Position numbers and translations under genes: made by a program | In this document: positions 1-56,412 of the stretch, in pieces | Layout: each line of letters opens with the position of its first letter | How positions within the stretch are numbered: the stretch's first letter is position 1 | Notes under the pieces: generated by a model | Database searches by the model: none | What the model saw: only the letters and a program-made list of their open reading frames with translations | What the model was told of the DNA's origin: nothing | Source: Chthoniobacterales bacterium | GTDB lineage: Bacteria > Verrucomicrobiota > Verrucomicrobiia > Chthoniobacterales > UBA10450 | NCBI GenBank assembly: GCA_013821455.1 | Contig: JACDGS010000025.1 | Coordinates: 1 to 56,412 of the forward strand | Length of the DNA stretch: 56,412 bases | Direction of reading: 5' to 3'

Positions 1-116
1 CGCCTCGCGTGCTGTGATCGGCGCCTCGCCGATCACTTTCCTGCGTGTCGGATCATGCACAAACTTCGAACGACGCCAAAGTTTGCGGCGAGGCGCCGCA
101 AACAGCACGCGAGGCG
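1..116. repeat. Compound palindromic repeat before nuoK
   Basis: Bases 1-14 are the exact reverse complement of 103-116. Inside each arm sits a further hairpin with a 10-bp stem and 3-base loop: 14-23 with 27-36, and 81-90 with 94-103. Taken whole, bases 1-36 and 81-116 are reverse complements except for the four bases nearest the middle of each small stem, which read GATC on the left and TTGC on the right and change on both sides of the stem so that pairing is kept. The centre (37-80) is unpaired. This is the layout of a paired REP/BIME-like element or a structured RNA. No second copy was seen in the window, and the left end may continue outside it. Confidence 0.75.
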
Positions 117-136
117 CGTGCGCTCCCCGATCATGA
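2..136 (+). CDS. Possible 3' end of the upstream nuo gene (nuoJ expected)
   Basis: A frame open from the window edge ends in TGA at 134-136. This overlaps the nuoK ATG as ATGA, the same junction used by nuoK/nuoL and nuoM2/nuoN. In nuo operons the gene before nuoK is nuoJ. The 44 visible residues do not look like a NuoJ membrane helix and are encoded by the palindromic repeat, so they may be a repeat-derived extension, or the frame may be meaningless. Confidence 0.2.
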   Translation, partial: ASRAVIGASPITFLRVGSCTNFERRQSLRRGAANSTRGACAPRS

Positions 137-441
137 ATTTGCAAATCTTCCTTATCATTTCCGCCGCGCTTTTTTGCCTCGGTCTCCTCGCCGCGCTCAG
201 CCGGCGTCACGCCATCTTTATTCTCATCGGCATCGAGATGATGCTCGCGGCTGCAGGTTTGAACTTCATCGCCTTCTGGCGCTTCGCTCCGGAACCGGCA
301 CCGCCGACCGGAGTGATGATCACTATTTTCGCCATCGCCATTGCCGCCTCTGAAGCCGCCGTCGGGCTCGCGCTCGTCATCGCCGTTTACCGGCATTTCC
401 GCACCACCAATGTGGACCAGATCGATCAGCTAAAAGGATGA
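133..441 (+). CDS. nuoK: NADH-quinone oxidoreductase subunit K (NuoK)
   Basis: This is a 102-residue membrane subunit of respiratory complex I, in the membrane arm between NuoJ and NuoN, where it forms part of the fourth proton path. Three hydrophobic helices are visible, and helix 2 carries the conserved glutamate in the stretch IGIEMMLAAAGLNFIAF. Length matches the family (about 100). The frame is open further upstream, but the start at 133 is chosen because MNLQIFLIISAALF begins the first helix, as usual for NuoK; the upstream residues are basic and come from the repeat. The stop overlaps the nuoL start (ATGA), so the two are probably translationally coupled. Confidence 0.93.
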   Translation: MNLQIFLIISAALFCLGLLAALSRRHAIFILIGIEMMLAAAGLNFIAFWRFAPEPAPPTGVMITIFAIAIAASEAAVGLALVIAVYRHFRTTNVDQIDQLKG

Positions 442-2450
442 GTGCCTGGATCGTCAGCCACCTCTGGCTCATCCCAATCGTGCCTTTGCTGGCGTCGCTC
501 CTGATTCTCAGCCTAACGAGTTCACGCGGGCGAGCCGGAGCACTTCTTGCGATCACCGGACAGGTTTTGGCGCTCACTCTTTCGCTCGCGGCGTTCTGGT
601 CAACACTGACGACACCCGGCTTTCGCGCCGTCCAGAATTTTACCTGGTTGACCTTTGGAGAGCAGACTCTCCGCCTCGGCCTGCTCCTCGATCCGCTCAC
701 CGCCGTGATGCTCGTGATGATCACGTTCGTTAGTCTGTGGATTTTTGTTTTCAGCGTCGGCTACATGGCGGCGGACAAAAATTTCGCACGCTTCTTCGCC
801 TACCTCTCGTTTTTCTCTGCCGCGATGCTGGGCGTGGTCGTCGCGAACAGCCTGCTGCTGCTCTTCATCTGCTGGGAGTTGGTCGGACTCGCCTCTTACT
901 TGCTCATCGGCTTTTGGATTCACAAACCGAGCGCCGCGGCCGCGGCGAAAAAGGCGTTCATCACCACGCGCATCGGCGATCTCGGATTTTTTCTCGGGCT
1001 GCTCTGGCTCTATGGAAAAAGCGGCACGCTCCTTTTTTACGATGGCGGAAATGGCGCGCTCGAAAGCGCGGCGCTGCTGTCGTTAGGCGCGAGCGCTACG
1101 GCGATCGCGTTGCTGATCTTCTGCGGCGCGGTCGGGAAGTCCGGCCAATTCCCACTGCATGTTTGGTTACCCGACGCGATGGAAGGCCCGACGCCGGTGA
1201 GCGCGCTCATTCACGCGGCGACTATGGTGGCGGCGGGAGTTTTCCTGGTGGCGCGGGTCTATCCGCTCTTCGTTGTAGCCGGGGGCGCTGACCCCGGCTC
1301 GGACGGCCTCAACGCGGCCGTCTACAACGGCACCATTCCGCCGCTCACCGTGGTGGTTTGGATCGGCGTGATTACAGCGCTCATCTCCGCGCTCATCGGC
1401 CTCGCGCAATGGGACATCAAACGCATCCTTGCCTACTCCACGGTGTCCCAGCTCGGGCTGATGATGGTGTCGTTAGGCGTGGGCGGCGTCGCCGCCGGGA
1501 TCATGCATTTACTCGCACACGGATTTTTTAAGGCGCTCCTTTTTCTCGGCTCCGGCTCGGTCATTCACGGCTGTCATGAGGAACAGGACATCAGAAAAAT
1601 GGGCGGCCTGCGCGGTGTGATGCCGGTGACTTTTGTCACCTACGCGATCGGCATGATGGCGCTGAGCGGCGTGCCGCTCTTCTTCGCGGGCGCGTGGACG
1701 AAGGAGGAAATCGTGCACGCGACTTCGCTCTGGCCGGCGTCGCGCTGGCCCTATTTTTTGACCCTCGTCGGCGTCGTCCTGACTGCGCTCTATATGACGC
1801 GACAAATGATTTACGTCTTCTTCGGGCGGCGTCGCGCGGCCGCGGCGCACGCACACGAAAGCTTGCCGATCATGACTTTGCCGCTGGTCGTGCTCGCGCT
1901 TTGCGTAGTGGGATTGAGCGTCGTGCTCACGCCGGTGTGGCCGTGGCTGCACAGCTTCTTGTCAGGCGAACGTGCGCTCGTCGGCGGCGGGAAACTGATC
2001 TCTCCGGTGCTGCTCGTTTCGCTCGCGCTCGTCGCGCTCGGCATTGGACTCGGCATTATCGTCTATGGGCGCGCGACGGAGATCGATCCCCTGGCGCGCA
2101 CCTTCCCGCGCGTTTTTCGGTTCCTCGAGAATCGGATGTGGCTCGATGAACTCTACGACTGGAGCGTGCTCGCGGGCGCGCGTTTCGCCGCGCGGCTCTG
2201 CGATTTTCTCGACCGTTATTTATGGGATGGACTCGTGAGGGGATTGGGCGCGCTTGGCTTTTCGTTAGGCGGCCTAACGAAAAGCTGCGACGAACACGCC
2301 CTCAACGCCGGCGCCGATGACGCCGCCAGCGCCGCGCGCGGTTTCGGTCGCTTCTTTTCCCAGCGGCATTCGGGCCAGGTCCAAACCTATCTCAGCGCGA
2401 TCGCCGTCGGCCTGCTCGCGCTGCTTCTGCTTTACGCATGGCTCACCTGA
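438..2450 (+). CDS. nuoL: NADH-quinone oxidoreductase subunit L (NuoL)
   Basis: This is the distal antiporter-like proton-pumping subunit of complex I, a polytopic inner-membrane protein of 670 residues. Family marks include ELVGLASYLLIGFW near residue 147, the core motif HVWLPDAMEGPTPVSALIH around 240, and the lysine/histidine-lined helices that follow (LAQWDIKRILAYSTVSQLG). The C-terminal part carries the long lateral helix and last membrane helix. At 670 residues it is longer than the common size (about 610), which would suit a complex with an extra NuoM to span. Four exact copies of the 9-mer TCGTTAGGC lie in the gene besides one at 511, and two of them form a 29-base palindrome near the 3' end. 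The stop overlaps nuoM by 13 bases. Confidence 0.96.
   Translation: MSAWIVSHLWLIPIVPLLASLLILSLTSSRGRAGALLAITGQVLALTLSLAAFWSTLTTPGFRAVQNFTWLTFGEQTLRLGLLLDPLTAVMLVMITFVSLWIFVFSVGYMAADKNFARFFAYLSFFSAAMLGVVVANSLLLLFICWELVGLASYLLIGFWIHKPSAAAAAKKAFITTRIGDLGFFLGLLWLYGKSGTLLFYDGGNGALESAALLSLGASATAIALLIFCGAVGKSGQFPLHVWLPDAMEGPTPVSALIHAATMVAAGVFLVARVYPLFVVAGGADPGSDGLNAAVYNGTIPPLTVVVWIGVITALISALIGLAQWDIKRILAYSTVSQLGLMMVSLGVGGVAAGIMHLLAHGFFKALLFLGSGSVIHGCHEEQDIRKMGGLRGVMPVTFVTYAIGMMALSGVPLFFAGAWTKEEIVHATSLWPASRWPYFLTLVGVVLTALYMTRQMIYVFFGRRRAAAAHAHESLPIMTLPLVVLALCVVGLSVVLTPVWPWLHSFLSGERALVGGGKLISPVLLVSLALVALGIGLGIIVYGRATEIDPLARTFPRVFRFLENRMWLDELYDWSVLAGARFAARLCDFLDRYLWDGLVRGLGALGFSLGGLTKSCDEHALNAGADDAASAARGFGRFFSQRHSGQVQTYLSAIAVGLLALLLLYAWLT
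2257..2285. repeat. Inverted pair of the 9-mer inside nuoL
   Basis: GCTTTTCGTTAGG at 2257-2269 is the perfect reverse complement of 2273-2285, with a 3-base centre (14 bp if the C and G beside the middle base pair). It is made of one TCGTTAGGC and one GCCTAACGA. It is in frame and encodes part of FSLGGLTKS. The mRNA could form a strong hairpin about 160 bases before the nuoL stop. Confidence 0.85.
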
Positions 2451-3910
2451 TCGCCGGGCTCATTTTTCTGCCGATCCTGGGAGCGCTCTTTGTCAGCGTG
2501 ATGCCGCCCCCATATGCGCGTGCTGTCGCGCTCGGTTGCAACCTGCTCACCGCGGCGTGCGCCTTGATGCTCTGGCACGGCTTCGATCCCGCGGTCGCGG
2601 GTTTGCAAATGGTCTCCTACCACGAATGGATTCCGGCGATCGGGGCGAAGCTTTTGGTTGGGATCGATGGCCTGAGTTTGCTCCTCGTTCTTCTGACCTC
2701 GCTTGTCTTTCCTTTCGCGCTGCTCGCGCAACGGATGGAGCGCGGCTTCTGCGCGCTCATGCTTCTGATGCAGGCGGCGCTCTACGGCACCTTCACCGCG
2801 CAGAATTTTATCCTCTGGTTTTTGTTCTACGAGATGAGCCTGGTCCCGACTTTTCTGCTCATCAAAATCTGGGGTGGAAAAAATCGCGACCGCGCGGCGA
2901 CGAAGTTTTTCCTCTACACCTTCCTCGGCAGCGTCGCGATGCTGCTCGCGTTTCTTGGGATTTATCTCGTTAGGGGAACATTCGACTTCACGGCGCTGGC
3001 CTCGTTAGGCAAAGCCGGCTTGCTCTCGGGCGACGTGCGCTGGCTCGCCTTCGCGGGAATCTTTCTCGGGCTCGCGGTGAAGGTACCGCTCTTCCCTTTT
3101 CACACCTGGCTGCCCGATGCCTATGAAGCCGCGCCGACTGGCGTCGCGATGGTGATGACGGGCGCGCTTTCCAAGATGGGCGTTTACGGATTCATCCGCC
3201 TCTTGCTGCCGCTTTTCCCTAACGAAATCAAAATCCTCGGTCCGTGGCTGCTCGGGCTGGCGGTTTGCTCGATCGTTTTTTCATCGTTAGCCGCCTGGGC
3301 GCAGTCGGATTTGAAACGAATGGTCGCTTACCTTTCGATCAATCATCTCGGTTACTGCATGCTCGGGCTTTTCGCCGTGACCGCGACACGAGCTGTCCCG
3401 CCTAACGAGGCCCAGGCCGCTTTGGGCGGAGTCTTTCTGCAGATCTTTAATCACGGGCTAACGGCGGCGGCGCTCTTCTACTTTGTCGGCCTGCTCGAAC
3501 AACGGCGCGGCGCGCGCAGCCTCGGCGACTTCGGAGGACTGATGCAGCGGATGCCGCTCCTTTGCGGTTGGATGAGTGTGGCCATGTTCTCATCGTTAGG
3601 CTTGCCCGGGCTAAATGGCTTCGTCGGCGAATTCCTCATCTTCAAAGGCTCCTTCGCCCTCGCCGCAGGTTTCACCGCCGTCGCTGTCCTCGGCCTTCTC
3701 ATCACCGCAATCGTTTTTCTGCGTGCGCTGCAAGGGCTCTTCAGCGGACCGCTCGCGGAAGGCTGCGCGACCTTACCCGACCTGCGTCTCAGCGAGAAAT
3801 GGGTCGTCGTTCCGGTGACGCTGCTCATGTTCGCCCTCGGCCTCGTCCCGCAATTCGCCTTCACCATCTTCAACTCCACCGTGGTGCAGATGGCGCGATT
3901 GTTAGGCTAA
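2438..3910 (+). CDS. nuoM: NADH-quinone oxidoreductase subunit M, first copy (NuoM1)
   Basis: This is an antiporter-like proton-pumping subunit of complex I, 490 residues and about 14 membrane helices. The conserved glutamate helix reads FYEMSLVPTFLLIKIWGG near residue 130, and the canonical motif FHTWLPDAYEAAPTG sits near 217, with the LPDA signature intact. The AWAQSDLKRMVAYLSINHLG segment near 290 matches the family lysine helix. It is the more standard of two NuoM proteins in this operon. The gene ends TTG TTA GGC TAA, a near copy of the window's 9-mer. The next gene (GTG start) begins 6 bases after the stop. Confidence 0.95.
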   Translation: MAHLIAGLIFLPILGALFVSVMPPPYARAVALGCNLLTAACALMLWHGFDPAVAGLQMVSYHEWIPAIGAKLLVGIDGLSLLLVLLTSLVFPFALLAQRMERGFCALMLLMQAALYGTFTAQNFILWFLFYEMSLVPTFLLIKIWGGKNRDRAATKFFLYTFLGSVAMLLAFLGIYLVRGTFDFTALASLGKAGLLSGDVRWLAFAGIFLGLAVKVPLFPFHTWLPDAYEAAPTGVAMVMTGALSKMGVYGFIRLLLPLFPNEIKILGPWLLGLAVCSIVFSSLAAWAQSDLKRMVAYLSINHLGYCMLGLFAVTATRAVPPNEAQAALGGVFLQIFNHGLTAAALFYFVGLLEQRRGARSLGDFGGLMQRMPLLCGWMSVAMFSSLGLPGLNGFVGEFLIFKGSFALAAGFTAVAVLGLLITAIVFLRALQGLFSGPLAEGCATLPDLRLSEKWVVVPVTLLMFALGLVPQFAFTIFNSTVVQMARLLG

Positions 3911-3916
3911 AATAAC

Positions 3917-4483
3917 GTGAGCAAAGAGATCATTCCCGCCGGCTCCATCGCCGAGGCGATCCACATCTTTCGCGAGCAGAAAGTCATGCTCGATTTTGAT
4001 CTCGCGGCTCTCTACGGCGTTGCCACGAGGGTCTTGAATCAGGCCGTCCAGCGAAATCGTGACCGATTCCCCGATGACTTCATGTTTCAGCTCACTCGCG
4101 CTGAGGTCGAATCACTGATGGATCGTTCAAGGTCACAATTTGTGACCTTGAAGCGCGGTCAGAATATCAAATACCGGCCCAACGCCTTCACCGAACAAGG
4201 CGTGGCCATGCTCTCGAGCGTGTTGCGCAGCGAGCGCGCGGTGAAGGTGAACATCGCGATCATGCGCGCGTTCGTTAGGCTGCGCGAAACGCTGGAAACA
4301 AATCGCGCTCTCGCGCAAAGATTCGCCGAACTCGAAAAACGCGTCGGGAAACACGACAGCGAAATCGCGGACATCATCGACGCGATCCGGCAGTTGATGG
4401 CGCCCCCGAAGAAGGGCACGCGCGAGATCGGCTTTCATGTCCGCGAAACTTCGCCGCGCTACGGCACGCGCAAACGCCGATGA
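3917..4483 (+). CDS. ORF6N-domain DNA-binding protein inserted in the nuo operon
   Basis: This 188-residue soluble protein has an N-terminal ORF6N domain (about residues 10-100), recognised from IFREQKVMLDFDLAALYGV, LNQAVQRNRDRFPDDFMFQL and the NAFTEQGVAMLSSVLRS block, followed by a short coiled coil (about 120-165) and a basic tail. Homologues are common in phages and scattered in bacterial chromosomes. The domain is thought to bind DNA; its cellular role is mostly unknown. The start is GTG, 6 bases after nuoM1, and its TGA overlaps the nuoM2 ATG as ATGA, so it is transcribed and translated in register with complex I. It contains one exact 9-mer at 4272, so it is not a very recent arrival by that criterion. 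No role in respiration is known. Confidence 0.88.
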   Translation: MSKEIIPAGSIAEAIHIFREQKVMLDFDLAALYGVATRVLNQAVQRNRDRFPDDFMFQLTRAEVESLMDRSRSQFVTLKRGQNIKYRPNAFTEQGVAMLSSVLRSERAVKVNIAIMRAFVRLRETLETNRALAQRFAELEKRVGKHDSEIADIIDAIRQLMAPPKKGTREIGFHVRETSPRYGTRKRR

Positions 4484-5928
4484 TCGCCTGGACGATTTAC
4501 CTCACCTTTGCCGGCGCGATCCTTTTGCTTTTTCTGCCGCGGGCGCTGACTCGCTGGGTCGCGCTGCTCACGGCGGCGAGCGGATTCGTCATCGCGTTTG
4601 CCGCGTTCTTTTTCCGGGACGGCGACTTCGGTCATTTCACCACGATCGTCCGTGTCCCGTGGGTGCCCGCGCTGGGGATGGAATATCATCTCGCGGCCGA
4701 CGGCATCAGCCTAACGATGGCGCTGGTGACCGGGCTGACCGCGGTTTGCGCCGTGCTGTTTTCGTGGCGGGTCGAGGAGCGGCCTAACGAATTCTTTTTC
4801 TGGTTGTTGCTGGTCGTGGGCGGTTCCTACGGCGTTTTCCTGAGCGCCGACCTCTTTCTCTTTTTCGTTTTCTACGAGCTGGTCATCGTTCCGAAATATT
4901 TCCTGATCGCGATCTGGGGATCGACCAACAAGGAATATGGCGCGATGAAGCTGACGCTTTATTCCTTCCTCGGCGGCGCGCTCGTTTTCATTGCCATTCT
5001 GGCGGCCTACACGACGGCGGGATCGCTCGATCTCCAGCAGCTCGCGCGTTTTCAATTTCCCGCGCCGCTGCAGCATTGGGCTTTCCCGGTGCTGTTTCTA
5101 GGCTTCGCCATTCTCGCGGGCATTTGGCCGCTGCACACCTGGGCGCCGACCGGTCACGTGGCTGCGCCGACGGCGGGCTCGATGTTGCTCGCGGGCATCG
5201 TGATGAAGCTCGGCGCGTACGGCGCGCTGCGAGTGGCGATGAATCTCTTTCCGTTAGGCTTCGCCGAGTGGAGCAAATGGATCGCCGTCCTCGCGGTGAT
5301 CGGGATCGTCTGGGCGGCGGCGGTCGCGCTGCGGCAGAACGATCTCAAATTCGTCATCGGTTATTCGAGCGTGAGCCACATGGGTTTCGTCTTGCTCGGG
5401 CTGGCGGCGGCGAATTCGTTAGGCGTGTCCGGCGCGGTTTTGCAAATGTTCTCGCACGGGGTGATCGGCGCGCTGCTCTTCGCGCTCGCCGGTGTCATTT
5501 ATTATCGGACTCACACGCGCAACCTGAACGATCTCGCGACGCTGGGGTTGAGCCGCACGATGCCGTTTGTCGCTTTCGCTTTTGTTGTCGCGTCGGCTGC
5601 GTCGCTGGGGATTCCGGGGTTTAGCGGTTTCGCGGCTGAGATCACTATCCTGCTCGGAGTCTGGAAAGTTTTCCCCGTGGTGGTCGCGATCACAGGCGTC
5701 GGCATGGTCTTGGTGGCGGCGTTTACGCTGCGTGCCATGAGAAAGACATTCTTTAGCGACGCGGCTCGCCTAACGACAACTGTTGCGGTTACGCCCCCGA
5801 TTACTTTCGCGGAGAAATCCGGCGCGAGCCTTCTTCTGCTGGCGACGCTCGGGGTTGGCCTTGATCCAAAACTGCTTCTCGACCGCATCCAGCCCGCGGT
5901 CGAAGCCATGCGTTTTCTGCAGCCGTGA
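4480..5928 (+). CDS. nuoM: NADH-quinone oxidoreductase subunit M, second divergent copy (NuoM2)
   Basis: This 482-residue polytopic protein has the NuoM/MrpD-type antiporter fold. The glutamate helix is kept (FYELVIVPKYFLIAIWG, near residue 130), but the segment that reads HTWLPDA in NuoM1 is HTWAPTGHVAAPTAGSM near 216, so the LPDA aspartate is replaced. The lysine helix LRQNDLKFVIGYSSVSHMG is present. Operons with two NuoM genes are known and have been proposed to build complex I with one more proton-pumping module. Whether this copy is such a pump is inferred from its position and fold. The stop overlaps nuoN by 4 bases. Confidence 0.92.
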   Translation: MIAWTIYLTFAGAILLLFLPRALTRWVALLTAASGFVIAFAAFFFRDGDFGHFTTIVRVPWVPALGMEYHLAADGISLTMALVTGLTAVCAVLFSWRVEERPNEFFFWLLLVVGGSYGVFLSADLFLFFVFYELVIVPKYFLIAIWGSTNKEYGAMKLTLYSFLGGALVFIAILAAYTTAGSLDLQQLARFQFPAPLQHWAFPVLFLGFAILAGIWPLHTWAPTGHVAAPTAGSMLLAGIVMKLGAYGALRVAMNLFPLGFAEWSKWIAVLAVIGIVWAAAVALRQNDLKFVIGYSSVSHMGFVLLGLAAANSLGVSGAVLQMFSHGVIGALLFALAGVIYYRTHTRNLNDLATLGLSRTMPFVAFAFVVASAASLGIPGFSGFAAEITILLGVWKVFPVVVAITGVGMVLVAAFTLRAMRKTFFSDAARLTTTVAVTPPITFAEKSGASLLLLATLGVGLDPKLLLDRIQPAVEAMRFLQP

Positions 5929-7376
5929 ACTACCTCGAACTCGTTAGGCTAGCGCTGCCGGAAATCATTCTCACGGTCTCGGCGCTCGCTGTCCTGGCGA
6001 TCGGTTTGGTGAATAATCGGGTGCCGGGATTTTGCTCTGGCCTCGCGGCGGCGGGGCTTCTCTTCGCCGCGGCGGCGGTACTGCAACTGCCGCCACAGGC
6101 CGTGCTGTCGCAGGGAATGCTCGTGGTCTCGCCGCTCAATTCCCTTTTCCAGATCGTCTGCCTGGCGCTGGCGTTTTTCACCGTAATTGTCGCACGCCCG
6201 GAACGCCTGGCGAATAGCGGCGAATATCTCGCTCTTGTTCTCCTCGCGACGGTCGGCCTCTTGTTGCTGATCGGGAGCGAAGAGTTGCTTATGATTTTCA
6301 TCGGGCTCGAGCTCACCGGACTCTCGCTTTACGTCCTGACCGCGTTCGACAGAACCAACCAGCAATCCGCGGAAGCGGGTCTGAAATATTTCCTCTTCGG
6401 GAGCGTGGCCAGCGCGTTCACGCTTTTCGGCATCAGCCTGCTTTATGGCCTAACGAAGACGACAACACTCTCGGCGATCGGACCGCAGCTCGCGGGACAT
6501 CCCTTGCCGCCGCTTCTCCTCGTTGGGATCATCATGACGCTCTTCGGGTTTGCTTTTAAAGTGGCGGCCGCCCCGTTTCATCTTTGGGCGCCGGATACCT
6601 ACCAGGGCGCGCCGGTTTCGGCGGCGGCCTTCATCGCTTCGGGATCGAAGGTCGCGTCTTTCGTCGTTCTCGCGAAAATCTTACGCACCGCCTTGCACGA
6701 AGTGCCGGGTAGCGCGGCCTGGCATGCGCTCGCGGGCGGTTGGTCGCCAGTCCTCGCGGCGCTCGCCGCCTTGTCGATCATCGTCGGGAATTTTACCGCG
6801 CTCGCGCAACGCAACGTGCGACGGCTGCTCGCATATTCGGCGGTAGCGCATGCTGGCTACACTCTGCTCGGGCTGATAGCGCACAGCACGGAAGGATTTT
6901 CCGCGACGCTCTTTTACACCACGATTTATGGGCTCACCCTCGTCGGCGCGTTCGGCGTCGTGGCATTCGTTAGGCGCGAAAATGGCGGCGATGATCTCGC
7001 CGACTTCGCTGGTTTGAGCCAGCGGTCGCCGTTACTCGCGGGCTGCATGGCCATCTTCATCCTTTCCCTCGCGGGCCTGCCGCCGCTCGCGGGATTTTTC
7101 GGAAAATTCTATCTCTTTAGCGCAGCCTTCCGGGCGGCGCCCGACCAAGGCTTGCTTTGGCTGGTCGCGCTCGCCCTCTTCGGCAGCCTCATCTCGCTCT
7201 ATTATTACCTGATCATCCTGAAGGCGATCTTCCTCGACGATTCGAACACGAGCGGCTTCGCCTTCCGGCCGGATTTTCTGCAACGCATCACGCTCACGGT
7301 GTTCGCGGGCGCCGTCCTTTTTCTCGGCGTCGCGCCCGAAGCGTTGGTAAATCGCATCCTCGCCTGTCTCGTTTAG
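5925..7376 (+). CDS. nuoN: NADH-quinone oxidoreductase subunit N (NuoN)
   Basis: This is an antiporter-like proton-pumping membrane subunit of complex I, 483 residues and about 14 helices, next to NuoK in the assembled arm. The family marks LIFIGLEL near residue 125 and FHLWAPDTYQGAPVSAAAF near 218 are clear, as is the lysine helix LAQRNVRRLLAYSAVAHAG near 293. It is the last gene of the operon. About 70 bases without a clear terminator separate it from the next reading frame. Exact 9-mers lie at 5941, 6448 and 6967. Confidence 0.95.
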   Translation: MNYLELVRLALPEIILTVSALAVLAIGLVNNRVPGFCSGLAAAGLLFAAAAVLQLPPQAVLSQGMLVVSPLNSLFQIVCLALAFFTVIVARPERLANSGEYLALVLLATVGLLLLIGSEELLMIFIGLELTGLSLYVLTAFDRTNQQSAEAGLKYFLFGSVASAFTLFGISLLYGLTKTTTLSAIGPQLAGHPLPPLLLVGIIMTLFGFAFKVAAAPFHLWAPDTYQGAPVSAAAFIASGSKVASFVVLAKILRTALHEVPGSAAWHALAGGWSPVLAALAALSIIVGNFTALAQRNVRRLLAYSAVAHAGYTLLGLIAHSTEGFSATLFYTTIYGLTLVGAFGVVAFVRRENGGDDLADFAGLSQRSPLLAGCMAIFILSLAGLPPLAGFFGKFYLFSAAFRAAPDQGLLWLVALALFGSLISLYYYLIILKAIFLDDSNTSGFAFRPDFLQRITLTVFAGAVLFLGVAPEALVNRILACLV

Positions 7377-7447
7377 CCTTGGCGCGAGAGGTTTATCTCG
7401 GCATCGCAGGCTTGACCTCAGGTTTACGAATCGAAAGAATCTCGGCC

Positions 7448-8101
7448 ATGAAAATGCTCATGAACAAATCTGCCAGGCTCGGCGCCGTCTTCGCGTCCAG
7501 CCTTATTGCCGCGCGACTCTTTGCCGCCGACCCTGCAGCGCCTAACGACACCACCGCCGCTCCGGCTATCAACGACGCAGCGATGATGAAACAAATGATG
7601 GAGCTGGCCAAGCCTAACGAAAACCACAAGCTGCTCGCACAGTTGACCGGCACTTGGACTGACACGGTGAAGATGTGGATGGCGCCGGGCGCGCCGCCAT
7701 CGGTATCGACTGGCACGGCCGAGCGCCGCGCGGTCATGGATGGGCGTTACTACGTGGCCCACTTCGACGGCGAAATGAAGATGCCGGGCGAGGACGGAAA
7801 GCTGAAAAACTTCCGCTTTCACGGTATGTCCATCGAGGGTTACGACAACGTGAAGAAAAAATTCTTCTCTACCTGGGTGGATAACATGGGCACGGGCATC
7901 CTGACCTCCGAAGGCACCTATGATCCCGCGAGCAAGTCCTTCACCTACACCGCGGAGATGGAGATGATCCCTGGCCAGAAAACGAAGGCGCGTGAGGTCT
8001 TGAAAATCGTCGATGCCGATCATCACACCTTAGAGTGGTACGAAGATCGCGGCGGTCAGGAAAACAAAACGATGGAAATTACTTACACCCGGAAGAAGTA
8101 A
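7448..8101 (+). CDS. Secreted DUF1579-family protein
   Basis: This 217-residue protein has a signal peptide (MKMLMNKSARLGAVF to about residue 25, ending ARLFAADP). The body has the DUF1579 pattern: a short helix, then H-LLAQLTGTWTDTVKMWM, a beta-rich middle with GRYYVAHFDGEM and FHGMSIEGYDN, and IMEITY-like closing strands (TMEITYTRKK). The fold is probably a lipocalin-like barrel; function is unknown. The frame is open upstream into nuoN, but the ATG at 7448 gives the signal peptide. Two exact 9-mers lie at 7540 and 7612, both encoding PN. Confidence 0.8.
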   Translation: MKMLMNKSARLGAVFASSLIAARLFAADPAAPNDTTAAPAINDAAMMKQMMELAKPNENHKLLAQLTGTWTDTVKMWMAPGAPPSVSTGTAERRAVMDGRYYVAHFDGEMKMPGEDGKLKNFRFHGMSIEGYDNVKKKFFSTWVDNMGTGILTSEGTYDPASKSFTYTAEMEMIPGQKTKAREVLKIVDADHHTLEWYEDRGGQENKTMEITYTRKK

Positions 8102-8142
8102 CCGGCCGGGCGTATCCCGCAGCCGAAAGCAGCGACCATCTT

Positions 8143-8160
8143 AGCCTAACGGCCTAACGG
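8143..8160. repeat. Tandem pair of the 9-mer variant
   Basis: GCCTAACGG occurs twice head to tail with an 8-base period just after the DUF1579 gene. This is the only direct tandem arrangement of the word in the window. Confidence 0.7.
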
Positions 8161-8196
8161 GAGTCGCCAAATTCGAAATTTGCGCTATAGTCCGCG

Positions 8197-8556
8197 ATGT
8201 CCAAGCCATCCGGCGCCTCTTTCACCCGTCGCGCGCCCGACATCATCACTGAAGAATTGGTGGCCGTGCTTTCCTCGAAAGCCTCCTTTGAGTTCAAGCC
8301 CCTGTTCGATATTCTCCTGCTCAACCTGCGCGAGCGCAACGCCGCCAGCGGCGGGGAGGAGATGCTCCGGCTTCGCTCCTACGAGAAGTTGCAGGGCTTG
8401 GTCAGCCAGGGAGCGGTCAGCCGCAAAGTGGTCGGCGTGACGAAGAAATACAAAGGCGTCGCCCCCCGCATGGCCGCTCTGAGCGCGGAGATGAAAGTGC
8501 TCCGCAAAGAGTGGGACTTGCGGGCTTCGGCCAAGGCAGCCGCGGCGGCCCGCTAG
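8197..8556 (+). CDS. Hypothetical small basic protein
   Basis: This 119-residue soluble protein is not recognised. It is rich in charged residues and helix-forming: an N-terminal segment with RAPDIITEELVAVLSSKASF, a middle with LLLNLRERNAA, and a basic C-terminal half with KKYKGVAPRMAALSAEMKVL and a poly-Ala tail. Coding character is good and it has its own ATG about 95 bases after the previous gene. It ends tail to tail with, and overlaps by four bases, the broken methyltransferase on the opposite strand. No function is proposed. Confidence 0.5.
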   Translation: MSKPSGASFTRRAPDIITEELVAVLSSKASFEFKPLFDILLLNLRERNAASGGEEMLRLRSYEKLQGLVSQGAVSRKVVGVTKKYKGVAPRMAALSAEMKVLRKEWDLRASAKAAAAAR

Positions 8557-9285
8557 GTCTTCGGAGCGGCTTCAGCCGCATGTTTTCGCAAACGACCGAG
8601 CACGAGAAAGTGCGCGGCAAAGCCAAGCGCGAAGACAATGAGCGAAAGTCTGGTGTTCAAAGTCAGCGCGAGCACGAGCTCGGCGATCCCGAAGATCCAG
8701 ATAAAACTTTCTCCGGTAAAGGCCTGCCCCCACTGCGCTACTCGACCGCTCGCGGCCACGCGCGGGCGAGGCGCCGGCAGGAACCGCGGCACCGCGCGGC
8801 AGTAGGCGCGTAGGATTCGCCCTGACTCGCAAGCAGAGATGCTTCCTCCCGAAAAATCAGCCGGTAAACAAAGAAGCAATTCGCCGCGACAAGGAAAATA
8901 AAGCCCGCGCGGCTCGCCAGGACGCCGATCCCGGCGGCCATGATCGGGTTGGCCAGATAAAGCGGATTCCGCACATAACGAAACGGTCCATCCGCCACGA
9001 GCGCGTCGGAATGTTGGCCCGTATCATGCACGATATCCGTGTGTAGGAAAGCCGCGGCCCAAGTCCGCAATGCGCCGCCGTGAAAACCAGGAGCGCCCCG
9101 GCGCCAACAATGAGTCGCCGAATATTAATCGCCGCTGAACTCCCCGCCGGCGCCGAAGGTGCAATAAGCCGCTGCATCGCAGAGAGGAAACCGGTGTGAT
9201 CGAAATTTGAGAGCGCGAATCCAACAAAGAAGATCGCGAAGATAATCCACAACCGCTTCTCGAATTCGAATCTGGTCGCCTGCAA
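8553..9285 (-). pseudogene. Isoprenylcysteine carboxyl methyltransferase-like gene, frameshifted twice
   Basis: Three overlapping frames together give one membrane methyltransferase of the ICMT/phospholipid methyltransferase type. The N-terminal frame (from 9285) gives two helices ending near FTAAHCG. A second frame gives ALRTWAAAFLHTDIVHD and the family hallmark GPFRYVRNPLYLANP. A third gives RAYCRAVPRFLPAPRP and a final helix, to 8553. The shifts fall near 9065 and near 8815; in the second, TAC-GCG-CC reads as expected if one C were restored. The gene is broken unless the two single-base differences are sequencing errors. It lies in the part of the window poor in the 9-mer. Confidence 0.75.
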
Positions 9286-9365
9286 GCCCCCAACGATAAC
9301 GCGCGACCCGACACTCGCTCGACAAAATTAAACTCACGGACCGGCGGCGCCAGCAAGTGTGTTTC

Positions 9366-9728
9366 TCAGGCCGAGATGACGAAGGTGTTTCCTTCGCTGT
9401 CCTTAAACTTCGCGTAAGTGCCCCAGGGCTGCTTTTCGGGTGGCCCATCAAATTCCACGCCGCGCCCCTTCAACTCTTCGTAAGTCTTATCTATGTCATC
9501 ACACGCATAAGACATGTTCATCATGGTCCCGATACGCTTCTCCTCGCCGGGCGCGGTGAAAAGGACTATACGCGTTTCGGCCTTCGGCACGCGTAACTCA
9601 ATCCAGCGCTGCTTCTCGTCGAAAGGCTGATCCGTAATGATGGTGAAGCCGAGTTTCTCCGTATAAAAATCGAGCGCTCGTTTCTGGTCGGCGACCGGGA
9701 TACTAATAAACTTGATTTGCTTTATCAT
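9366..9728 (-). CDS. VOC-family (glyoxalase/bleomycin-resistance fold) protein
   Basis: This 120-residue single-domain vicinal-oxygen-chelate protein starts MIKQIKFISIPVADQKRALD, with the typical FYTEKLGF segment, a central RWIELRVP strand, and WGTYAKFKDSEGNTFVIS at the end. Members are metal-dependent lyases, dioxygenases or binding proteins; the substrate cannot be read from sequence. The start at 9728 is chosen because the N-terminal beta strand begins there, although the frame is open upstream. It is followed on its 3' side by the broken methyltransferase. Confidence 0.85.
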   Translation of the reverse strand: MIKQIKFISIPVADQKRALDFYTEKLGFTIITDQPFDEKQRWIELRVPKAETRIVLFTAPGEEKRIGTMMNMSYACDDIDKTYEELKGRGVEFDGPPEKQPWGTYAKFKDSEGNTFVISA

Positions 9729-9836
9729 GATGCGGTGAGCGTAATTCCGGCGCCGCGCCTCCGTCCAGTTGCGTCCTGCGCCTAACGCGAGAAAGTGCTG
9801 TCCTTTAGCTGGTATAGCCGAAGCGGAGGAGGAATC

Positions 9837-9953
9837 TGGAAGCCAGGAAACAGGAGTGCCATTTAAGTAGGAAACTTGGAATGAGTCGTAACTATTTTCT
9901 CCTTCGGATTTCCTGGCTTCCAAATTCCTTCCTGCTTTTCTATTTTCCTGATT
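9837..9953. repeat. Dispersed repeat, family TGGAAGCCAGGAAA, copy 1
   Basis: TGGAAGCCAGGAAA at 9837-9850 is repeated in reverse complement at 9909-9922, followed by a pyrimidine-rich stretch ending CCTGATTGA. Related copies lie near 15780 and 26840. All three are intergenic and start with the same word. Confidence 0.7.
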
Positions 9954-9977
9954 GATAACTCTTCTCGTGACCCACTG

Positions 9978-10286
9978 ATGCCGCGCACCCACAAAACCAT
10001 TCCTCTCGACGACTACGTGATCGACGTCCTTATGCGCGACATCATCGGACATGATCGCCAACCGGCGGCATACCTTACTTACCTTTACCTGTATGCTCAG
10101 GCGGAGCGTCAACGGTGGAAGCCAGTCACTATCAGCCTGCGCGACTTAGCGGATAGCACCGGGCTTTCCAAGAGTGCAGTGCAAGTAGCTCTCGAAAGTC
10201 TGCGGCGCCGACAACTCATCGCCACGACGGCCGCACACCCTACCGCCAAGCCGAGCCATCGTGTCTTGCGTCACTGGCGGGAATGA
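9978..10286 (+). CDS. Small winged-helix (HTH) DNA-binding protein
   Basis: This 102-residue soluble protein has an N-terminal segment (MPRTHKTIPLDDYVIDVLMR) that precedes a helix-turn-helix: VTISLRDLADSTGLSKSAV at about 50-68, then QVALESLRRRQLI as the recognition helix and start of a wing. The pattern is that of MarR/GntR-type winged helices used in transcription control; no ligand domain is present. It is followed by the acyltransferase gene on the same strand, so it may regulate it; this is inferred only from position. Confidence 0.7.
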   Translation: MPRTHKTIPLDDYVIDVLMRDIIGHDRQPAAYLTYLYLYAQAERQRWKPVTISLRDLADSTGLSKSAVQVALESLRRRQLIATTAAHPTAKPSHRVLRHWRE

Positions 10287-10308
10287 CTTTAACAGCACTG
10301 CTCGGCGG

Positions 10309-11478
10309 ATGAGCTACAAGAAAGGAGGAGAAGCGATCTCAACAACGCGCGCAACGAACCTGCCATTTCCAGCGTCACCGACGGCGCACGGTCCGCGCGC
10401 GACCTTCGCCAGTCTTACCGCGATGCGCGGAGTCGCCGCACTCCTCGTCGCCTTCTTTCACCTGCGTTATGGAGTCATGGGTGTGCCGTTGTTCGACGCC
10501 TATATTTTTAGTTATCGCTTTGGCAACAAAGGGTATCTCTGGGTGGATTTTTTCTTTCTCCTGAGTGGATTTATCCTCGCCTATCGCTATGGCGATACCT
10601 ATCGATCACTGAGTGGGAAAAGCTATGGCCATTTCGTCTGGCAAAGGATTGCGCGCATCTGGCCGCTGCACCTGGCGGCAATGGGTCTCGCCATAATCTA
10701 TCTCTGGCTCTGGTACGGCCCACATGGTCTTACTGGCGCGGCTATCCTGAGTAACTTTTTTTTGGTTCATAGCTGGGGTTACTACTTCGCCCCGCCGCTC
10801 AACTTTCCTTCCTGGTCGCTGAGCTGCGAATGGGGCGCCTACCTTGTGCTGCCCTTGTATCTCCTGCTCGTATATCGCTTACGTCACGCCTGGATCCATA
10901 TCTCGTTAGTCATTGGCCTTTTTGCCTTCCTGGTTTGGTATGCCGCTAGTTTCGGGCATGGCACGCTGGACGAGTTGCGCGAGCGCTGGGGGCTAGGACG
11001 GTGTATGATCGAAGTGGCGATGGGTGTAAGTTTATTCCGCCTGCATGACTCACTGCGTTCCTGGAAAACTGCCTGCGATGATGATTTATGGAGCTGGGTC
11101 ACCACCATGTGCGATCTCATCGCGGCGGCAATGTTTTGCGCGCTCTTCGCGGTCTTAACCTACTCCGATTATGATCTCTACTTTACTCCTTTGGCAGGTG
11201 CGCTCATTCTTGCGCTGAGTCTGGCGGAGGGGCCGTTTAGTTATCTCCTAAAACGGCGACCGATGGTCTTGCTGGGAGAGATTTCTTTTTCGATCTACAT
11301 GCTGCATGCCTTTGTCCTGTGGGCTTGCCAGGACTTGCCCGCTAGTTTCAAAACCCAGTTACCTTTTTGGGGCGGAGCAATCTTACTCCTTGGCGCTCAT
11401 TTACTGGTCATAGGACTCTCCTATGGAAGTTTCAAACTTATCGAGCGGCCAGCCCATCGTCTCTTGACGGGACGCTGA
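10309..11478 (+). CDS. Acyltransferase family 3 (OafA/YrhL-type) membrane protein
   Basis: This polytopic inner-membrane protein (389 residues from the ATG at 10309, about 10 helices) is of the acyltransferase-3 family, which O-acylates sugars or lipids of the cell envelope. Seen are SLTAMRGVAALLVAFFH with the catalytic-type histidine near 66, FFFLLSGFILAYRYG, the RIARIWPLH box, and GEISFSIYMLHAF near the end. The frame is open back to 10261, overlapping the HTH gene; an AAAGGAGGA sequence at 10320-10328 has no ATG close after it until 10422. The start is therefore uncertain. Confidence 0.88.
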   Translation: MSYKKGGEAISTTRATNLPFPASPTAHGPRATFASLTAMRGVAALLVAFFHLRYGVMGVPLFDAYIFSYRFGNKGYLWVDFFFLLSGFILAYRYGDTYRSLSGKSYGHFVWQRIARIWPLHLAAMGLAIIYLWLWYGPHGLTGAAILSNFFLVHSWGYYFAPPLNFPSWSLSCEWGAYLVLPLYLLLVYRLRHAWIHISLVIGLFAFLVWYAASFGHGTLDELRERWGLGRCMIEVAMGVSLFRLHDSLRSWKTACDDDLWSWVTTMCDLIAAAMFCALFAVLTYSDYDLYFTPLAGALILALSLAEGPFSYLLKRRPMVLLGEISFSIYMLHAFVLWACQDLPASFKTQLPFWGGAILLLGAHLLVIGLSYGSFKLIERPAHRLLTGR

Positions 11479-11512
11479 ATCCAATCGAGGTCGTCAAATA
11501 GAAAACAACGTT

Positions 11513-12559
11513 ATGACTTTCACATACCGTATCCGGCTGCCGCTTTTTACCTTACTTGTCATTGCTACCCTCACTCTTTCTGCTTCCGCGGCGCAAATGA
11601 TTGGCTATTGGGAGAGTTATGGCAGCCTTCGGCTTTCCCAAGTCTCTTCGAATTACAATGTCGTCGCGGTCGCCTTTGCGCTGACTGGTGGAACTGATAA
11701 TGCCACAATAAGTTTTACGCCTTCCGTGGAAACGACTAAGCAGCTAACTGCTGACGTCGCAACGCTACAAAGGAAGGGACAGAAAGTAGTCCTCTCGATC
11801 GGCGGCCAGACCGCAAACAATCTGCAACTGCTGAACGCTCAGGATATCGCGGCGTTCGAAAGCTCTGTCGAAGGTCTGATTACGAAGTACGATTTCAACG
11901 GCATCGATCTCGACTTGGAAAACGCTACGTTATCGCTTCAAGCTGGCGACAACGACTTCACGCATCCTTCGACGCCGACGATTGTTAACCTCATCCAAGC
12001 TTGCAATGATCTCGTCGCGCACTTCGGTTCCGGCTTTATGATTACGATGGCGCCGGAAACGGTGAACGTAGATGCCTACGGCACCTATGCAGGTCAGTTC
12101 GGATCTTATCTGCCAGTTATTCACGGGCTAGGCGGTAACCTAAGCTATATCGCGATTCAGTGTTATAACTCAGGCTCGCAATACGGACGCGACGGCGGCA
12201 TCTACACGCAAGGCACGCAGGACTTCTGCGTGGCCATGGCTGACCTTCTTCTTGGTGGTTACCCTTTAGCGAATGGACAGCTATTCCCCGCACTCACTCC
12301 CAGCCAGGTAGCATTCGGCGTCCCGGCTACCGCGGCAGCAGCGCCGGGCGGCGGTTACCTCCCGCCGGCCATGGTCTTACAGGCAGCGAAATACATTGGC
12401 TCACACATATCCTACCCGGGTAGGATATATACGCTTAGCAGTAGCACCGGCTATCCTACCTTTGCCGGAGTCATGTGTTTCGACATTAACTACGACCAGA
12501 CCAACGGCCTCGCCATGTCGAAGAAGCTAGTCCCTTATCTGCGCACCATCGGAAACTAA
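11513..12559 (+). CDS. Secreted GH18 chitinase-like protein
   Basis: This 348-residue exported protein has a signal peptide (residues 1-27, cleavage after SASA). The glycoside hydrolase 18 barrel begins with MIGYWESYG; the SxGG motif is LSIGG at 94-98; the catalytic DxxDxDxE motif is NGIDLDLE at 129-136, so the first Asp is Asn while D132, D134 and the acid E136 are kept. MITMAPE and IQCYNSG match later strands of bacterial chitinases. It should cleave chitin or a related beta-1,4-GlcNAc polymer; enzyme activity is inferred. There is no chitin-binding module. An odd 22-base palindrome lies near the 3' end. Confidence 0.88.
   Translation: MTFTYRIRLPLFTLLVIATLTLSASAAQMIGYWESYGSLRLSQVSSNYNVVAVAFALTGGTDNATISFTPSVETTKQLTADVATLQRKGQKVVLSIGGQTANNLQLLNAQDIAAFESSVEGLITKYDFNGIDLDLENATLSLQAGDNDFTHPSTPTIVNLIQACNDLVAHFGSGFMITMAPETVNVDAYGTYAGQFGSYLPVIHGLGGNLSYIAIQCYNSGSQYGRDGGIYTQGTQDFCVAMADLLLGGYPLANGQLFPALTPSQVAFGVPATAAAAPGGGYLPPAMVLQAAKYIGSHISYPGRIYTLSSSTGYPTFAGVMCFDINYDQTNGLAMSKKLVPYLRTIGN
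12407..12428. repeat. 22-base perfect palindrome inside the chitinase gene
   Basis: ATATCCTACCC at 12407-12417 is followed directly by its reverse complement at 12418-12428. It is coding (SYPGRIY region) and has no spacer, so it looks like a two-fold protein-binding site or a chance event more than an RNA hairpin. Confidence 0.8.
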
Positions 12560-12649
12560 CCTACTGATTCTCCAAGTAGGAAAGCGTCGCTGCGCTCCCA
12601 CGCTAATTCGCCGGAGCGCAGCATTAAGTCTATGACTTAGCCCGGCCTT

Positions 12650-13117
12650 CTACGCCTTATCGTAGAAAGCCTTGCCGTGGAATTTCTTTCCCTTGGCGTC
12701 GGTCCCATTCACTGTCACCGAGCGTGACTTGCCATCTTTGGCCACCGTGATCTCACCAGACCAAAGCACCTTGCCATCTTTCAACGCCGTGATGTCATTC
12801 ATCCGGTCATTGACCATCTTATACATCACCTGGTTGTAAGCCAGGTTTCCCTTCACTGGATAAACCTTCCCGTCGAACTTGCCCACCCAGACACTGTGAG
12901 TTGGTTTTCCATCCTTATCCACGCCTTCAACTGTCACCTTCGTCTTGGATCCTTGCGCGGAGTAAATCACAGTATTGTTCTTGCCCATCCCCGCCGGGAT
13001 CTTCGACTTGGCCTCGTTGAGCTTCCAAGTGCCCATTTGCATGTTGCCCGCAAAAGACACTGCTGCCGCGGTAAACCACAACATCAGCGCCACCGATATA
13101 ACTCGAGTTTTATTCAT
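12650..13117 (-). CDS. Small secreted protein of unknown function
   Basis: This 155-residue protein has a signal peptide (MNKTRVISVALMLWFTAAAV, ending SFAG). The mature part begins MGTWKLNEAKSKIPAGMGKN and continues as short beta strands with many Lys and Gly (KTKVTVEGVDKDGKPTHS, WSGEITVAKDGKSRSVTV), a pattern seen in small lipocalin-like secreted proteins. Ten more residues could be added at the N-terminus, but the start at 13117 gives the signal peptide. Convergent with the chitinase gene. Function is not known. Confidence 0.8.
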   Translation of the reverse strand: MNKTRVISVALMLWFTAAAVSFAGNMQMGTWKLNEAKSKIPAGMGKNNTVIYSAQGSKTKVTVEGVDKDGKPTHSVWVGKFDGKVYPVKGNLAYNQVMYKMVNDRMNDITALKDGKVLWSGEITVAKDGKSRSVTVNGTDAKGKKFHGKAFYDKA

Positions 13118-13270
13118 GGGGCGAATTTCGCGCAGGAATCTCGGCAACCGTCAAGAGGATACCTAACGAAAAACATCTCTCGGCCGATTGCCTGTTTTCG
13201 CGGCTAACCGGACCAGTTATATCACCGATCCCAGCCTAACGAAGGTCGCTTGGGCAAGCCGGTGCGCCTT

Positions 13271-14272
13271 TTACTGCGTCAGCTCCCAAGTGTCGCCTAG
13301 CGGGCCGCGGCTGCTTTCGCCGCCGAAAAGGACGATGTGCCCCAGCGCCTCATCGTAAGCCATGCCTGCCCCTTCACGGGCCGGAGGCGATTGCGCAGGA
13401 GATAACTCCACCCAATTCGAACCGGTCCACGACCAAGTGCGATCTTGCTCGACGCCGCCATCGGCGCCGCCGAAGAGAATCACTTCGCCAAGGTTAGGCT
13501 CAAAGACCGCGGAGGTGCCGTAGACGGTCAGCGGCAACATGGCCGGTGACTGTAGCGTCCAAGTCGTACCGTCGTAGGTCCAGGTGTTGAGTGGATTGAC
13601 GTCGGCCAGGCCACCATAGAGAACGATCTGCTTCGCAACATAATCGACCCCGAGCGCGGCGAACGAGCGCGCGTAAGGCACTTGTGCAGGATGCAACTGG
13701 CGCCAATCAGACCCGCTCCATTGCCACATCGCCAGTTGAAAGAGATTTCCGTCAAAGCCGCCAAATTCGTCCACCCGCCCGTTCAAATCGGTGAAGACCA
13801 TCGGGCCCGTCACACCTTTCGGAGAATGCAACGGCGCGGCTTGCGTCCAGGTGGAAGTGCGACCGTCCCAGACCCACGTATCGCCGAGATACTGCCCGCC
13901 ATCGAATCCGCCGAAAAGAACAACCGTACGCGTACGGTGATCGTAAGCCATCTGCGCACCCGCCCGGGGAGAGGGCGCCGTAGCAGTGTTTATCTTTTGC
14001 CAGGTCGTGCCGTCAAAAGTCCAGGTGTCGTTGAGATAAGTGTTTCCGCTCACGCCACCGAACAGGATCACCTTCCCACTCGCCTTGTCATAGGCCATCG
14101 CGAGGTACGATCGAGCTGAAGGCGAAGTAGCAGGAGAAACCTGAGTCCAGGTGAGCGTCGAATCACTCGCGCGCGCGGAGCAGAGAGCGAGAAGAATGGA
14201 AAGACAGAAAAGGCCAAGCCGCAATTTTCGTGAAGTCATAGCTACTGTTCTTTTAGACATTCTGAAATTCAT
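13271..14272 (-). CDS. Secreted Kelch-repeat beta-propeller protein
   Basis: This 333-residue protein has an N-terminal signal segment (LGLFCLSILLALCSA) followed by about six Kelch-like repeats of roughly 50 residues. Each contains a YD...VVLFGG strand and a DTWxxDGxxWxQ strand, for example KVILFGGVSGNTYLNDTW, TVVLFGGFDGGQYLGDTW and EVILFGGADGGVEQDRTW. The fold is a galactose-oxidase-type propeller used for binding; no copper-site residues are recognised, so an enzyme role is not supported. It may start at 14272 or at the downstream Met at 14239. The first codons overlap a short frame that ends at 14269. Confidence 0.85.
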   Translation of the reverse strand: MNFRMSKRTVAMTSRKLRLGLFCLSILLALCSARASDSTLTWTQVSPATSPSARSYLAMAYDKASGKVILFGGVSGNTYLNDTWTFDGTTWQKINTATAPSPRAGAQMAYDHRTRTVVLFGGFDGGQYLGDTWVWDGRTSTWTQAAPLHSPKGVTGPMVFTDLNGRVDEFGGFDGNLFQLAMWQWSGSDWRQLHPAQVPYARSFAALGVDYVAKQIVLYGGLADVNPLNTWTYDGTTWTLQSPAMLPLTVYGTSAVFEPNLGEVILFGGADGGVEQDRTWSWTGSNWVELSPAQSPPAREGAGMAYDEALGHIVLFGGESSRGPLGDTWELTQ

Positions 14273-14508
14273 GTCAACGCACGCCTAGACCCAAGATCGA
14301 GTTCGCCGGAAAACGCGCCTGCGAATGCCTGTTCCGCGGTTGAAAACTGCGCCCCGTCGATCAGTTCGTCGAACTCGACCCCGAGGTCGTCATCGCCGGC
14401 CGCCGCGCGATCGACGGTTCGCTCGCCATAAGCGCCGCTTATCCCAGCGAGACGCATTAAGTATTTCAAGCCAGGCCCCGCCGGCCCGTTCTTAGGACAT
14501 GCAAACAT
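14269..14508 (-). CDS. Doubtful small frame upstream of the Kelch gene
   Basis: This 79-residue frame has no recognised domain; its TGA overlaps the Kelch ATG as ATGA. Acidic middle (AAAGDDDLGVEFDELIDG). Its start overlaps the start of the small membrane protein on the other strand, so at most one of the two need be real. Kept only because of the neat junction. Confidence 0.22.
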   Translation of the reverse strand: MFACPKNGPAGPGLKYLMRLAGISGAYGERTVDRAAAGDDDLGVEFDELIDGAQFSTAEQAFAGAFSGELDLGSRRALT

Positions 14509-14714
14509 TAACCTTAAGCAGCAATGCCACCAATGGCCGGCTGCTCGGATCGAGTCATTCCCTCCGTTTGCGCGCTTTTCGCTCCCTGAGCGAACGCTAC
14601 GCGCAACGCGAGCGGCCGAGTGTCATCGCCGAGTTCAGCCTTTTCGGAGCAATCGTCGGCATCGCCACCTGGGCGATAGTCAGCCTGGGCCACGCGATGA
14701 CCCTGATCAGGTAA
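14499..14714 (+). CDS. Small single-helix membrane protein
   Basis: This 71-residue protein has a basic, Arg-rich N-terminal half (SHSLRLRAFRSLSERYAQRE) and one clear membrane helix near the C-terminus (LFGAIVGIATWAIVSLGHAM). It is not recognised. A short terminator-like hairpin follows directly after the stop, which supports it as a transcribed unit. It diverges from the Kelch gene. Confidence 0.45.
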   Translation: MQTLTLSSNATNGRLLGSSHSLRLRAFRSLSERYAQRERPSVIAEFSLFGAIVGIATWAIVSLGHAMTLIR

Positions 14715-14732
14715 AACCCAGCGCGGTTTTTT
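14713..14732 (+). terminator. Short terminator-like hairpin
   Basis: AAAACC at 14713-14718 pairs with GGTTTT at 14725-14730 around a 6-base loop, and the T run continues to 14732. The stem is weak at its base (A-T pairs), but position directly behind the small membrane-protein gene fits intrinsic termination. Confidence 0.45.
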
Positions 14733-14753
14733 CCCCGGCGCGCAACGGTCGAA

Positions 14754-15653
14754 TCAGTCGGCCGCCCGCCGGGCCAGGAAAGCCGTCGCGGCTTCCTCAC
14801 GGAATGCCGCGGCGGCTTTGCTTTCGAAGCGCAATGGATTGCGCAGCAAAATCAGCCCGCGCGTTGGCACAGGTGGGGCAAACGGCACCGCCACGCAGCC
14901 CTTCACAAACTCCGAGTGGACCATCATCTCCGGTACCACTGTGACTCCGAGACCGGCCGCGACCATCGCGGCGATGGTGGTAAGCTGAGCGCCCTGCAAG
15001 ACCAGCTCCGGTTTCAAATGGTTCGCCGCGAGCAGGCGCCGCACCGTGGTTGCCAGCGAATGCACCTCGTGCAGGAGCAAAAACTTTTCCGAGGCGAGAT
15101 CGCTCCACGCGATCGTCTTCTTCCGCGCCAGCCGATGCTTCGCCGGCAAGAGCATGAGCAGTGGCTCCTTCCCCAGCGAATGCTGCTTCAGGTTAGGCCG
15201 TTCGTCGCCCGAGGAGGCGAGCACGACGTCGAGGGTGCCTTCCTCCAGCCGTTCCGCCAGTTTATCGGTCGTGTCCTCGAAAATCTCGAAAGTCACCTTC
15301 GGGTAGGCGCGCTCAAAATCCACGATCAGCCGCGGCAATACATAAAGCGCGATCGACGGAATCGCGCCGACCGCGAGTTTTCCCGCCACCTCGTGGTCGA
15401 GTGCGGCCACCGCGCGCCGGGCATCGGCGATGTCGGTCAAAATCTGCCGGGCATATTCGAGAAAAAGCCTGCCGGCATCAGTCAAGACCACCGACCGCGG
15501 CAGACGATCGAACAACTGCTTGTCCAGCTCCGCCTCCAGCTTCTGGATTTGCTGACTTAGCCCCGGCTGCGACACATGCTCACGGTCCGCCGCGTACGAG
15601 AAGTTGCCCTCCTCCGCGACCGCTACAAAATACCGCAGCTGATGAATCTCCAT
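14754..15653 (-). CDS. LysR-family transcriptional regulator
   Basis: This 299-residue regulator has an N-terminal winged HTH (residues 1-60: MEIHQLRYFVAVAEEGNFS, HVSQPGLSQQIQKLEAELDK, LFDRLPRSVVLTDAG) followed by the two-lobed effector-binding domain (about 90-295), with GKLAVGAIPSIA and a long VVLASSGDERPN segment. No redox cysteine pair is seen, so it is not OxyR despite some similarity in layout. The start at 15653 is chosen because the HTH begins there; the frame runs on upstream to 15746. No divergent target gene is adjacent: upstream lie only repeats, so its regulon cannot be guessed. Confidence 0.9.
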   Translation of the reverse strand: MEIHQLRYFVAVAEEGNFSYAADREHVSQPGLSQQIQKLEAELDKQLFDRLPRSVVLTDAGRLFLEYARQILTDIADARRAVAALDHEVAGKLAVGAIPSIALYVLPRLIVDFERAYPKVTFEIFEDTTDKLAERLEEGTLDVVLASSGDERPNLKQHSLGKEPLLMLLPAKHRLARKKTIAWSDLASEKFLLLHEVHSLATTVRRLLAANHLKPELVLQGAQLTTIAAMVAAGLGVTVVPEMMVHSEFVKGCVAVPFAPPVPTRGLILLRNPLRFESKAAAAFREEAATAFLARRAAD

Positions 15654-15740
15654 GCTGTGGAGGAAACATTCCGCCGGATCGAATGCTTTGTCTAAAGAAC
15701 GGCCCGCTCGCCTGCGCGTCCGTCTACTGATGATTTTGAA

Positions 15741-15763
15741 CGCCACTCCCAGGATTCGAACGA
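15741..15763 (-). other. tRNA 3'-end-like fragment (possible attachment-site remnant)
   Basis: On the minus strand this reads GTTCGAATCCTGGGAGTGGCG, broken here as GTTCGAATC then CTGGGAGTGGCG, like a T-loop followed by the T-stem 3' side and acceptor strand. The 5' side of the T stem (CTCG) does not pair with CTGGG, and no tRNA body precedes it. It may be a leftover att sequence or chance. Confidence 0.3.
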
Positions 15764-15779
15764 GCTAATAAAAATCAAT

Positions 15780-16006
15780 TTGGAAGCCAGGAAACCAGGA
15801 AGGAATCAGGAAAAGCTGGGGAGAAAAGACTTCTGAAGCTAGCCGTAATCCATAACGCAGCGCATGCGAGGCCGGGCTTTCCAACCCAGAAATTAAAAAT
15901 CCATTCCCTCTTTTTTGGATTCCTTCCTGGTTTCCTGGTTTCCAAATTGAAACATCTTCCCCGACCTTTTCCTGCTTTCCTGCTTTCCTGCGTTCCTGAT
16001 TGATCA
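15780..16006. repeat. Dispersed repeat, family TGGAAGCCAGGAAA, copy 2
   Basis: Starts TGGAAGCCAGGAAACCAGGA at 15780, has the reverse-complementary block (CTTCCTGGTTTCCTGG then TTTCCA) at about 15923-15944, and ends with short iterations of CTTTCCTG and CCTGATTGA near 16002. It is the longest of three copies and abuts the stop codon of the VOC gene fragment. The 350 bases between the LysR start and that gene hold nothing else. Confidence 0.7.
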
Positions 16007-16480
16007 GTCTTTCTTCGCTCCCCAACCCGCCGCGCGTCGCAGCTCCGCCAAGTCCAGCTTTTCCATCTGCCAGAGCGCGGCCTTGACCAGCTGCACGCGC
16101 CCGGGATCATCGTCCCGCAACCAATCCCAGACTTTGCTCGGCACGATCTGCCACGGCATTCCGAACTTATCCTTCAGCCAACCGCACTGGATCTGCTCGC
16201 CCCCATCGGCGGCCAGCTTCTCCCAGTAGTGATCGATCTCCGCCTGCGACTCGCAGTTCACCACTAGCGAGACTGCGTTGGTAAAGGGAAAGCCCGGCCC
16301 GCCATTGAGCGCCACGAACTCCTTCCCCTGCAAATCAAACGCGATCGTCAAGACCGACCCCGCCGGCGCCGGCCCATTCTCCGGGTAACGCGTCGTCGCA
16401 TGAATCTTCCCGTCCTTGAAGACCGAGAGATAAACGCGCCCGGCTGCTGCTCCTATAACGCGATGGGCCGGGGGCGATTT
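16004..16480 (-). pseudogene. PhnB-like VOC protein, C-terminal part
   Basis: This frame encodes the C-terminal four fifths of a PhnB/3-demethylubiquinone methyltransferase-like VOC protein: GRVYLSVFKDGKIHATTRYP, SVLTIAFDLQGKEFVALNGG, FTNAVSLVVNCESQAEIDHYW, and QCGWLKDKFGMPWQIVP, all in one frame. The usual start block (M-KI-PFLWFD-QAEEAA) is missing: upstream the frame meets TAG and unrelated sequence. That missing block is found at 18732-18782 on the same strand. A TTG at 16351 could start a shorter protein, but this would lack the first beta-alpha unit, so I treat it as disrupted. Confidence 0.65.
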
Positions 16481-16615
16481 GCCCTAACGAGTAAACAGCA
16501 CTCCGCCGATCGACGCCGAGATGGATCGTCCTTTCGAATGGCGGCCATCGCCAGCGCGCGCCGCTGAAAAAGGAAACCATCTCGCCCACGTGGGCTTGGT
16601 GAATTACCCTTCGCG

Positions 16616-17158
16616 GTGCCGCTGCTTCTCATCGCCCTGCTCCTTCTGGTGGTCGTCGCTTTCGGCGGCGTGGTCCTCCTCTCCATCGCTTTGCGTTACC
16701 GCGCGGGCACGGCGCGGCGGCAGGGGCGGCGCTGGGTCGCGACGCTCAACTTGTGGATGACCGGTTTCTCCGCGCTGCTTTTTCTGCTCTTTGCCTCGGG
16801 GGCATCTTTCTGGGTTGAGCACTCGTTTCGATTCGCCCTCGCCGGGGCGGCTATCGGATCTCTCCTCGGCCTTTGCGGGTTGGCATTGACTCGTTGGGAA
16901 ATGGAACAAGGCGGCCTCTTCTACACTCCGAGCCGGTCACTCGCGCTTCTTCTCACGATGGCGATCGTGGCGCGTTTTATCTACGGGTTCTGGCGTCACT
17001 TTCACCCGGCCGACGTTTCCTCATCCAACCCACTCCTGGCCGCCTCCGCCGCGCAACTTTCGCTCGCCGTCGCGGCCGGGTTGATCAGCTACTATCTCGT
17101 TTACGCCATCGGAGTGCGTTTGCGGCTCAAGCGTCACGAACGAACCCGTCTCGCCTGA
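16616..17158 (+). CDS. Multi-pass membrane protein of unknown function
   Basis: This 180-residue protein has about five membrane helices (residues 2-27, 45-65, 70-90, 103-122, 142-166) and a basic C-terminus. The segment LFYTPSRSLALLLTMAIVARF followed by YGFWR resembles DUF1453-type membrane proteins. It starts with GTG at 16616. It lies in the 2.2-kb stretch that separates the two halves of the VOC gene and is followed 115 bases later by another membrane protein on the same strand. Confidence 0.65.
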   Translation: MPLLLIALLLLVVVAFGGVVLLSIALRYRAGTARRQGRRWVATLNLWMTGFSALLFLLFASGASFWVEHSFRFALAGAAIGSLLGLCGLALTRWEMEQGGLFYTPSRSLALLLTMAIVARFIYGFWRHFHPADVSSSNPLLAASAAQLSLAVAAGLISYYLVYAIGVRLRLKRHERTRLA

Positions 17159-17273
17159 ATCGGATATCGCGCGGGGGGAAGCGCCCAGGATGGTGAACGT
17201 CTTTAGTTGCGGCGGCCAGCTCGACGTCGGTGCTTTCTCCGATCGGCACGAGGCCTGCTCAAATTATTGGCTT

Positions 17274-18020
17274 ATGGCCTATGACCCCGCCTTCGACTCC
17301 GCTCAGAACCAGGCGCTGCTCGTCGTTTGCGCGCGCAAGACGATTCGGAATGCGGCGATCGCGGGCATCGTCTGGGGCGGCCTCAACTTGTTCATCGGCT
17401 ACTTCGCGGTCCTGGCGAATCCGTTGAACGCAGGCATTCTCGCGCTCGCCTTCCTCATGCTCGGCACAGGCCTGGCGGCTCTGCGCAAGCCATCGCTCGG
17501 CGCACTCTTGAGCGAAGCGATCGTTAGTCTTCTCCTGCTGTGCTGGAACGTCGGGATCGCAATCATTAACTTCCGGGCTGGTTACGCGGATCATATCGAG
17601 CCGCACGGGTTGATTATTCCCGCGATCGCTGCCGTCGTCTTTTTTGTCCAATACAAAAGGCTCGGCTACCTCAAGGAAGCCGTCGCCTCGATGGACCACG
17701 CCACGATCAAGGAGGCTTCCACCATTTGTAAGCAAATCTTCAAGACCAGACTCAAACAATCGCCCGACATCGTGCAGGCGTCGTCGAAACGGTGCCGGCT
17801 CAAATTGATGGGAGACTCGGTCCTGTGCGTGCAACGAAACCTCGCGCGTGCCTTTAGTCTTAACCGCACCGACTTCCAGCAATGCATTCTCCACCCCGAG
17901 AAAGCCCGACTCCGCGTGGTCGTCCGGCATCCGCTCGGCAAGCTCACCTACGCTTTCGATCGGAAGAACTCGGCCAAGATCAAGGAGTGGCTCTGGATTG
18001 CGACGGCGCAGGCAGGTTAG
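17274..18020 (+). CDS. Membrane protein with C-terminal cytoplasmic domain, unknown function
   Basis: This 248-residue protein starts at the ATG at 17274 (MAYDPAFDSAQNQALLVVCA); earlier codons in frame are possible. Four membrane helices lie between about residues 27 and 125, then a soluble domain of about 120 residues with TICKQIFKTRLKQSPDIVQ and a beta-rich end (RLRVVVRHPLGKLTYAFDRK). It is not recognised. It carries no 9-mer and lies within the segment that may have inserted into the VOC gene. Confidence 0.65.
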   Translation: MAYDPAFDSAQNQALLVVCARKTIRNAAIAGIVWGGLNLFIGYFAVLANPLNAGILALAFLMLGTGLAALRKPSLGALLSEAIVSLLLLCWNVGIAIINFRAGYADHIEPHGLIIPAIAAVVFFVQYKRLGYLKEAVASMDHATIKEASTICKQIFKTRLKQSPDIVQASSKRCRLKLMGDSVLCVQRNLARAFSLNRTDFQQCILHPEKARLRVVVRHPLGKLTYAFDRKNSAKIKEWLWIATAQAG

Positions 18021-18137
18021 CTGATAGGTCGCGCGCGGCGGCTGCGCAGCAAGCAAACCGCTGGGGCTGCGCAAATTTTGATCCACTCGGCCGTTCGTTG
18101 AATTGCCAGCGCGATCCGCTGCCGTTACAACTTTCCG

Positions 18138-18386
18138 GTGCGCTACACCGTTGTTCTGACCGACGAAGTGAAAGCCAGATTGCGGGCATTCCCGCTGCCC
18201 TTGCGCCGCGAAATCGGCCACAAACTTTTCCTGCTGGAGGAGGAGTTGAGTGGAAACGTGAAGAAACTGCAGGGTTCTCGCAACCAATACCGCCTGCGCG
18301 CCGGCGACTACCGCATCCTTTTCGAGCTCGAAGGGCGAACTGTGACCGTGTATGCTGTCGGCAACCGCAAAGACATTTATCGATGA
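18138..18386 (+). CDS. RelE/ParE-family toxin
   Basis: This 82-residue toxin of the RelE/ParE superfamily has a start strand and helix MRYTVVLTDEVKARLRAFPL, KLQGSRNQYRLRAGDYRILF with the usual R-x-R-x-GDYRI motif, and the closing strand VTVYAVGNRKDIYR. RelE members cleave mRNA on the ribosome; ParE members poison gyrase. The two cannot be told apart here, but the R-GDYR and terminal R/Y pattern fits RelE. The start is GTG at 18138. The stop overlaps the antitoxin start as ATGA, an unusual toxin-first order seen in HigBA-like and some RelE pairs. Confidence 0.85.
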   Translation: MRYTVVLTDEVKARLRAFPLPLRREIGHKLFLLEEELSGNVKKLQGSRNQYRLRAGDYRILFELEGRTVTVYAVGNRKDIYR

Positions 18387-18604
18387 GCACGACATCTTTG
18401 AAGCTGAAATCCGCGACTGCAAATCACATCGCCACCGCCGAAGTCGATAAACAAATCCGTCGGGGCAAAGCCGTGTTGCGCGAGCTGAAAACCACTTTGG
18501 AGGACCTGGAGGATCGACGCGAACTCGTCGCCGCTAAAAGGCGTAACCGCGGTAAAGCTGGCACTCCCTTACGCGATGCCGCAAAAGAACTAGGCCTCTT
18601 GTAA
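18383..18604 (+). CDS. Antitoxin partner of the RelE-like toxin
   Basis: This 73-residue, highly charged protein is encoded directly behind and translationally coupled to the toxin. It starts MSTTSLKLKSATANHIATAE and contains a long helix with coiled-coil character (RELKTTLEDLEDRRELVAAK), ending KELGLL. No HTH or ribbon-helix-helix fold is obvious; its antitoxin role rests on size, charge and gene pairing. It is read in the same frame as a longer open frame beginning in the preceding gene, but the overlap ATG at 18383 is the natural start. Confidence 0.7.
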   Translation: MSTTSLKLKSATANHIATAEVDKQIRRGKAVLRELKTTLEDLEDRRELVAAKRRNRGKAGTPLRDAAKELGLL

Positions 18605-18731
18605 TCTGCGCTCGCGCATTCGGTCCGTTGCGCTTCGTAGCCACTGAGGACCGTAGGCATTCACGCGAACCGTTCCCGCCGGCAGGGAGCCACTTCCGCA
18701 ATCCGCATTCTGAGTTCCGCAATGGCAACGC

Positions 18732-18782
18732 CTCCTCCTCCGCCTGCCCATCAAACCAAAGAAACGGCGTGATCTTTTGCAT
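18732..18782 (-). pseudogene. PhnB-like VOC protein, detached N-terminal block
   Basis: The minus strand from 18782 reads MQKITPFLWFDGQAEEE, the exact type of opening block that the VOC fragment at 16004-16480 lacks. After it the frame turns into unrelated residues. Order and strand match one original gene, now separated by about 2.25 kb that carries two membrane proteins and the toxin-antitoxin pair. Confidence 0.6.
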
Positions 18783-18812
18783 CGTGGGGCAATCATGACC
18801 GGCGGGCGCGAC

Positions 18813-19709
18813 TCAGGCAACCCCCGGCCGCGACGCGCCTTGACAGTCATCCAAGCGCAAAAGCAAAGCTTCTTGTTCTAGGACTGCGTTGTGGCGATCG
18901 ATCAAATCGATCACGGCACAAACTTCTGGAATGGGAACACTCCGAAGCTTTGCCAGCAATCGCCTCGTCGCCGGGAACCGAAGCAATTCTTTATTCCCAA
19001 AGCGGGCAAAGTAGTCTGCCAAATTCACCGGAAGATGTAGCGATGTGCGGTCTCCTAAACGACCTTGCAACCGTGCGTATTCGCTTAAACCAACGGGGTC
19101 ATAATCGGGGAAATGATGGACGTGAAGCGAGGATGCCGTTTGGCTGGCTAACCAGTCCAAGAGGCGATGCGATACCCGCCCGCCCGCGAAGATCGCCAGC
19201 GGGATTTCTGACTGGATGGTAAATCGTTCGAAGCCGAGCAAGACGGCCGGATTTTCAACGAGAGCACACGATGTGCGGAGCTCGTATCGACTATCCGGGG
19301 TGAGAGCGAACGAGAAGATCGCGTGCTTGCGAGTAGCTTCGGAGACGACAACTGGTTTTCCTTTGTGCCACAGCGCCATGTCTGACCATCCGCGGACTGT
19401 CACAATGTCAGGCGTATCGCTCCGCAACGTTTTGGTGTTTCGAAAGCGACCGACTGAAGCGACCCGGCGGCTGATCTCGGCTTCCATTTCCAACTCAGTG
19501 AAAGGGAATCGATCAAGGATGAAGGAACTGAGCGTCTCCGCGTTTCGCACGCACAGCTTTTCACCCGCGCCGCTGCGTTCCCAGGCAAGCACGCCAGAAT
19601 CCAGGAGAGGCGCGACGAACGACACGAGTTCCTGGCTGGAGGTTGACTTCGCAAGCGCGCCTGCCTCCAGGAGTTCTCTCAGCCGCGATTCAATCCGTGC
19701 CGGGTTCAT
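18813..19709 (-). CDS. jetD: Wadjet nuclease subunit JetD
   Basis: This 298-residue protein is of the DUF3322/DUF2220 type. JetD is the topoisomerase VI-like nuclease of Wadjet, which cuts circular DNA once the SMC motor has fully extruded it. The Toprim-type acidic residues are visible: VENPAVLLGFE at 151-161, and the DxD-type site FPDYDPVGLSEY at 200-211. The N-terminal part (1-110) holds the helical arm region. The start overlaps the jetC stop by 4 bases. It is shorter than the JetD of type I systems (nearer 400), so the subtype is probably another. It closes the operon; no terminator was seen after it. Confidence 0.9.
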   Translation of the reverse strand: MNPARIESRLRELLEAGALAKSTSSQELVSFVAPLLDSGVLAWERSGAGEKLCVRNAETLSSFILDRFPFTELEMEAEISRRVASVGRFRNTKTLRSDTPDIVTVRGWSDMALWHKGKPVVVSEATRKHAIFSFALTPDSRYELRTSCALVENPAVLLGFERFTIQSEIPLAIFAGGRVSHRLLDWLASQTASSLHVHHFPDYDPVGLSEYARLQGRLGDRTSLHLPVNLADYFARFGNKELLRFPATRRLLAKLRSVPIPEVCAVIDLIDRHNAVLEQEALLLRLDDCQGASRPGVA

Positions 19710-22405
19710 GCGACCGAAGATTCGAGCCTTACTCCAATTCGATGCCGCTGGCGGAGAACGATTCGACCTTGCCGCGGTTGAAGAAAATAAAGCGCTTCAA
19801 CTTCGCTAACAGCTTCCGGCGCCGCCGTGATGGCAATAAAGCCAAGCTTGCGTGCAGTGGTGAGCACGGCCGCTCTGTTCGCCGGATCGAGCAACTGAAT
19901 TTCGTCCAGAAAGAAAGGGACAACGCACTGGTCTTCACGCAAGTAGCGCCGAAGCACGAGGAGGTTGAAAAGCACTTTGATCGTGATCGTCGTGCCATGC
20001 GACTCTATCTGCCGAAAATCTTGATAATGGTGGGTGATCCCGTCCTCACCGATCACTGTGAATTGAAGTGAAAAGAGCTGCGAGTAGGAGATGAGCGGGC
20101 TGTTCTCGAATTTCTGGCGGAAGTTACGCAATGTCTGATCGAGCTGCGTGTCGTCATCGAAGATTCCCGGTTGCTGCAAATCCACGAGCCGTCTGATCCA
20201 GCTAACAAGATCGGCTGATTCTAGGACGTCGAGCTTCAGTGCCTGAAGATTTGAAACCTGCACACGTGCAAACTGACGATTGAGATCGCTGGTGGCGCTC
20301 CGCACGGCGTCGAGTTCTTTGAGGACGCCAGCAAACATTCCTCGCAGCCCTTGGATGAGCGCGTTCCAATCGCGTTCGAGCGCCTCTGTCTTGATTGGGA
20401 GCGCCTCCAATTCCGCCGCGAGGTTGCGCACTGTTTCGGTATCATCCGAACCGTTGAAGTTTTCGCCGACAAGCTGGGCGATCAATTTCAGCGAATCGGT
20501 TACCTTTTCCTCCGACCGTTGCTCTTCGGCTTGCTGGCGGAGAAAAAGCGCAATGGCCGTATCGAAGTCATCGGGGATGTCCGTTACTTCGATCGCTTTG
20601 GCAGAGAACTCGGGAAAAACACATTGGCCGAATCGACCCATGACTTGATTGAAGCCATTTTCTTCGCCAGTAACCACGGCTTCCGCCTCCCGTTGAGTTT
20701 TCTCACAAGCCCTCTGCTTCTTCTCCGATGTCGCGATAGTGTTCGTCAGTTTCGCGATTGTTTCGTCGACGGTTCTGAATTCACGACGGAGGCTGGATTC
20801 ATCCGCGCGGAGTTTCAGAAACGCTTCATAACCGAAAATCTGGCGCTGAACTTCTCCCAATTGTTTCTGACATTCTTTCAGATCGCCAGCCAGTCGCTCC
20901 CGCTCAGTGATTGTCTTCAAAATCGTCTGCCAGCGGCGCAAGGTCTCGGCACCCTCCTCCAGCTTTTCACGAAGCGCTTCAACGTTTTCTAGTTCGATTA
21001 CGGAACGTCGTGCGGGCTGCAAAACGACATGAGTAATCTCGTCGCCGTAGATACCGTCTTTCACTCGCTTGGCCAGATCACGGACGAGTGCAAGAACCCG
21101 CTCCTCACTACGAGCAGTGATGCCATCGTCCCCGATCGGCGTTTCTAGCAATTCAAAATTCAGGATGCGAAAAGCGCGGGCCAATTCGTCATCCGAGAAG
21201 TGCCGGCGCAATGCGGTAACCGCAAGTCGATCGAAATTCGCGATAGTTTGTTGCTTGTGTCGGACCAAGTCACCATAGAGAGCGATCTTCTGCAGTGCTT
21301 TCTCTCGGCTCTCGGTTTCAGCGTCCCCGAATAGCTTCTTTAGCCGCAGTTCTTCGTTTTGAAGGTTCTGCCTCGCCGCTCCGGTGAACTCAGGGTCGAA
21401 ATCGGCGAAGGCTTTCGCCTGCTTCTCGATTTCCTTAAGCTTGTTTTCGAGAGCGCCTTTTTCAGTTAAGCGTGCGTATAGCTCCGCTTTTCGTTCTGTT
21501 AGTTCCGCAGTGACCTCTTTGATCATTTTGCCCTGAGCGGCGATCATCTCGTCTAACTCGGCGAGGCGTTTCGTGTGGGCCTGCTCGAATTTCGTGTGTT
21601 TGATTCGCAGATCGCTCCAACGGGTAATTAATTCGCCCCGGATTCGCGCCAATTTTTCGAAGCGCTCGACCAACACACGAATCTGTTCCTCGTTTTTCTT
21701 GAACCGGGCCACGCCATCGCGCAAACGGCGGATGCGATCATAGTCGTCACCAAACAGTCTGCGGACGTCCAGCGCTGGGATGTCGGTTCTTACGTCCGCC
21801 AGCGAGAGCAGACGTTCGCGCATCTGTTCCTGATTGATCGTGCTGAGGCTGAGCAAATCTTTCAGCGATTCGCGAAACCGGCGGTAGCGATCGGGCTGAC
21901 GGAGTGCCACGATCCCCATCCCTTTACCGTCGGCTCCCGTGGAGGGCAGCAGGAGTTCGCGATGTTCCTGAGCGGACTTGATTAAGCGAAAGGTCTTGAG
22001 CGCGAGACGGGCATTCACTTCACGCGGCTCGCGCACTTCCTGTTTCTCGGTAAAGAAGTCGTCTGTCTCATACGGCCCGAAGTAGACAAATCGTTCCGGC
22101 TGTCCACCAGCGGCTTTGCTCTGACCGCGCCAGCCGAAAACAAAATTTCCAGTCGCGCCAAGACATTGGAAGAGCACATAGCTAAATTGGGCTGGAAAAT
22201 AGTAAGCCAGCGATTCGTCGGTGGCGTAGGAACCGAAGTCCATTTTCCGGAGATCGTCGAGATAGAGAAATTGCAGCGTGTTGATGAGCGTCGTTTTGCC
22301 GGTGTTGTTCGGCCCGACGATTTGGAGCGAGCTACTCAACTCAACCTCGGCGTAATCGTAGCGCCCGGCACGGATGAGTACGATTTTTTGCGGACCGGTA
22401 GCCAT
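19706..22405 (-). CDS. jetC: Wadjet SMC-like ATPase JetC
   Basis: This 899-residue MukB/MksB-like SMC protein is the loop-extruding motor of the Wadjet complex. Walker A GPNNTGKTT lies at 31-39; a long coiled coil runs about 215-400 and 490-600 with a hinge-like middle; the signature helix SHGTTITIKVLFNLLV is near 800; Walker B CVVPFFLDEIQLLDP is at 827-841, followed by the D-loop. All ATPase elements look intact. It is translationally coupled to jetD, and separated by 6 bases from jetB. The protein is compact for a MukB-type SMC. No copy of the 9-mer lies in the gene. Confidence 0.93.
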   Translation of the reverse strand: MATGPQKIVLIRAGRYDYAEVELSSSLQIVGPNNTGKTTLINTLQFLYLDDLRKMDFGSYATDESLAYYFPAQFSYVLFQCLGATGNFVFGWRGQSKAAGGQPERFVYFGPYETDDFFTEKQEVREPREVNARLALKTFRLIKSAQEHRELLLPSTGADGKGMGIVALRQPDRYRRFRESLKDLLSLSTINQEQMRERLLSLADVRTDIPALDVRRLFGDDYDRIRRLRDGVARFKKNEEQIRVLVERFEKLARIRGELITRWSDLRIKHTKFEQAHTKRLAELDEMIAAQGKMIKEVTAELTERKAELYARLTEKGALENKLKEIEKQAKAFADFDPEFTGAARQNLQNEELRLKKLFGDAETESREKALQKIALYGDLVRHKQQTIANFDRLAVTALRRHFSDDELARAFRILNFELLETPIGDDGITARSEERVLALVRDLAKRVKDGIYGDEITHVVLQPARRSVIELENVEALREKLEEGAETLRRWQTILKTITERERLAGDLKECQKQLGEVQRQIFGYEAFLKLRADESSLRREFRTVDETIAKLTNTIATSEKKQRACEKTQREAEAVVTGEENGFNQVMGRFGQCVFPEFSAKAIEVTDIPDDFDTAIALFLRQQAEEQRSEEKVTDSLKLIAQLVGENFNGSDDTETVRNLAAELEALPIKTEALERDWNALIQGLRGMFAGVLKELDAVRSATSDLNRQFARVQVSNLQALKLDVLESADLVSWIRRLVDLQQPGIFDDDTQLDQTLRNFRQKFENSPLISYSQLFSLQFTVIGEDGITHHYQDFRQIESHGTTITIKVLFNLLVLRRYLREDQCVVPFFLDEIQLLDPANRAAVLTTARKLGFIAITAAPEAVSEVEALYFLQPRQGRIVLRQRHRIGVRLESSVA

Positions 22406-22411
22406 TAGGTG

Positions 22412-22966
22412 TCAGTCGCTAGAATCCGGCCGCTCAGCGTCGGTTGTGCTTGCCACCTGCGTAGAAAGTTCCAGACACTTGTCGAACACGCGGTGAAAAG
22501 GACGAAGAAAGCGGAACTCATCGATCCCGAGCCACTTTAGCCAGCCCAGGCGCTCGAGGTTTTTGAGGATAAGCTCTAGGTCCGCGACGTCATGCACATC
22601 CACTTGGCGGAGCAAGGCCGCGTATCTATCTAGGGAGAAATGGGGTAACGCGGAGACGAGAAAGTTTCGGCCGAGAATGAAATCCTCAATGAGTTCTCCC
22701 TGGTTCGCCGCATGATCGATGAGGATATAGGAGAACACCGCTATTCGCGGAAGAGTATCGGGTACTTTTTCTGGATCGGTTGGCGCGAAGTAGAAGAACT
22801 CTCGCTCATGACGAATCAGTTCGAAGCCGAGCGGTGCAAAATACTCAGCATAATCTTCGAAGCTTGTGCTGCTCAGGGCCGAGAAAAATGGCTCATCGTC
22901 CGACGATAAGTGGGTCCCCCTGCTGAGTCGTTCAAAGATTTGACGGACGTGCGGCAGTGCAGTCAT
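22412..22966 (-). CDS. jetB: Wadjet KITE subunit JetB (MukE/MksE-like)
   Basis: This 184-residue winged-helix protein is of the DUF4194/MksE type. It binds the kleisin JetA and DNA in the Wadjet complex. Visible are the opening HVRQIFERLSRGTHLSSDDE, the segment EDYAEYFAPLGFELIRHERE, FYFAPTD, and the later VHDVADLELILKNLERLGWL winged helix. It starts inside the jetA stop (ATGA). Identity comes from its place between kleisin and SMC genes together with this pattern. Confidence 0.87.
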   Translation of the reverse strand: MTALPHVRQIFERLSRGTHLSSDDEPFFSALSSTSFEDYAEYFAPLGFELIRHEREFFYFAPTDPEKVPDTLPRIAVFSYILIDHAANQGELIEDFILGRNFLVSALPHFSLDRYAALLRQVDVHDVADLELILKNLERLGWLKWLGIDEFRFLRPFHRVFDKCLELSTQVASTTDAERPDSSD

Positions 22967-24186
22967 GCGAGTTCAATCTGGAGAGGATGCCCGCGGAGCG
23001 TTCCGTCGGCGGTTCGATAATCTCGCTCGGTTTGTTCGGAGAACCGGGCTTGGATTGTCTCATGAAATATTAAGCGGCTAAATCCGCTGAGAATCTCGCT
23101 AGTTGACTTGTCTGGGTATCGCTCTGCCAGCCATTCGAGCAGATCATCCAGCGGAAGGGACGCAATGGCTTCGCCGGGAAGTGCGCTAAGCCAAAGCTGT
23201 CTTACTACTCCCGATGGTACTTCGGGCGTTTCGTCGAAGGCGATAACCGGTGCGAGTTCGGGGGGATGTTCGATAACCCTGCGCAGAGCAAGGCTGATGG
23301 CTGCATCTCCGGGCACGTGTTGTACGCGCAAAGCGCAGATGCCAACGAGCATCTGCGCTCCCCATTTTCCGATGCCTTCCCGCTGCAACGTCTCAAGAGC
23401 GATTGCAGCCCCGGTGGCAATAAAGCTGGAGCGCCGAAGTGATTCGTAAAGAGGTTGAAACTCCTTTCGGCATTCCTGGAAGACCCGCAGCGCGTGTTGT
23501 CGAACTAACCGCAGGTAGCGCAGATTACGTTCGAGCGCCGGATGGTCGTTGAAGAGCGACTGCTCCCGCGCGAGGCGAAGCAGGCGTTCCGTTTCCTCGA
23601 ATGCTGCTGCCATCGCGCCATCCGGACGGACAATATCGACCATTGGCTCGACGAAACGTTCCATCCAATAAACGATCCTATGGTAGCGATCTCGGACCGA
23701 AACGTGTTCGCGGTTCGCCTTGAATGCTGCGACTTCATTCTGCACAGCCCGTTGTGTTTCTTCCAAGTCAGCGTGAATCTTCCGGAGCGTGTTGTTGATC
23801 TCATGAAACGCGAGGCCGACAAACGTCACGTTATCCGTTTCAACGGCGCGCAGGAGCTGTCCGCCCAAGCTTTCCAAAGAGGCGATATAGCCGCGTACGA
23901 TTTCCGGAGTCGCGGGATTTGCCTCATCGAACAAATATGTGAGAAGGCGGGCGACCGGCTCAGCTAAGAGGTAATAACCGCTGCCCGGCTCGGTCGGGAC
24001 GAGAATCTGCAGTTCGCAGAGCCGCCGCCACGTTGTTTCTGGCAGCTCCTCCTGAGATAGCGTGTGCTCCCGAATTAGCCCTGCAATTTCAGGTTCCGAT
24101 AACTCGCCTACGCGCTCGGCCAACTGCCGAAGTACGGGCACATGGCCAGAGCAGAAGTTGAAGAAGGTTTGGGCATTAATCTTCAT
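22963..24186 (-). CDS. jetA: Wadjet kleisin subunit JetA (MukF/MksF-like)
   Basis: This 407-residue kleisin-type protein is the first gene of the operon. It opens with MKINAQTFFNFCSGHVPVLR and a winged-helix N-terminal domain, followed by a helical middle (about 120-260, with NNTLRKIHADLEETQRAVQ) and a C-terminal winged-helix part near 350-407. In Wadjet it bridges the JetC heads and holds JetB. The operon reads jetA-jetB-jetC-jetD with overlaps or a 6-base gap. The start at 24186 lies about 140 bases from a hairpin terminator of the neighbouring pseudogene, leaving room for its promoter. The whole operon lacks the 9-mer common elsewhere. Confidence 0.88.
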   Translation of the reverse strand: MKINAQTFFNFCSGHVPVLRQLAERVGELSEPEIAGLIREHTLSQEELPETTWRRLCELQILVPTEPGSGYYLLAEPVARLLTYLFDEANPATPEIVRGYIASLESLGGQLLRAVETDNVTFVGLAFHEINNTLRKIHADLEETQRAVQNEVAAFKANREHVSVRDRYHRIVYWMERFVEPMVDIVRPDGAMAAAFEETERLLRLAREQSLFNDHPALERNLRYLRLVRQHALRVFQECRKEFQPLYESLRRSSFIATGAAIALETLQREGIGKWGAQMLVGICALRVQHVPGDAAISLALRRVIEHPPELAPVIAFDETPEVPSGVVRQLWLSALPGEAIASLPLDDLLEWLAERYPDKSTSEILSGFSRLIFHETIQARFSEQTERDYRTADGTLRGHPLQIELA

Positions 24187-24327
24187 ACGCTCTCAACCGC
24201 TTCACCACCGAACTTGTTTCATACGGTCAGAGGTTTTCGGAAGCAATTGCGGATTGCTCGGCTGGCTAAGCTTCTCGCGCGTGGAGTCAATCCACCTTTG
24301 CGGGCGATCAGCTTCGCGAAACGAAAA

Positions 24328-24353
24328 CGGCCGGACGTTTGCACGTCCGGCCG
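24328..24353 (-). terminator. Intrinsic terminator behind the truncated pseudogene
   Basis: CGGCCGGACGT at 24328-24338 pairs perfectly with 24343-24353 around a 4-base loop. Read on the minus strand the stem is followed by TTTTCGTTT. It lies about 70 bases after the stop of the minus-strand pseudogene and just before the jetA promoter region, so it insulates the Wadjet operon from read-through. Confidence 0.8.
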
Positions 24354-24423
24354 CCTTGATTTGTTAGGCTTGCGAGCGTTTCTCGTTAGGCCACCGGATC
24401 CCTCGGCTTCGCTCGGGAATGGA

Positions 24424-24856
24424 TTATACGCCGACGGCGATGCTGACGGCGTTGCTCCATTGGCCGACGCGATTGTCGGCCACGCGGTAGATGGCCTGGT
24501 AGGTCCACTTCGCCGGAGCGCTCGGGAACGGTTGCGTGTCTGTGTAGCCGGGGGTGGTGTCGATCGCGAGCATGACGAAGCCTTTGCTGTCGGCGCGGTC
24601 GACCTGGAGTTCGCATTGGTCGAGGAAGGCCGAGTAGCCTTGCCAGCCCCAGTTCACATAGACCTGGTCGCCGCTGATCGAGAGGTCGAGCACGGGGCCG
24701 AAGGTGGAGAAATCGGGACCGATCTGTTGGGAGCCTTCGATGCCGAGGGCCTAGCCGATGGAGGTGTTATAATCGTTGCTCGCTTTAATCTGCTTCACGA
24801 GCGCGCGGAAGCCACTGCCGGGAATGGCCGTTAGGCTGGCAGTAGGTGTCGAGCCA
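24424..24856 (-). pseudogene. Truncated gene with internal stop, C-terminal binding-type domain
   Basis: One frame reads from AGSTPTASLTAIPGSGF through ALVKQIKASNDYNTSIG, then a TAG (near 24753), then ALGIEGSQQIGPDFSTFG and on to the end NRVGQWSNAVSIAVGV. The last 90 residues (VYVNWGWQGYSAFLDQCELQ, YQAIYRVADNRVGQWSNAV) look like a fibronectin-type or similar beta-sandwich domain. The 5' end is cut at the inverted 9-mer hairpin at 24829-24864, where another in-frame TAG lies. The internal stop and missing start mark it as dead. A strong terminator still follows. Confidence 0.7.
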
Positions 24857-24864
24857 GCCTAACG
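24829..24864. repeat. Inverted pair of the 9-mer, 12-bp stem
   Basis: CGTTAGGCTGGC at 24829-24840 and GCCAGCCTAACG at 24853-24864 are perfect reverse complements around a 12-base loop. The word and three more bases form the stem. It lies between the methyltransferase gene (stop at 24914) and the truncated pseudogene, and would form a terminator-like hairpin in RNA of either strand, though no T run follows. Confidence 0.85.
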
Positions 24865-24913
24865 AGTATAAGTCTCCACTTCGCTTCCTGGAGAGGTCTT
24901 ATCTTTGGCCTCT

Positions 24914-25726
24914 TCAAATTGCGACTGTAACCCGCAAGTAGGTTGCTGGAATTACGGTCGCATTCTTCTCCGGGCTCTTGTTTTGGCTGGCGAAGAGATC
25001 TTCCAGCTCCTTTTGCAGGTCGGCGGCCTTTCCATTCTTTTCGGCGGCTTCGAAGGCATTCATGGTCGGTCCGTAGTAGGTCTTGAATACCTCGACCAGG
25101 GCGGACGATGGGCCGGGGTAGTTGAAGGTGAAGGTGTCGCGCTCGAAAGATATCTTGTTTGCCGAGACGCCTGCGGCCGTGAACCGCTCGATCACGTTGC
25201 TCTCGACGCCCCAGGTCATCGGACTCACGAAACCTTCCGGCGGTGGCGGCGTATAGCTCGAGCTGATCTTTAGGACCTGCGCGACCAGTGTGGGGTCGTT
25301 AGGTATCCAGTTTCCCATCACGATTCGTCCGCCCGGCTTCGCAACGCGCACCATCTCTTTCGCGACATCGAATGGCTTCGGCGCAAACATCGCGCCGAAG
25401 ACACTGACGACTAAGTCGAAGGTGTGATCGGGTAAGTCCTCCAAATTACAGGCATCACCTTCCTGAAACTTGCAGTTGGTCAGCCCTTGCTCCGCCGCGC
25501 GCTTGTTTCCGGCAGCGACGAGGTTGCTCGCGATATCGACGCCCAACACGTCGGCACCGAGTTTCGCCTCAGGCAGCGCCGTGGTGCCGTCGCCGCAGCC
25601 GAGATCCAGGACCTTGAGTCCTTTCGTGATACCGAGTCGTTGCACGAACGCGTCGCCGCTTTCGCGCATGGTGGCGGCCAGCCGCGTGAAGTCCCCTTTT
25701 TCCCAGAGTGCTTTGTTTGGATTCAT
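24914..25726 (-). CDS. Class I SAM-dependent methyltransferase
   Basis: This 270-residue soluble methyltransferase of the UbiE/Methyltransf_11 type binds SAM through motif I VLDLGCGDGTTALPEAKLGA at about 39-58, the acidic ribose-binding end VLGVDIASNLV, motif II around FQEGDACNLEDLPD, and the post-motif FDLVVSVFGAMFAP. Then KEMVRVAKPGGRIVMGNWIP gives the usual strand 5 region. The C-terminal 110 residues form a substrate cap of unknown specificity. Comparable proteins act on small molecules. It stands alone between pseudogene and kor genes; one 9-mer variant lies at 25298. Confidence 0.88.
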   Translation of the reverse strand: MNPNKALWEKGDFTRLAATMRESGDAFVQRLGITKGLKVLDLGCGDGTTALPEAKLGADVLGVDIASNLVAAGNKRAAEQGLTNCKFQEGDACNLEDLPDHTFDLVVSVFGAMFAPKPFDVAKEMVRVAKPGGRIVMGNWIPNDPTLVAQVLKISSSYTPPPPEGFVSPMTWGVESNVIERFTAAGVSANKISFERDTFTFNYPGPSSALVEVFKTYYGPTMNAFEAAEKNGKAADLQKELEDLFASQNKSPEKNATVIPATYLRVTVAI

Positions 25727-25802
25727 AAGAAGTATTTTAGTCAGAGTCGCGCGTGACCTAACGCTACGATTGAGCGTAAGGCCAATCTATTTCTTTCCCA
25801 TA

Positions 25803-25840
25803 CCGCCGCCCGACGAACGGACGGCGGCATTCCTTTTTTT
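25803..25840 (+). terminator. Hairpin with T run
   Basis: CCGCCGCCCG at 25803-25812 pairs with 25818-25827 (one mismatch) around a 5-base loop, followed by a T-rich stretch ending in seven T at 25834-25840 on the plus strand. No plus-strand gene precedes it, so it would stop antisense read-through into korB; on the minus strand the stem lies 50 bases after the korB stop. Confidence 0.5.
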
Positions 25841-25891
25841 AAGCTTTGGCTAACCTTTGTCGTAAACCGCCGATAGCATAACGGCGCACCG

Positions 25892-26824
25892 TTACTTCAT
25901 TCGATCAAAGGTCTTTTGCAGTAATGCGAGATCGGTGGGCTGGCCAAGTTTTTCGCGCGTGCTATCGACCCACTTTTTCTCGAGCGCGTTCTTCGTCGCC
26001 CGATCATTTTGGTAGAAGACTCCGAAGACCCCGGGGAATGGTATCTGCGCGAGCTTGTAGGCCGCTAACTCATCGGTGGTGTCGTGGCGGTTTTCGTCTT
26101 CGGGCGTGTTATCCCACTTCTTTTCGTCGATGACTTCGAAGCTACCGCCTTTGCGCGGGTTGGCTGGGTCAAAAGCGCCGGGGAAGAATTCGACACACTC
26201 ACTGAGGCATTCGATGACGCTGAAACCCTGGTGATCCATCGCGCGCTCGATCATTTGGATCATGTGGTTGACCTGAGAGGCATGAGTGCGCGCGACAAAG
26301 GTAGCGCCGCTGGCGACGAGCTTTTTCATCGCATTGACCGGCTGATCAATCGCGCCTTGCGGGTCAGTCTTTGACTTAAAACCTATAGGGGAAGTAGGAG
26401 AGGTTTGTTTCTTCGTTAGGCCATAAACGAAGTTATCCATGATGACATAGGTGAGGTTAATGTTCTTGCGCGCGCCGTGCTCGAGGTGGTTGCCGCCGAT
26501 GGAGAAGCCATCGCCATCGCCACCGAAGAGGAAGACTTTGAGGTCCGGCCGCGCGAGGCTGACGCCGCTGGCCAACGGGACGCCGCGACCGTGAATGAAG
26601 TGCGCGCCGTGGCCATTGACGAAATAGGGAAAGCGTGACGAGCAACCAATGCCGGCAAGGGTGACGATTTTCTCGTGATCGATCTGGCGTTTCTCGAGGA
26701 CTTTGTAATAGCAGGCGAGAACGGCGAAGTCGCCGCAACCAGGACACCACGTCGGGTGATCGGCGGTAATGGCTTTCTTGGTTAGTTTCTCGCGTGGTGG
26801 TTCGGCGGTTAGGGTGTCACTCAT
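25892..26824 (-). CDS. korB: 2-oxoacid:ferredoxin oxidoreductase beta subunit (KorB type)
   Basis: This 310-residue thiamine-diphosphate subunit pairs with KorA to convert a 2-oxoacid (most likely 2-oxoglutarate) plus CoA to acyl-CoA, CO2 and reduced ferredoxin. Seen are HPTWCPGCGDFAVLACYYK with a CxxC at 28-31, GIGCSSRFPYFVNGHGAHF, and the TPP/Mg motif GGDGDGFSIGGNHLEHGARK near 100-120, followed by NNDNFVYGLT-like MDNFVYGLTKKQTSPTSP. The ATG at 26824 is chosen over an upstream one lying in a repeat. korA lies 1.5 kb upstream on the same strand, separated by three genes. Confidence 0.93.
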   Translation of the reverse strand: MSDTLTAEPPREKLTKKAITADHPTWCPGCGDFAVLACYYKVLEKRQIDHEKIVTLAGIGCSSRFPYFVNGHGAHFIHGRGVPLASGVSLARPDLKVFLFGGDGDGFSIGGNHLEHGARKNINLTYVIMDNFVYGLTKKQTSPTSPIGFKSKTDPQGAIDQPVNAMKKLVASGATFVARTHASQVNHMIQMIERAMDHQGFSVIECLSECVEFFPGAFDPANPRKGGSFEVIDEKKWDNTPEDENRHDTTDELAAYKLAQIPFPGVFGVFYQNDRATKNALEKKWVDSTREKLGQPTDLALLQKTFDRMK

Positions 26825-26839
26825 AAGATTCTTTTTAAT

Positions 26840-26935
26840 TTGGAAGCCAGGCTGCAAAGGATGCGAAGCAACGGCCAGGCTTTCCAACCATGAAGGGAAG
26901 AGATGAATCAGGAAGGTAGGAAATCAGGAAAAACA
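26840..26935. repeat. Dispersed repeat, family TGGAAGCCAGG, copy 3
   Basis: TGGAAGCCAGGC at 26840-26851 returns in reverse complement at about 26875-26886 (GCCAGGCTTTCCA), followed by purine-rich AATCAGGAAGG and AATCAGGAAAA. It lies between korB and the first small basic protein and overlaps the upstream open part of the korB frame. Confidence 0.6.
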
Positions 26936-26982
26936 CGGTGCGGCTACCTAAGATAGGACTCAGAAGGTAAGACCTTCCTTAC

Positions 26983-27135
26983 TTACTTTATGATCAGGGT
27001 TTCGTTGTGGTTTGTGCGCAAGCCCTGCGTTTGTGCGATACCCTTGGTGGTCTTGCCCGCTTTGACATCTTTCCTGGCATTCATGTCGCGAAGCTTTACG
27101 GTTTTCTTGCTTTTTGTAGTGGGTTTTGTAGCCAT
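26983..27135 (-). CDS. 50-residue basic protein, paralogue A
   Basis: The minus strand from 27135 encodes 50 residues beginning MATKPTTKSKKTVKLRDMNA and ending with TQGLRTNHNETLIIK. A GGAG ribosome-binding sequence lies 7 bases before the ATG. It is rich in Lys and Thr and has no hydrophobic segment. It is strongly similar along its whole length to paralogue B (28137-28289), most clearly in KDVKAGKTTKGI and QTQGLRTNHNETLI. Not recognised. The conserved ends with differing inner positions show selection on the protein. A basic leader-peptide-like or nucleic-acid-binding role are both possible; neither is shown. Confidence 0.75.
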   Translation of the reverse strand: MATKPTTKSKKTVKLRDMNARKDVKAGKTTKGIAQTQGLRTNHNETLIIK

Positions 27136-27180
27136 AATGCGTCTCCTATACCTGCTCGAAGAGGATAGTCCCTGGTCGCG

Positions 27181-28080
27181 TCACGTCAACGGAAGCTTGG
27201 GAAGCGTGGCCCGGGGACAACTCGATTGTTTCCTCTCCGCCAACAAGCGCACGTAATTCCTGCGGCAGGCCGTCAACTTGGGGTGGCGCATGGGGAGCGA
27301 CGCGCGGAAAATTGCCAGCGCCGCGTGCAGCAATTCTTCGGCGCGCTGCCAGTCCCGCCGCGCTTGGCAGAGGATGCCCAGGTTGTTCATCGTCAGGGCG
27401 ACATCGACATGTCTGGAACCGAAGAGCTTTTTTTTGATTTTCAGAGCCTGTTCGTAGTAACGCTCACCTCGGTTTAGGTCGCCGGTTGCATGGTAGGAAG
27501 CGCCAAGATTGTTTAAGGTGATGGCGAAGTCGTAGCGATGGCCGGCCGGATGAGCACGAAAAATTTTCAAGGCGCGGAAGTAAAGCCGGCGGGCCGCGAA
27601 ATGTTTGTGCCGGGCATCCAGGATCGCACCGAGAGCTGCTTCATCCTCCGCGACGGCGGGATCTCCCGGCCCGAGAAGACTTCGCCAGATTTGGACTGAC
27701 TTACGCGCAAGTGGCTCGCCCAGGTCCGGGCGGTTACGGGCGTGCTCGAGTCCACCCATGTTGTGATGGAGAGTGGCTAGCTCGTGAAGACGCGGTTCCT
27801 TAGTCGCGGTAAGTCTCTGCAAAGTCTGCTGGTATATCTGATCCGCGCGTTTGAAGCGGCCCAGATACTTGCAGAGCACTGCGTAGTTATTCAGGGCAAT
27901 ATAAGTTAGCCAGTCACATCTTCCGAAATGGACGGTGGCGTCACTGATAGCCTGCTTTAGCGACGCTTCAGCTTTCCCGTATTCTCCTTTTCGGGTATAG
28001 CTACTTCCCAGCTGACAAAGCCGCCGAATTCTCGTTGCGCTTGCGGTCAGGCTATGGCGGTCTTTCTTCGCAGTCGCCAT
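27181..28080 (-). CDS. Tetratricopeptide-repeat (kinesin light chain-like) protein
   Basis: This 299-residue soluble protein is made of about six TPR units of 40-42 residues, the length typical of kinesin light chain and Fis-TPR proteins. Examples are ALNNYAVLCKYLGRFKRADQ, TLNNLGASYHATGDLNRGER and TMNNLGILCQARRDWQRAEE. Such arrays bind protein partners. No catalytic domain is attached. It is flanked on both sides by the two paralogous 50-residue basic proteins on the same strand, which makes these proteins the first candidates for its ligand. Confidence 0.88.
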   Translation of the reverse strand: MATAKKDRHSLTASATRIRRLCQLGSSYTRKGEYGKAEASLKQAISDATVHFGRCDWLTYIALNNYAVLCKYLGRFKRADQIYQQTLQRLTATKEPRLHELATLHHNMGGLEHARNRPDLGEPLARKSVQIWRSLLGPGDPAVAEDEAALGAILDARHKHFAARRLYFRALKIFRAHPAGHRYDFAITLNNLGASYHATGDLNRGERYYEQALKIKKKLFGSRHVDVALTMNNLGILCQARRDWQRAEELLHAALAIFRASLPMRHPKLTACRRNYVRLLAERKQSSCPRATLPKLPLT

Positions 28081-28136
28081 TGATAAGCGCCGCTGGACGA
28101 CCCTGGACCTAATGTCTTCTGGGGCGAGTACGACGG

Positions 28137-28289
28137 CTAGCTGCTGATCAGGGTTTCGTTGTGGTTTGTGCGCAAGCCTTGCGTTTGTACGATACCTTTG
28201 GTGGTCTTGCCGGCTTTCACATCGCCTTTGGCGCGCATGTCGCGCACTTTGACTATCTTCTTGGTTTTTGTGGTGGGTTTAGTTTGCAT
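28137..28289 (-). CDS. 50-residue basic protein, paralogue B
   Basis: The minus strand from 28289 encodes 50 residues beginning MQTKPTTKTKKIVKVRDMRA and ending TQGLRTNHNETLISS. It aligns without gaps to paralogue A at 26983-27135, with about three quarters of residues identical, including DVKAGKTTKGI and the last QTQGLRTNHNETLI. The DNA is also similar, so duplication is fairly recent, but many differences are silent or conservative. The gene lies directly before the TPR gene and after korA on the same strand; the 65 bases to korA hold one 9-mer at 28354. Confidence 0.75.
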   Translation of the reverse strand: MQTKPTTKTKKIVKVRDMRAKGDVKAGKTTKGIVQTQGLRTNHNETLISS

Positions 28290-28356
28290 AATCGCCTTTT
28301 TTTAACTTACCTGTCTCTCCTGTTTCAAAGCCATTGTTAATGGAAACCTTTCCTCG

Positions 28357-30408
28357 TTAGGCAGTCGAGTTCTGGTCCTTGCTCGGCATCACTGCTTCGT
28401 AGGTCTCGGGGCGTTGGGCAGTGCTATCGCCGGCATGGTCGGAGGCGACTGAGACCTTCGCTTCGGCGCGCGCGGTCGCGGCGGCGGTGGTGGCGTCGTG
28501 CGGAAGAGGCGCAGCCACTTCGGTCGCGCCATTACCAGTCTGTACGGCGCCGTCGCCATGATGCATCGCGGTGCGGCTCGGGAAGGTCTTGCCTTCGAAG
28601 ACTCGCCCGAGGATTTCCTTAACCCGGTAAGTCAGGCCATCGGTCTTGGTGATACTGGCAATTTTTGGCTCGCAGAAACGCGCGCGCAGGAGCGTGGCGA
28701 GTTGGCCGTAACCGTAGAGTCCCTGGTCGTTCATTTCGACGACGAGAACGCGCTCGAAGTTAGAGAAGAGTTTTTCTAATCCGTTAGGCAAGGGGTTGAG
28801 ATGGCGCAGGTGAATGGCACCAATCTTTTCCCCCGCACGACGCGCGCGGGTGACCGCGTCGTGGATCGGGCCGTAGGTCGAGCCCCAGCCGATAAGCAGG
28901 ACGTCGCCTTCCTGTTCGCCGTAAACTTCTGTCACGGGTAATTCATCGGCCAGCTTTTGCAGCTTGGCGCGGCGTTTGGCTGTCATACCCATGTGTAACT
29001 TAGGGCTACCAGTAGGATGACCCATCTCATCATGTTCGAGACCGGTGATAAGTGGATACTTACCGTCGATGATGCGCGTGCCGGGCGCGGCGTGCTGAGT
29101 GATCGCATCGAGCGGATAAGGCTTAAATGTTTCACGCGGTCTCAGGTCAGGCTGGGGATCGAGCATTAGGTTAGCGAGGTCCGGCTCGTCGAACGCCTCA
29201 ATGCGTGTTGCCAGTGAAGTATCGCTGAGGATAAAGACTGGGGTGCTATACTTACGAGCGATGCGCGCGGCTTCGATCGCGATGTAGAAACAGTCTTCCA
29301 CCGTCTTAGCCGCGAGCACGACGCGCGGGCTATCTCCATGGCCACCATAGATAGCCTGGAATAGGTCGCTTTGCTCTACGTTAGTCGGCAACCCAGTGCT
29401 AGGACCACCGCGCTGCACATTGATGATGATGATTGGTATCTCGGCCATCGACGCCCAACCTATCGCTTCGCTCTTCAGTGAGATACCCGGGCCAGCACTC
29501 CCAGTTACCGCAAGGTTACCGGAGTAAGAGAAGCCCAGAGTGATGGAGACAGCGGCTAACTCATCCTCGGCCTGGACAAAGAGCCCACCATACTTAGGTA
29601 ACTCTACTCTTAGTGTCTCCATGACCGACGACCAGGGAGTTATAGGATAACCCGAGCCGTAGCGCACACCGGCGGCGATAAGTCCGTAGGCCAGCGCCTG
29701 GTTGCCATCCATCGTGATCTGGTCCGGCGCGCCCGGCACTTTCGCGACGGTGGAGAACTGGTAGCGCCGCGCGAGGACATTGCCGACGGGATAGGCATAA
29801 CCCGCGGTGAAAGCCATGATCGCGGTGTTAGCAATGCTTTCATCCTTACCCGCGAATTTCTCCTTGATGAGTGTCGTGAGCTTCTCGACATCGAGATGGA
29901 AGATCTTCGCAATAAGTCCGAGAACGAAAATGTTCTTACCCTTATCCTTGGCCGTGCCGCCAAGTGCTTCAACCGTTAGGCCAGTGATAGGAACACCAAC
30001 ATAGACATAGCGCTTGTCGTCCAGATTGGGCTCGACGTTATCCGAGTCGTAAAGGAGGACGCCGCCTTCGCGGAGAAACTCGATGTGATCCTGGTAACTA
30101 TGCTGGTAAAAGGCAATGAGGAAATCCGCTTCGTCCCCAGCGGATAACACTTCGCCGGTGCCCATGCGCACTTGGAAAATCGACGGGCCGCCCGAGATGG
30201 TGGCGGGAATGGTCATATAAGTCATGACTTCCTGCGCACTGCGCCCGGCGAGGCGCGCGAGGAAGGCGCCGGCGCTTTGGATACCGTCCTGTGAATTACC
30301 GGCGAGGCGGATGACTGCGTCGTCGATATTTTCGGGACGCAGATCGGCGCGCTCGGGCGCGGGAAGGGCGGTCGGGTTTGTTTCGGGCAGGCTTGGAGTC
30401 GGGTTCAC
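28357..30408 (-). CDS. korA: 2-oxoacid:ferredoxin oxidoreductase, fused gamma-alpha subunit (KorA type)
   Basis: This 683-residue protein carries the gamma domain first (about 28-220: VIRLAGNSQDGIQSAGAFLA, STISGGPSIFQVR-like TISGGPSIFQVRMG) and then the alpha pyrimidine-binding domain (from about 235: GNQALAYGLIAAGVRYGSGY, PITPWSSVMETL, FVQAEDELAAVSITLGFSYS). The C-terminal third holds the transketolase-C-like domain. With KorB it forms a CoA-dependent, ferredoxin-reducing enzyme used in the TCA cycle or its reverse. The Ala-rich last 60 residues are an extension. The pair is usually adjacent; here three genes intervene. Confidence 0.93.
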   Translation of the reverse strand: MNPTPSLPETNPTALPAPERADLRPENIDDAVIRLAGNSQDGIQSAGAFLARLAGRSAQEVMTYMTIPATISGGPSIFQVRMGTGEVLSAGDEADFLIAFYQHSYQDHIEFLREGGVLLYDSDNVEPNLDDKRYVYVGVPITGLTVEALGGTAKDKGKNIFVLGLIAKIFHLDVEKLTTLIKEKFAGKDESIANTAIMAFTAGYAYPVGNVLARRYQFSTVAKVPGAPDQITMDGNQALAYGLIAAGVRYGSGYPITPWSSVMETLRVELPKYGGLFVQAEDELAAVSITLGFSYSGNLAVTGSAGPGISLKSEAIGWASMAEIPIIIINVQRGGPSTGLPTNVEQSDLFQAIYGGHGDSPRVVLAAKTVEDCFYIAIEAARIARKYSTPVFILSDTSLATRIEAFDEPDLANLMLDPQPDLRPRETFKPYPLDAITQHAAPGTRIIDGKYPLITGLEHDEMGHPTGSPKLHMGMTAKRRAKLQKLADELPVTEVYGEQEGDVLLIGWGSTYGPIHDAVTRARRAGEKIGAIHLRHLNPLPNGLEKLFSNFERVLVVEMNDQGLYGYGQLATLLRARFCEPKIASITKTDGLTYRVKEILGRVFEGKTFPSRTAMHHGDGAVQTGNGATEVAAPLPHDATTAAATARAEAKVSVASDHAGDSTAQRPETYEAVMPSKDQNSTA

Positions 30409-30504
30409 AGAGCGGGACGGGCGGTCGTTAGAATGATCAGTCTAGCCTGATACTCTTAGGCGAAACTGGCACGATTGCCAGCGCGAACCCGCAACGCCGC
30501 TCCG

Positions 30505-30780
30505 CTAGAGAAATTTGAAAGCGACGAAGAGAATCGCGTAGCTAGCCAAGTTACTCAGAATGACGGCGCGTAAAAGATGCGGCAGCCGCCGCCAGGGCGG
30601 AAGACAAAGATAAACGCCGTACTCGATCCCGACGCTCAAAGCCCAAGCCACCAGAAGGAAGGCGGCAAAAGAAAGTAGGCCCCAAGTTTGAGGCCCCGGC
30701 GGCAGCCAAGGCAGCGCCCAGATCAAAAGGAAGAAACCCGCCACGGAAGAAACGACGTTAGCGCTGACAACCGCGAGCAC
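30505..30780 (-). CDS. Small membrane protein, probably 5'-truncated
   Basis: The 91-residue frame from a GTG at 30780 has three membrane helices (SSVAGFFLLIWALPWLP, WGLLSFAAFLLVAWALSVGI, LSNLASYAILFVAFKFL). The same frame continues upstream as VFGALVAEAIIFCFVTAGG, which looks like a further helix, but ends at TGA (30866 region) without a start. A neighbouring frame has MMHLLADVVVPEVW just before, so one frameshift would restore a longer protein. It may be a pseudogene. The family is not recognised. Confidence 0.45.
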   Translation of the reverse strand: MLAVVSANVVSSVAGFFLLIWALPWLPPGPQTWGLLSFAAFLLVAWALSVGIEYGVYLCLPPWRRLPHLLRAVILSNLASYAILFVAFKFL

Positions 30781-30932
30781 ACGTGACCAGAGCGGCGCCC
30801 CGCCCGCAGTGACGAAGCAGAAGATGATGGCCTCCGCGACGAGAGCGCCGAAAACGTATCACTGACCCCGCGTCGCGCCAATGCCAGACTTCCGGAACAA
30901 CAACATCTGCGAGCAGGTGCATCATGATTTCA

Positions 30933-30946
30933 CTAACGATCGTTAG
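30933..30946. repeat. 14-base palindrome overlapping the 9-mer
   Basis: CTAACGATCGTTAG is a perfect palindrome made by two back-to-back half words; the right half continues as the exact TCGTTAGGC at 30940-30948. It is intergenic. Confidence 0.8.
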
Positions 30947-31006
30947 GCAAGAAAGGCCCAGACTGCCAGCACTAATCCGAGGGTTGGGCTCAAAAATTAG
31001 GAGCGC

Positions 31007-31717
31007 TCAACCTTCCATTTGCTCTCGCACCGACGCGCGAAAGCGCCGCGCTTCCTTACTAATACCACTCCAGGCCCCGACCTCGTTCTCGAGCTGGCGT
31101 TTGAGTGTTTCGAAAAGCTCAAACGTGCCACCTTGGTCGAAGCAATTGACCAGCTTCTCGCGGTCGTCCCAGAGCGTCTCGTAGCGCCAATAGGACAAAT
31201 TCTCGATGTAGTAATACTTCATTCCCCCAATCAGATAATCCAGCCAATCCTCCAGATAATAGCGGAGATGAAGGTGAGGGACGGCCAGATAAAGATCGGC
31301 GCGCTTGATGCGCTCATCCTCGTATTTCCGGCATTCGGCGCGGTCTTCGACATAGACCAACAAGCCGTCGATCTCGGGGTCATCATCGAGGCAGAAGACG
31401 AGGCTAATGCGATCATCGCCGGTATAGAGTTCCCGGCCATCGTAGAGACTAAATTCCAGACCGCAGAGAGAAATGCGAGGCAACGAATAGAACTCCTCGT
31501 CGATGCGCGTGAGTTTCGCGCTGGATGGCGGGTTGGGAAAAATATGTCGTGAAAGCAGAATATCTCCTGTGATCGTCTGATCGAATCGCCGGATCGGTGG
31601 AGGGGGCGAAAAGTAGCTGTGCGAGAGCTTCCCGAGATCGGCCATCCTCAGGCAGAGCTCGTCGCGCTGGGCGCAAGCCGGGTATCGACCGCTCCAATAT
31701 GCGACTACCGATGGCAT
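31007..31717 (-). CDS. Hypothetical soluble protein
   Basis: This 236-residue protein is not recognised. It is acidic and aromatic-rich: LSHSYFSPPPPIRRFDQTIT near the N-terminus, then GLEFSLYDGRELYTGDDRIS, EIDGLLVYVEDRAECRKYED, and an aromatic helix region LRYYLEDWLDYLIGGMKYYY followed by FELFETLKRQLENEVGAWSG. No signal peptide or membrane helix. The pattern resembles small immunity-type or regulatory soluble proteins, but no family can be named. It stands alone; its promoter would lie in the 180 bases up to the broken TPR gene. Confidence 0.65.
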   Translation of the reverse strand: MPSVVAYWSGRYPACAQRDELCLRMADLGKLSHSYFSPPPPIRRFDQTITGDILLSRHIFPNPPSSAKLTRIDEEFYSLPRISLCGLEFSLYDGRELYTGDDRISLVFCLDDDPEIDGLLVYVEDRAECRKYEDERIKRADLYLAVPHLHLRYYLEDWLDYLIGGMKYYYIENLSYWRYETLWDDREKLVNCFDQGGTFELFETLKRQLENEVGAWSGISKEARRFRASVREQMEG

Positions 31718-31898
31718 TGATCTGTCCGGTTGAAAAAAGTTGCGTTAGCCGACGATTAAGTGGTGAGCGCTATGAATGCGAGATTTGTTCCGCTGACCTT
31801 AACAAGTCTGAAAAATTGCGTCCAGAATCTTACCATTATTTGTCCGCCGGCTTGACGACGACGCTGCAATCATAAAGCATGGGTCCAGGCAGCCTTGG

Positions 31899-32685
31899 AT
31901 GAAAATAACTAACGAGAACTGGATACGGCTCTGTGGGATGATGCTGGCTGTCGTCACGATTCCGTCAGCGATTTTGGCGGCGCCATCCGAAACGGTCGCC
32001 CCGTCGGGGAAAGGCGTGACGCTTTCGCGAGACGGCATGAAGATCGAAGAAGACGGAGCGGCAAGACGAAAATCGATACCCATAATCCTAATTTCGATCG
32101 GGGCATGGAAGCGCTCTTTGCCGATCGGATGCGGGAAGCGCTCGATTATCTCGGGCGCAAGCGCACCTAAACCGGGCCGAGGCCTTCAATCATTTCGATG
32201 AGTACGAGCAGTCCATCGAGGAATGCGACAAAGCCATTGCACTTTCCAAAGCGGGCTGGGTCTATCACGCGAAACATTCTGAGAAGGCCGGTTCGGACGA
32301 CTCGCTGACCAGCAGCGATCTCGCCTCGGGCTACGCCAAGCGGGGAGTCGCGAAGTGGGAGCTGAAACGGAAGGATGACGCCATTCCCGATCTTGACGCG
32401 GCGGCAAGTTATAAGACGACGAACGCAACGGTTTATATTTATCGAGGTCAATCATACTTAAACCAAGGGAAGTTCGATCTCGCTCAGCACGACTTCGATG
32501 CGGCCATCGCTCTCGATAAAAACTCCGCCGATGGCTACGGCCTGCGTGCCCTCGTGCATGTCCATAACGGAAACGATGCACTCGCGGCGGCCGATCTATT
32601 TCGGGCTGGGAAACTTGACGAAAAGGTGCGAGCAGAATGCGCCGGTTACGCACAACGTATGCGCGCCGCACGCGCGAATAAATAG
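31899..32685 (+). pseudogene. Secreted TPR protein, frameshifted
   Basis: Three frames join to one protein. From ATG 31899 comes a signal peptide (IRLCGMMLAVVTIPSAILAA) and KGVTLSRDGMKIEEDG. After about 32065 a second frame gives IDTHNPNFDRGMEALFADRM and REALDYLGRKRT. After about 32165 a third gives LNRAEAFNHFDEYEQSIEEC and TPR units with RGQSYLNQGKFDLAQHDFDA, ending AQRMRAARANK at 32685. No single frame covers it, so it is broken twice or carries sequence errors. A related secreted Sel1 protein starts 11 bases later. Confidence 0.7.
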
Positions 32686-32695
32686 ATTGCCGCTG

Positions 32696-33928
32696 ATGAA
32701 ACGCGCGCCGTTGCTCCTTGCGATTCTGATTCTCGGCTTCCTTCCGGCGCGCGCGGATATCGTGGAAGAGTGGTCGGCCTGCGAAGGCCGCGTCGCGGAG
32801 TTCCAGCGTAAGGGACAAGCTCCCAAAGACGCTGCCGGGGAGTACTGCCTTGGTCTCGGCTACGCCACCGGAAAAATCGGGACCCGCGACATGGCGCGCG
32901 CGGCGAAGTGGCTCGGTTTAGCTGCTGCGCAGAATCTTCCCGCCGCGCTCACGGCTTTGGGTTACCACTACGAGAAAGGCTACGGGGTCGAGCGCGATCC
33001 GGCGAAAGCAGTGGCTTTGTATCGGCGCGCGGCGGACCAAGGCTACGCGGACGGTCTCCTCAATCTCGGTCGCGCATATGAAAACGGTGTCGGAGTTCCC
33101 GCGAATCAGACGGAGGCGTTAAAATGGTACGGACTCGCTGCGGCCAAAGGCAGTGAACTCGCCAAACGCGCCCTCGCTGCGGCTGGCCGTAATCCCCTTG
33201 CCACATCTGCCGGACTGTCCTCCTTCGAGGAAGGACAGCGTCTTTATCTCGCAAAGGATTTCGCGGGTGCCTTTCGCGTTTTCCTGCAGACAGCCGAGCA
33301 AGGCAACGCCCGCGCGCAATTACAGGTCGGTTCGCAGTATGAGTTTGGCGAAGGCGTCGCGCAGAGTTACCAGGACGCAGTCAAGTGGTATGCGCTCGCC
33401 GCAAAGCAGGGCGATTCGATTGCGCAGAGAAATTTGGGGAACATGTACGAGCTGGGCAAAGGCGTGGGAGAAGATTGGTCCCAAGCCGCCACTTGGTATC
33501 GTAGGAGCGCTGGCCAGTACGATGCGAAAGGACAATTCGCCCTCGGGCGGATGTACGAATTCGGCATGGGCGTGCCGCAAAGCCGCGGCGACGCGACCGC
33601 TTGGTTTCACAAAGCGGCGTCGTTAGGCAACTCCAAGGCGGCTTACTTTGAGAAGCATCTGCAAGGTGGGAATTTCATCGGATTCCGCGACGAGAACGAA
33701 GCGGCCGTCGTCCTCGGCGCCGGTCTTCGCTTTGCCCTGCGCAATCAGGAACCGGCCGGACGCACCTTCCGCAACAGCAACGAACGGATTGCTTACCTTG
33801 TCGGTCTTCGGCGCGAAGTCGATCGGAGCGAGGCGATGACTTTTTACAGCATGCGGAAATCCGCCTACGACGATTGCATGGGACACGCCGGCGAAGGCTG
33901 CGTTCCCCCAGGACCTGCTCCGCAATAA
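32696..33928 (+). CDS. Secreted Sel1-repeat protein
   Basis: This 410-residue protein has a signal peptide (MKRAPLLLAILILGFLPARA). It carries about seven Sel1-like repeats of 36 residues in two blocks (about 50-155 and 180-310), for example ALGYHYEKGYGVERDPAKAV, NLGRAYENGVGVPANQTEAL, NLGNMYELGKGVGEDWSQAA and ALGRMYEFGMGVPQSRGDAT. Sel1 solenoids bind partner proteins, often in the envelope. The C-terminal 100 residues have no repeat and end with several Cys (YDDCMGHAGEGCVPP). The start is the ATG at 32696, since an upstream-open frame covers the pseudogene. Confidence 0.9.
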   Translation: MKRAPLLLAILILGFLPARADIVEEWSACEGRVAEFQRKGQAPKDAAGEYCLGLGYATGKIGTRDMARAAKWLGLAAAQNLPAALTALGYHYEKGYGVERDPAKAVALYRRAADQGYADGLLNLGRAYENGVGVPANQTEALKWYGLAAAKGSELAKRALAAAGRNPLATSAGLSSFEEGQRLYLAKDFAGAFRVFLQTAEQGNARAQLQVGSQYEFGEGVAQSYQDAVKWYALAAKQGDSIAQRNLGNMYELGKGVGEDWSQAATWYRRSAGQYDAKGQFALGRMYEFGMGVPQSRGDATAWFHKAASLGNSKAAYFEKHLQGGNFIGFRDENEAAVVLGAGLRFALRNQEPAGRTFRNSNERIAYLVGLRREVDRSEAMTFYSMRKSAYDDCMGHAGEGCVPPGPAPQ

Positions 33929-33998
33929 TGCGACGCGATCGGCCCTCGTTAGGGGAAAAGACTAGACTTTAGCGGGCACCGTGAATTACAAGGGTTTC

Positions 33999-34337
33999 AT
34001 GAGCCTACTCTTAAAAACTCTCGCCCTTGGCCTTGTTGTCTTCGCGTCGTCAGTGCCGGCTCAGACGCAGTCGAGCGCTCCAGCCGACCAAAAGGTTTCA
34101 CAGAAAATTTCCCAGGCCCTGACCGATGCGGGAATCGACTCGCGCACCACCTCGGTAAAAGTGATCACAACCTCCGATCATGTCGTCTATCTCACCGGGC
34201 TGATCAGCGACAAGGATACAATTAAACTAGCTGGAGACGTCGCCGCGAAAACCGCGCCTTCATTCCGGATCGTCAACCAAATCCATTCGAGTTTCTTCGA
34301 CGATCCGAATCATGTCACCGGCGATAAAACGAAATAG
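33999..34337 (+). CDS. Secreted BON-domain protein
   Basis: This 112-residue protein has a signal peptide (MSLLLKTLALGLVVFASSVP, cleavage near AQTQ). One BON domain (about 35-100) contains DQKVSQKISQALTDAGIDSR, VKVITTSDHVVYLTGLISDK and a closing helix and strand (AKTAPSFRIVNQI). BON domains bind phospholipid or envelope surfaces, as in OsmY. An earlier GTG at 33981 would add six residues; AAGGG before the ATG favours 33999. It follows the Sel1 gene by 70 bases, with a 9-mer variant between. Confidence 0.82.
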   Translation: MSLLLKTLALGLVVFASSVPAQTQSSAPADQKVSQKISQALTDAGIDSRTTSVKVITTSDHVVYLTGLISDKDTIKLAGDVAAKTAPSFRIVNQIHSSFFDDPNHVTGDKTK

Positions 34338-34370
34338 CGCAAAAGTGATCTATCTCGTTCCACCTCGGCG

Positions 34371-34460
34371 GCTCATTGCATCCGAAGTAGCTGCGCCGCA
34401 TCGTCGGCATTAAGCGGATCGTCGGGCGATTCGATCTCTTCCTCCGTCTTGAGGAATCAG
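34371..34460 (-). pseudogene. Remnant of the 3' end of a zinc-ribbon protein gene
   Basis: The minus strand reads EEEIESPDDPLNADDAAQLL then RMQ and stop, almost the same as the end of the protein encoded at 35448-36326 (EIESPDDPLNADKVSKLLRQ). DNA similarity goes on past the stop into the 3' flank (GATCTATCT region). The rest of the gene is missing. The remaining bases of the 34338-34651 gap show nothing else. Confidence 0.7.
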
Positions 34461-34651
34461 ATGGAGGCGGCACCGAGTGCTGCATTTCAAACACATGACA
34501 GCCACTCATCGTAAGCAGAAAAATACCGCTGGGAAGAGGGTGGGTCGCTCCTGCGCGGCTTATTAACTCATTTCGAAGGCCGCTCCCTGGGAAGGGGCGT
34601 CTGAAAACGAACAAAAATAGTTGTTTTGCGGGTCGAATAGCGGAAGTCGGG

Positions 34652-35185
34652 TTAATCCGCCGCAGGCTTAAGCGAGTGCATGACGGCGCGCATCTCCTTG
34701 TTATGCGCTTCCTGGCCGTTCTGAGGCGTAACGCAAAAGAGCACGCACTTGATGCCCTTCTCTGGCACTAACCCGACGGTCGTGAGGGCACAATCCTGGC
34801 CGTCTATTTTGCCCTTGAACGTGTAGAGGAAGAGCTTGAGGCCATCGTGGGACTCCCCCTCGCTGCTGTGCCCCCCTGTGGTGTCAGTGAGCTTGATCTT
34901 GTCACCCAGCGTCCTCGCTACCAGCACTAGTTCGTTCTTCATGTCGCGGATGTCCTTGAACGGGATGAACGAGAAGGAAAAGATACCGTCAGGCGAAGTG
35001 CAGTTAATGATCCCGTCGACCTCGGGGCTAATCTTCCAGCCCACCGGCGGGGTGAAACGGATGCCCGAACCGTCGGCGGGAAATTTGACCTCGTCCGCCG
35101 CCCGCAGCGAACTGGAGGTGCTGAGGGCGAGACAGAGAAGGGCCAGCGAGAGCAGGAAACGACGAGGAGCGGAGAGTGGTATCAT
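34652..35185 (-). CDS. Secreted protein of unknown function
   Basis: This 177-residue protein has a signal peptide (RRFLLSLALLCLALSTSSSL, cleavage near RAADE). The mature part begins VKFPADGSGIRFTPPVGWKI, a pattern of secreted proteins with a GW-K motif that measure about 150 residues. It has Cys at three places (INCTSPDG, GQDCALTT, KCVLFCV). The last helix NKEMRAVMHSLKPAAD is typical of this set. Function unknown. The protein encoded at 36548 has the same plan (VEIPDGWD... to VEKIIQSLKAVG), so both may belong to one family. Confidence 0.72.
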   Translation of the reverse strand: MIPLSAPRRFLLSLALLCLALSTSSSLRAADEVKFPADGSGIRFTPPVGWKISPEVDGIINCTSPDGIFSFSFIPFKDIRDMKNELVLVARTLGDKIKLTDTTGGHSSEGESHDGLKLFLYTFKGKIDGQDCALTTVGLVPEKGIKCVLFCVTPQNGQEAHNKEMRAVMHSLKPAAD

Positions 35186-35447
35186 GGGAAGCGATCCGTG
35201 CGTTGGGTGGATGAGGTATCTTCGGCGGCTTGCCGGTCGATGAAAACGGAACAGCGACGGCTTGTTGCCACTATTGCTACTGCCAGGATTTGCTTTTCAC
35301 CGCGCCGCGCCGGAAACGGGCCGAGCGGCGAACGGTGCCGGGGAGTGAGGGGGTCCGACGACCCTTTCGTTGCGGCGGCTACGAAACGTCGACCTTCGGG
35401 CGGCCAGAGTGCAGACATGATCTATCTTGCTTCTCCAGTTCGGCTGC

Positions 35448-36326
35448 TCATTGCTGCCGAAGCAGCTTCGACACCTTGTCGGCATTCAGCGGGTCGTCGG
35501 GCGATTCGATCTCTTGCAAATCCATCTTGTCCCGGTCAGTAATGGCCACCGCGAAATAGCGTTTTTGTTTTTGATCCCCATCAAAGACCGTAATTTTCAT
35601 CGGCCAGCTTGAGTTATCCACGGTATAGGGGCCGTGGATCCACATCCCGACTTCATCGGATCGCCCGCTCAACATCTGGAATCCGCCCTCGGTAAAGGTC
35701 ACCTCGACCGTCAACGATATTTCCGCACCGACCCCTTTCCACCTTCCGATGAGATCCTCAGGATTCTGAGGAATCAGATGGAGTTCGCCCCGCCCAAACT
35801 TGTCAATGACATCTCCTTCGTCCTTCGATGTCGCCGGCACATCCGAGTCCAGCACAGGCGGCGGTCGCTCCGAGGCGCCAATGCCAAGCAGGACGAAGAA
35901 GAAAATGGTGCAAGCGGCGACCAGCACCAAGAGGGTGCGGAGGCGGATTCTCGATCTCTTCCAGACGGCAAAAGCGAGACCCAGTTCGGCAAAAAGCACC
36001 AGCAGCTTTAGCCCGGCGCCGATGGGCGCGAAAATCATCATCGCGAAACCAAAGACCAGACAAATAATCGCGGCAGCAGTGACGAAGAAGCGGCCGATTC
36101 TCGCCTTCTTCGGGCCAGCTTTTGTCGCCGGTTCCGTTGTCCCGCGTTTTGGATCGATATCTTCGGCCAGTGGGAGAGGGGGCGGCGGCGGCTGTGCCAG
36201 AACAGGAGCGGGCTCTGGCAGCTTCGGAGCCGAGGCGGGAGCGTCGGGTCGAGGCGCCGGTTTTCCGCACGCCGCACAAAACTGCGCTTCTGGCGGGATC
36301 AAGACTCCACAATTGGAACAGTACAT
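35448..36326 (-). CDS. Zinc-ribbon membrane protein
   Basis: This 292-residue protein has an N-terminal zinc ribbon with four cysteines (MYCSNCGVLIPPEAQFCAAC, residues 1-20), a Pro-rich linker (about 25-60), and three membrane helices (about 80-150: AAAIICLVFGFAMMIFAPIG, LLVLFAELGLAFAVW, LLVLVAACTIFFFVLLGIG). The C-terminal domain is beta-rich (GRWKGVGAEISLTVEVTFTE, FQMLSGRSDEVG), similar to lipocalin-like stress proteins. The C-terminus reads DKVSKLLRQQ. A decayed copy of its 3' end lies at 34371. Function unknown. Confidence 0.8.
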   Translation of the reverse strand: MYCSNCGVLIPPEAQFCAACGKPAPRPDAPASAPKLPEPAPVLAQPPPPPLPLAEDIDPKRGTTEPATKAGPKKARIGRFFVTAAAIICLVFGFAMMIFAPIGAGLKLLVLFAELGLAFAVWKRSRIRLRTLLVLVAACTIFFFVLLGIGASERPPPVLDSDVPATSKDEGDVIDKFGRGELHLIPQNPEDLIGRWKGVGAEISLTVEVTFTEGGFQMLSGRSDEVGMWIHGPYTVDNSSWPMKITVFDGDQKQKRYFAVAITDRDKMDLQEIESPDDPLNADKVSKLLRQQ

Positions 36327-36479
36327 GGCCGGATGCGGGCAAAATTGCTACTAACGACTCTTACACACCAGCCCACCGCCACGTCGAGACCTTTCCACCT
36401 TATTTTTCGATTGACTGGGCCACTCGGCAGACACACCGATTTCCTGAGCGGGATGCCTGTGTATTCAGAAACCACGTCT

Positions 36480-36516
36480 GTGATTTCCGGCTCGTGTTCC
36501 ACCGCCTGGCGCAGGT
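36480..36516 (-). pseudogene. Remnant of the small CxxC protein gene
   Basis: The minus strand reads DLRQAVEHEPEI, near identical to the end of the 49-residue protein at 37160-37309 (DLRQAVKHEPEM). The upstream part with the cysteines is not present. It lies in the 220-base gap between two genes. Confidence 0.5.
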
Positions 36517-36547
36517 CGCCGCGAAAACAGCCCCCTCGACCGCGGCC

Positions 36548-37057
36548 TTAGCCAACCGCCTTCAGGCTCTGGATGATCTTCTCGACTTCCTCCGCCACTT
36601 TCTTCGCATTCTCGATGGCGAAGTTGGCCGTCAACACGACCACTTTGTCCTTGATCGGCAGCCTAACGACGATGATCGAAACCTGATTGACGTGACGTCC
36701 CAGCGTCTCTTTGCCTTGGAAATGCATCTCCTCGGCATCGAGTCCGTTAACCTTGATTTTGCTCGTTTTTTTCGAGGCCTGGTCAACCTCGATGCTGCCC
36801 AAGACTTTCAGCAGCGAAAACGTGTCCTCGAGATCGGCCTGCGCATCTTCCTTCTTCGGAGAGGCTGTCACATAGATCGCAGTCTCTTCGTTGTGTCCGG
36901 TGGCGCCGCCGCCCTCCATGTCATCGGGGTCCCAGCCATCGGGAATTTCGACGGTGGCGACCGCAGCCTTCGCGCTCGAGACTTTCATGGTCTTGGCCTC
37001 AGCAACGATGGAGCCGAGGCAAGTGGCGATAAGAAGAGTTATAAAGAACTTAGTCAT
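36548..37057 (-). CDS. Secreted protein of unknown function
   Basis: This 169-residue protein has a signal peptide (MTKFFITLLIATCLGSIVAE). Mature part: VATVEIPDGWDPDDMEGGGA, then a mixed alpha/beta domain with EDTFSLLKVLGSIEVDQ and IKVNGLDAEEMHFQGKETLG, ending with a helix EVEKIIQSLKAVG. It shares the plan of the protein encoded at 34652-35185: one GW near the mature N-terminus and a last helix with hydrophobic i/i+3 spacing. Longer starts up to 37144 are open, but 37057 gives the signal peptide. Function unknown; one exact 9-mer at 36661. Confidence 0.75.
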   Translation of the reverse strand: MTKFFITLLIATCLGSIVAEAKTMKVSSAKAAVATVEIPDGWDPDDMEGGGATGHNEETAIYVTASPKKEDAQADLEDTFSLLKVLGSIEVDQASKKTSKIKVNGLDAEEMHFQGKETLGRHVNQVSIIVVRLPIKDKVVVLTANFAIENAKKVAEEVEKIIQSLKAVG

Positions 37058-37159
37058 GATGAGGTTATGGATGCTGGGAGAGGTTAAGTTCGGTCGGCGG
37101 TTGTGACGACCTCTCTTTGCCATCGCCTGGCAGCAATTTTTCACCTCGGCTTCTTCTCG

Positions 37160-37309
37160 TTAGGTATTCATTTCCGGCTCGTGCTTCACGGCCTGGCGCA
37201 GATCGCCGATGTTCTTCTTGTCCTCCCTTTTGTGTTTATACGGCTTGCACAAAGCACACGAGGACCCTTTCCGCGCCTTGAAGCGCCTCTTAGTCAATTG
37301 ACCTTTCAT
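37160..37309 (-). CDS. 49-residue basic CxxC protein
   Basis: The minus strand from 37309 encodes MKGQLTKRRFKARKGSSCAL then CKPYKHKREDKKNIGDLRQA and VKHEPEMNT. It has one CxxC (residues 18-21) in a strongly basic context. Short proteins with the pattern RKGSCALCKPHK are found in many bacteria and annotated as hypothetical. A single metal-binding pair would need a partner. The stop codon lies inside a variant 9-mer (TCGTTAGGT). A partial remnant lies at 36480. Confidence 0.6.
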   Translation of the reverse strand: MKGQLTKRRFKARKGSSCALCKPYKHKREDKKNIGDLRQAVKHEPEMNT

Positions 37310-37359
37310 CGTTGCCTTATCCCTTCCACGGCGCGTCGCGTCAAGCTGATCGTCAGTTG

Positions 37360-37842
37360 CTACAACTCCGGCGGCTTTCTATTCTTGAATGCGTTGACCT
37401 TCCTTAGCCTCTCCAAGTCTTCTTCTCGTCGCGTAAGATGATCGTCGCGCAGGGCCCACCTCAGCTTATCTGGTGGACGATCTTGCCATAGAGCGAGCGC
37501 CTTTTTCAAATCTGCCTCCGCACCAAAGGTGTCACCGGACGATTGCTTAACGTTAGCCAGCTTGTCATAAAGCCACGCGACCTCGGGAGTTTCTTGTCCT
37601 TCGGTTTGGAAGATTTTCAGCGCAGTTTCATAACTCGCCTGGGCTGCGGGATTGGAAAGCCGACCCTGTACCATGTGTGCATCGCCAAGTTCGACCAGGA
37701 CGAAAGCGTACTCAACACTGTCCTCGCCGCAGCGCGCCCGGGTTGCGGTAAGCTTCTCCCGCAATTGTGCTGGCGTAGGCTCGAACCAGCCCCAAGGTTG
37801 CGGGGATGGCACCGGCCCCGTTGCATCATCGGCGCGGCTCAT
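37360..37842 (-). CDS. Small TPR protein
   Basis: This 160-residue soluble protein has about two or three TPR units: SVEYAFVLVELGDAHMVQGR, QASYETALKIFQTEGQETPE and VAWLYDKLANVKQSSGDTFG with FGAEADLKKALALW. A Pro-rich N-terminus (PVPSPQPWGWFEPTPAQLRE) and a charged C-terminal helix flank them. Probably a protein-binding adaptor. It follows the 49-residue CxxC protein in the direction of transcription by 50 bases (37309 to 37360 reading backwards), so both may be one unit. Confidence 0.72.
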   Translation of the reverse strand: MSRADDATGPVPSPQPWGWFEPTPAQLREKLTATRARCGEDSVEYAFVLVELGDAHMVQGRLSNPAAQASYETALKIFQTEGQETPEVAWLYDKLANVKQSSGDTFGAEADLKKALALWQDRPPDKLRWALRDDHLTRREEDLERLRKVNAFKNRKPPEL

Positions 37843-37968
37843 TATTCAGGCGACACGTTTACCAGGACGGAAAGTTAGCGTCTCGCGCGGAGCGGACAAG
37901 GTATCTTCAGGCGAAGTCACTGCTGGAAATGTATGTTGGCCTAACGAGTAAAGGACTGCCGCTTACCA

Positions 37969-40068
37969 TCAGCTGCCGGGCAGCAGTTGTCTGAGCAAAC
38001 GATCCACGTCCTCTGGCGTCGGCAGGTGCGGCCGGGGCGTGGGCGTGCGACGAGGCTTCTTGTCGATCTTCTTTTCGTGTCCCGGTGACGGAGCGCTACT
38101 CTCGGGTGATGGTGACGGCGAGGCCGAGGCGAAGGGTGTAACGCTTTGCGCAGGGGTGGGCGAAGTCTGATTCTCGTTAGGCGGCGTCGGCGTGACGGGC
38201 TCGTTCGTCTGCACGGTGGCGCCGCGTTCTTTGTAGATGTTTTGCTTGTCGCTCCCGTTGAAGGTGCAGTTCGTTAGGCTGACCACGCTTTGCACGCAGG
38301 CGCCGACCCCGAAGTAACGGCTCCCGCCGAAACGGCAATCCTTCAGGGTGAGCGTGGCGCGCTCCGAGGTTTTCCCCCGCACACCGGCGATCGCGCCGCG
38401 CGCATTATTCGTGAAATCGGAATCGGAGATGCTCGCTTCTCCATTCAAGCGCACGAAAAGTCCGGCGTCCGATTGGCCGCTGATCTTCAGCTTGCTGGCC
38501 CGCAGGCGCGTTCCTGGGTCGGCCAGGATGATGCCGTCCTGGTTCTCGCGAATCTCGGCACCCTCGATCGTCGCTGCGCTCCCGGCGACCAGGCCGATGG
38601 CAGTCCGGTTGTGTAAAAATTGGCAGCGCTTCACTTCGGCCTGCCCACGGCCCGCCTCGCGATCGCCCACCGCGAGACCGACGCTGCGCGTCCCGCTAAT
38701 CTCCGTTTCTTCGAGGATGGCCTTGCCGCCGTCGATCGCGTTGACGGCGTATTGCGCGGAATCGGTGATCACGCTGTGGCGCACGGTCACGACCGCGCCT
38801 TTCCCGTAAGCGGCCACTGCCTGGCAGAAGGGAATCTCGTTCGCCTCGATGCCGCCGCCGGCAAACTGGCATTTCTCGATCTCGAGCTGGCTGCCGTTGA
38901 CGCAGGACACGCCCTGTTGATTCGATTCGAAAGTGCTCTCCGCGATCGTCCCGCGCGCGTTGTTAAAGAGCACGACCAGCCCGAGCTGGGTGCCGGCGGT
39001 CGGGGTCACGCCGTTATTTTTGAAAGAGCTTTTGCTGATCGCCACCATCGCGCCGTCGAGCGCACGGATGCCCGCGCTGTTGTTGGTGAAATGACAATCC
39101 TCGGCGGTGAGACTGCTCTTCGCGCCGGTCAGGGAGATGGTCGCGCCTCTTCCCTCCGCGCCGTTGCGATCGAAGGCGCAGGAGTGCAGTTCCGCGGTCG
39201 CGCCATTGGCCAGCCAAAGACCGAACTGGCTTTCGCCTAACGAACATTGCGTGAGGCTCGCGCGTGACCCTTGGTTCAGGCGCACGGCCGTCCCGCTGGC
39301 GGCGGTGAAAGAAGAGCCGAGCGCCTTGAGCCCGCCCATCGCGCTCACGCCCACCGCGGTGCTCGATTGCACTTTGCAAGCTTCCAGCTCCAAATCGGCG
39401 CCCTGCGCGATCGAGATGGCGGGCAGCTCGCCGATGCCGTTGCAGAGGAACTGCACGTTTTGCACGGTCACCCCCGGCGCATGCACCGACAGGCATTCGC
39501 GGCCTTCACTCTGAAAGAAGACCTGCCCCATCGCGCCGACCAGATGCACGGCTTTATTAACCACGAGCCCACCGGGATAAGAGCCAGGCGGAATTTTGAT
39601 CGTTGCCCCCGGCGCCGCTTGAGCGAGCGCCGCGTTTAGATCGAAGGTTTCGGGGAGCGCGAAAGGTGGCGGCACAAAAACCGGTGTGGCCGTGACTGCG
39701 GCGGAAGGTGACACCGAGGGCGCGGCCGACGGAATCGGAGAAGGAGAGAGAGCGATCGAAGCAGTCGGCCTCGGCGTCGGTTCGGGCGCTGGTTTAGGCG
39801 CAGGCGAACCGCATTGCCGCAAAGCGATCACGAAGACGAGAAGCATCACGACTACGGCGGCTGCGATGGCGATAAGGCGAGGATTGATCGGAGAAGGCGG
39901 CGGCGGCACCGGGTCGATGACCGGGGGTTTCACCAACAACGGCTCGGGTTGCGGCGGCACTTCGGGCGGCGTCGCAACTGCGTGGGCCGCTCCGCAATCA
40001 GGGCAGGCCGGGCGTTTCACCGGATCGTAAATTCGCCCGCAACTGCAGCGGATCCGTTTGGTGGTCAT
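37969..40068 (-). CDS. Zinc-ribbon, membrane-anchored right-handed beta-helix protein
   Basis: This 699-residue protein has an N-terminal zinc ribbon (CSCGRIYDPVKRPACPDCG, residues 8-26), a Pro-rich linker, one membrane helix (about 66-85, AIAAAVVVMLLVFVIAL), a Pro/Ser/Thr-rich stalk (about 88-145), then a long parallel beta-helix (about 150-620) of NosD/pectate-lyase type with many short repeats (SSLTAEDCHFTNNSAGIRAL, GTIAESTFESNQQGVSCVNG). The tail is Pro-rich and basic, ending TPEDVDRLLRQLLPGS. The zinc ribbon should face the cytoplasm and the helix the periplasm. A frameshifted paralogue lies at 43144-45284. Role unknown; beta-helices of this kind bind polysaccharide or proteins. Confidence 0.88.
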   Translation of the reverse strand: MTTKRIRCSCGRIYDPVKRPACPDCGAAHAVATPPEVPPQPEPLLVKPPVIDPVPPPPSPINPRLIAIAAAVVVMLLVFVIALRQCGSPAPKPAPEPTPRPTASIALSPSPIPSAAPSVSPSAAVTATPVFVPPPFALPETFDLNAALAQAAPGATIKIPPGSYPGGLVVNKAVHLVGAMGQVFFQSEGRECLSVHAPGVTVQNVQFLCNGIGELPAISIAQGADLELEACKVQSSTAVGVSAMGGLKALGSSFTAASGTAVRLNQGSRASLTQCSLGESQFGLWLANGATAELHSCAFDRNGAEGRGATISLTGAKSSLTAEDCHFTNNSAGIRALDGAMVAISKSSFKNNGVTPTAGTQLGLVVLFNNARGTIAESTFESNQQGVSCVNGSQLEIEKCQFAGGGIEANEIPFCQAVAAYGKGAVVTVRHSVITDSAQYAVNAIDGGKAILEETEISGTRSVGLAVGDREAGRGQAEVKRCQFLHNRTAIGLVAGSAATIEGAEIRENQDGIILADPGTRLRASKLKISGQSDAGLFVRLNGEASISDSDFTNNARGAIAGVRGKTSERATLTLKDCRFGGSRYFGVGACVQSVVSLTNCTFNGSDKQNIYKERGATVQTNEPVTPTPPNENQTSPTPAQSVTPFASASPSPSPESSAPSPGHEKKIDKKPRRTPTPRPHLPTPEDVDRLLRQLLPGS

Positions 40069-40113
40069 GGGCGGCGGTAGGTCCTTCTGTTTCTGCGCGT
40101 CCTGAAGTCGAGG

Positions 40114-40515
40114 GTGCGCTTACGAATCGATGCCAATGATCCGGCGGAATGCAAACACATCAGCATTGCACCACTCGTTAGGCCACATTCACGCTTTTCA
40201 TCGCGCGCCGCGCGCTCTACAAAAGAAGGCAAAGATGCACCGATAGAACCATCGAAACTGCAGCGCTGCCTCCCGTTCATCGCCGCAGCGATTTATCTCG
40301 GCGTCTTATGCATGACCGGCAGCGTCACAGTCTTTCGTCTCTGCCTGGCGTTACCCCTGGCGCTGATCGTCTGGGTGGGAGTAACGCTCTGGCTCGATTC
40401 GCAGCGCGACGGTTCCATTCCGCAACCGCGACGCGAGGACCTTATTCCACTGGAGGACGTTGCGCCGCCAGATCCTCCTTCCAGGCTTGACCCACCCCTT
40501 CCCCCGGACTCATAA
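40114..40515 (+). CDS. Small two-helix membrane protein
   Basis: This 133-residue frame has a basic N-terminus of doubtful start (HSRFSSRAARSTKEGKDAPI), two adjacent membrane helices (CLPFIAAAIYLGVLCMTGSV and LCLALPLALIVWVGVTLWL), and a Pro-rich acidic C-terminus (LIPLEDVAPPDPPSRLDPPL). Not recognised. It diverges from the beta-helix gene and ends 10 bases before the next gene on the same strand. A 9-mer at 40175 is within the frame. Confidence 0.55.
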   Translation: MRLRIDANDPAECKHISIAPLVRPHSRFSSRAARSTKEGKDAPIEPSKLQRCLPFIAAAIYLGVLCMTGSVTVFRLCLALPLALIVWVGVTLWLDSQRDGSIPQPRREDLIPLEDVAPPDPPSRLDPPLPPDS

Positions 40516-40525
40516 CAACGCTCAG

Positions 40526-42664
40526 ATGAAGGCGCGCCACCTCCGAACTCGCAGCGCGTGCCAGCGTCGAATTTGCCTAACGACCGGCCTTATCGTTATG
40601 GCGTGGGCGGCAGTACTTTGCCCGGGCCGATTAAGTTACGGAGCGGAAGCGCCGGCCACTCCTCCGAGCGGCCAAGTCAATGCCGGCTCAGGCGTCCGAG
40701 AAGATACGTCTAAAAAAATCGACCGGCTCGGCCAAGAGGCTTGGGAATTGCGAAAGAAAGGGGATTTGCCCGGCGCCCTGAAAAAAATCAGCGAAGCAAT
40801 CGATTCGATCCCGGCTGGAGACCTGCCGCACGGGCTGCGCGAAGGCGCCTATACTCTGCGCGCCACCGTTCTCATGGATCTCAAACGCTTTAAAGAAGCG
40901 CTCAAGGATTGGACAGTTTTGATAGAAGGCATCCAACCGGGAGACCCGCACGCTTACACGTTTTACAAGGCCCGCGGCGTCTGCCGCCTGGCGCTGAGTG
41001 ATCGGATATCCGCCCAGCTCGACGCGTCCGAAGCGAAGCGGCTCGCTCCGAAAACCATCGCCCCCAAGGAGCGGGAAGACTTGGACTTATTCCTCCGCAT
41101 GACTAATGACGGAATCGCCCAAGCTGCCAAGAGCGCAATCGATCTCGATGGCCCGGAGGGAAAGGCCCTCTTGAAAAAACAGCAAGAACTGACCGATGCT
41201 GCCCAGGCATTGAGAAAAAAGGGGGATTTGGCCGGCGCACTGAAAAAGGTCAACGAAGCGGTCGATCTACTTTCTACCACCCCGGACCCGCGCGGGCTGC
41301 GCGCCAGCATTCTCATGGATCTCGAAAGATATAAAGAGGCGCTGCAGGATTGGGATTATTTAGCGTTCGATTTCGAGGCGGCCAAGTTCGTAGCTGAGTT
41401 AGGGGACGTTGACGACTCTTTCGTTGGTGGTGAGTATTTCGTTCGTTCTGAACGCGGATTCTGCCGCCTAAAGCTAGGCGACAGGAAAGGTGCTCAGGCT
41501 GACGCGCTGGAGGCGAAACGGCTCGCTCCGAAAACCATCGACCCGGAAGACGTGGAAAGCATCGAGGTGCTGCTGAGCGAGTGCAGGCTGCCGTTGAGCG
41601 CGAATTGGGCGTGTTTCACGAACGAAGGCGGTCGCCGAACCGCTTCGATCTGGGAATTGCGTCCGGACGGCAAGTGCGCGGTGCATGCGCAGACAGTTCG
41701 CGCAGATGGGTACTATACGACTAGCACAGGCGGGTTTGGTCAGGCGTGGACCGGCGACGCGCGCACCCTGTTTGGTGAGGCCACTTTTCAGGACGGCCGC
41801 TGGCGGATGAATTTTACCAAGCCCAAGAGCGAGACCATAGCCGGCTCCTACGAATTGAGCGCCGATGGCAAGAAGCTCTTCGTGACCCAAGACGGTGTCG
41901 CGGGTCGAGTAGAGCGCGACCGGGTCTCACTCTTTGTCGATGCGGACCTGCCCGGCAGCGCCCCGGCTCCGAGCGCCACGCCGGTCAAATCGCTGCCCGA
42001 TGAAAAATCCCACGCCGCTCCAAATCAGGCGGCTCTGGATTATTTTGATTGGGGCCAAGAGCTTTGCTCGTTAGGCCGATATTTTTTTCAGCAAAAAAGT
42101 GCCGAGGAAAAAGAAGTCGCGCTCGCCCGGCAAGCGGCGCTGACTGAGAAGCTTCACTTAGGGAACGAGATCGTTTCTAATTTCAATGCTTTGGCCAAAA
42201 TCAGCCGCGGCGAGAGCTTGCCGTCGGGAAATTACTCGGCTTGGGCGAAGAACGATCAGCAGCGCTGGGATAAAGAATTTCTGCCGGCGGCGACAGCCCT
42301 CGGCGATGCGAGCAACCGCCTAATCGCCAAAACGCCGGAGCAGGAATTTTTCTATCTGCTCGGATTCGAGACCAACGTCCTGGCGGTGGCTTTGCCGGGG
42401 AACGTCCGCGTACGCGGACTTCAAAACGCAGTCACGCGTTCCGAGTTGGCGAAGGGAGTGGGCGCGTTCGTTTGGCTCCGGGCCAGGATGCCGCCTAACC
42501 ATCTCTCGCCGGAAGTGGCCGCCTCCGTCAACAGCCTCGCCAGTTACAAGACCAAAGCGAGCGCTTCGAGCGGAGAGCCGATCACGCAAGCCGAAGTAGA
42601 GAAAATCATCGCTCTGGCGGCAGCAATTTCTGACGCGCGCGACGGTGGAAATTTAATACGGTGA
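40526..42664 (+). CDS. Large secreted protein with two TPR-like modules
   Basis: This 712-residue protein has a signal segment (TTGLIVMAWAAVLCPGRLSY, about 19-40). Two similar TPR-like modules follow (about 65-190 and 225-370): ELRKKGDLPGALKKISEAID and ALRKKGDLAGALKKVNEAVD, then LMDLKRFKEALKDW and LMDLERYKEALQDW, and each ends with SEAKRLAPKTI or LEAKRLAPKTI. The middle (about 375-480) is a beta-rich domain, with SIWELRPDGKCAVHAQTVRA and GSYELSADGKKLFVTQDGV. The C-terminal part (520-712) is helical. Internal duplication is clear. Not recognised as a family; probably periplasmic. Confidence 0.78.
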   Translation: MKARHLRTRSACQRRICLTTGLIVMAWAAVLCPGRLSYGAEAPATPPSGQVNAGSGVREDTSKKIDRLGQEAWELRKKGDLPGALKKISEAIDSIPAGDLPHGLREGAYTLRATVLMDLKRFKEALKDWTVLIEGIQPGDPHAYTFYKARGVCRLALSDRISAQLDASEAKRLAPKTIAPKEREDLDLFLRMTNDGIAQAAKSAIDLDGPEGKALLKKQQELTDAAQALRKKGDLAGALKKVNEAVDLLSTTPDPRGLRASILMDLERYKEALQDWDYLAFDFEAAKFVAELGDVDDSFVGGEYFVRSERGFCRLKLGDRKGAQADALEAKRLAPKTIDPEDVESIEVLLSECRLPLSANWACFTNEGGRRTASIWELRPDGKCAVHAQTVRADGYYTTSTGGFGQAWTGDARTLFGEATFQDGRWRMNFTKPKSETIAGSYELSADGKKLFVTQDGVAGRVERDRVSLFVDADLPGSAPAPSATPVKSLPDEKSHAAPNQAALDYFDWGQELCSLGRYFFQQKSAEEKEVALARQAALTEKLHLGNEIVSNFNALAKISRGESLPSGNYSAWAKNDQQRWDKEFLPAATALGDASNRLIAKTPEQEFFYLLGFETNVLAVALPGNVRVRGLQNAVTRSELAKGVGAFVWLRARMPPNHLSPEVAASVNSLASYKTKASASSGEPITQAEVEKIIALAAAISDARDGGNLIR

Positions 42665-42677
42665 AGCTCGGCGCCGG

Positions 42678-43121
42678 TCACTTCACCAACTTAAAACTGT
42701 AACCTGCCGCCGCTGGCGCGTAAGTGCCACCCGCGGTCTTGTCCAGGAAAGCGGGATAGGCGCCGCCTTCCCGCAGAAGATCCGGCTGTGAACCACCCAG
42801 GATCGGCTGGTCGTATTTGGAAAGGGTGTAGGTGATGCGGATGGTGTCACCGGGATGGAGGCCGGAGGCGGAACGCGTCACGCTGGTGACCTCAGCTTGT
42901 GCCGTAACCTCAGACGACGTGACGCGATCTTCCTTTTTCTCCACGATTTTAACCGACTTCACCTTGATGGTGAGCGCTTCCGGAGAGTCCTGTTGATAAC
43001 TTCGGTAAGCTTGCGGTGAGAGTTCCGCGCGGCTACTTGGCGAAATGCTGGCGAGCGCAACCGCCGCGCAGAAGAATATGGCCTGCCACGTCCTTCGACT
43101 TCTCTTCCGATTGAAGATCAT
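42678..43121 (-). CDS. Small secreted protein, unknown function
   Basis: This 147-residue protein starts at the ATG at 43121 with a signal peptide (AIFFCAAVALASISPSSRAE). The mature part has one beta domain with ALTIKVKSVKIVEKKEDRVT, EVTAQAEVTSVTRSASGLHP and GDTIRITYTLSKYDQP, ending GTYAPAAAGYSFKLVK, a plan compatible with a small beta-barrel. The frame is open further upstream into the 3' end of the frameshifted beta-helix gene, but the signal peptide decides the start. It follows that gene on the same strand by 22 bases, so may be cotranscribed. Confidence 0.75.
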   Translation of the reverse strand: MIFNRKRSRRTWQAIFFCAAVALASISPSSRAELSPQAYRSYQQDSPEALTIKVKSVKIVEKKEDRVTSSEVTAQAEVTSVTRSASGLHPGDTIRITYTLSKYDQPILGGSQPDLLREGGAYPAFLDKTAGGTYAPAAAGYSFKLVK

Positions 43122-43143
43122 TGTTCCAGAGGACTGGTGTCTG

Positions 43144-45284
43144 CTAGCCGCCGGGTAAAAGCCGCCGAAGCAATCGATGCACATCTTCCGGAGTCGGAGG
43201 TCGTGGTCGTGGAGTCGGTTTGCGGCGTGGCTTAGGGCTGCTCTTTTCATGATGAGGTGAGGTGGTGCTTTCGGGCGAGGGCGTGACCTCGGTTTGTTCA
43301 TTCGGTAACGATGAATCATCTCCAACCTCCGGAGCTGGCACGGGCTTTTCGGGATCTCGCGATGCCGTGGGCTGTGGAACGGGAGCAGGCTGCGGGATCG
43401 CATCGTTTTGTACCACTGCGCCCCGTTCTTTGTAAACGTTGGTTTTTTCGGAGCCGTCGAAAACGCAGCGGGTCAGGATCAACTCACTTTGCGCGCAGGC
43501 ACCTGCGGCAAAAGTCCGATTCCCAGCGAAGCGGCAATCTTCCAGGGTGAGACTCCCGCGCTCGGCCGCTTTCCCGCGCGTGCCGCTGACCGCGCCACGC
43601 GCGTTGCCCTGGATATCGGAGTCGGTCACGATCGCTTGCGCGCTGCTGCGCACGTTAATCCCGCAATCTTTATTCGCTGCGAGCGTCAGCTTGTTCCCTT
43701 TCAGGCGCGATCCCTGGTCGAGCACGATGATACCGTCCTCGTTTCCGCGGAATTCGCAGCCTTCCAGACTCGCGAAACTCCCGCCAAAAACACCCATGCC
43801 CAGACCATTCTGAAGAAAACGGCAACTCTTTAACTCCGCCGTCGCCGCTCCTAAACTTCGATGGCCGAGAACGAGACCGCTCGTGTTACTGTCGGAAATC
43901 TCCACGTCTTCCATGATCAGCTTCGCGCTGGCGAGGGCGAAGATTGCGTAATGCTCGGAGCCTTTGATCACGCAGTGACGCAGCGTGGCGACCGCGCCTT
44001 GCCCATAGACGTTAATGGTTTGGGCGCGAGAATAGAGGTGGGCGTCTTGCGTGCCATTCCCGGTAAATTGGCAGTTCTCGATTTCGGCGGTGCCGCCGAT
44101 CGACAGGCCTTGTCGATTGCTTTCGAAGGTGTCGTTCGTGAGCCTGCCCCGCGCACCGGTGGCCACGACGACGAGCCCGAGGGCTCCGCCTTCACGCGGC
44201 GCAATCCATTTCCCTTGAAGGAACTCTTGCTGATCGTCAGCGTCGCCCCTTTGGCTGCACCGACGCCCGCATTGTTATTGGAGAAATGACAATCGTCGGC
44301 CGTGAAAGTGGTCCCGTCTCCCGCGAAAGCGATCGCGCCGTCTCCATCATTGCCGCCATCAGCATCGAAAGCGCACGAGTGCAACTCCGCGGATGCGCCA
44401 TTAGCCAGCTCCAGACCGAGATGGCTCTGCGCAAAGGAACACTGCGTAAAATTTCCCCTCGCCTTCTGGTCCAGCCACATCGCCCTGCCGGTGACGGCGA
44501 CAAAACTCGAGCCGATTGCTTTGATCGAAGCCTTACCGGCAACGGTCACACCCGCCTCGGTGTTCGAGGTGATCTTGCATCCGTCGAGTTCGAGGCCCGC
44601 GCCATCCGCGACCGAGATCGCCGGCAATTGGCCGATCCCGTTGCAGATGAACTGCACATTCTGCACCGCGACGCCGGCCGCGCGCACGGAAAGACATTCG
44701 CGGCCCTCGCTTTGGATAAACACTTGTCCCATGCCGCCGACGATTCGCACGGCCTTCGTGAGGACAAGGCCGCCGGGATAAATCCCCGGCGGAAGCTTGA
44801 TCGTGGCGCCGGGTGCGGCGCTGGCGAGAGCGCCCGCGAGATCGCTCGTTAGGCCGGAGCTCGCGCCGTTGCTCGTGGGAAGGGGCGACGCCGTCGGCGG
44901 TGGAATGACGGGAGCGGTTGGCGCGGCGGTGGGTAGCGACGGGACCGGAGTAGGAGTAAGAGCAGGAGAAGGAGAGGCGCCCGAGACCGGCGTCGGCATT
45001 GGCTCGGGCTTAGCTGGCTTCCGACCGCAACGACTGAGGGCGAGCACGATAATCAAAAGCAGAAGAATCCCGGCCCCGATCGCCACGATTTGCGGACTAA
45101 CGACAGGAGGGCGCGGCACAGGCTTGGTCTCGATCGAAGACGGCGGGGAAACAGGCGGCGTTTCCTTTATCGCTTCGGGGGCGGGCGCGGCGGCGACATG
45201 GGGCGCGCCGCAATCCGGACAGGCCGGACGCTTTACCGGATCGTAAACGCGACCGCAGCTGCAACGGATTCGTTTCGTGGTCAT
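43144..45284 (-). pseudogene. Zinc-ribbon beta-helix protein, paralogue with one frameshift
   Basis: Frame one (45284 to about 44200) gives the zinc ribbon CSCGRVYDPVKRPACPDCG, one membrane helix (IVAIGAGILLLLIIVLAL), a Pro-rich stalk and the first half of a beta-helix. Frame two (about 44200 to 43144) gives the rest from GALGLVVVATGARGRLTNDT and the tail TPEDVHRLLRRLLPGG. The change of frame falls between KGNGLRR and GALGLVV, where the intact paralogue at 37969-40068 reads NNGVTPTAGTQLGLVV. It overlaps the coiled-coil gene by ATGA. It is either recently broken, a sequencing error, or a programmed shift. No other damage is seen. Confidence 0.8.
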
Positions 45285-46498
45285 GGGGTGGCGGCAGGGG
45301 AAGGACGCGGCGGCGGCGGCGGAACGCCTTGCCGTAGTCGCTCGAATCGGGCGCGCTCGTCTTCGCCCGGAGACGTCTTTTCACGTTCCCGTAGCGCGCG
45401 TTCCCGCATTTCCCGGCGCCTTTGTTCCACCTCTGCTGGAACGGGTCTTGGCGGGGGAGGAACCGGCGTCGGAAAAGGCGGTGGTTCCGTCTTCATCAGC
45501 TTGCGCCATTCCTCGTCCCGCTCTGCGGCCGTGGCGGCCTTGAAGGTGAGTTTGGCCTCGGCATCAACTGTCAGCGTTCCCAGCAATCCCCAGGGACGTT
45601 CCGGGCCCAGGATGAGGGCCGGCAAGGTTTTCGTGCGCGCGGTATCAAAAGTCATCACCGATGCCGGCTTCTCCTTGCTCTCGGCAAAATCGCCGTCCAC
45701 GATCGTCAAGACTTCCATGTTTTTTCGTAGTTTCTCTTCGGCACCCTCCTTCAGAAAAATCTTATAGGTCACGCCCGGAACCGTCGAGGCGCTGATCCAG
45801 ACCGTCGCTCCGCCATCCGAAAACCGGAGATTGGTGATGTCGTTCATCCATCCGCTTTTATACAATTGCGCCTGCGGATCGAAGACGGCGTTCGCGCTTT
45901 TGGCACCGCCCAGGGCCAGCTCATCATCTTCGATAAAGATCTCGACCGATTGACCGTCAGACGCATCAGGCAGCAACGCGCGGACGGCAAAAGGCTTCTG
46001 TCGCTTCACCGTGGCCAGCAGCGTCGCATTTTCGACTCTCATCTTTTCCATTTCCTCTGCGAGCCGCTGATTTTCCGCCGTCAATTGATTGATCCTCGCC
46101 TCCAGCTGCTCCTTCTCGGCAGTCAATTGATTCAACCGTTCGCGGAGTTGTCCATTCTCGGCGGTCACGACATTCATTCGCCGCTCCAGTTCCTCCTTCT
46201 CCGCGGACAAAATATTGACCTGTCCCTGTAAGACTTTGATCTGCGCTTCGAGCCGCTTGAGTAACTCTTTCAACTCATCGACCGACTCCTTGTTCACCAT
46301 CTGGCCCTGTAAATTTTCCAAGTCATTCAGGAGCTTTTGCGTCTCTGCCTGCGCCTCGCGCAACTCCTTCGCCGATCCCGCCGGTTTGTAGTAGGGCAGC
46401 GCCACCAGCATCATGAAACAAAACGCGCCCAAAGCTCCGCACAGAATGTCCAGCAAGGACATGTTGAAGATGTTGATCTCGCGCCGGCGCGCTCTCAT
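45281..46498 (-). CDS. Membrane-anchored coiled-coil protein, TolR/MotB-like position
   Basis: This 405-residue protein starts MRARRREINIFNMSLLDILC, followed by one membrane helix (GALGAFCFMMLVALPYY, about 22-38) with the short cytoplasmic lead typical of ExbD/TolR. Then comes a long coiled coil (about 43-165; heptads in LTAEKEQLEARINQLTAENQ), a beta-rich domain of about 150 residues (VRALLPDASDGQSVEIFIED, TTVWISASTVPGVTYKIFLK-like), and a Pro/Arg-rich tail. No OmpA peptidoglycan domain and no membrane Asp of ExbD is evident. It lies 74 bases after the ExbB/TolQ-like gene and overlaps the beta-helix gene. Confidence 0.75.
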   Translation of the reverse strand: MRARRREINIFNMSLLDILCGALGAFCFMMLVALPYYKPAGSAKELREAQAETQKLLNDLENLQGQMVNKESVDELKELLKRLEAQIKVLQGQVNILSAEKEELERRMNVVTAENGQLRERLNQLTAEKEQLEARINQLTAENQRLAEEMEKMRVENATLLATVKRQKPFAVRALLPDASDGQSVEIFIEDDELALGGAKSANAVFDPQAQLYKSGWMNDITNLRFSDGGATVWISASTVPGVTYKIFLKEGAEEKLRKNMEVLTIVDGDFAESKEKPASVMTFDTARTKTLPALILGPERPWGLLGTLTVDAEAKLTFKAATAAERDEEWRKLMKTEPPPFPTPVPPPPRPVPAEVEQRRREMRERALREREKTSPGEDERARFERLRQGVPPPPPRPSPAATP

Positions 46499-46572
46499 GA
46501 GCGTAGCTGCGACGCCCCCGTCGCAGGAAGTGCTCGCGGCGCAGCTACAATCGCGGCATCCACGGTTCTCAG

Positions 46573-47394
46573 CTACTCCTCGGCGTAGAGCCGGTTGATC
46601 AAATTGCGCAGGGTATAGTCGCCCGCGGCGTTGAGGACGGATTCCTCCTGCTCCTGCACGAGATGGAGGATAAAGACGAGAATCGCGCTCTCGATCAGCG
46701 CGATCATCGTGCAGTCGAACCCGATCCCGAGGGTTTGCGCGGTCGCCTTTAGATCCATCACTTTTCCCGGATCGCCCGCCGCCGCGAGCGACGCGCCTAA
46801 CGAGTAAACCGTGCCGATAAAACCCAGCGTCGGCACCACCCAGGCGATGAACCTAACGAGTCCATAACGCAGATCGACCCGATGAGTCATCAGCTCGAGC
46901 TGTTGATTCATCACGCCCGCGGCCTGCTCGACCGACGAGCTCGATTGGAATTGGAGCACGGCGATGTTGATCAATGACGGCAGAAAACCGTGCTCGTAAT
47001 CGAACTCGCCCGCGACCCGTTTGCGGATCGGCCCGAGGTCCTGCGCCAACAGCACCGTCTGGTCGTCCTCCGGCAGATATTTTAGCCCGAGAAATTTCCG
47101 CTCCCGGGTGGCCATTCGCCAACGCACGAAGAGATCGCCCAAGCCGACAAAAAAGACGATGTGCATCAGGTTCTGGATGGTGAAGGGGTAAAGGAAATGC
47201 TGCGAGGGCTTGTCGAGCACGAGCACCGCCGCCCGGCCGGAGAGGACGAGGGAGAGGAAAGCGACGAAAAGAATACCAGCGCCCGCCGAGAGCAGAATGG
47301 AATGCGAGCGCTTCGGCTTCGCCCAGAGCGTGTTCAAGCCCGCCATCGCCGCGTCCGAGGCGGCATCAAAGTCGAACCCGCGAGCGGCACTCAT
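46573..47394 (-). CDS. MotA/TolQ/ExbB-family proton channel protein
   Basis: This 273-residue inner-membrane protein starts at the ATG at 47394 (MSAARGFDFDAASDAAMAGL). Helices: ILLSAGAGILFVAFLSLVLS (about 28-48), FTIQNLMHIVFFVGLGDLFV (about 70-90), and the conserved family pair FIAWVVPTLGFIGTVYSLGA near 185 and GIGFDCTMIALIESAILVFI near 225. The GFIGTV and T-x-x-LIES marks match MotA/TolQ/ExbB channels, which use the proton gradient to drive a partner protein. The partner here should be the coiled-coil protein encoded next. The frame is open upstream to 47505. Confidence 0.83.
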   Translation of the reverse strand: MSAARGFDFDAASDAAMAGLNTLWAKPKRSHSILLSAGAGILFVAFLSLVLSGRAAVLVLDKPSQHFLYPFTIQNLMHIVFFVGLGDLFVRWRMATRERKFLGLKYLPEDDQTVLLAQDLGPIRKRVAGEFDYEHGFLPSLINIAVLQFQSSSSVEQAAGVMNQQLELMTHRVDLRYGLVRFIAWVVPTLGFIGTVYSLGASLAAAGDPGKVMDLKATAQTLGIGFDCTMIALIESAILVFILHLVQEQEESVLNAAGDYTLRNLINRLYAEE

Positions 47395-47635
47395 GGCGAA
47401 TTTTGCAAGCGGCGCGAGGCTAGAGAACCGCGTCGCGGCAGGCAAGAGCAATCTCTCCGCTAGCTCGTGGAGCGGCGGCCGTTTCCGCCGCAAACTGTGG
47501 CCCAAACGAAAGCGCGTCCGCTGGCCTAACGACGTTCAACCGACAGCCCTGCGGACGACAGGCCCGCCATTACAGCGGCCGGCCGGCGCGTTTCCCGCTT
47601 GCCCCTGAAATGCCTCTGCCCGTCAGTGAGCGCCA

Positions 47636-48805
47636 ATGGGCGGACTCGTTGTAAAACCTCGCGCGCGGATTCTCCATGGACACGATTGGGTCTTCAGCGG
47701 CGAGGTCCTCAAAGTCTTCGGCGCGCCTAACGACGGCGATGTCATCTCGCTCAAGGACGGCCGCGACCACTTGTTAGGCAGCGCGATCTACAACAGCAAA
47801 TCGCAGATCGTCGCGCGGCGTTTTTCGCGCCGGAAACAGGACCTCGACCTCGATTTTTTCCAGCGCCGCATCCGGCAGGCGACCGAGTATCGCGCGCGCC
47901 GCGGGATGGACCCACGGCTCTGCCGACTGGTCTGGAGCGAGAGCGATGGTTTGCCCGGCGTCATCGTCGATCGCTACGGCGATGTCCTCGTGCTGCAAAC
48001 ACTCACCCTGGCGATGGACCAGCGCAAAGAACTGATCGTTAGGGCGCTGCTCGATGTGCTCGGCGAACTGGCGATTTTGGAGCGCAACGACGCACCCGTG
48101 CGCCGGGCCGAAGGAATGGAATTGGAAAGCGGAATCCTCGCGGGCGATGCGCCTGACGAGGTCGCAATCGAAGTCGCCGGCTTGCAATTGCGCGTCGATT
48201 TGCGGCACGCGCAAAAGACCGGGTTCTATCTCGATCAACTGCCTCACTATGCCCTGGTCGCGGCGCACGCGGCGGATCGGCGAGTGCTCGATTGTTTTTC
48301 CAGTCAGGGCGGTTTCGCGCTCGCTTGCGCGCGAGCCGGCGCCCGCGAAGCGGTCGGCGTCGAAGCCAGCGCCGACAGCATTCGCGCGGCCGAACAAAAC
48401 GCCGCGCGGAATGGCCTAACGATAAGCTGGGTCGAACAGGATGTGTTTCAGTTCCTCCGTGAGGCGGAAAAGGCGGCGGAAAAATTCGACCTTGTCATTC
48501 TCGATCCGCCTTCCTTCACTAAAAACAAAGGCGGCCTGCACGACGCTCTGCGTGGCTACAAGGAACTGCACGTGCGCGCCTTTCACCTCCTCGCGCCTAA
48601 CGGATTGCTCGCGACTTTTTCCTGCTCGCATCATGTCGGCACGGAAGTCTTCGAAACCATGATTGCCGATGCGCTCGTCGATGCGCGCCGCTCCGCGCGC
48701 CGCTTGCGCCGCTTCGAGCAGGCGCTCGATCATCCCGTGCTTCCGACGTTGCCCGAGACAGAATATTTCCGCGGCGCGCTTCTGGAAATGATGCCGGGTC
48801 GTTAG
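47636..48805 (+). CDS. rlmI: RlmI-type 23S rRNA m5C methyltransferase
   Basis: This 389-residue class I methyltransferase matches the RlmI/YccW family, which makes m5C1962 in 23S rRNA. The N-terminal PUA domain (1-75) opens with KPRARILHGHDWVFSGEV; a short EEHD-type domain follows; the SAM domain holds QKTGFYLDQLPHY near 198, VLDCFSSQGGFALACARAGA near 220, VGVEASADSIRAAEQNAARN, DPPSFTKNKGGLHDALRGYK near 291, and ATFSCSHHVG near 327 with the catalytic cysteine. The last codon and the TAG stop lie within the 9-mer (GGT CGT TAG), which forms a hairpin with a second copy just downstream. Confidence 0.9.
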   Translation: MGGLVVKPRARILHGHDWVFSGEVLKVFGAPNDGDVISLKDGRDHLLGSAIYNSKSQIVARRFSRRKQDLDLDFFQRRIRQATEYRARRGMDPRLCRLVWSESDGLPGVIVDRYGDVLVLQTLTLAMDQRKELIVRALLDVLGELAILERNDAPVRRAEGMELESGILAGDAPDEVAIEVAGLQLRVDLRHAQKTGFYLDQLPHYALVAAHAADRRVLDCFSSQGGFALACARAGAREAVGVEASADSIRAAEQNAARNGLTISWVEQDVFQFLREAEKAAEKFDLVILDPPSFTKNKGGLHDALRGYKELHVRAFHLLAPNGLLATFSCSHHVGTEVFETMIADALVDARRSARRLRRFEQALDHPVLPTLPETEYFRGALLEMMPGR

Positions 48806-48816
48806 GCCCTAACGAC
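48798..48816. repeat. Inverted 9-mer pair at the rlmI stop (terminator-like)
   Basis: GTCGTTAGG at 48798-48806 and CCTAACGAC at 48808-48816 are perfect reverse complements with one base between. The left arm includes the rlmI stop codon. Such paired uptake-type words behind genes act as terminators in Neisseria and Haemophilus; here no T run follows. Confidence 0.8.
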
Positions 48817-48825
48817 TCCTAATCC

Positions 48826-48907
48826 TAATCGTGCTCCTGCTCCCAATCCTAATCCCAATCCTAATTGTTCCCTGCGGCGGAACTGATTAGGAGCAGGAGC
48901 ACGATTA
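48826..48907. repeat. Long inverted repeat with CCTAAT iterations
   Basis: TAATCGTGCTCCTGCTCC at 48826-48843 is the perfect reverse complement of 48890-48907 (18 bp) across 46 bases, which themselves contain several CCTAATC / CCCAATC units. It fills most of the 225-base gap between rlmI and the coiled-coil gene. Confidence 0.8.
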
Positions 48908-49030
48908 AGAGTAAGAAGGGAGATGGCATTCCTGAGAGCGCGCGAAAAATCTCGCAATCTCCGGGCACCTCATTAATGTCCGCGAAGTGCGGGCGCGCGA
49001 GCGCGAGGCCGCCGGCCGCCGCGACCAAAA

Positions 49031-49657
49031 ATGCCCGAATTCCGCCCAACCGAACCCATGCTGGAACTTAACGAAGCCGACGGCGACACCACGGAGCAGA
49101 TCGATTCCCAAGTGCAGCGAGCGCAGGAGCAGCTCCTCCAACTCAAGCGCCAGCAGGAACAAATCGAAAAACAAAAACGCGAGCTGGAAGAGCTCGGCCG
49201 TCGCCAGGAGGAACTCGATCGCGGGCGCGCCGAGATGACCGACAAGCTCACGCGTTCGTTAGTCGTGCTCGAGCGCGAGGCCTACGACGCGCAGAAAAAA
49301 ATGGAGCAACTCCGCGCCACGCGCGAGAGCTTCGGCCAGCATCTCGAGTTGCTCGAATCGATCGATGCGAAGACTTGGAATCCGTCCGACCTGAACAAGG
49401 AACTGAGCCGCGCGCTCAGCACCGTAGACGACGCGCGCACCGAGTACAGCCAACAGCGCAGCCGTCTCCAGGCCAACAGCAACGAAGAGCATCACGAGGT
49501 TTCGCTCCCCCTCACGAGCAGCGGCTACGAAACGCCCGCGCCCGCCAACACCTTTGCGCAGTGGCTCCAGATCGGTCTCGCTTTCACTTTGCCACTGATC
49601 CTTTTCGGTATCATCGCACTGGTGATTTTCCTTACGATGACCCGCGCTGTTCGTTAG
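49031..49657 (+). CDS. Coiled-coil protein with C-terminal membrane anchor
   Basis: This 208-residue protein has a long coiled coil at about 25-110, very rich in Gln, Glu, Lys and Leu (QEQLLQLKRQQEQIEKQKRE), a less ordered part (SLPLTSSGYETPAPANTFAQ), and a C-terminal membrane helix (LQIGLAFTLPLILFGIIALVI, about 178-200). The bulk is probably cytoplasmic. The stop codon is inside a 9-mer (CGT TAG). The next gene starts 4 bases later and has the same plan, so they form one unit. Family unknown. Confidence 0.75.
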   Translation: MPEFRPTEPMLELNEADGDTTEQIDSQVQRAQEQLLQLKRQQEQIEKQKRELEELGRRQEELDRGRAEMTDKLTRSLVVLEREAYDAQKKMEQLRATRESFGQHLELLESIDAKTWNPSDLNKELSRALSTVDDARTEYSQQRSRLQANSNEEHHEVSLPLTSSGYETPAPANTFAQWLQIGLAFTLPLILFGIIALVIFLTMTRAVR

Positions 49658-49661
49658 GCAA

Positions 49662-50027
49662 ATGGCCCGCCGACGCGTTCCATCCAGTACGCCGCTGACC
49701 CAAAAGCAGCTGGAACTTCGCCAGCAGGAAGAAAATTTGCGCAAGCAAATGGACGACCTCCAGCGCATGATCGAAGACGCGCCCCGCATCGCCGCGGAGA
49801 CAACGCGCCGGCAAAAAGAAGAGATTTTGGAAAGAGCGAGCGGCGAGAGCAAACGGCTCGACGTCTTCTCGAAACCGTCGGACAAACGCTATGGCGAAGA
49901 CCTTTGGGACAACCGCCGGCCGCGCTCGCTTCGCAAGCAACGCAGCGAAGGCCGGCTGCTCTTCGTCGTCCTCGTGCTCGGTCTCGCACTCGCGATTTTT
50001 TGGATCGCGACCCATCTGCATTTTTGA
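49662..50027 (+). CDS. Short coiled-coil protein with C-terminal membrane anchor
   Basis: This 121-residue protein has a coiled coil at about 13-45 (LTQKQLELRQQEENLRKQMD), a charged middle ending SLRKQRSEGRL, and a C-terminal membrane helix (LFVVLVLGLALAIFWIATHL). It is 4 bases behind the similar, longer coiled-coil protein and on the same strand as gatC. Not recognised; a pair of tail-anchored coiled-coil proteins suggests a complex at the inner membrane. Confidence 0.72.
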   Translation: MARRRVPSSTPLTQKQLELRQQEENLRKQMDDLQRMIEDAPRIAAETTRRQKEEILERASGESKRLDVFSKPSDKRYGEDLWDNRRPRSLRKQRSEGRLLFVVLVLGLALAIFWIATHLHF

Positions 50028-50094
50028 TTGGGAGCGGCGGTTTGAAACCGCCGAGGGCGCTTACAAAGGACCTCGCCCGGTGTTAAGTGCGCGG

Positions 50095-50382
50095 ATGTCC
50101 TCATCCCATCTCGACGTCGCTTACGTCGCGCAGCTCGCGCGTCTGAATCTGACCGCAGAAGAAACTGCGCTCTTCCAAACACAGCTTGCCGAAGTTCTCG
50201 CGCACGCCGCGAGACTTCAGGAGCTCGATCTCGAAAACGTCGAGCCCGCCGCGCACGCAGCGCCAGCCGTCAACGTTTTTCGCCAGGACGAAACGCGTCC
50301 GTCGCTCACACAAGAGGAAGCGCTGCGGAACGCGCCGCGCGCCGCGAACGATCTGTTCATCGTCACTAAAGTCCTCGAATGA
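50095..50382 (+). CDS. gatC: Asp/Glu-tRNA amidotransferase subunit C (GatC)
   Basis: This 95-residue subunit of the GatCAB enzyme, which turns Glu-tRNA(Gln) or Asp-tRNA(Asn) into the amidated form, wraps around GatA and stabilises it. Typical features are VAYVAQLARLNLTAEETALF, then FQTQLAEVLAHAARLQELDL, ENVEPAAHA and the closing FRQDETRPSLTQEEALRNAP. The ATG at 50095 is chosen because the family sequence starts there; the frame is open upstream. The stop overlaps gatA as ATGA. gatB is not adjacent. Confidence 0.93.
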   Translation: MSSSHLDVAYVAQLARLNLTAEETALFQTQLAEVLAHAARLQELDLENVEPAAHAAPAVNVFRQDETRPSLTQEEALRNAPRAANDLFIVTKVLE

Positions 50383-51839
50383 GTCCGAGCGAGCTGCCCG
50401 GCCTAACGATCGCCGAGTTGCAGAAAATTCTGCGCACGCGCGAAGTCTCGCCGCGTGAAGTCATCCGCGCGCTGCACGGGCGCATCGAAGAAATCGATCC
50501 GCAAATCGGCGCGTATCTTTCCCGCGATCTCGAAGCCGCGCTCGCCGCCGCCGACACCGCAGATGTCGAGTTGCCGTTAGGCGGCATTCCGCTCGCGATC
50601 AAAGACGCGATCAGCGTGCGCGATCAGCCGCTCACTTGCGGCTCGAAGATCCTCGGGAACTACCGTGCGCTGTATGACGCGACCGTGGTCGTTAGGCTAA
50701 AAGCAGCCGGCGCCATTCCTTTCGGCAAAACAAACCTCGATGAATTTGCCATGGGCTCCTCGACGGAGAATTCGAACTTCCATCCGACGCGCAACCCCTG
50801 GAATCGCGACCGCATTCCGGGCGGCTCGAGCGGCGGCTCGGCCGCGGCGGTGGCGGCGAATCTCGCGATTGCGTCGTTAGGCAGCGACACCGGCGGCTCC
50901 ATCCGACAGCCCGCGGCGCTCTGCGGAGTGGTTGGACTGAAACCTACCTACGGGCGCGTTTCGCGTTACGGCCTGACCGCCTTTGCCTCTTCCCTCGAAG
51001 GGATCGGTCCCCTAACGAAAAGCGTGCGCGACTCCGCTTTGCTCCTGCAAGTGATGGCGGGCGCTGATCCCCAGGATTCCACGTCGCTCGAGGCGCCGGT
51101 GCCGGATTACGCCGCGGAGCTGGAGATTGATTTACGCGGCGTGCGGCTCGGTTTGCCTAACGAGTATCTGCGAGCCGGAATCGACCCGGAAGTGAAGGTC
51201 GCGCTCGACGCCGCGGTGGCGCATTTCTCGTCGTTAGGCGCGGAGATCGTCGAGATTTCCCTGCCGCACACCGACTACGCGATCGATGTGTATTACATCA
51301 TCGCGACCGCGGAAGCTTCGGCCAATCTCGCGCGTTTCGATGGCGTGCGTTACGGCTATCGCGCGGCGAATCCAACGAACCTGCAAGATCATTACCGCCG
51401 CACGCGTGCCGAAGGTTTCGGCGCCGAAGTGAAACGCCGGATCATTCTCGGGACCTACGTGCTCAGCTCCGGTTATTACGACGAGTTTTATCTGCGCGCG
51501 CAGAAGGTGCGCACACTCGTTAGGCAGGATTTCGCCGCCGCCTTCGAGAAAGTGGACGCCCTTCTTTCTCCGACTTCGCCGGTCCCGGCTTTCAAACTCG
51601 GCGAGCGCGCGGCGGATCCGTTGCAAATGTATCTCGCGGATGTTTTCACCGTCGCCGCGAACCTCGCGGGGATTTGTGGGATCAGCATTCCGTGCGGCTT
51701 CGCGCAAAACGCGGGGTCGCTTCCGCTGCCGATCGGGCTGCAAATCCTTTGTCCGGCGCTCGGGGAAATGCGCCTGTTCCAAGTCGCGCACGCCTACGAG
51801 CAGAGCACCGACTGGCATCGCCGACGCCCGCCGCTGTAG
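50379..51839 (+). CDS. gatA: Asp/Glu-tRNA amidotransferase subunit A (GatA)
   Basis: This 486-residue amidase-signature enzyme is the glutaminase subunit of GatCAB, freeing ammonia from glutamine for tRNA transamidation. The catalytic triad is visible: Lys75 in LGGIPLAIKDAISVRD, cis-Ser near 150 in RIPGGSSGGSAAAVAA, and Ser174 in LGSDTGGSIRQPAALCG. Length matches the family. It is translationally coupled to gatC. Five or six exact 9-mers lie within 1.2 kb of this gene, the densest stretch of the window; they encode SLG, VR, PNE and LT. The 3' end runs into a palindromic intergenic repeat. Confidence 0.96.
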   Translation: MSPSELPGLTIAELQKILRTREVSPREVIRALHGRIEEIDPQIGAYLSRDLEAALAAADTADVELPLGGIPLAIKDAISVRDQPLTCGSKILGNYRALYDATVVVRLKAAGAIPFGKTNLDEFAMGSSTENSNFHPTRNPWNRDRIPGGSSGGSAAAVAANLAIASLGSDTGGSIRQPAALCGVVGLKPTYGRVSRYGLTAFASSLEGIGPLTKSVRDSALLLQVMAGADPQDSTSLEAPVPDYAAELEIDLRGVRLGLPNEYLRAGIDPEVKVALDAAVAHFSSLGAEIVEISLPHTDYAIDVYYIIATAEASANLARFDGVRYGYRAANPTNLQDHYRRTRAEGFGAEVKRRIILGTYVLSSGYYDEFYLRAQKVRTLVRQDFAAAFEKVDALLSPTSPVPAFKLGERAADPLQMYLADVFTVAANLAGICGISIPCGFAQNAGSLPLPIGLQILCPALGEMRLFQVAHAYEQSTDWHRRRPPL

Positions 51840-51851
51840 CGCAAATTTTGT

Positions 51852-51962
51852 CATCCCGAGCGGAGCGAGGGACCCCGCAAGCGTGCCTCGACACGGTTTT
51901 CGAAATGAGCCCGAATGACGTTTGCGGGGTCCTTCGCCGCGCTGCGCCGGCTCAGGATGACA
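51852..51962. repeat. Palindromic intergenic repeat, family GTCATCCCGAGC, copy 1
   Basis: Begins GTCATCCCGAGC and ends GCTCAGGATGAC(A); the ends are inverted repeats with one mismatch, and inner blocks GGGACCCCGCAAGCG and CGTTTGCGGGGTCC also pair. Two further copies lie at 53390 and 55412. The stop codon of the MFS gene is in its right end. Confidence 0.85.
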
Positions 51963-53337
51963 AGTTGGCCGTTTGCGCAAGCTGCGCGTCGCGGCGCCTA
52001 ACGATGACGTAGGTCACGCCGCCGGCGAGGGCGCAGACGATCGCGCCCACGGTGAGAGTCGCGGGCGTGCCGAAGTAGTGCGCGACGGCGCCGGCTTCGA
52101 GGCTGCCGAAGGGGATCATCCCGCCGAAAATGAGCGACCAAATGCCCATGACACGCCCGCGCATTTCATCCGGCACGATCGTTTGCACGGTGGTGTTTGA
52201 GGTCGAGAAAAAGAGCATCATGCCGAAGCCGGCGCCGGCGAGACAGATCATCGCGATCGTTAGGTTGCGGTTGAGGGAAAAGATAAAAAGCATGGCAGAG
52301 AAAAGCCAGACGCCGCCGAAAGCAAGGCGGCGCGACGAGATGGAACTGCCGAAGGCGGCGGTGGCGAGCGCGCCGACCAACGCCCCGACACCGATCGCGC
52401 CTAACAATAAGCCGTAGCCTTGTTCGCCGAGATGCAAGATGTCGTGCGCGAAAGCCGGCATGAGTACGGAATACGACCAGCCGAAAACTCCGACGACGGC
52501 GAAGAGCGCGAAAATTGTGCGCACGCGCGTGTGATTCCAAACGTAGCGAAATCCTTCGAGCGATTGCGCAAGCGCGCCGCCCGCCGCCCCACTACGCGGC
52601 GGTGGCGTCACGCGCATGAGGAAGAGCCCCACGAGCACGGCGATGAAGCTCGCGCCGTCGATAAAAAAGCAGAGCGCGATACCGACTTTCGCCATGAGAA
52701 ATCCAGCGATCGCGGGGCCGACGATGCGCGCGCCGTTGAACATCGCGCTGTTCAGCGAGATCGCGTTCATGAGGTCTTCACGGCTCGCGATTTCGACGAC
52801 GAACGATTGCCGCGCGGGCATGTCGAAGGCCATGACGACGCCGCCTAACAAACCAAGGACGATGATTTCCCAGGGCACGATTTGTCCCGACCAGACGAGC
52901 CCGGCGAAGATGAAAGCGAGGATCATCATGACGGTCTGGGTGCAGATGAGGACGGAGCGTTTCGGAAAACGATCGGCCGCCCACCCGCCCCAAGTGGAGA
53001 AGAAGAGCATCGGCGCGGTACCGGCCGCGGCGACGATGCCTAACAATGCCTTCGAGCCGGTGAGCTGATAGACGAGCCAGCCCTGCGCGGTGTTCGTCAT
53101 CCAGGTGCCGATGAGCGAGACGAGCTGGCCGATAAAGTAGAGGCGGTAGTTGCGGTATTGAAAAGCGGAGAAGGTCCGGCGCCAGGAAATCCCGCCGGTG
53201 ACGACGCGGCGCTGATGGCCGGAAACGTCGGGCGGTACGGGGGCGATGTGTTTGTCAGTTTGAGGAGGAGGCACGATGGGCGGGCCGGTGAAAATGCCTA
53301 ACGAAAAGCATTTTTGGCCGGCCGATAATTCAACCAT
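51952..53337 (-). CDS. MFS exporter (EntS-like)
   Basis: This inner-membrane transporter has about 12 helices, 461 residues from the ATG at 53337. Near its start is TFSAFQYRNYRLYFIGQLVS, then GTWMTNTAQGWLVYQLTGSK, WGGWAADRFPKRSVLICTQT (the loop 2-3 motif D-R-x-x-R), FDMPARQSFVVEIASREDLM, and NTTVQTIVPDEMRGRVMG in the second half. This pattern fits the EntS/MFS_3 group of siderophore or drug exporters; the substrate is unknown. The start could also be GTG at 53274. The last codons, NLSS and stop, are supplied by a palindromic repeat. It carries variants TTGTTAGGC three times. Confidence 0.9.
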   Translation of the reverse strand: MVELSAGQKCFSLGIFTGPPIVPPPQTDKHIAPVPPDVSGHQRRVVTGGISWRRTFSAFQYRNYRLYFIGQLVSLIGTWMTNTAQGWLVYQLTGSKALLGIVAAAGTAPMLFFSTWGGWAADRFPKRSVLICTQTVMMILAFIFAGLVWSGQIVPWEIIVLGLLGGVVMAFDMPARQSFVVEIASREDLMNAISLNSAMFNGARIVGPAIAGFLMAKVGIALCFFIDGASFIAVLVGLFLMRVTPPPRSGAAGGALAQSLEGFRYVWNHTRVRTIFALFAVVGVFGWSYSVLMPAFAHDILHLGEQGYGLLLGAIGVGALVGALATAAFGSSISSRRLAFGGVWLFSAMLFIFSLNRNLTIAMICLAGAGFGMMLFFSTSNTTVQTIVPDEMRGRVMGIWSLIFGGMIPFGSLEAGAVAHYFGTPATLTVGAIVCALAGGVTYVIVRRRDAQLAQTANLSS

Positions 53338-53389
53338 GTCGCGCGGGCAAAGCAACGAAGTGGCAGGAAGTGGAGTCATTTCGCGCGTT

Positions 53390-53509
53390 GTCATCCCGAG
53401 CCGCGCAGACGGCGAGGGACCTCGCAAGCGTTGTGCGGAGGGAATTTGCCTAACGACACCGAAGGACGCTTGCCGGGTCCTTCGCCGCGCTGCGCCGGCT
53501 CAGGATGAT
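53390..53509. repeat. Palindromic intergenic repeat, family GTCATCCCGAGC, copy 2
   Basis: Begins GTCATCCCGAGCC, ends GCTCAGGATGAT. The right half (TCCTTCGCCGCGCTGCGCCGG, here split as TCCTTCGCCGCG and CTGCGCCGG) matches copy 1 nearly base for base. One exact 9-mer sits in its loop at 53448. Copies 1 and 2 flank the MFS gene. Confidence 0.85.
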
Positions 53510-53558
53510 AACGTGCGCGCGAACGCGAGAATGTCGCGCCTGCCGTGCTGAAATTTCG

Positions 53559-54257
53559 TTAGGCAAAGAACTGCTCGCGATTTGGGCGCAGGTCCAATTC
53601 AAAGGTCCAGGCGCTGCGCTGCTGTTGCGCGAGCATCCAGTAGGACTCGGCGATCGCGTCAGGATCGAGCTCCGGATCGCTGGGATTTTCCGGCGCGCCA
53701 GCTTCGCCGATGATCCCGTCGATGATCAGATGCGCAACGTGAATGCCTTTCGGCCAGAGCTCGCGCGCGAGCGAATCGGCCAGACCGCGCAAACCGAATT
53801 TTGCGCTCGAAAAATCGAGCGCACCCGCGCGCCCGCGAATTGCCGAAGTCGCGCCAGTGAAAAGAATGACGCCCCGACCGCGCGCGATCATGTCGCGTGC
53901 AGCTTCCTGGCAGCAAAGAAATGCGCCCAGCACTGTGACCCGCCAGGCGCTCTCGAATTGTTCCGCCGTGAGGTCTTCAATGCCGCGCCAGGCGGAGGCG
54001 CTGGCATGGCACACCAGCGTGTCGATCGGGCCGAATTTTTCGCGCACCTGCGCAAAGGCTGAGGCGACCGCGACGGAGTCGGTCAAGTCCGTTGGCAGCC
54101 CGAGGAGCTGGTGCTTTGGAAGCTCACTCGTTAGGCGAGAAAGATAATCTTCCGAGCGCGCGAGCATCGCGACCCGGCTGCCTTCCGCGGCGAAACGACG
54201 GACGAGGGCAGCTCCCAATCCCGGGCCGACCCCGGCGATGACAACAGTATTTTCCAT
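53559..54257 (-). CDS. Short-chain dehydrogenase/reductase family protein
   Basis: This 232-residue Rossmann protein has the nucleotide-binding segment VVIAGVGPGLGAALVRRFAA at 5-24 (the usual TGxxxGxG reads AGVGPGLG) and a structural HASAS (84-88) in place of NNAG. The catalytic area holds Ser138 in GATSAIRG and Lys153, but the usual Tyr is Phe149 (DFSSAKFGLRG). C-terminal LWPKGIHVAHLIIDGIIGEA is typical of one SDR subgroup where Phe at this place occurs. Classical dehydrogenase activity is therefore doubtful. It diverges from the MRJP-like gene by 50 bases. Confidence 0.87.
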   Translation of the reverse strand: MENTVVIAGVGPGLGAALVRRFAAEGSRVAMLARSEDYLSRLTSELPKHQLLGLPTDLTDSVAVASAFAQVREKFGPIDTLVCHASASAWRGIEDLTAEQFESAWRVTVLGAFLCCQEAARDMIARGRGVILFTGATSAIRGRAGALDFSSAKFGLRGLADSLARELWPKGIHVAHLIIDGIIGEAGAPENPSDPELDPDAIAESYWMLAQQQRSAWTFELDLRPNREQFFA

Positions 54258-54307
54258 GCTCGAAACTCGCCGCGAACCGCGCGGGCGTCGCGCGCCGATT
54301 TAAGATT

Positions 54308-55402
54308 ATGCGCTCGCGATTCTGTTTGTTTCTCCTCGTCACGTTCTCCGTTTTCGCCTCGGCGCGCGGTCAATCCAGCCTCGCGACGCTGGCTAAAGTC
54401 GCGAGCTTTCCGGCGCAGCAAGTCACCGGCGTCGCAGTTTCGAAAACCGGTCGCGTCTTCGTCAATTTTCCCGCCTGGTCGGATGACCACACCATCTCCG
54501 TGGCGGAAATCATCGACGGGAAGGCGTTTCCTTACCCTAACGAAAAGTGGAACGAGGCCGGCTCGCCTAACGATCACTTCGTCTGTGTGCAGAGCGTTTA
54601 TGTGGACGACACCGACAGCCTTTGGGTGCTCGATCCGGCCGCGCCGAAAATGCAGGAGATCGTCAGGCAAGGTCCGAAATTGGTGAAGATCGACCTCGCT
54701 GAAAACGCGGTCGTGCAGACGATTCCGTTCGGCGAGGAGATCGCGCCGAAGCACAGCTATCTCAACGACGTTCGGATCGATACAAAAACGCAGACGGCTT
54801 ACCTGACCGACTCGGGCTTGGGCGCGATCGTGGTGGTCGATCTGCACAGCGGAAAAGCGCGACGGCTTTTGCAGGGCGATCATTCCACGCAGGCGGAGAA
54901 GGATTTTGTCTTGCAGGTCGATGGGCGCAAGCTGCTCGGCGAAAACGGTAAGCCGCCGCAAATTCATGCCGACGGCATTGCGCTCGATCAGCCGAACGGC
55001 TTTCTCTATTTTCACGCGCTCGCTGGCCGCACGCTCTACCGAATCAGGACAGCGGATTTGCAAAATGCTCGCCTAACGAGAAGTGAGTTGAGCGCGAAAG
55101 TGGAAACGGTTTTGGAAACGCCGCCGCCCGATGGCATGGCGCTGGCGCCTAACGGAAAGCTTTTTCTCACCGACGTGGAGCATGGCGCAGTGGTGATGTT
55201 CGATCCGCGGGAGAAAAAGCTCGCGCCCGTGATCACGGACGGACGTCTGCGCTGGCCGGACAGTCTGGCGTGGGGACCCGATGGAGCGCTTTACGTGACT
55301 GCATCGCAAATCCAAAACATGCCGCGGTTCAACGGCGGGAAAGACATGCGCACGACGCCGTACGACGTTTTTAAAATCGTCGGCGCGCTGGCCGAGCCGT
55401 GA
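54308..55402 (+). CDS. Secreted yellow/major royal jelly-like protein
   Basis: This 364-residue exported protein has a signal peptide (FCLFLLVTFSVFASARGQ). The propeller domain matches the MRJP/yellow family found in bacteria as well as insects: FPAQQVTGVAVSKTGRVFVN, FPAWSDDHTISVAEI, FVCVQSVYVDDTDSLWVLDP, HSYLNDVRIDTKTQTAYLTD, and near the end GRLRWPDSLAWGPDGALYVT. Related proteins are SMP-30-like six-bladed propellers; no metal-site residues can be assigned safely, and substrate is unknown. Four 9-mers or variants lie in the gene. Confidence 0.88.
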   Translation: MRSRFCLFLLVTFSVFASARGQSSLATLAKVASFPAQQVTGVAVSKTGRVFVNFPAWSDDHTISVAEIIDGKAFPYPNEKWNEAGSPNDHFVCVQSVYVDDTDSLWVLDPAAPKMQEIVRQGPKLVKIDLAENAVVQTIPFGEEIAPKHSYLNDVRIDTKTQTAYLTDSGLGAIVVVDLHSGKARRLLQGDHSTQAEKDFVLQVDGRKLLGENGKPPQIHADGIALDQPNGFLYFHALAGRTLYRIRTADLQNARLTRSELSAKVETVLETPPPDGMALAPNGKLFLTDVEHGAVVMFDPREKKLAPVITDGRLRWPDSLAWGPDGALYVTASQIQNMPRFNGGKDMRTTPYDVFKIVGALAEP

Positions 55403-55411
55403 TCCGCCGGA

Positions 55412-55529
55412 GTCATCCCGAGCGCAGCGCAGCCGAGCGATCCCGTGGGGCTTCCTAGCGCGCGTTATTTCCATGGTTGTGGGCGACACGGAAAATCGGC
55501 GGGATCTCTCGGCTGCGCTCGGGATGACA
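55412..55529. repeat. Palindromic intergenic repeat, family GTCATCCCGAGC, copy 3
   Basis: Begins GTCATCCCGAGCGCAGCGCA and ends TGCGCTCGGGATGACA; the ends pair over more than 12 bases. The inner part differs from copies 1 and 2. The rest of the 365-base gap to the next gene has no gene that I can support, but carries exact 9-mers at 55709 and 55748. Confidence 0.85.
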
Positions 55530-55749
55530 ACTTGCGGTGCCGAGGAATTTCCCAGCCGGGTTTGCGTCTGCGCGCGATAGGTTATTCGGGAAAATTCGAG
55601 CCCTACAAGACGAGCACGCAGTTCGGATACCACGACAAACAATCCGAGTTTTCTTGGTTGATCATGCGAGGTCCCGGATCTTGGCGAGTTGTCTGCATAT
55701 CTTTCTATGCCTAACGACGGCGTTGGCGCCGCATCGGCGTCGGGCCCGC

Positions 55750-55767
55750 CTAACGACTACTCGTTAG
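55750..55767. repeat. Inverted 9-mer half-pair, 7-bp stem
   Basis: CTAACGA at 55750-55756 and TCGTTAG at 55761-55767 pair around CTAC. The left arm is part of an exact GCCTAACGA. It lies directly at the 3' end of the YagU-like gene (stop at 55768, minus strand), where a terminator is expected. Confidence 0.7.
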
Positions 55768-56295
55768 CTAAAGCGTCGCGCGCACGGCGCGGCGGACGGT
55801 TTCGGTGATCCAGCCGTAAACCAAATGGGAAGCCAGCGCGTAGATATGAGTCGTTAGGGGAATTTCGCGCGGCCATTTGGAAAAACCGGCGGCCGGCACG
55901 GCAATTTCATCAGCCATTATCCAGACCCCGGCGCCAAAGACCAATCCTTCCCCGGCAGTAATTATCGGCGCTATCTCCGCGAGCGCGCCGTAGATCCCAG
56001 CGGAGCCGGCTCCGACTCCGTAGTGCACCGCTGCGCCGGCGGCGGCCTGATAGCCCTTCGGCACTTTGCGTCCGACGATTTTCTTCGAGAGCGCGTTTGC
56101 TACTTTTACGGTGGTCGGCTGCGGCTTTCTTCCGCGGTGCTTTTTTTCCTGCATCGCCTCCGTCGCTGCACTCCACGCTGCCTGGAATTGTTCCATCAGG
56201 AACGAAGCCAGTAAGCCGCCGGCAACTCCTGCCACGAGCCCTTTGAGAAAGTCAGTTTCGCCGTCATCATTATGATAGAAATGCATAGATGACAT
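55768..56295 (-). CDS. YagU/DUF1440-like membrane protein
   Basis: This 175-residue inner-membrane protein has a glycine-rich first helix (DFLKGLVAGVAGGLLASFLM), a basic loop (EKKHRGRKPQPTTVKVANAL), then KGYQAAAGAAVHYGVGAGSA, GIYGALAEIAPIITAGEGLV and a last region HIYALASHLVYGWITETVRR, in all four helices. The pattern HYGVGAGSAGIYG and HLVYG matches the DUF1440 / YagU group of small membrane proteins; E. coli YagU has been linked to acid resistance, but that role cannot be claimed here. ATG at 56295 lies 117 bases from the window end. Confidence 0.8.
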   Translation of the reverse strand: MSSMHFYHNDDGETDFLKGLVAGVAGGLLASFLMEQFQAAWSAATEAMQEKKHRGRKPQPTTVKVANALSKKIVGRKVPKGYQAAAGAAVHYGVGAGSAGIYGALAEIAPIITAGEGLVFGAGVWIMADEIAVPAAGFSKWPREIPLTTHIYALASHLVYGWITETVRRAVRATL

Positions 56296-56412
56296 GATGG
56301 GAGTTGCCGGGTGCGGGTATGGAACCTACACCCGACATTATGAATAAGTGCTTACACACTGAATTGTCCTCAGTTGAGGAAACCCGCGCCCAGTTTAATG
56401 GGAGCAAAGAAG
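56296..56412. other. Non-coding end of the window
   Basis: These bases hold the promoter side of the YagU-like gene. A hairpin-like stretch pairs CGGGTG near 56311 with CACCCG near 56330. No gene is supported. Confidence 0.4.

Follow-up and report, generated by a model that had tools for sequence, protein, structure and literature searches.

The paired hairpins that open the 56,412-nucleotide stretch analysed here (the window, which starts at base 1 of contig C30 of a Chthoniobacterales bacterium) most likely form a non-autonomous, REPIN/BIME-type transposable element, which occupies positions 1–128 and would rely for its movement, as single-stranded DNA, on a Y1 HUH transposase of the RAYT type supplied in trans (probability about 0.87). 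Direct support comes from the anatomy of the element, its copy number, the covariation of its stems, a cognate RAYT bounded by the same ends, and the presence or absence of the element at the same junction in relatives. We also consider it slightly better than an even bet that the hairpin pair belongs to a group of protein-embedded transposons. These would be whole RAYT transposons with hairpin ends translated as linkers, lying in frame in loops of single-copy genes with an essential or central function (alaS, thrS, recG, metH, and priA) and translated with the host protein; with active-looking transposases and repeated entry at the same sites, they would seed the genome with hairpin pairs that do not code for protein, among them the pair before nuoK.

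Anatomy of the element

A preliminary description of the window had reported inverted, hairpin-bearing arms, and these were borne out: positions 1–39 and 78–116 are inverted repeats of 39 nt, 85% complementary, and each contains an inner hairpin with a 10-bp stem and a 3-nt loop (Table 1). Direct reading likewise confirmed that the arms differ solely in these small stems, GATC/GATC in one and TTGC/GCAA in the other. The extent first given, 1–116, had to be revised. The paired hairpins are real, but the true right edge lies at 128, and each half carries a second, outer hairpin. The left end is truncated: the window opens at the first base of its contig (the source genome, G000, is a 4.3 Mb assembly in 117 contigs), so that this copy is missing its left head and half of its left outer hairpin.

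Table 1 Features of the element and its downstream neighbour in the window
Feature	Positions	Strand	Remarks
Paired-hairpin mobile element (REPIN/BIME-type doublet), right ~3/4	1–128		Left end lost at contig start
Left outer hairpin, 3′ remnant	1–12		Whole in other copies: GGGGAGC head plus GCACGCG-CCT-CGCGTGC; covariance-model match stops at the end
Left inner hairpin	14–36		10-bp stem GTGATCGGCG / CGCCGATCAC, loop CCT; stem halves 14–23/27–36
Spacer between half-units	37–80		Varies from copy to copy
Right inner hairpin	81–103		10-bp stem GTTTGCGGCG / CGCCGCAAAC, loop AGG; stem halves 81–90/94–103
Right outer (REP-like) hairpin GCACGCG-AGG-CGCGTGC	105–121		Nearly invariant within the source genome
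GGGGAGC head, in which GGAG lies 5′ of the outer hairpin as read on the minus strand	122–128	-	Outer flank consensus (G/A)GA
nuoK, 102 aa	133–441	+	PF00420; 4 bases downstream of the element

In complete copies, T-C-C/T is followed by the GGGGAGC head, the outer hairpin, an inner hairpin whose stem varies, the spacer, and then the mirror image, the half-unit being an outer hairpin with its GGAG head together with an inner hairpin. When flanks were compared, the heads were preceded by TCT or TCC, and no direct repeats were seen beside the 22 pairs listed, which include one duplicate entry; the element ends and the apparent absence of a target duplication were judged from this comparison. The 132-nt stretch folded with z-scores of −6.8 as DNA and −6.9 as RNA against dinucleotide shuffles, and none of 200 shuffles was as good in either case. 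In the window copy, plus-strand frame 1 is open from base 1 into nuoK, and no ribosome site was recognizable between the element and that gene.

Copies and covariation of the inner stems

A DNA search of the source genome returned 103 matches, and such matches were present in 26 of the 39 genomes searched. We examined 40 regions that cover the source-genome matches, the window included; the design of the element was alike at all 40, and most of the copies were pairs with their heads pointing outward. A covariance model derived from 34 distinct units gave at least 141 units in the source genome, at least 64 to at least 93 in four congeners, 0 to at least 64 in six further members of the family, and none in one genome of another family; zero counts were those of G016 and G030. 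Within the window, the only good model matches were the two units of the nuoK-side element. The preliminary description had suggested a BIME-like pair of structured units and proposed a covariance-model search for many covarying copies. The reading was supported, with at least 141 units, strong covariation of the inner stems, and a RAYT between identical ends (see below). The opposite outcome that it had envisaged, with neither a further copy nor conservation in relatives, did not occur.

Covariation was assessed on units whose inner loop stood in the expected register (50 hits, 34 of them distinct, from 62 contexts with an outer hairpin). Among the 34 distinct units, the inner helix showed two-sided changes at 8 of its 10 pairs, with 64 two-sided changed cells, where shuffles averaged 15.0. 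Covariation scored 0.306, compared with 0.062 for shuffled data and at most 0.046 for slid-partner controls, and 95.7% of the cells in the helix were pairing; the outer helix varied little within the source genome. These results support the preservation of inner-stem pairing across copies, although covariation alone does not separate selection from templated mutation. The earlier inference that pairing was kept is thereby supported, but the change between the arms of the window copy is better read as the presence of two different, internally paired end units. None of 18 source-genome pairs had identical inner stems at both ends, where 0.9–1.3 would be expected; as this does not differ significantly from random pairing, we dropped the idea of selection for unlike inner stems at the two ends.

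Some short elements lie in coding frames, namely in a gene for a DnaE-like PHP domain (L009), in a glycoside hydrolase gene (L028), and in a double UvrA gene (L042). As a separate observation, 65 copies of the octamer CGTTAGGC were counted over both strands of the window (first at 511–518 and 1081–1088), against 1.6 expected, with T preceding it in 55 of the 65 cases. Its density was 1.3–2.9 per kb in eight other stretches of the source genome, ~1–2 per kb in congeners, and 0–0.6 per kb in the other relatives examined; it resembles a genus-level uptake-type or HIP1-like word. In one element (L029), this octamer is the inner stem.

The nuoJ–nuoK junction in relatives

The element had been placed directly before nuoK inside the nuo operon. 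Its position relative to nuoK stands, but the window holds no nuoJ, and the element is better described as a tenant of the nuoJ–nuoK junction that is absent in a congener. The sole nuoJ match of the source genome lies on contig C80, beside another copy of the element. Since nuoJ and nuoH occur once each in the assembly, both on C80, the missing upstream neighbour of the window is not assembled; judging from relatives, it would be a nuoJ.

We read by eye the bases upstream of nuoK in 19 relatives. In eight of them the junction was empty and nuoJ ran directly into nuoK, including in the congener G004 (L228). Six had a REP-type element with differing stem sequences, as a pair in L225, L226, L229, L234, and L238 and as a single unit in L230; three of these, from congeners (L225, L226, and L229; G001–G003), carry a GTAG head, as against GGAG in the source genome. 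In the remaining five (L231, L232, L235, L241, and L242), the junction held an unrelated AT-rich inverted repeat (gttaaa...tttaac), which is apparently another mobile repeat family. That junctions are empty or otherwise occupied argues for insertion and not for a conserved nuo signal. The nuoJ–nuoK junction is, on the sequences compared, an insertion-tolerant place rather than a conserved regulatory signal, and a conserved nuo RNA was rejected on the same grounds.

Two further observations concern the nuo genes. The second nuo cluster of the source genome (C80; L066 5233–5350) carries an element of its own at the nuoJ–nuoK junction, in which the left unit is clear and the right side degenerate. 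In the cluster of the window, a gene for an ORF6N-domain protein (PF10543; 3917–4480, plus strand) lies between two nuoM-type genes (2438–3907 and 4480–5925).

A RAYT between the same ends inside metH

The preliminary description had also called for a search for a RAYT transposase, and one is present in the source genome. The Pfam Y1_Tnp family matched at eight places there. At one of them, on contig C56, the domain and methionine synthase (metH) share a single open frame, the domain being bounded by outer ends identical to the short-element consensus; the 27-nt outer end is matched at 27/27 and 24/24 positions at the two sides of this metH RAYT (L053). The protein scored 80.1 bits with the NCBIfam model REP_Tyr_transpos (cut-off 80). 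Domains nested in AlaS (L142 and L174) reached 80.7 and 86.5 bits with the same model, and those nested in ThrS and RecG fell just under the cut-off, at 76.5 and 78.3. The sole PDB sequence matched by the RAYT profile was E. coli TnpAREP (4er8). Another Y1_Tnp domain of the source genome shares a frame with RecG (C13). In a relative (G022), a full RAYT element occupies the metH site that is held by a short element in the source genome.

Classical RAYT genes are present as well (C93, C108, and C101; 309–350 aa). They had no such ends within ~1.5 kb and are therefore probably not cognate to the window element. Genomes with a close RAYT had a median of 29 REP matches (n = 16) versus 3 in those without (n = 9), with p = 0.0005, or p = 0.003 when the genus was left out, both values being uncorrected for kinship.

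Several related arrangements were seen. On C56 (L067 2940–7490), metH is divided into two reading frames, the stop of a short element ending the first and its ATG starting the second, and the full RAYT element sits in the second part. On C92 (L055 1367–2157), CarB contains a second, distant RAYT family in frame, with double-hairpin ends of 55 bp that are 98% complementary; weak RAYT hits in frames of ~1320–1390 residues, akin to this CarB case, occur in many genomes of the family. On C65 (L056 19–1926), a HisC-like aminotransferase frame runs on into a C-terminal Y1_Tnp domain.

RecG and AlaS as hosts

We found recG in 75 of 83 genomes of the family (78 rows). By table count, 31 rows had frames of 832–989 residues, 32 had 686–804, and 15 were shorter or cut by a contig end. 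Inspection of 30 recG loci revealed full inserts at a single loop, loops without an insert (L202, L204, L207, L208, and L212 among others), short in-frame leftovers (L190, L192, and L198), and one locus with both element ends and no transposase (L213). The one recG found in the source genome bears the insert.

For alaS, we examined the 15 genomes of the named nested loci. The nested gene was the only AlaS found in all 15; the AlaS Pfam profile was interrupted near 374–380 in single-insert cases, with all parts in one open frame. An AlphaFold model of a Methylacidiphilum-labelled AlaS (L142) was of moderate quality (mean pLDDT 69, pTM 0.38) and served for the outline only; in it, the RAYT appears as a folded block at ~420–560, flanked by two stretches with values below 50 that match the hairpin-encoded peptides. 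Foldseek with this model returned AlaRS entries first and 4er8 at 2.9e-4. In a phylum sample (alaS matched in 150 of 288 genomes), frames were mostly ~880–1000 aa, so that the alaS insertion would be a minority state; these lengths include upstream read-through and are not taken as proof.

Nested RAYTs across Verrucomicrobiota

A profile of three nested RAYTs matched in 65 of the 83 family genomes at 1e-10. Among the 69 listed rows with at least 180 bits, 61 lay in open frames of at least 400 residues and 8 in frames of 211–271, a family-wide count that the query profile alone biases toward the nested subfamily. From a scan of 84,980 species genomes we kept 79 loci, ranked by similarity to the three nested queries and hence carrying the same bias; nearly all were named Verrucomicrobiota or subgroups of it, with one Kiritimatiellota and one plain 'bacterium'. 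Clustering of the flanks, which pools 9 + 30 + 79 loci, some of them from the same genome, pointed to a small number of hosts and grouped 36 upstream and 41 downstream flanks with AlaS, 32 and 31 with RecG, 16 and 14 with one site in MetH, 6 and 7 with another, and 4 and 4 with ThrS. PriA was a host once (L110). Pfam confirmed the split hosts, the same insertion sites recurred in many genomes, and Pfam scans of 18 proteins gave no intein family. Two AlaS frames (L136 and L178) hold two RAYTs each, at different sites in one gene.

The tree and the catalytic counts were restricted to domains with E < 1e-40 and at least 130 residues, with duplicates removed (97 rows). The catalytic residues, two His and one Tyr, were kept in 92 of the 97 domains and in 87 of the 91 nested ones. 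RAYT dN/dS was 0.03–0.20 in 17 of 23 pairs, synonymous sites being saturated in the other 6. At the 91 RAYT loci with 120 nt of flank on both sides, the terminal inverted repeat scored 12 or more in 87, compared with 80 of 200 mismatched controls, and 20 or more in 77, compared with 24 of 200; control scores are raised because related species have similar ends.

The RAYT tree clustered by host site, with 19 changes against a shuffled mean of 52. Well-supported branches implied at least 4 changes for RecG and, at the main AlaS site, at least 9; the RecG and MetH groups also contained stand-alone copies. This pattern suggests that the nested elements have mostly been inherited in place, with repeated entry into, and escape from, the same sites, while gains and losses are inseparable from the change counts alone.

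Discussion

Proposed mechanism. We propose that a RAYT would recognize the hairpins together with the head, cut single-stranded DNA at the hairpin ends, and move either full or short copies. The parent transposon has the same ends around a RAYT gene, with a full copy in frame in the genome's own metH and a related one in recG. Recognition and cleavage of these ends would fall to the metH-type RAYT, with single-stranded DNA as the presumed route. The window copy would have inserted between nuoJ and nuoK without breaking a protein, and we infer that its place before nuoK has little effect on that gene. The stems would stay paired most likely since only copies able to fold get moved. According to the available text of PMC8266576, the dinucleotide cleaved in REP systems, often CT, is selected under the guidance of the tetranucleotide that lies 5′ of the hairpin; a GGAG guide in which A3 and G4 are retained would be consistent with the TCT or TCC before the heads. 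The head itself, GGAG rather than GTAG, and the contig break inside the element are points against our interpretation.

Alternative explanations. The hairpins might instead be a functional RNA of the nuo operon that controls translation or stability between nuoJ and nuoK, the covariation reflecting selection for that role. The strong RNA fold, the distance of only 4 nt to nuoK, and a nuoJ–nuoK copy in the second nuo cluster of the same genome would suit such an RNA, but the same design recurs at all 40 genome places examined, also in coding frames, 8 of 19 relatives, a congener among them, have nothing at the junction and 5 have unrelated repeats there, and an Rfam search gave three weak hits far below the gathering scores, with no family reaching its own; we regard this explanation as extremely improbable. 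We give hardly more credence to a once mobile BIME that is now retained for a cellular role such as genome structuring or expression control, as proposed for E. coli BIMEs, given the patchy occupancy and the different REP families at one junction. Unlikely, though deserving more weight than these, is a purely mutational origin of the pairing. Template switching in replication can yield compensatory stem changes without selection, and a switch across the palindrome would rewrite both sides of a stem at once, in keeping with changes in paired blocks and the frequency of perfect pairing. Such a process bears only on the origin of the covariation and leaves unexplained the copy number, the constant loop and head, and the RAYT with the same ends.

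A competing view would explain the nested frames as products of chimeric assembly, as pseudogenes in decay, or as inteins, and not as in-frame transposons that the host tolerates. Most of the genomes are metagenome-assembled, and in-frame survivors are to be expected under purifying selection on the host gene. This view is nevertheless hard to reconcile with a nested alaS that is the sole copy in 15 of 15 genomes, with the retention of the catalytic H, H, and Y by 87 of the 91 nested domains, with dN/dS of 0.03–0.20 in the 17 computable pairs out of 23, with the same sites in many genomes, and with the lack of any intein family in the Pfam scans of 18 proteins. We therefore think this view very unlikely and favour in-frame transposons tolerated by their hosts. 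Should that be right, residence in a sole essential gene would guard the transposase from loss and, as a conjecture, would make these elements a splicing-free counterpart of inteins.

Significance. What makes the system interesting is its parent element, in which indispensable genes bear a transposase in frame. REP/RAYT systems persist for long despite domesticated-looking RAYTs, and a plausible answer is that the transposase gene is locked in frame in genes that cannot be lost, with copies spreading from there. For annotation, it matters that annotated AlaRS, ThrRS, RecG, and MetH of many Verrucomicrobia contain a transposase domain of ~150 residues; the nested hosts also offer natural insertion-tolerant sites.

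Comparison with known systems. REP doublets, REPINs, REP-flanked RAYTs, double-palindromic TIRtrons, and REPs inside uvrA and dnaE-type genes are already in print, as the accessible portions of the papers cited here attest. In the openly readable literature, we found no description of a RAYT, TIRYT, or Y1 transposon in frame inside single-copy essential genes (alaS, recG, or metH). The nested RAYTs share the single-Tyr HUH nuclease domain with IS200/IS605 transposases and with E. coli TnpAREP (4er8), the HUH pair and catalytic Tyr of this Y1 class being present in 92 of 97 domains; they differ from IS200/IS605 in their long inverted double-hairpin ends and in-frame residence in host genes. Inteins are set apart by splicing domains or blocks, and Pfam scans of the nested proteins show no intein family. 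Rickettsia palindromic elements are likewise palindromic repeats in frame in protein genes, with a different sequence and head, and the passages on them in PMC3733652 mention no transposase gene. In the verrucomicrobium Opitutus terrae, intragenic REP dimers lie in uvrA, and REPs occur in dnaE-type genes of other species (PMC3733652), much as short elements lie in UvrA and a DnaE-like gene here; those reports, in the sections at hand, concern short REPs only, with no transposase gene in the host frame.

TIRtrons, or TIRYTs, are described in the same sections as a tyrosine transposase with long terminal repeats, some of them double-palindromic, whose TIR copies occur as dimers (Di Nocera 2013, PMC3733652). 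The elements studied here also have a tyrosine transposase gene flanked by long TIRs. They lack an exact GGGGWSAS motif, to which GGGGAGCG agrees at 7 of 8 positions and which is given for some TIRs only, and they form frames inside host genes, where TIRtrons are presented as ordinary genes with flanking TIRs. The GTAG-REP superfamily carries GTAG or one of the variants GYAG, GYRG, GTRG, GTMG, and GTGG at one end, as listed in that source (PMC3733652), so that the GGAG head of the source genome does not belong to it by letter; the definition in PMC8266576 gives GTAG as the usual REP head, compared with the conserved GGAG here.

Among the closest known systems is also the REPIN, or REP doublet (Bertels and Rainey 2011, PMC3116915). 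The window family has a high copy number, two inverted units that form a hairpin, and a cognate RAYT flanked by the same repeats, and, with REPINs as characterized in the available part of that paper, it shares inverted REPs, a variable spacer, a single-stranded DNA hairpin, many copies, compensatory changes, and the cognate RAYT. It departs from that account in having two hairpins per half, a GGAG head, and a RAYT gene in frame in housekeeping genes. The pair before nuoK is a REPIN-type doublet whose half-unit comprises two hairpins and a GGAG head.

Follow-up and report, generated by a model that had tools for sequence, protein, structure and literature searches.

Duplicated 50-residue peptides and a kinesin-light-chain-like TPR protein between korA and korB in a Chthoniobacterales genome: a candidate peptide-receptor module recurring across bacterial phyla

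Results

Gene Organization of the Locus

The window, i.e., the whole stretch of DNA analyzed here, comprises 56,412 nucleotides from a Chthoniobacterales bacterium (contig JACDGS010000025.1). The original prediction placed two 50-residue genes around a TPR gene, the whole set lying between korA and korB. Both small open reading frames were confirmed at exactly the predicted coordinates, as was their position around the TPR gene, giving the following arrangement.

28357-30408, minus strand: korA, 2-oxoacid:acceptor oxidoreductase alpha subunit (TIGR03710, above cutoff)
28137..28289, minus strand: small peptide gene 2, 50 aa, ATG start, MQTKPTTKTKKIVKVRDMRAKGDVKAG-KTTKGIVQTQGLRTNHNETLISS; directly downstream of korA
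28209..28223, minus strand: DVKAG of peptide 2, where by the leader profile a double-glycine-like leader putatively ends, with presumed cleavage after AG
28146..28166, minus strand: conserved core NHNETLI of peptide 2
27181..28080, minus strand: TPR gene, 299 aa, between both peptide genes; YHNxGGLEHAR subfamily, kinesin-light-chain (KLC)-like
26983..27135, minus strand: small peptide gene 1, 50 aa, ATG start, MATKPTTKSKKTVKLRDMNARKDVKAG-KTTKGIAQTQGLRTNHNETLIIK; directly upstream of korB
27055..27069, minus strand: DVKAG of peptide 1, where by the leader profile a double-glycine-like leader putatively ends
26992..27012, minus strand: conserved core NHNETLI of peptide 1
25892-26824, minus strand: korB, 2-oxoacid:acceptor oxidoreductase beta subunit (KorB family, below curated cutoffs)

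The order of transcription is korA, peptide 2, TPR gene, peptide 1 and korB. Because these genes share a strand and are separated by short gaps, they are probably co-transcribed. An AGGAG sequence lies a few bases upstream of the ATG of peptide 1, and for the TPR gene an in-frame alternative start further upstream, up to 28143, is possible. A search of the module region returned no RNA families, and promoter- and terminator-like sites occurred there at chance level only. Elsewhere in the window, on the minus strand at 18813-24186, lies a Wadjet-like defence set in which an 899-aa protein weakly matches JetC and a 298-aa protein weakly matches JetD, while ORFs of 407 and 184 aa occupy the JetA/JetB positions.

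Two Duplicated Genes Under Purifying Selection

The two peptides are 80% identical, at the protein and DNA level alike, and share the predicted motifs DVKAG, KTTKGI and TQGLRTNHNETLI. A comparison of synonymous and non-synonymous changes, suggested in the original prediction as a check for protein selection, gave dN 0.148 and dS 0.634 (dN/dS 0.23), and the low share of non-synonymous changes was significant against random mutants with an equal number of changes (P = 0.0006). Both 50-aa ORFs are coding and under purifying selection. Silent sites have diverged far less over the last 23 codons (dS 0.18) than over the first 27 (dS 1.68), a pattern that points to gene conversion at the core (3') end of the peptide genes.

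The genome contains no close copies of the peptide other than the two window genes, and none of the Pfam and NCBIfam models match either small protein. A tblastn-confirmed scan with the 50-aa pair alone returned no relative; the link to other genomes was found via the TPR protein instead. The peptides are hydrophilic and have no membrane-active stretches, and judged by reading the pair carries no hydrophobic Sec signal.

The N-terminal Half Resembles a Verrucomicrobial Leader Family

A two-row profile of the window pair gave weak N-terminal matches in relatives. These belong to a large, so far unnamed family of short K-rich peptides in which the pattern (V/I)(R/Q)DLxPxKDxKGG precedes a tail that is hypervariable and often repetitive; tandem copies are frequent. 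Of the order's 213 genomes, 51 contain such peptides, and nearly all of these belong to the window's own bacterial family; the window genome has five matches, namely the window pair and three others at C65 and C68. Up to 13 matches were seen in one genome (G080).

Many of these peptides are encoded beside a conserved operon for a protein of about 1040 aa (two cNMP domains, C39 peptidase, ABC exporter), an HlyD protein and a sigma-54 activator, with a TIGR04500-like protein also present at some loci. Because of this adjoining cNMP-C39-ABC/HlyD operon, the leader family looks like double-glycine-type precursors. One such exporter, with HlyD and leader-family peptides adjoining, lies in the window genome itself at C65; no exporter adjoins the window peptides. 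Leader family and exporter operon were noted together at L075 (G000:C65:9000-24000), L078, L084-L086, L088, L090, L091 and L094.

Canonical double-glycine leaders end in GG, GA or GS and carry an L/E/L/I pattern, whereas the window peptides read DVKAG; related verrucomicrobial peptides have DAKGG and lack the canonical hydrophobic pattern. Cleavage of the window leader is thus best regarded as putative. With a leader profile built without window sequences, both window peptides scored above all 5000 shuffles, and the same was true for a core profile built in that way. By these profiles the window peptides are chimeras, with an N-terminus like the verrucomicrobial double-glycine-like leader family and a C-terminus carrying the NHNETL core.

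The C-terminal Core Recurs in Many Peptide Architectures

The locus-weighted consensus of the core is N(0.89) H(0.91) N(0.90) E/Q(0.78) T(0.56) L(0.53) V(0.48). Outside the window, the peptide is often a 2-16-fold repeat: GLKVKTNVKAGGHQLNHNQTLVCAR is repeated upstream of the TPR gene in L110, L114 has 16 units of 23 aa, L123 has 12 units, and L107 has seven units of VELQIEEIEEIIAPGITLNHNEMLQ. Other loci contain five tandem single-copy peptide genes (L121) or single core copies behind Sec-like signals (L106, L112), and L108 has a canonical GG leader, LTDEELDNIKGG. In L111 and L120, NHNETLVRD stands at or close to the C-terminus of larger Sec-like proteins encoded beside the TPR gene. Several of the peptide ORFs run up to the TPR reading frame or overlap with it. 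Exporters (C39-ABC or ABC) and/or HlyD genes adjoin L109, L110, L114, L117, L124, L129 and L130.

A counterpart was found in another genus of the same family (G080, contig JAICUQ010000004.1, a Chthoniobacterales MAG), where two peptides ending in NHNETLL and TNHNELFVE directly precede a TPR gene whose product is 44% identical to the window TPR protein over 218 aa.

Some arrangements were noted in passing. At L107 (3094-3742), a leader-like VELQIEEIEEIIAPG alternates with NHNE cores over seven repeats, as if this were a repeated leader-core polyprotein, and the gene downstream of the TPR gene fuses an HlyD region with a weakly M50-peptidase-like region. At L111 (2583-3723 and 4841-5606) and L120 (3071-3920), the core stands as if it were a C-terminal tag. 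An N-glycosylation sequon (NET/NQT/NST) was considered as the meaning of the motif and dropped, as the variants NHNQR, NHNEA and NHNEG have no sequon.

Linkage of Peptide and TPR Gene Across Phyla

Scanning the TPR alignment against about 85,000 species genomes yielded 37 loci, a set shaped by two biases in that the loci were selected by patterns including [HY]HN[ML]GGLE and most of the genomes are MAGs. They are distributed patchily over Verrucomicrobiota, Acidobacteriota, Planctomycetota, Chloroflexota, Actinomycetota, Myxococcota, Rokubacteria and a deltaproteobacterium. NHN motifs were present within 1.5 kb upstream and on the same strand in 27 of the 37 loci (110 motifs), whereas the controls gave 1/37 for the opposite strand, 1/37 and 0/37 downstream, and a mean of 0.46 with a maximum of 3 after shuffling. 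An NHN peptide anywhere in the locus was found in 31/37. The original prediction named recurring TPR neighbours as a check, and this came out in its favor: the peptide family is widespread and recurs beside the TPR gene.

The association also appears from the peptide side. Within one acidobacterial class (299 genomes), three genomes contain the motif NHN[EQ]TLV, and each of these three also has the TPR gene. Among 23 TPR-bearing genomes, a TPR gene lies within 1.5 kb of 11 of the 12 distinct motif sites; one of these 11 is a second locus in Minicystis rosea (L174) that was found only via the peptide. Among the order's 213 genomes, strong matches to the TPR subfamily were confined to the window genome and G080, and in both of these NHNE-tailed peptides adjoin the TPR gene. 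Judged from these gene neighborhoods, peptide and TPR protein are a bacterial module present in at least seven phyla.

The pattern NHNETL matched in six of the 213 genomes of the order and was real only in the window genome and G080, the other four being chance matches or having no suitable ORF. Three further matches in a phylum sample (288 genomes) were attributed to chance, with no TPR gene and no suitable peptide, leaving only the window as real.

Pfam and NCBIfam hold no model for the peptide family, the TPR subfamily or their pairing. The motif strings of peptides and TPR protein are absent from the 5.4 million open papers of PMC; NHNQT appeared there only as a scanning error on an 1891 page. 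Within these sources, family, subfamily and pairing are so far unnamed.

The TPR Protein Has a Kinesin-Light-Chain-Like Fold

The window TPR protein matches essentially only TPR families in Pfam (TPR_12, E = 1.5e-35) and reads HHNMGGLEHAR where its subfamily has YHNxGGLEHAR. Sequence profiles matched KLC2 (chain 5fjy, E = 6e-83) and the bacterial protein BKLC (5o01, 9e-32). The predicted model (mean pLDDT 94.7) consists of thirteen TPR-type helices end to end and no other domain, and Foldseek ranked KLC1-peptide complexes first. The predicted kinesin-light-chain-like character is thus borne out by both profile and fold. When the Foldseek candidates were realigned, APPBP2 with an RxxGP degron was among the best (Z 30.5, 2.6 A, 278 residues), as were Rap and NprR pheromone complexes (Z 24.1-22.5). 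Because all matches are TPR superhelices and alike among themselves, the modeled fold indicates suitability for peptide binding rather than a function.

Across 24 TPR proteins, the fully or almost fully conserved residues lie mainly in the A helices, the ones that face the concave groove in proteins of this type. They include N64 and K71 (helix 3), 102-113 (helix 5), A149, N191, L192 and N233. The search pattern covered a portion of helix 5, and the YHNxGGLE conservation in part reflects that pattern. No DNA-binding or effector domain, including HTH, was detected with Pfam or in the model, and no signal sequence is visible, while in L111 the TPR protein itself looks exported. The FxSxx_TPR and HaaT models gave partial matches only (75 bits against a cutoff of 300, and 39 against 1125).

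The kor Genes Are an Incidental Neighborhood

As expected from the original prediction, most relatives have korA directly beside korB, among them a genome of the same genus (L144). A functional link with the ferredoxin-dependent enzyme was not supported. Regulation by the module of the 2-oxoacid:ferredoxin oxidoreductase whose genes flank it would fit the common strand and the probable co-transcription with korA and korB. However, no kor genes adjoin any other peptide-TPR locus in the neighborhoods read, and the korA-korB junction is empty in most relatives and occupied by unrelated genes in others; we regard such regulation as the least credible of the explanations considered here and rejected a kor-linked function. 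Two other same-genus genomes carry in the junction a gene that we take to be DUF1353-like, and elsewhere it holds toxin-antitoxin-like pairs or a membrane protein. The insertions differ between genomes (L145, L147, L148, L150, L160, L161). This junction, a site within a metabolic operon, tolerates insertions. The module does not favor kor genes, and the kor link is incidental.

Discussion

Proposed Function and Alternatives

We consider it an even proposition that the three genes form one module of two duplicated propeptides and a TPR binder, in which an exported signal is sensed by a receptor. In each propeptide, roughly the first 27 residues would be a basic leader that ends in DVKAG, and the remaining 23 or so would make up a C-terminal part that ends with the NHNETL core. 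The leader would direct export and be cleaved by a C39-peptidase ABC exporter whose gene lies elsewhere in the genome, and the NHN(E/Q)T core would sit in the concave groove of the KLC-like TPR protein. Once released, the peptide would act as a signal, probably sensed by the TPR protein after re-entry or while still inside the cell, a logic like that of the RRNPPA peptide-receptor pairs. We infer that the module moved horizontally and landed in the insertion-tolerant korA-korB junction.

The routes by which the core appears to be exported are several and unrelated (Sec-like signals, a canonical GG leader, adjacent C39-ABC/ABC and HlyD genes), and the TPR gene is found with all of them. Since core and TPR protein stay constant across these routes, the TPR protein would bind the core itself, rather than being part of one exporter. 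Ser/Thr kinase genes near L077, L113, L122 and L136 fit signaling, but such kinases are common in these phyla. Against a signal speaks that the core is nearly identical across phyla, whereas RRNPPA pheromones differ between systems, and that neither a Sec signal nor a canonical leader end, an adjacent exporter or an effector domain on the TPR protein was detected in the window. That the small proteins serve as ligands or signals, as originally suggested, is still the best reading for a widespread family paired with a TPR protein, with binding and signaling themselves remaining putative. The suggestion of modified peptides was not upheld, as no peptide-modifying enzyme family recurs among the clustered neighbors.

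A signal-receptor pair is the most likely function, followed by an export adaptor and then by a bacteriocin- or RiPP-like partner. As an adaptor or chaperone, the TPR protein would recognize a secreted repetitive peptide, whether antimicrobial, adhesive or structural, by its NHN core and keep it unfolded or pass it to a C39-ABC/HlyD exporter. The exporter genes that adjoin the pair at seven loci, the overlap of several peptide ORFs with the TPR frame and the up to 16 repeat units per peptide, which suit a bulk secreted product, agree with this role. We hold it to be unlikely, as the TPR protein also accompanies Sec-type peptides and proteins that need no such exporter, including those with a C-terminal NHNETLVRD (L106, L111, L112, L120), and the window has no adjacent exporter. 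Bacteriocins typically have GG-type leaders and C39 exporters, and the partial FxSxx_TPR and HaaT matches, both far below cutoff, recall clusters in which the peptides would be toxins or modified products and the TPR protein an immunity factor or maturation scaffold. This is improbable in view of the lack of a recurring modifying enzyme, the hydrophilic peptides and a core conserved across phyla, unlike toxin cores. The patchy distribution, the freely varying repeat number and the silent-site pattern of the window pair, as after gene conversion, might even suggest a selfish repeated coding element that spreads with the TPR gene and has no cellular role, but purifying selection and the constant pairing with one TPR subfamily make this very improbable.

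If the signal-receptor reading is correct, it would provide a new peptide-receptor code in soil Acidobacteriota, Verrucomicrobiota, Planctomycetota, Chloroflexota, Actinomycetota and Myxococcota. To our knowledge, pairs of a peptide signal and a TPR receptor are known almost only from Bacillota, and we know of hardly any cell-to-cell signaling in these phyla. It is a tentative prospect that Gram-negative and other non-Bacillota phyla communicate through one shared word, NHN(E/Q)TL, with a dedicated KLC-like TPR receptor, interchangeable leaders (Sec, double-glycine, C39 polyprotein) and horizontal spread between phyla. Small peptide genes of this kind are easily overlooked by gene finders. If binding holds, the module would also be a bacterial case of KLC-like grooves reading short peptides.

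Comparison With Known Systems

FxSxx and Haa RiPP clusters also encode KLC-type TPR proteins, but the window TPR protein falls far below their cutoffs and the modifying enzymes do not recur. Double-glycine/C39 (PCAT) systems are similar in the leader family and exporter architecture found in the window's bacterial family and in the NHN peptides beside C39-ABC/HlyD genes; they differ in that the window has DVKAG instead of the canonical GG and that these systems are not known to include a TPR partner. HetC of Nostoc has a similar cNMP-C39-ABC layout and is thought to export a signaling peptide (PMC10986499).

APPBP2, the CRL2 receptor for RxxGP C-degrons, gave the best structural realignment and likewise is a TPR superhelix reading a short C-terminal motif, but it is a eukaryotic ubiquitin ligase subunit and there is no common system. 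The KLC TPR domain and BKLC/BtubC are related by the profile match, the window protein having both the KLC-type TPR sequence and the fold, and the matched KLC structures bind short peptides in the groove. In contrast to these proteins, the window TPR protein has no heptad or motor partner, and BKLC is part of a bacterial tubulin system, not of a peptide pair.

A close analogy is with the RRNPPA systems of Bacillota (Rap, Rgg, NprR, PlcR, PrgX, AimR), in which a small propeptide exported through Sec (or PptAB) is encoded beside a TPR receptor of 250-500 aa with an N-terminal HTH or 3-helix effector domain, and the mature peptide alters the activity of this receptor on binding. RRNPP systems are defined by a small propeptide, Sec export, a receptor of 250-500 aa, TPRs and adjacency (PMC10075063). 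Four of these features are present in the window, and Sec-type export was recognized, by reading, only in relatives (L106, L112), so that export of the window peptides is presumed. Where RRNPPA propeptides have 10-100 aa and are directly adjacent, the window has 50-aa peptides on both sides of the TPR gene, and the 299-aa protein with its all-TPR model lies within the receptor range. Some RRNPPA propeptides carry pheromone repeats (PMC11343458). Almost the entire window TPR model can be aligned with the Rap and NprR pheromone complexes. Unlike those receptors, it is KLC-type by sequence with no HTH or effector domain detected, and the window-type module occurs in non-Bacillota, with one core across phyla and several export routes. 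RRNPP_detector has been applied to Firmicutes and viruses only (PMC10075063). By analogy, the module may work like a known peptide-receptor family while standing apart from it; we think that it is RRNPPA-like in logic and not a member of that family.
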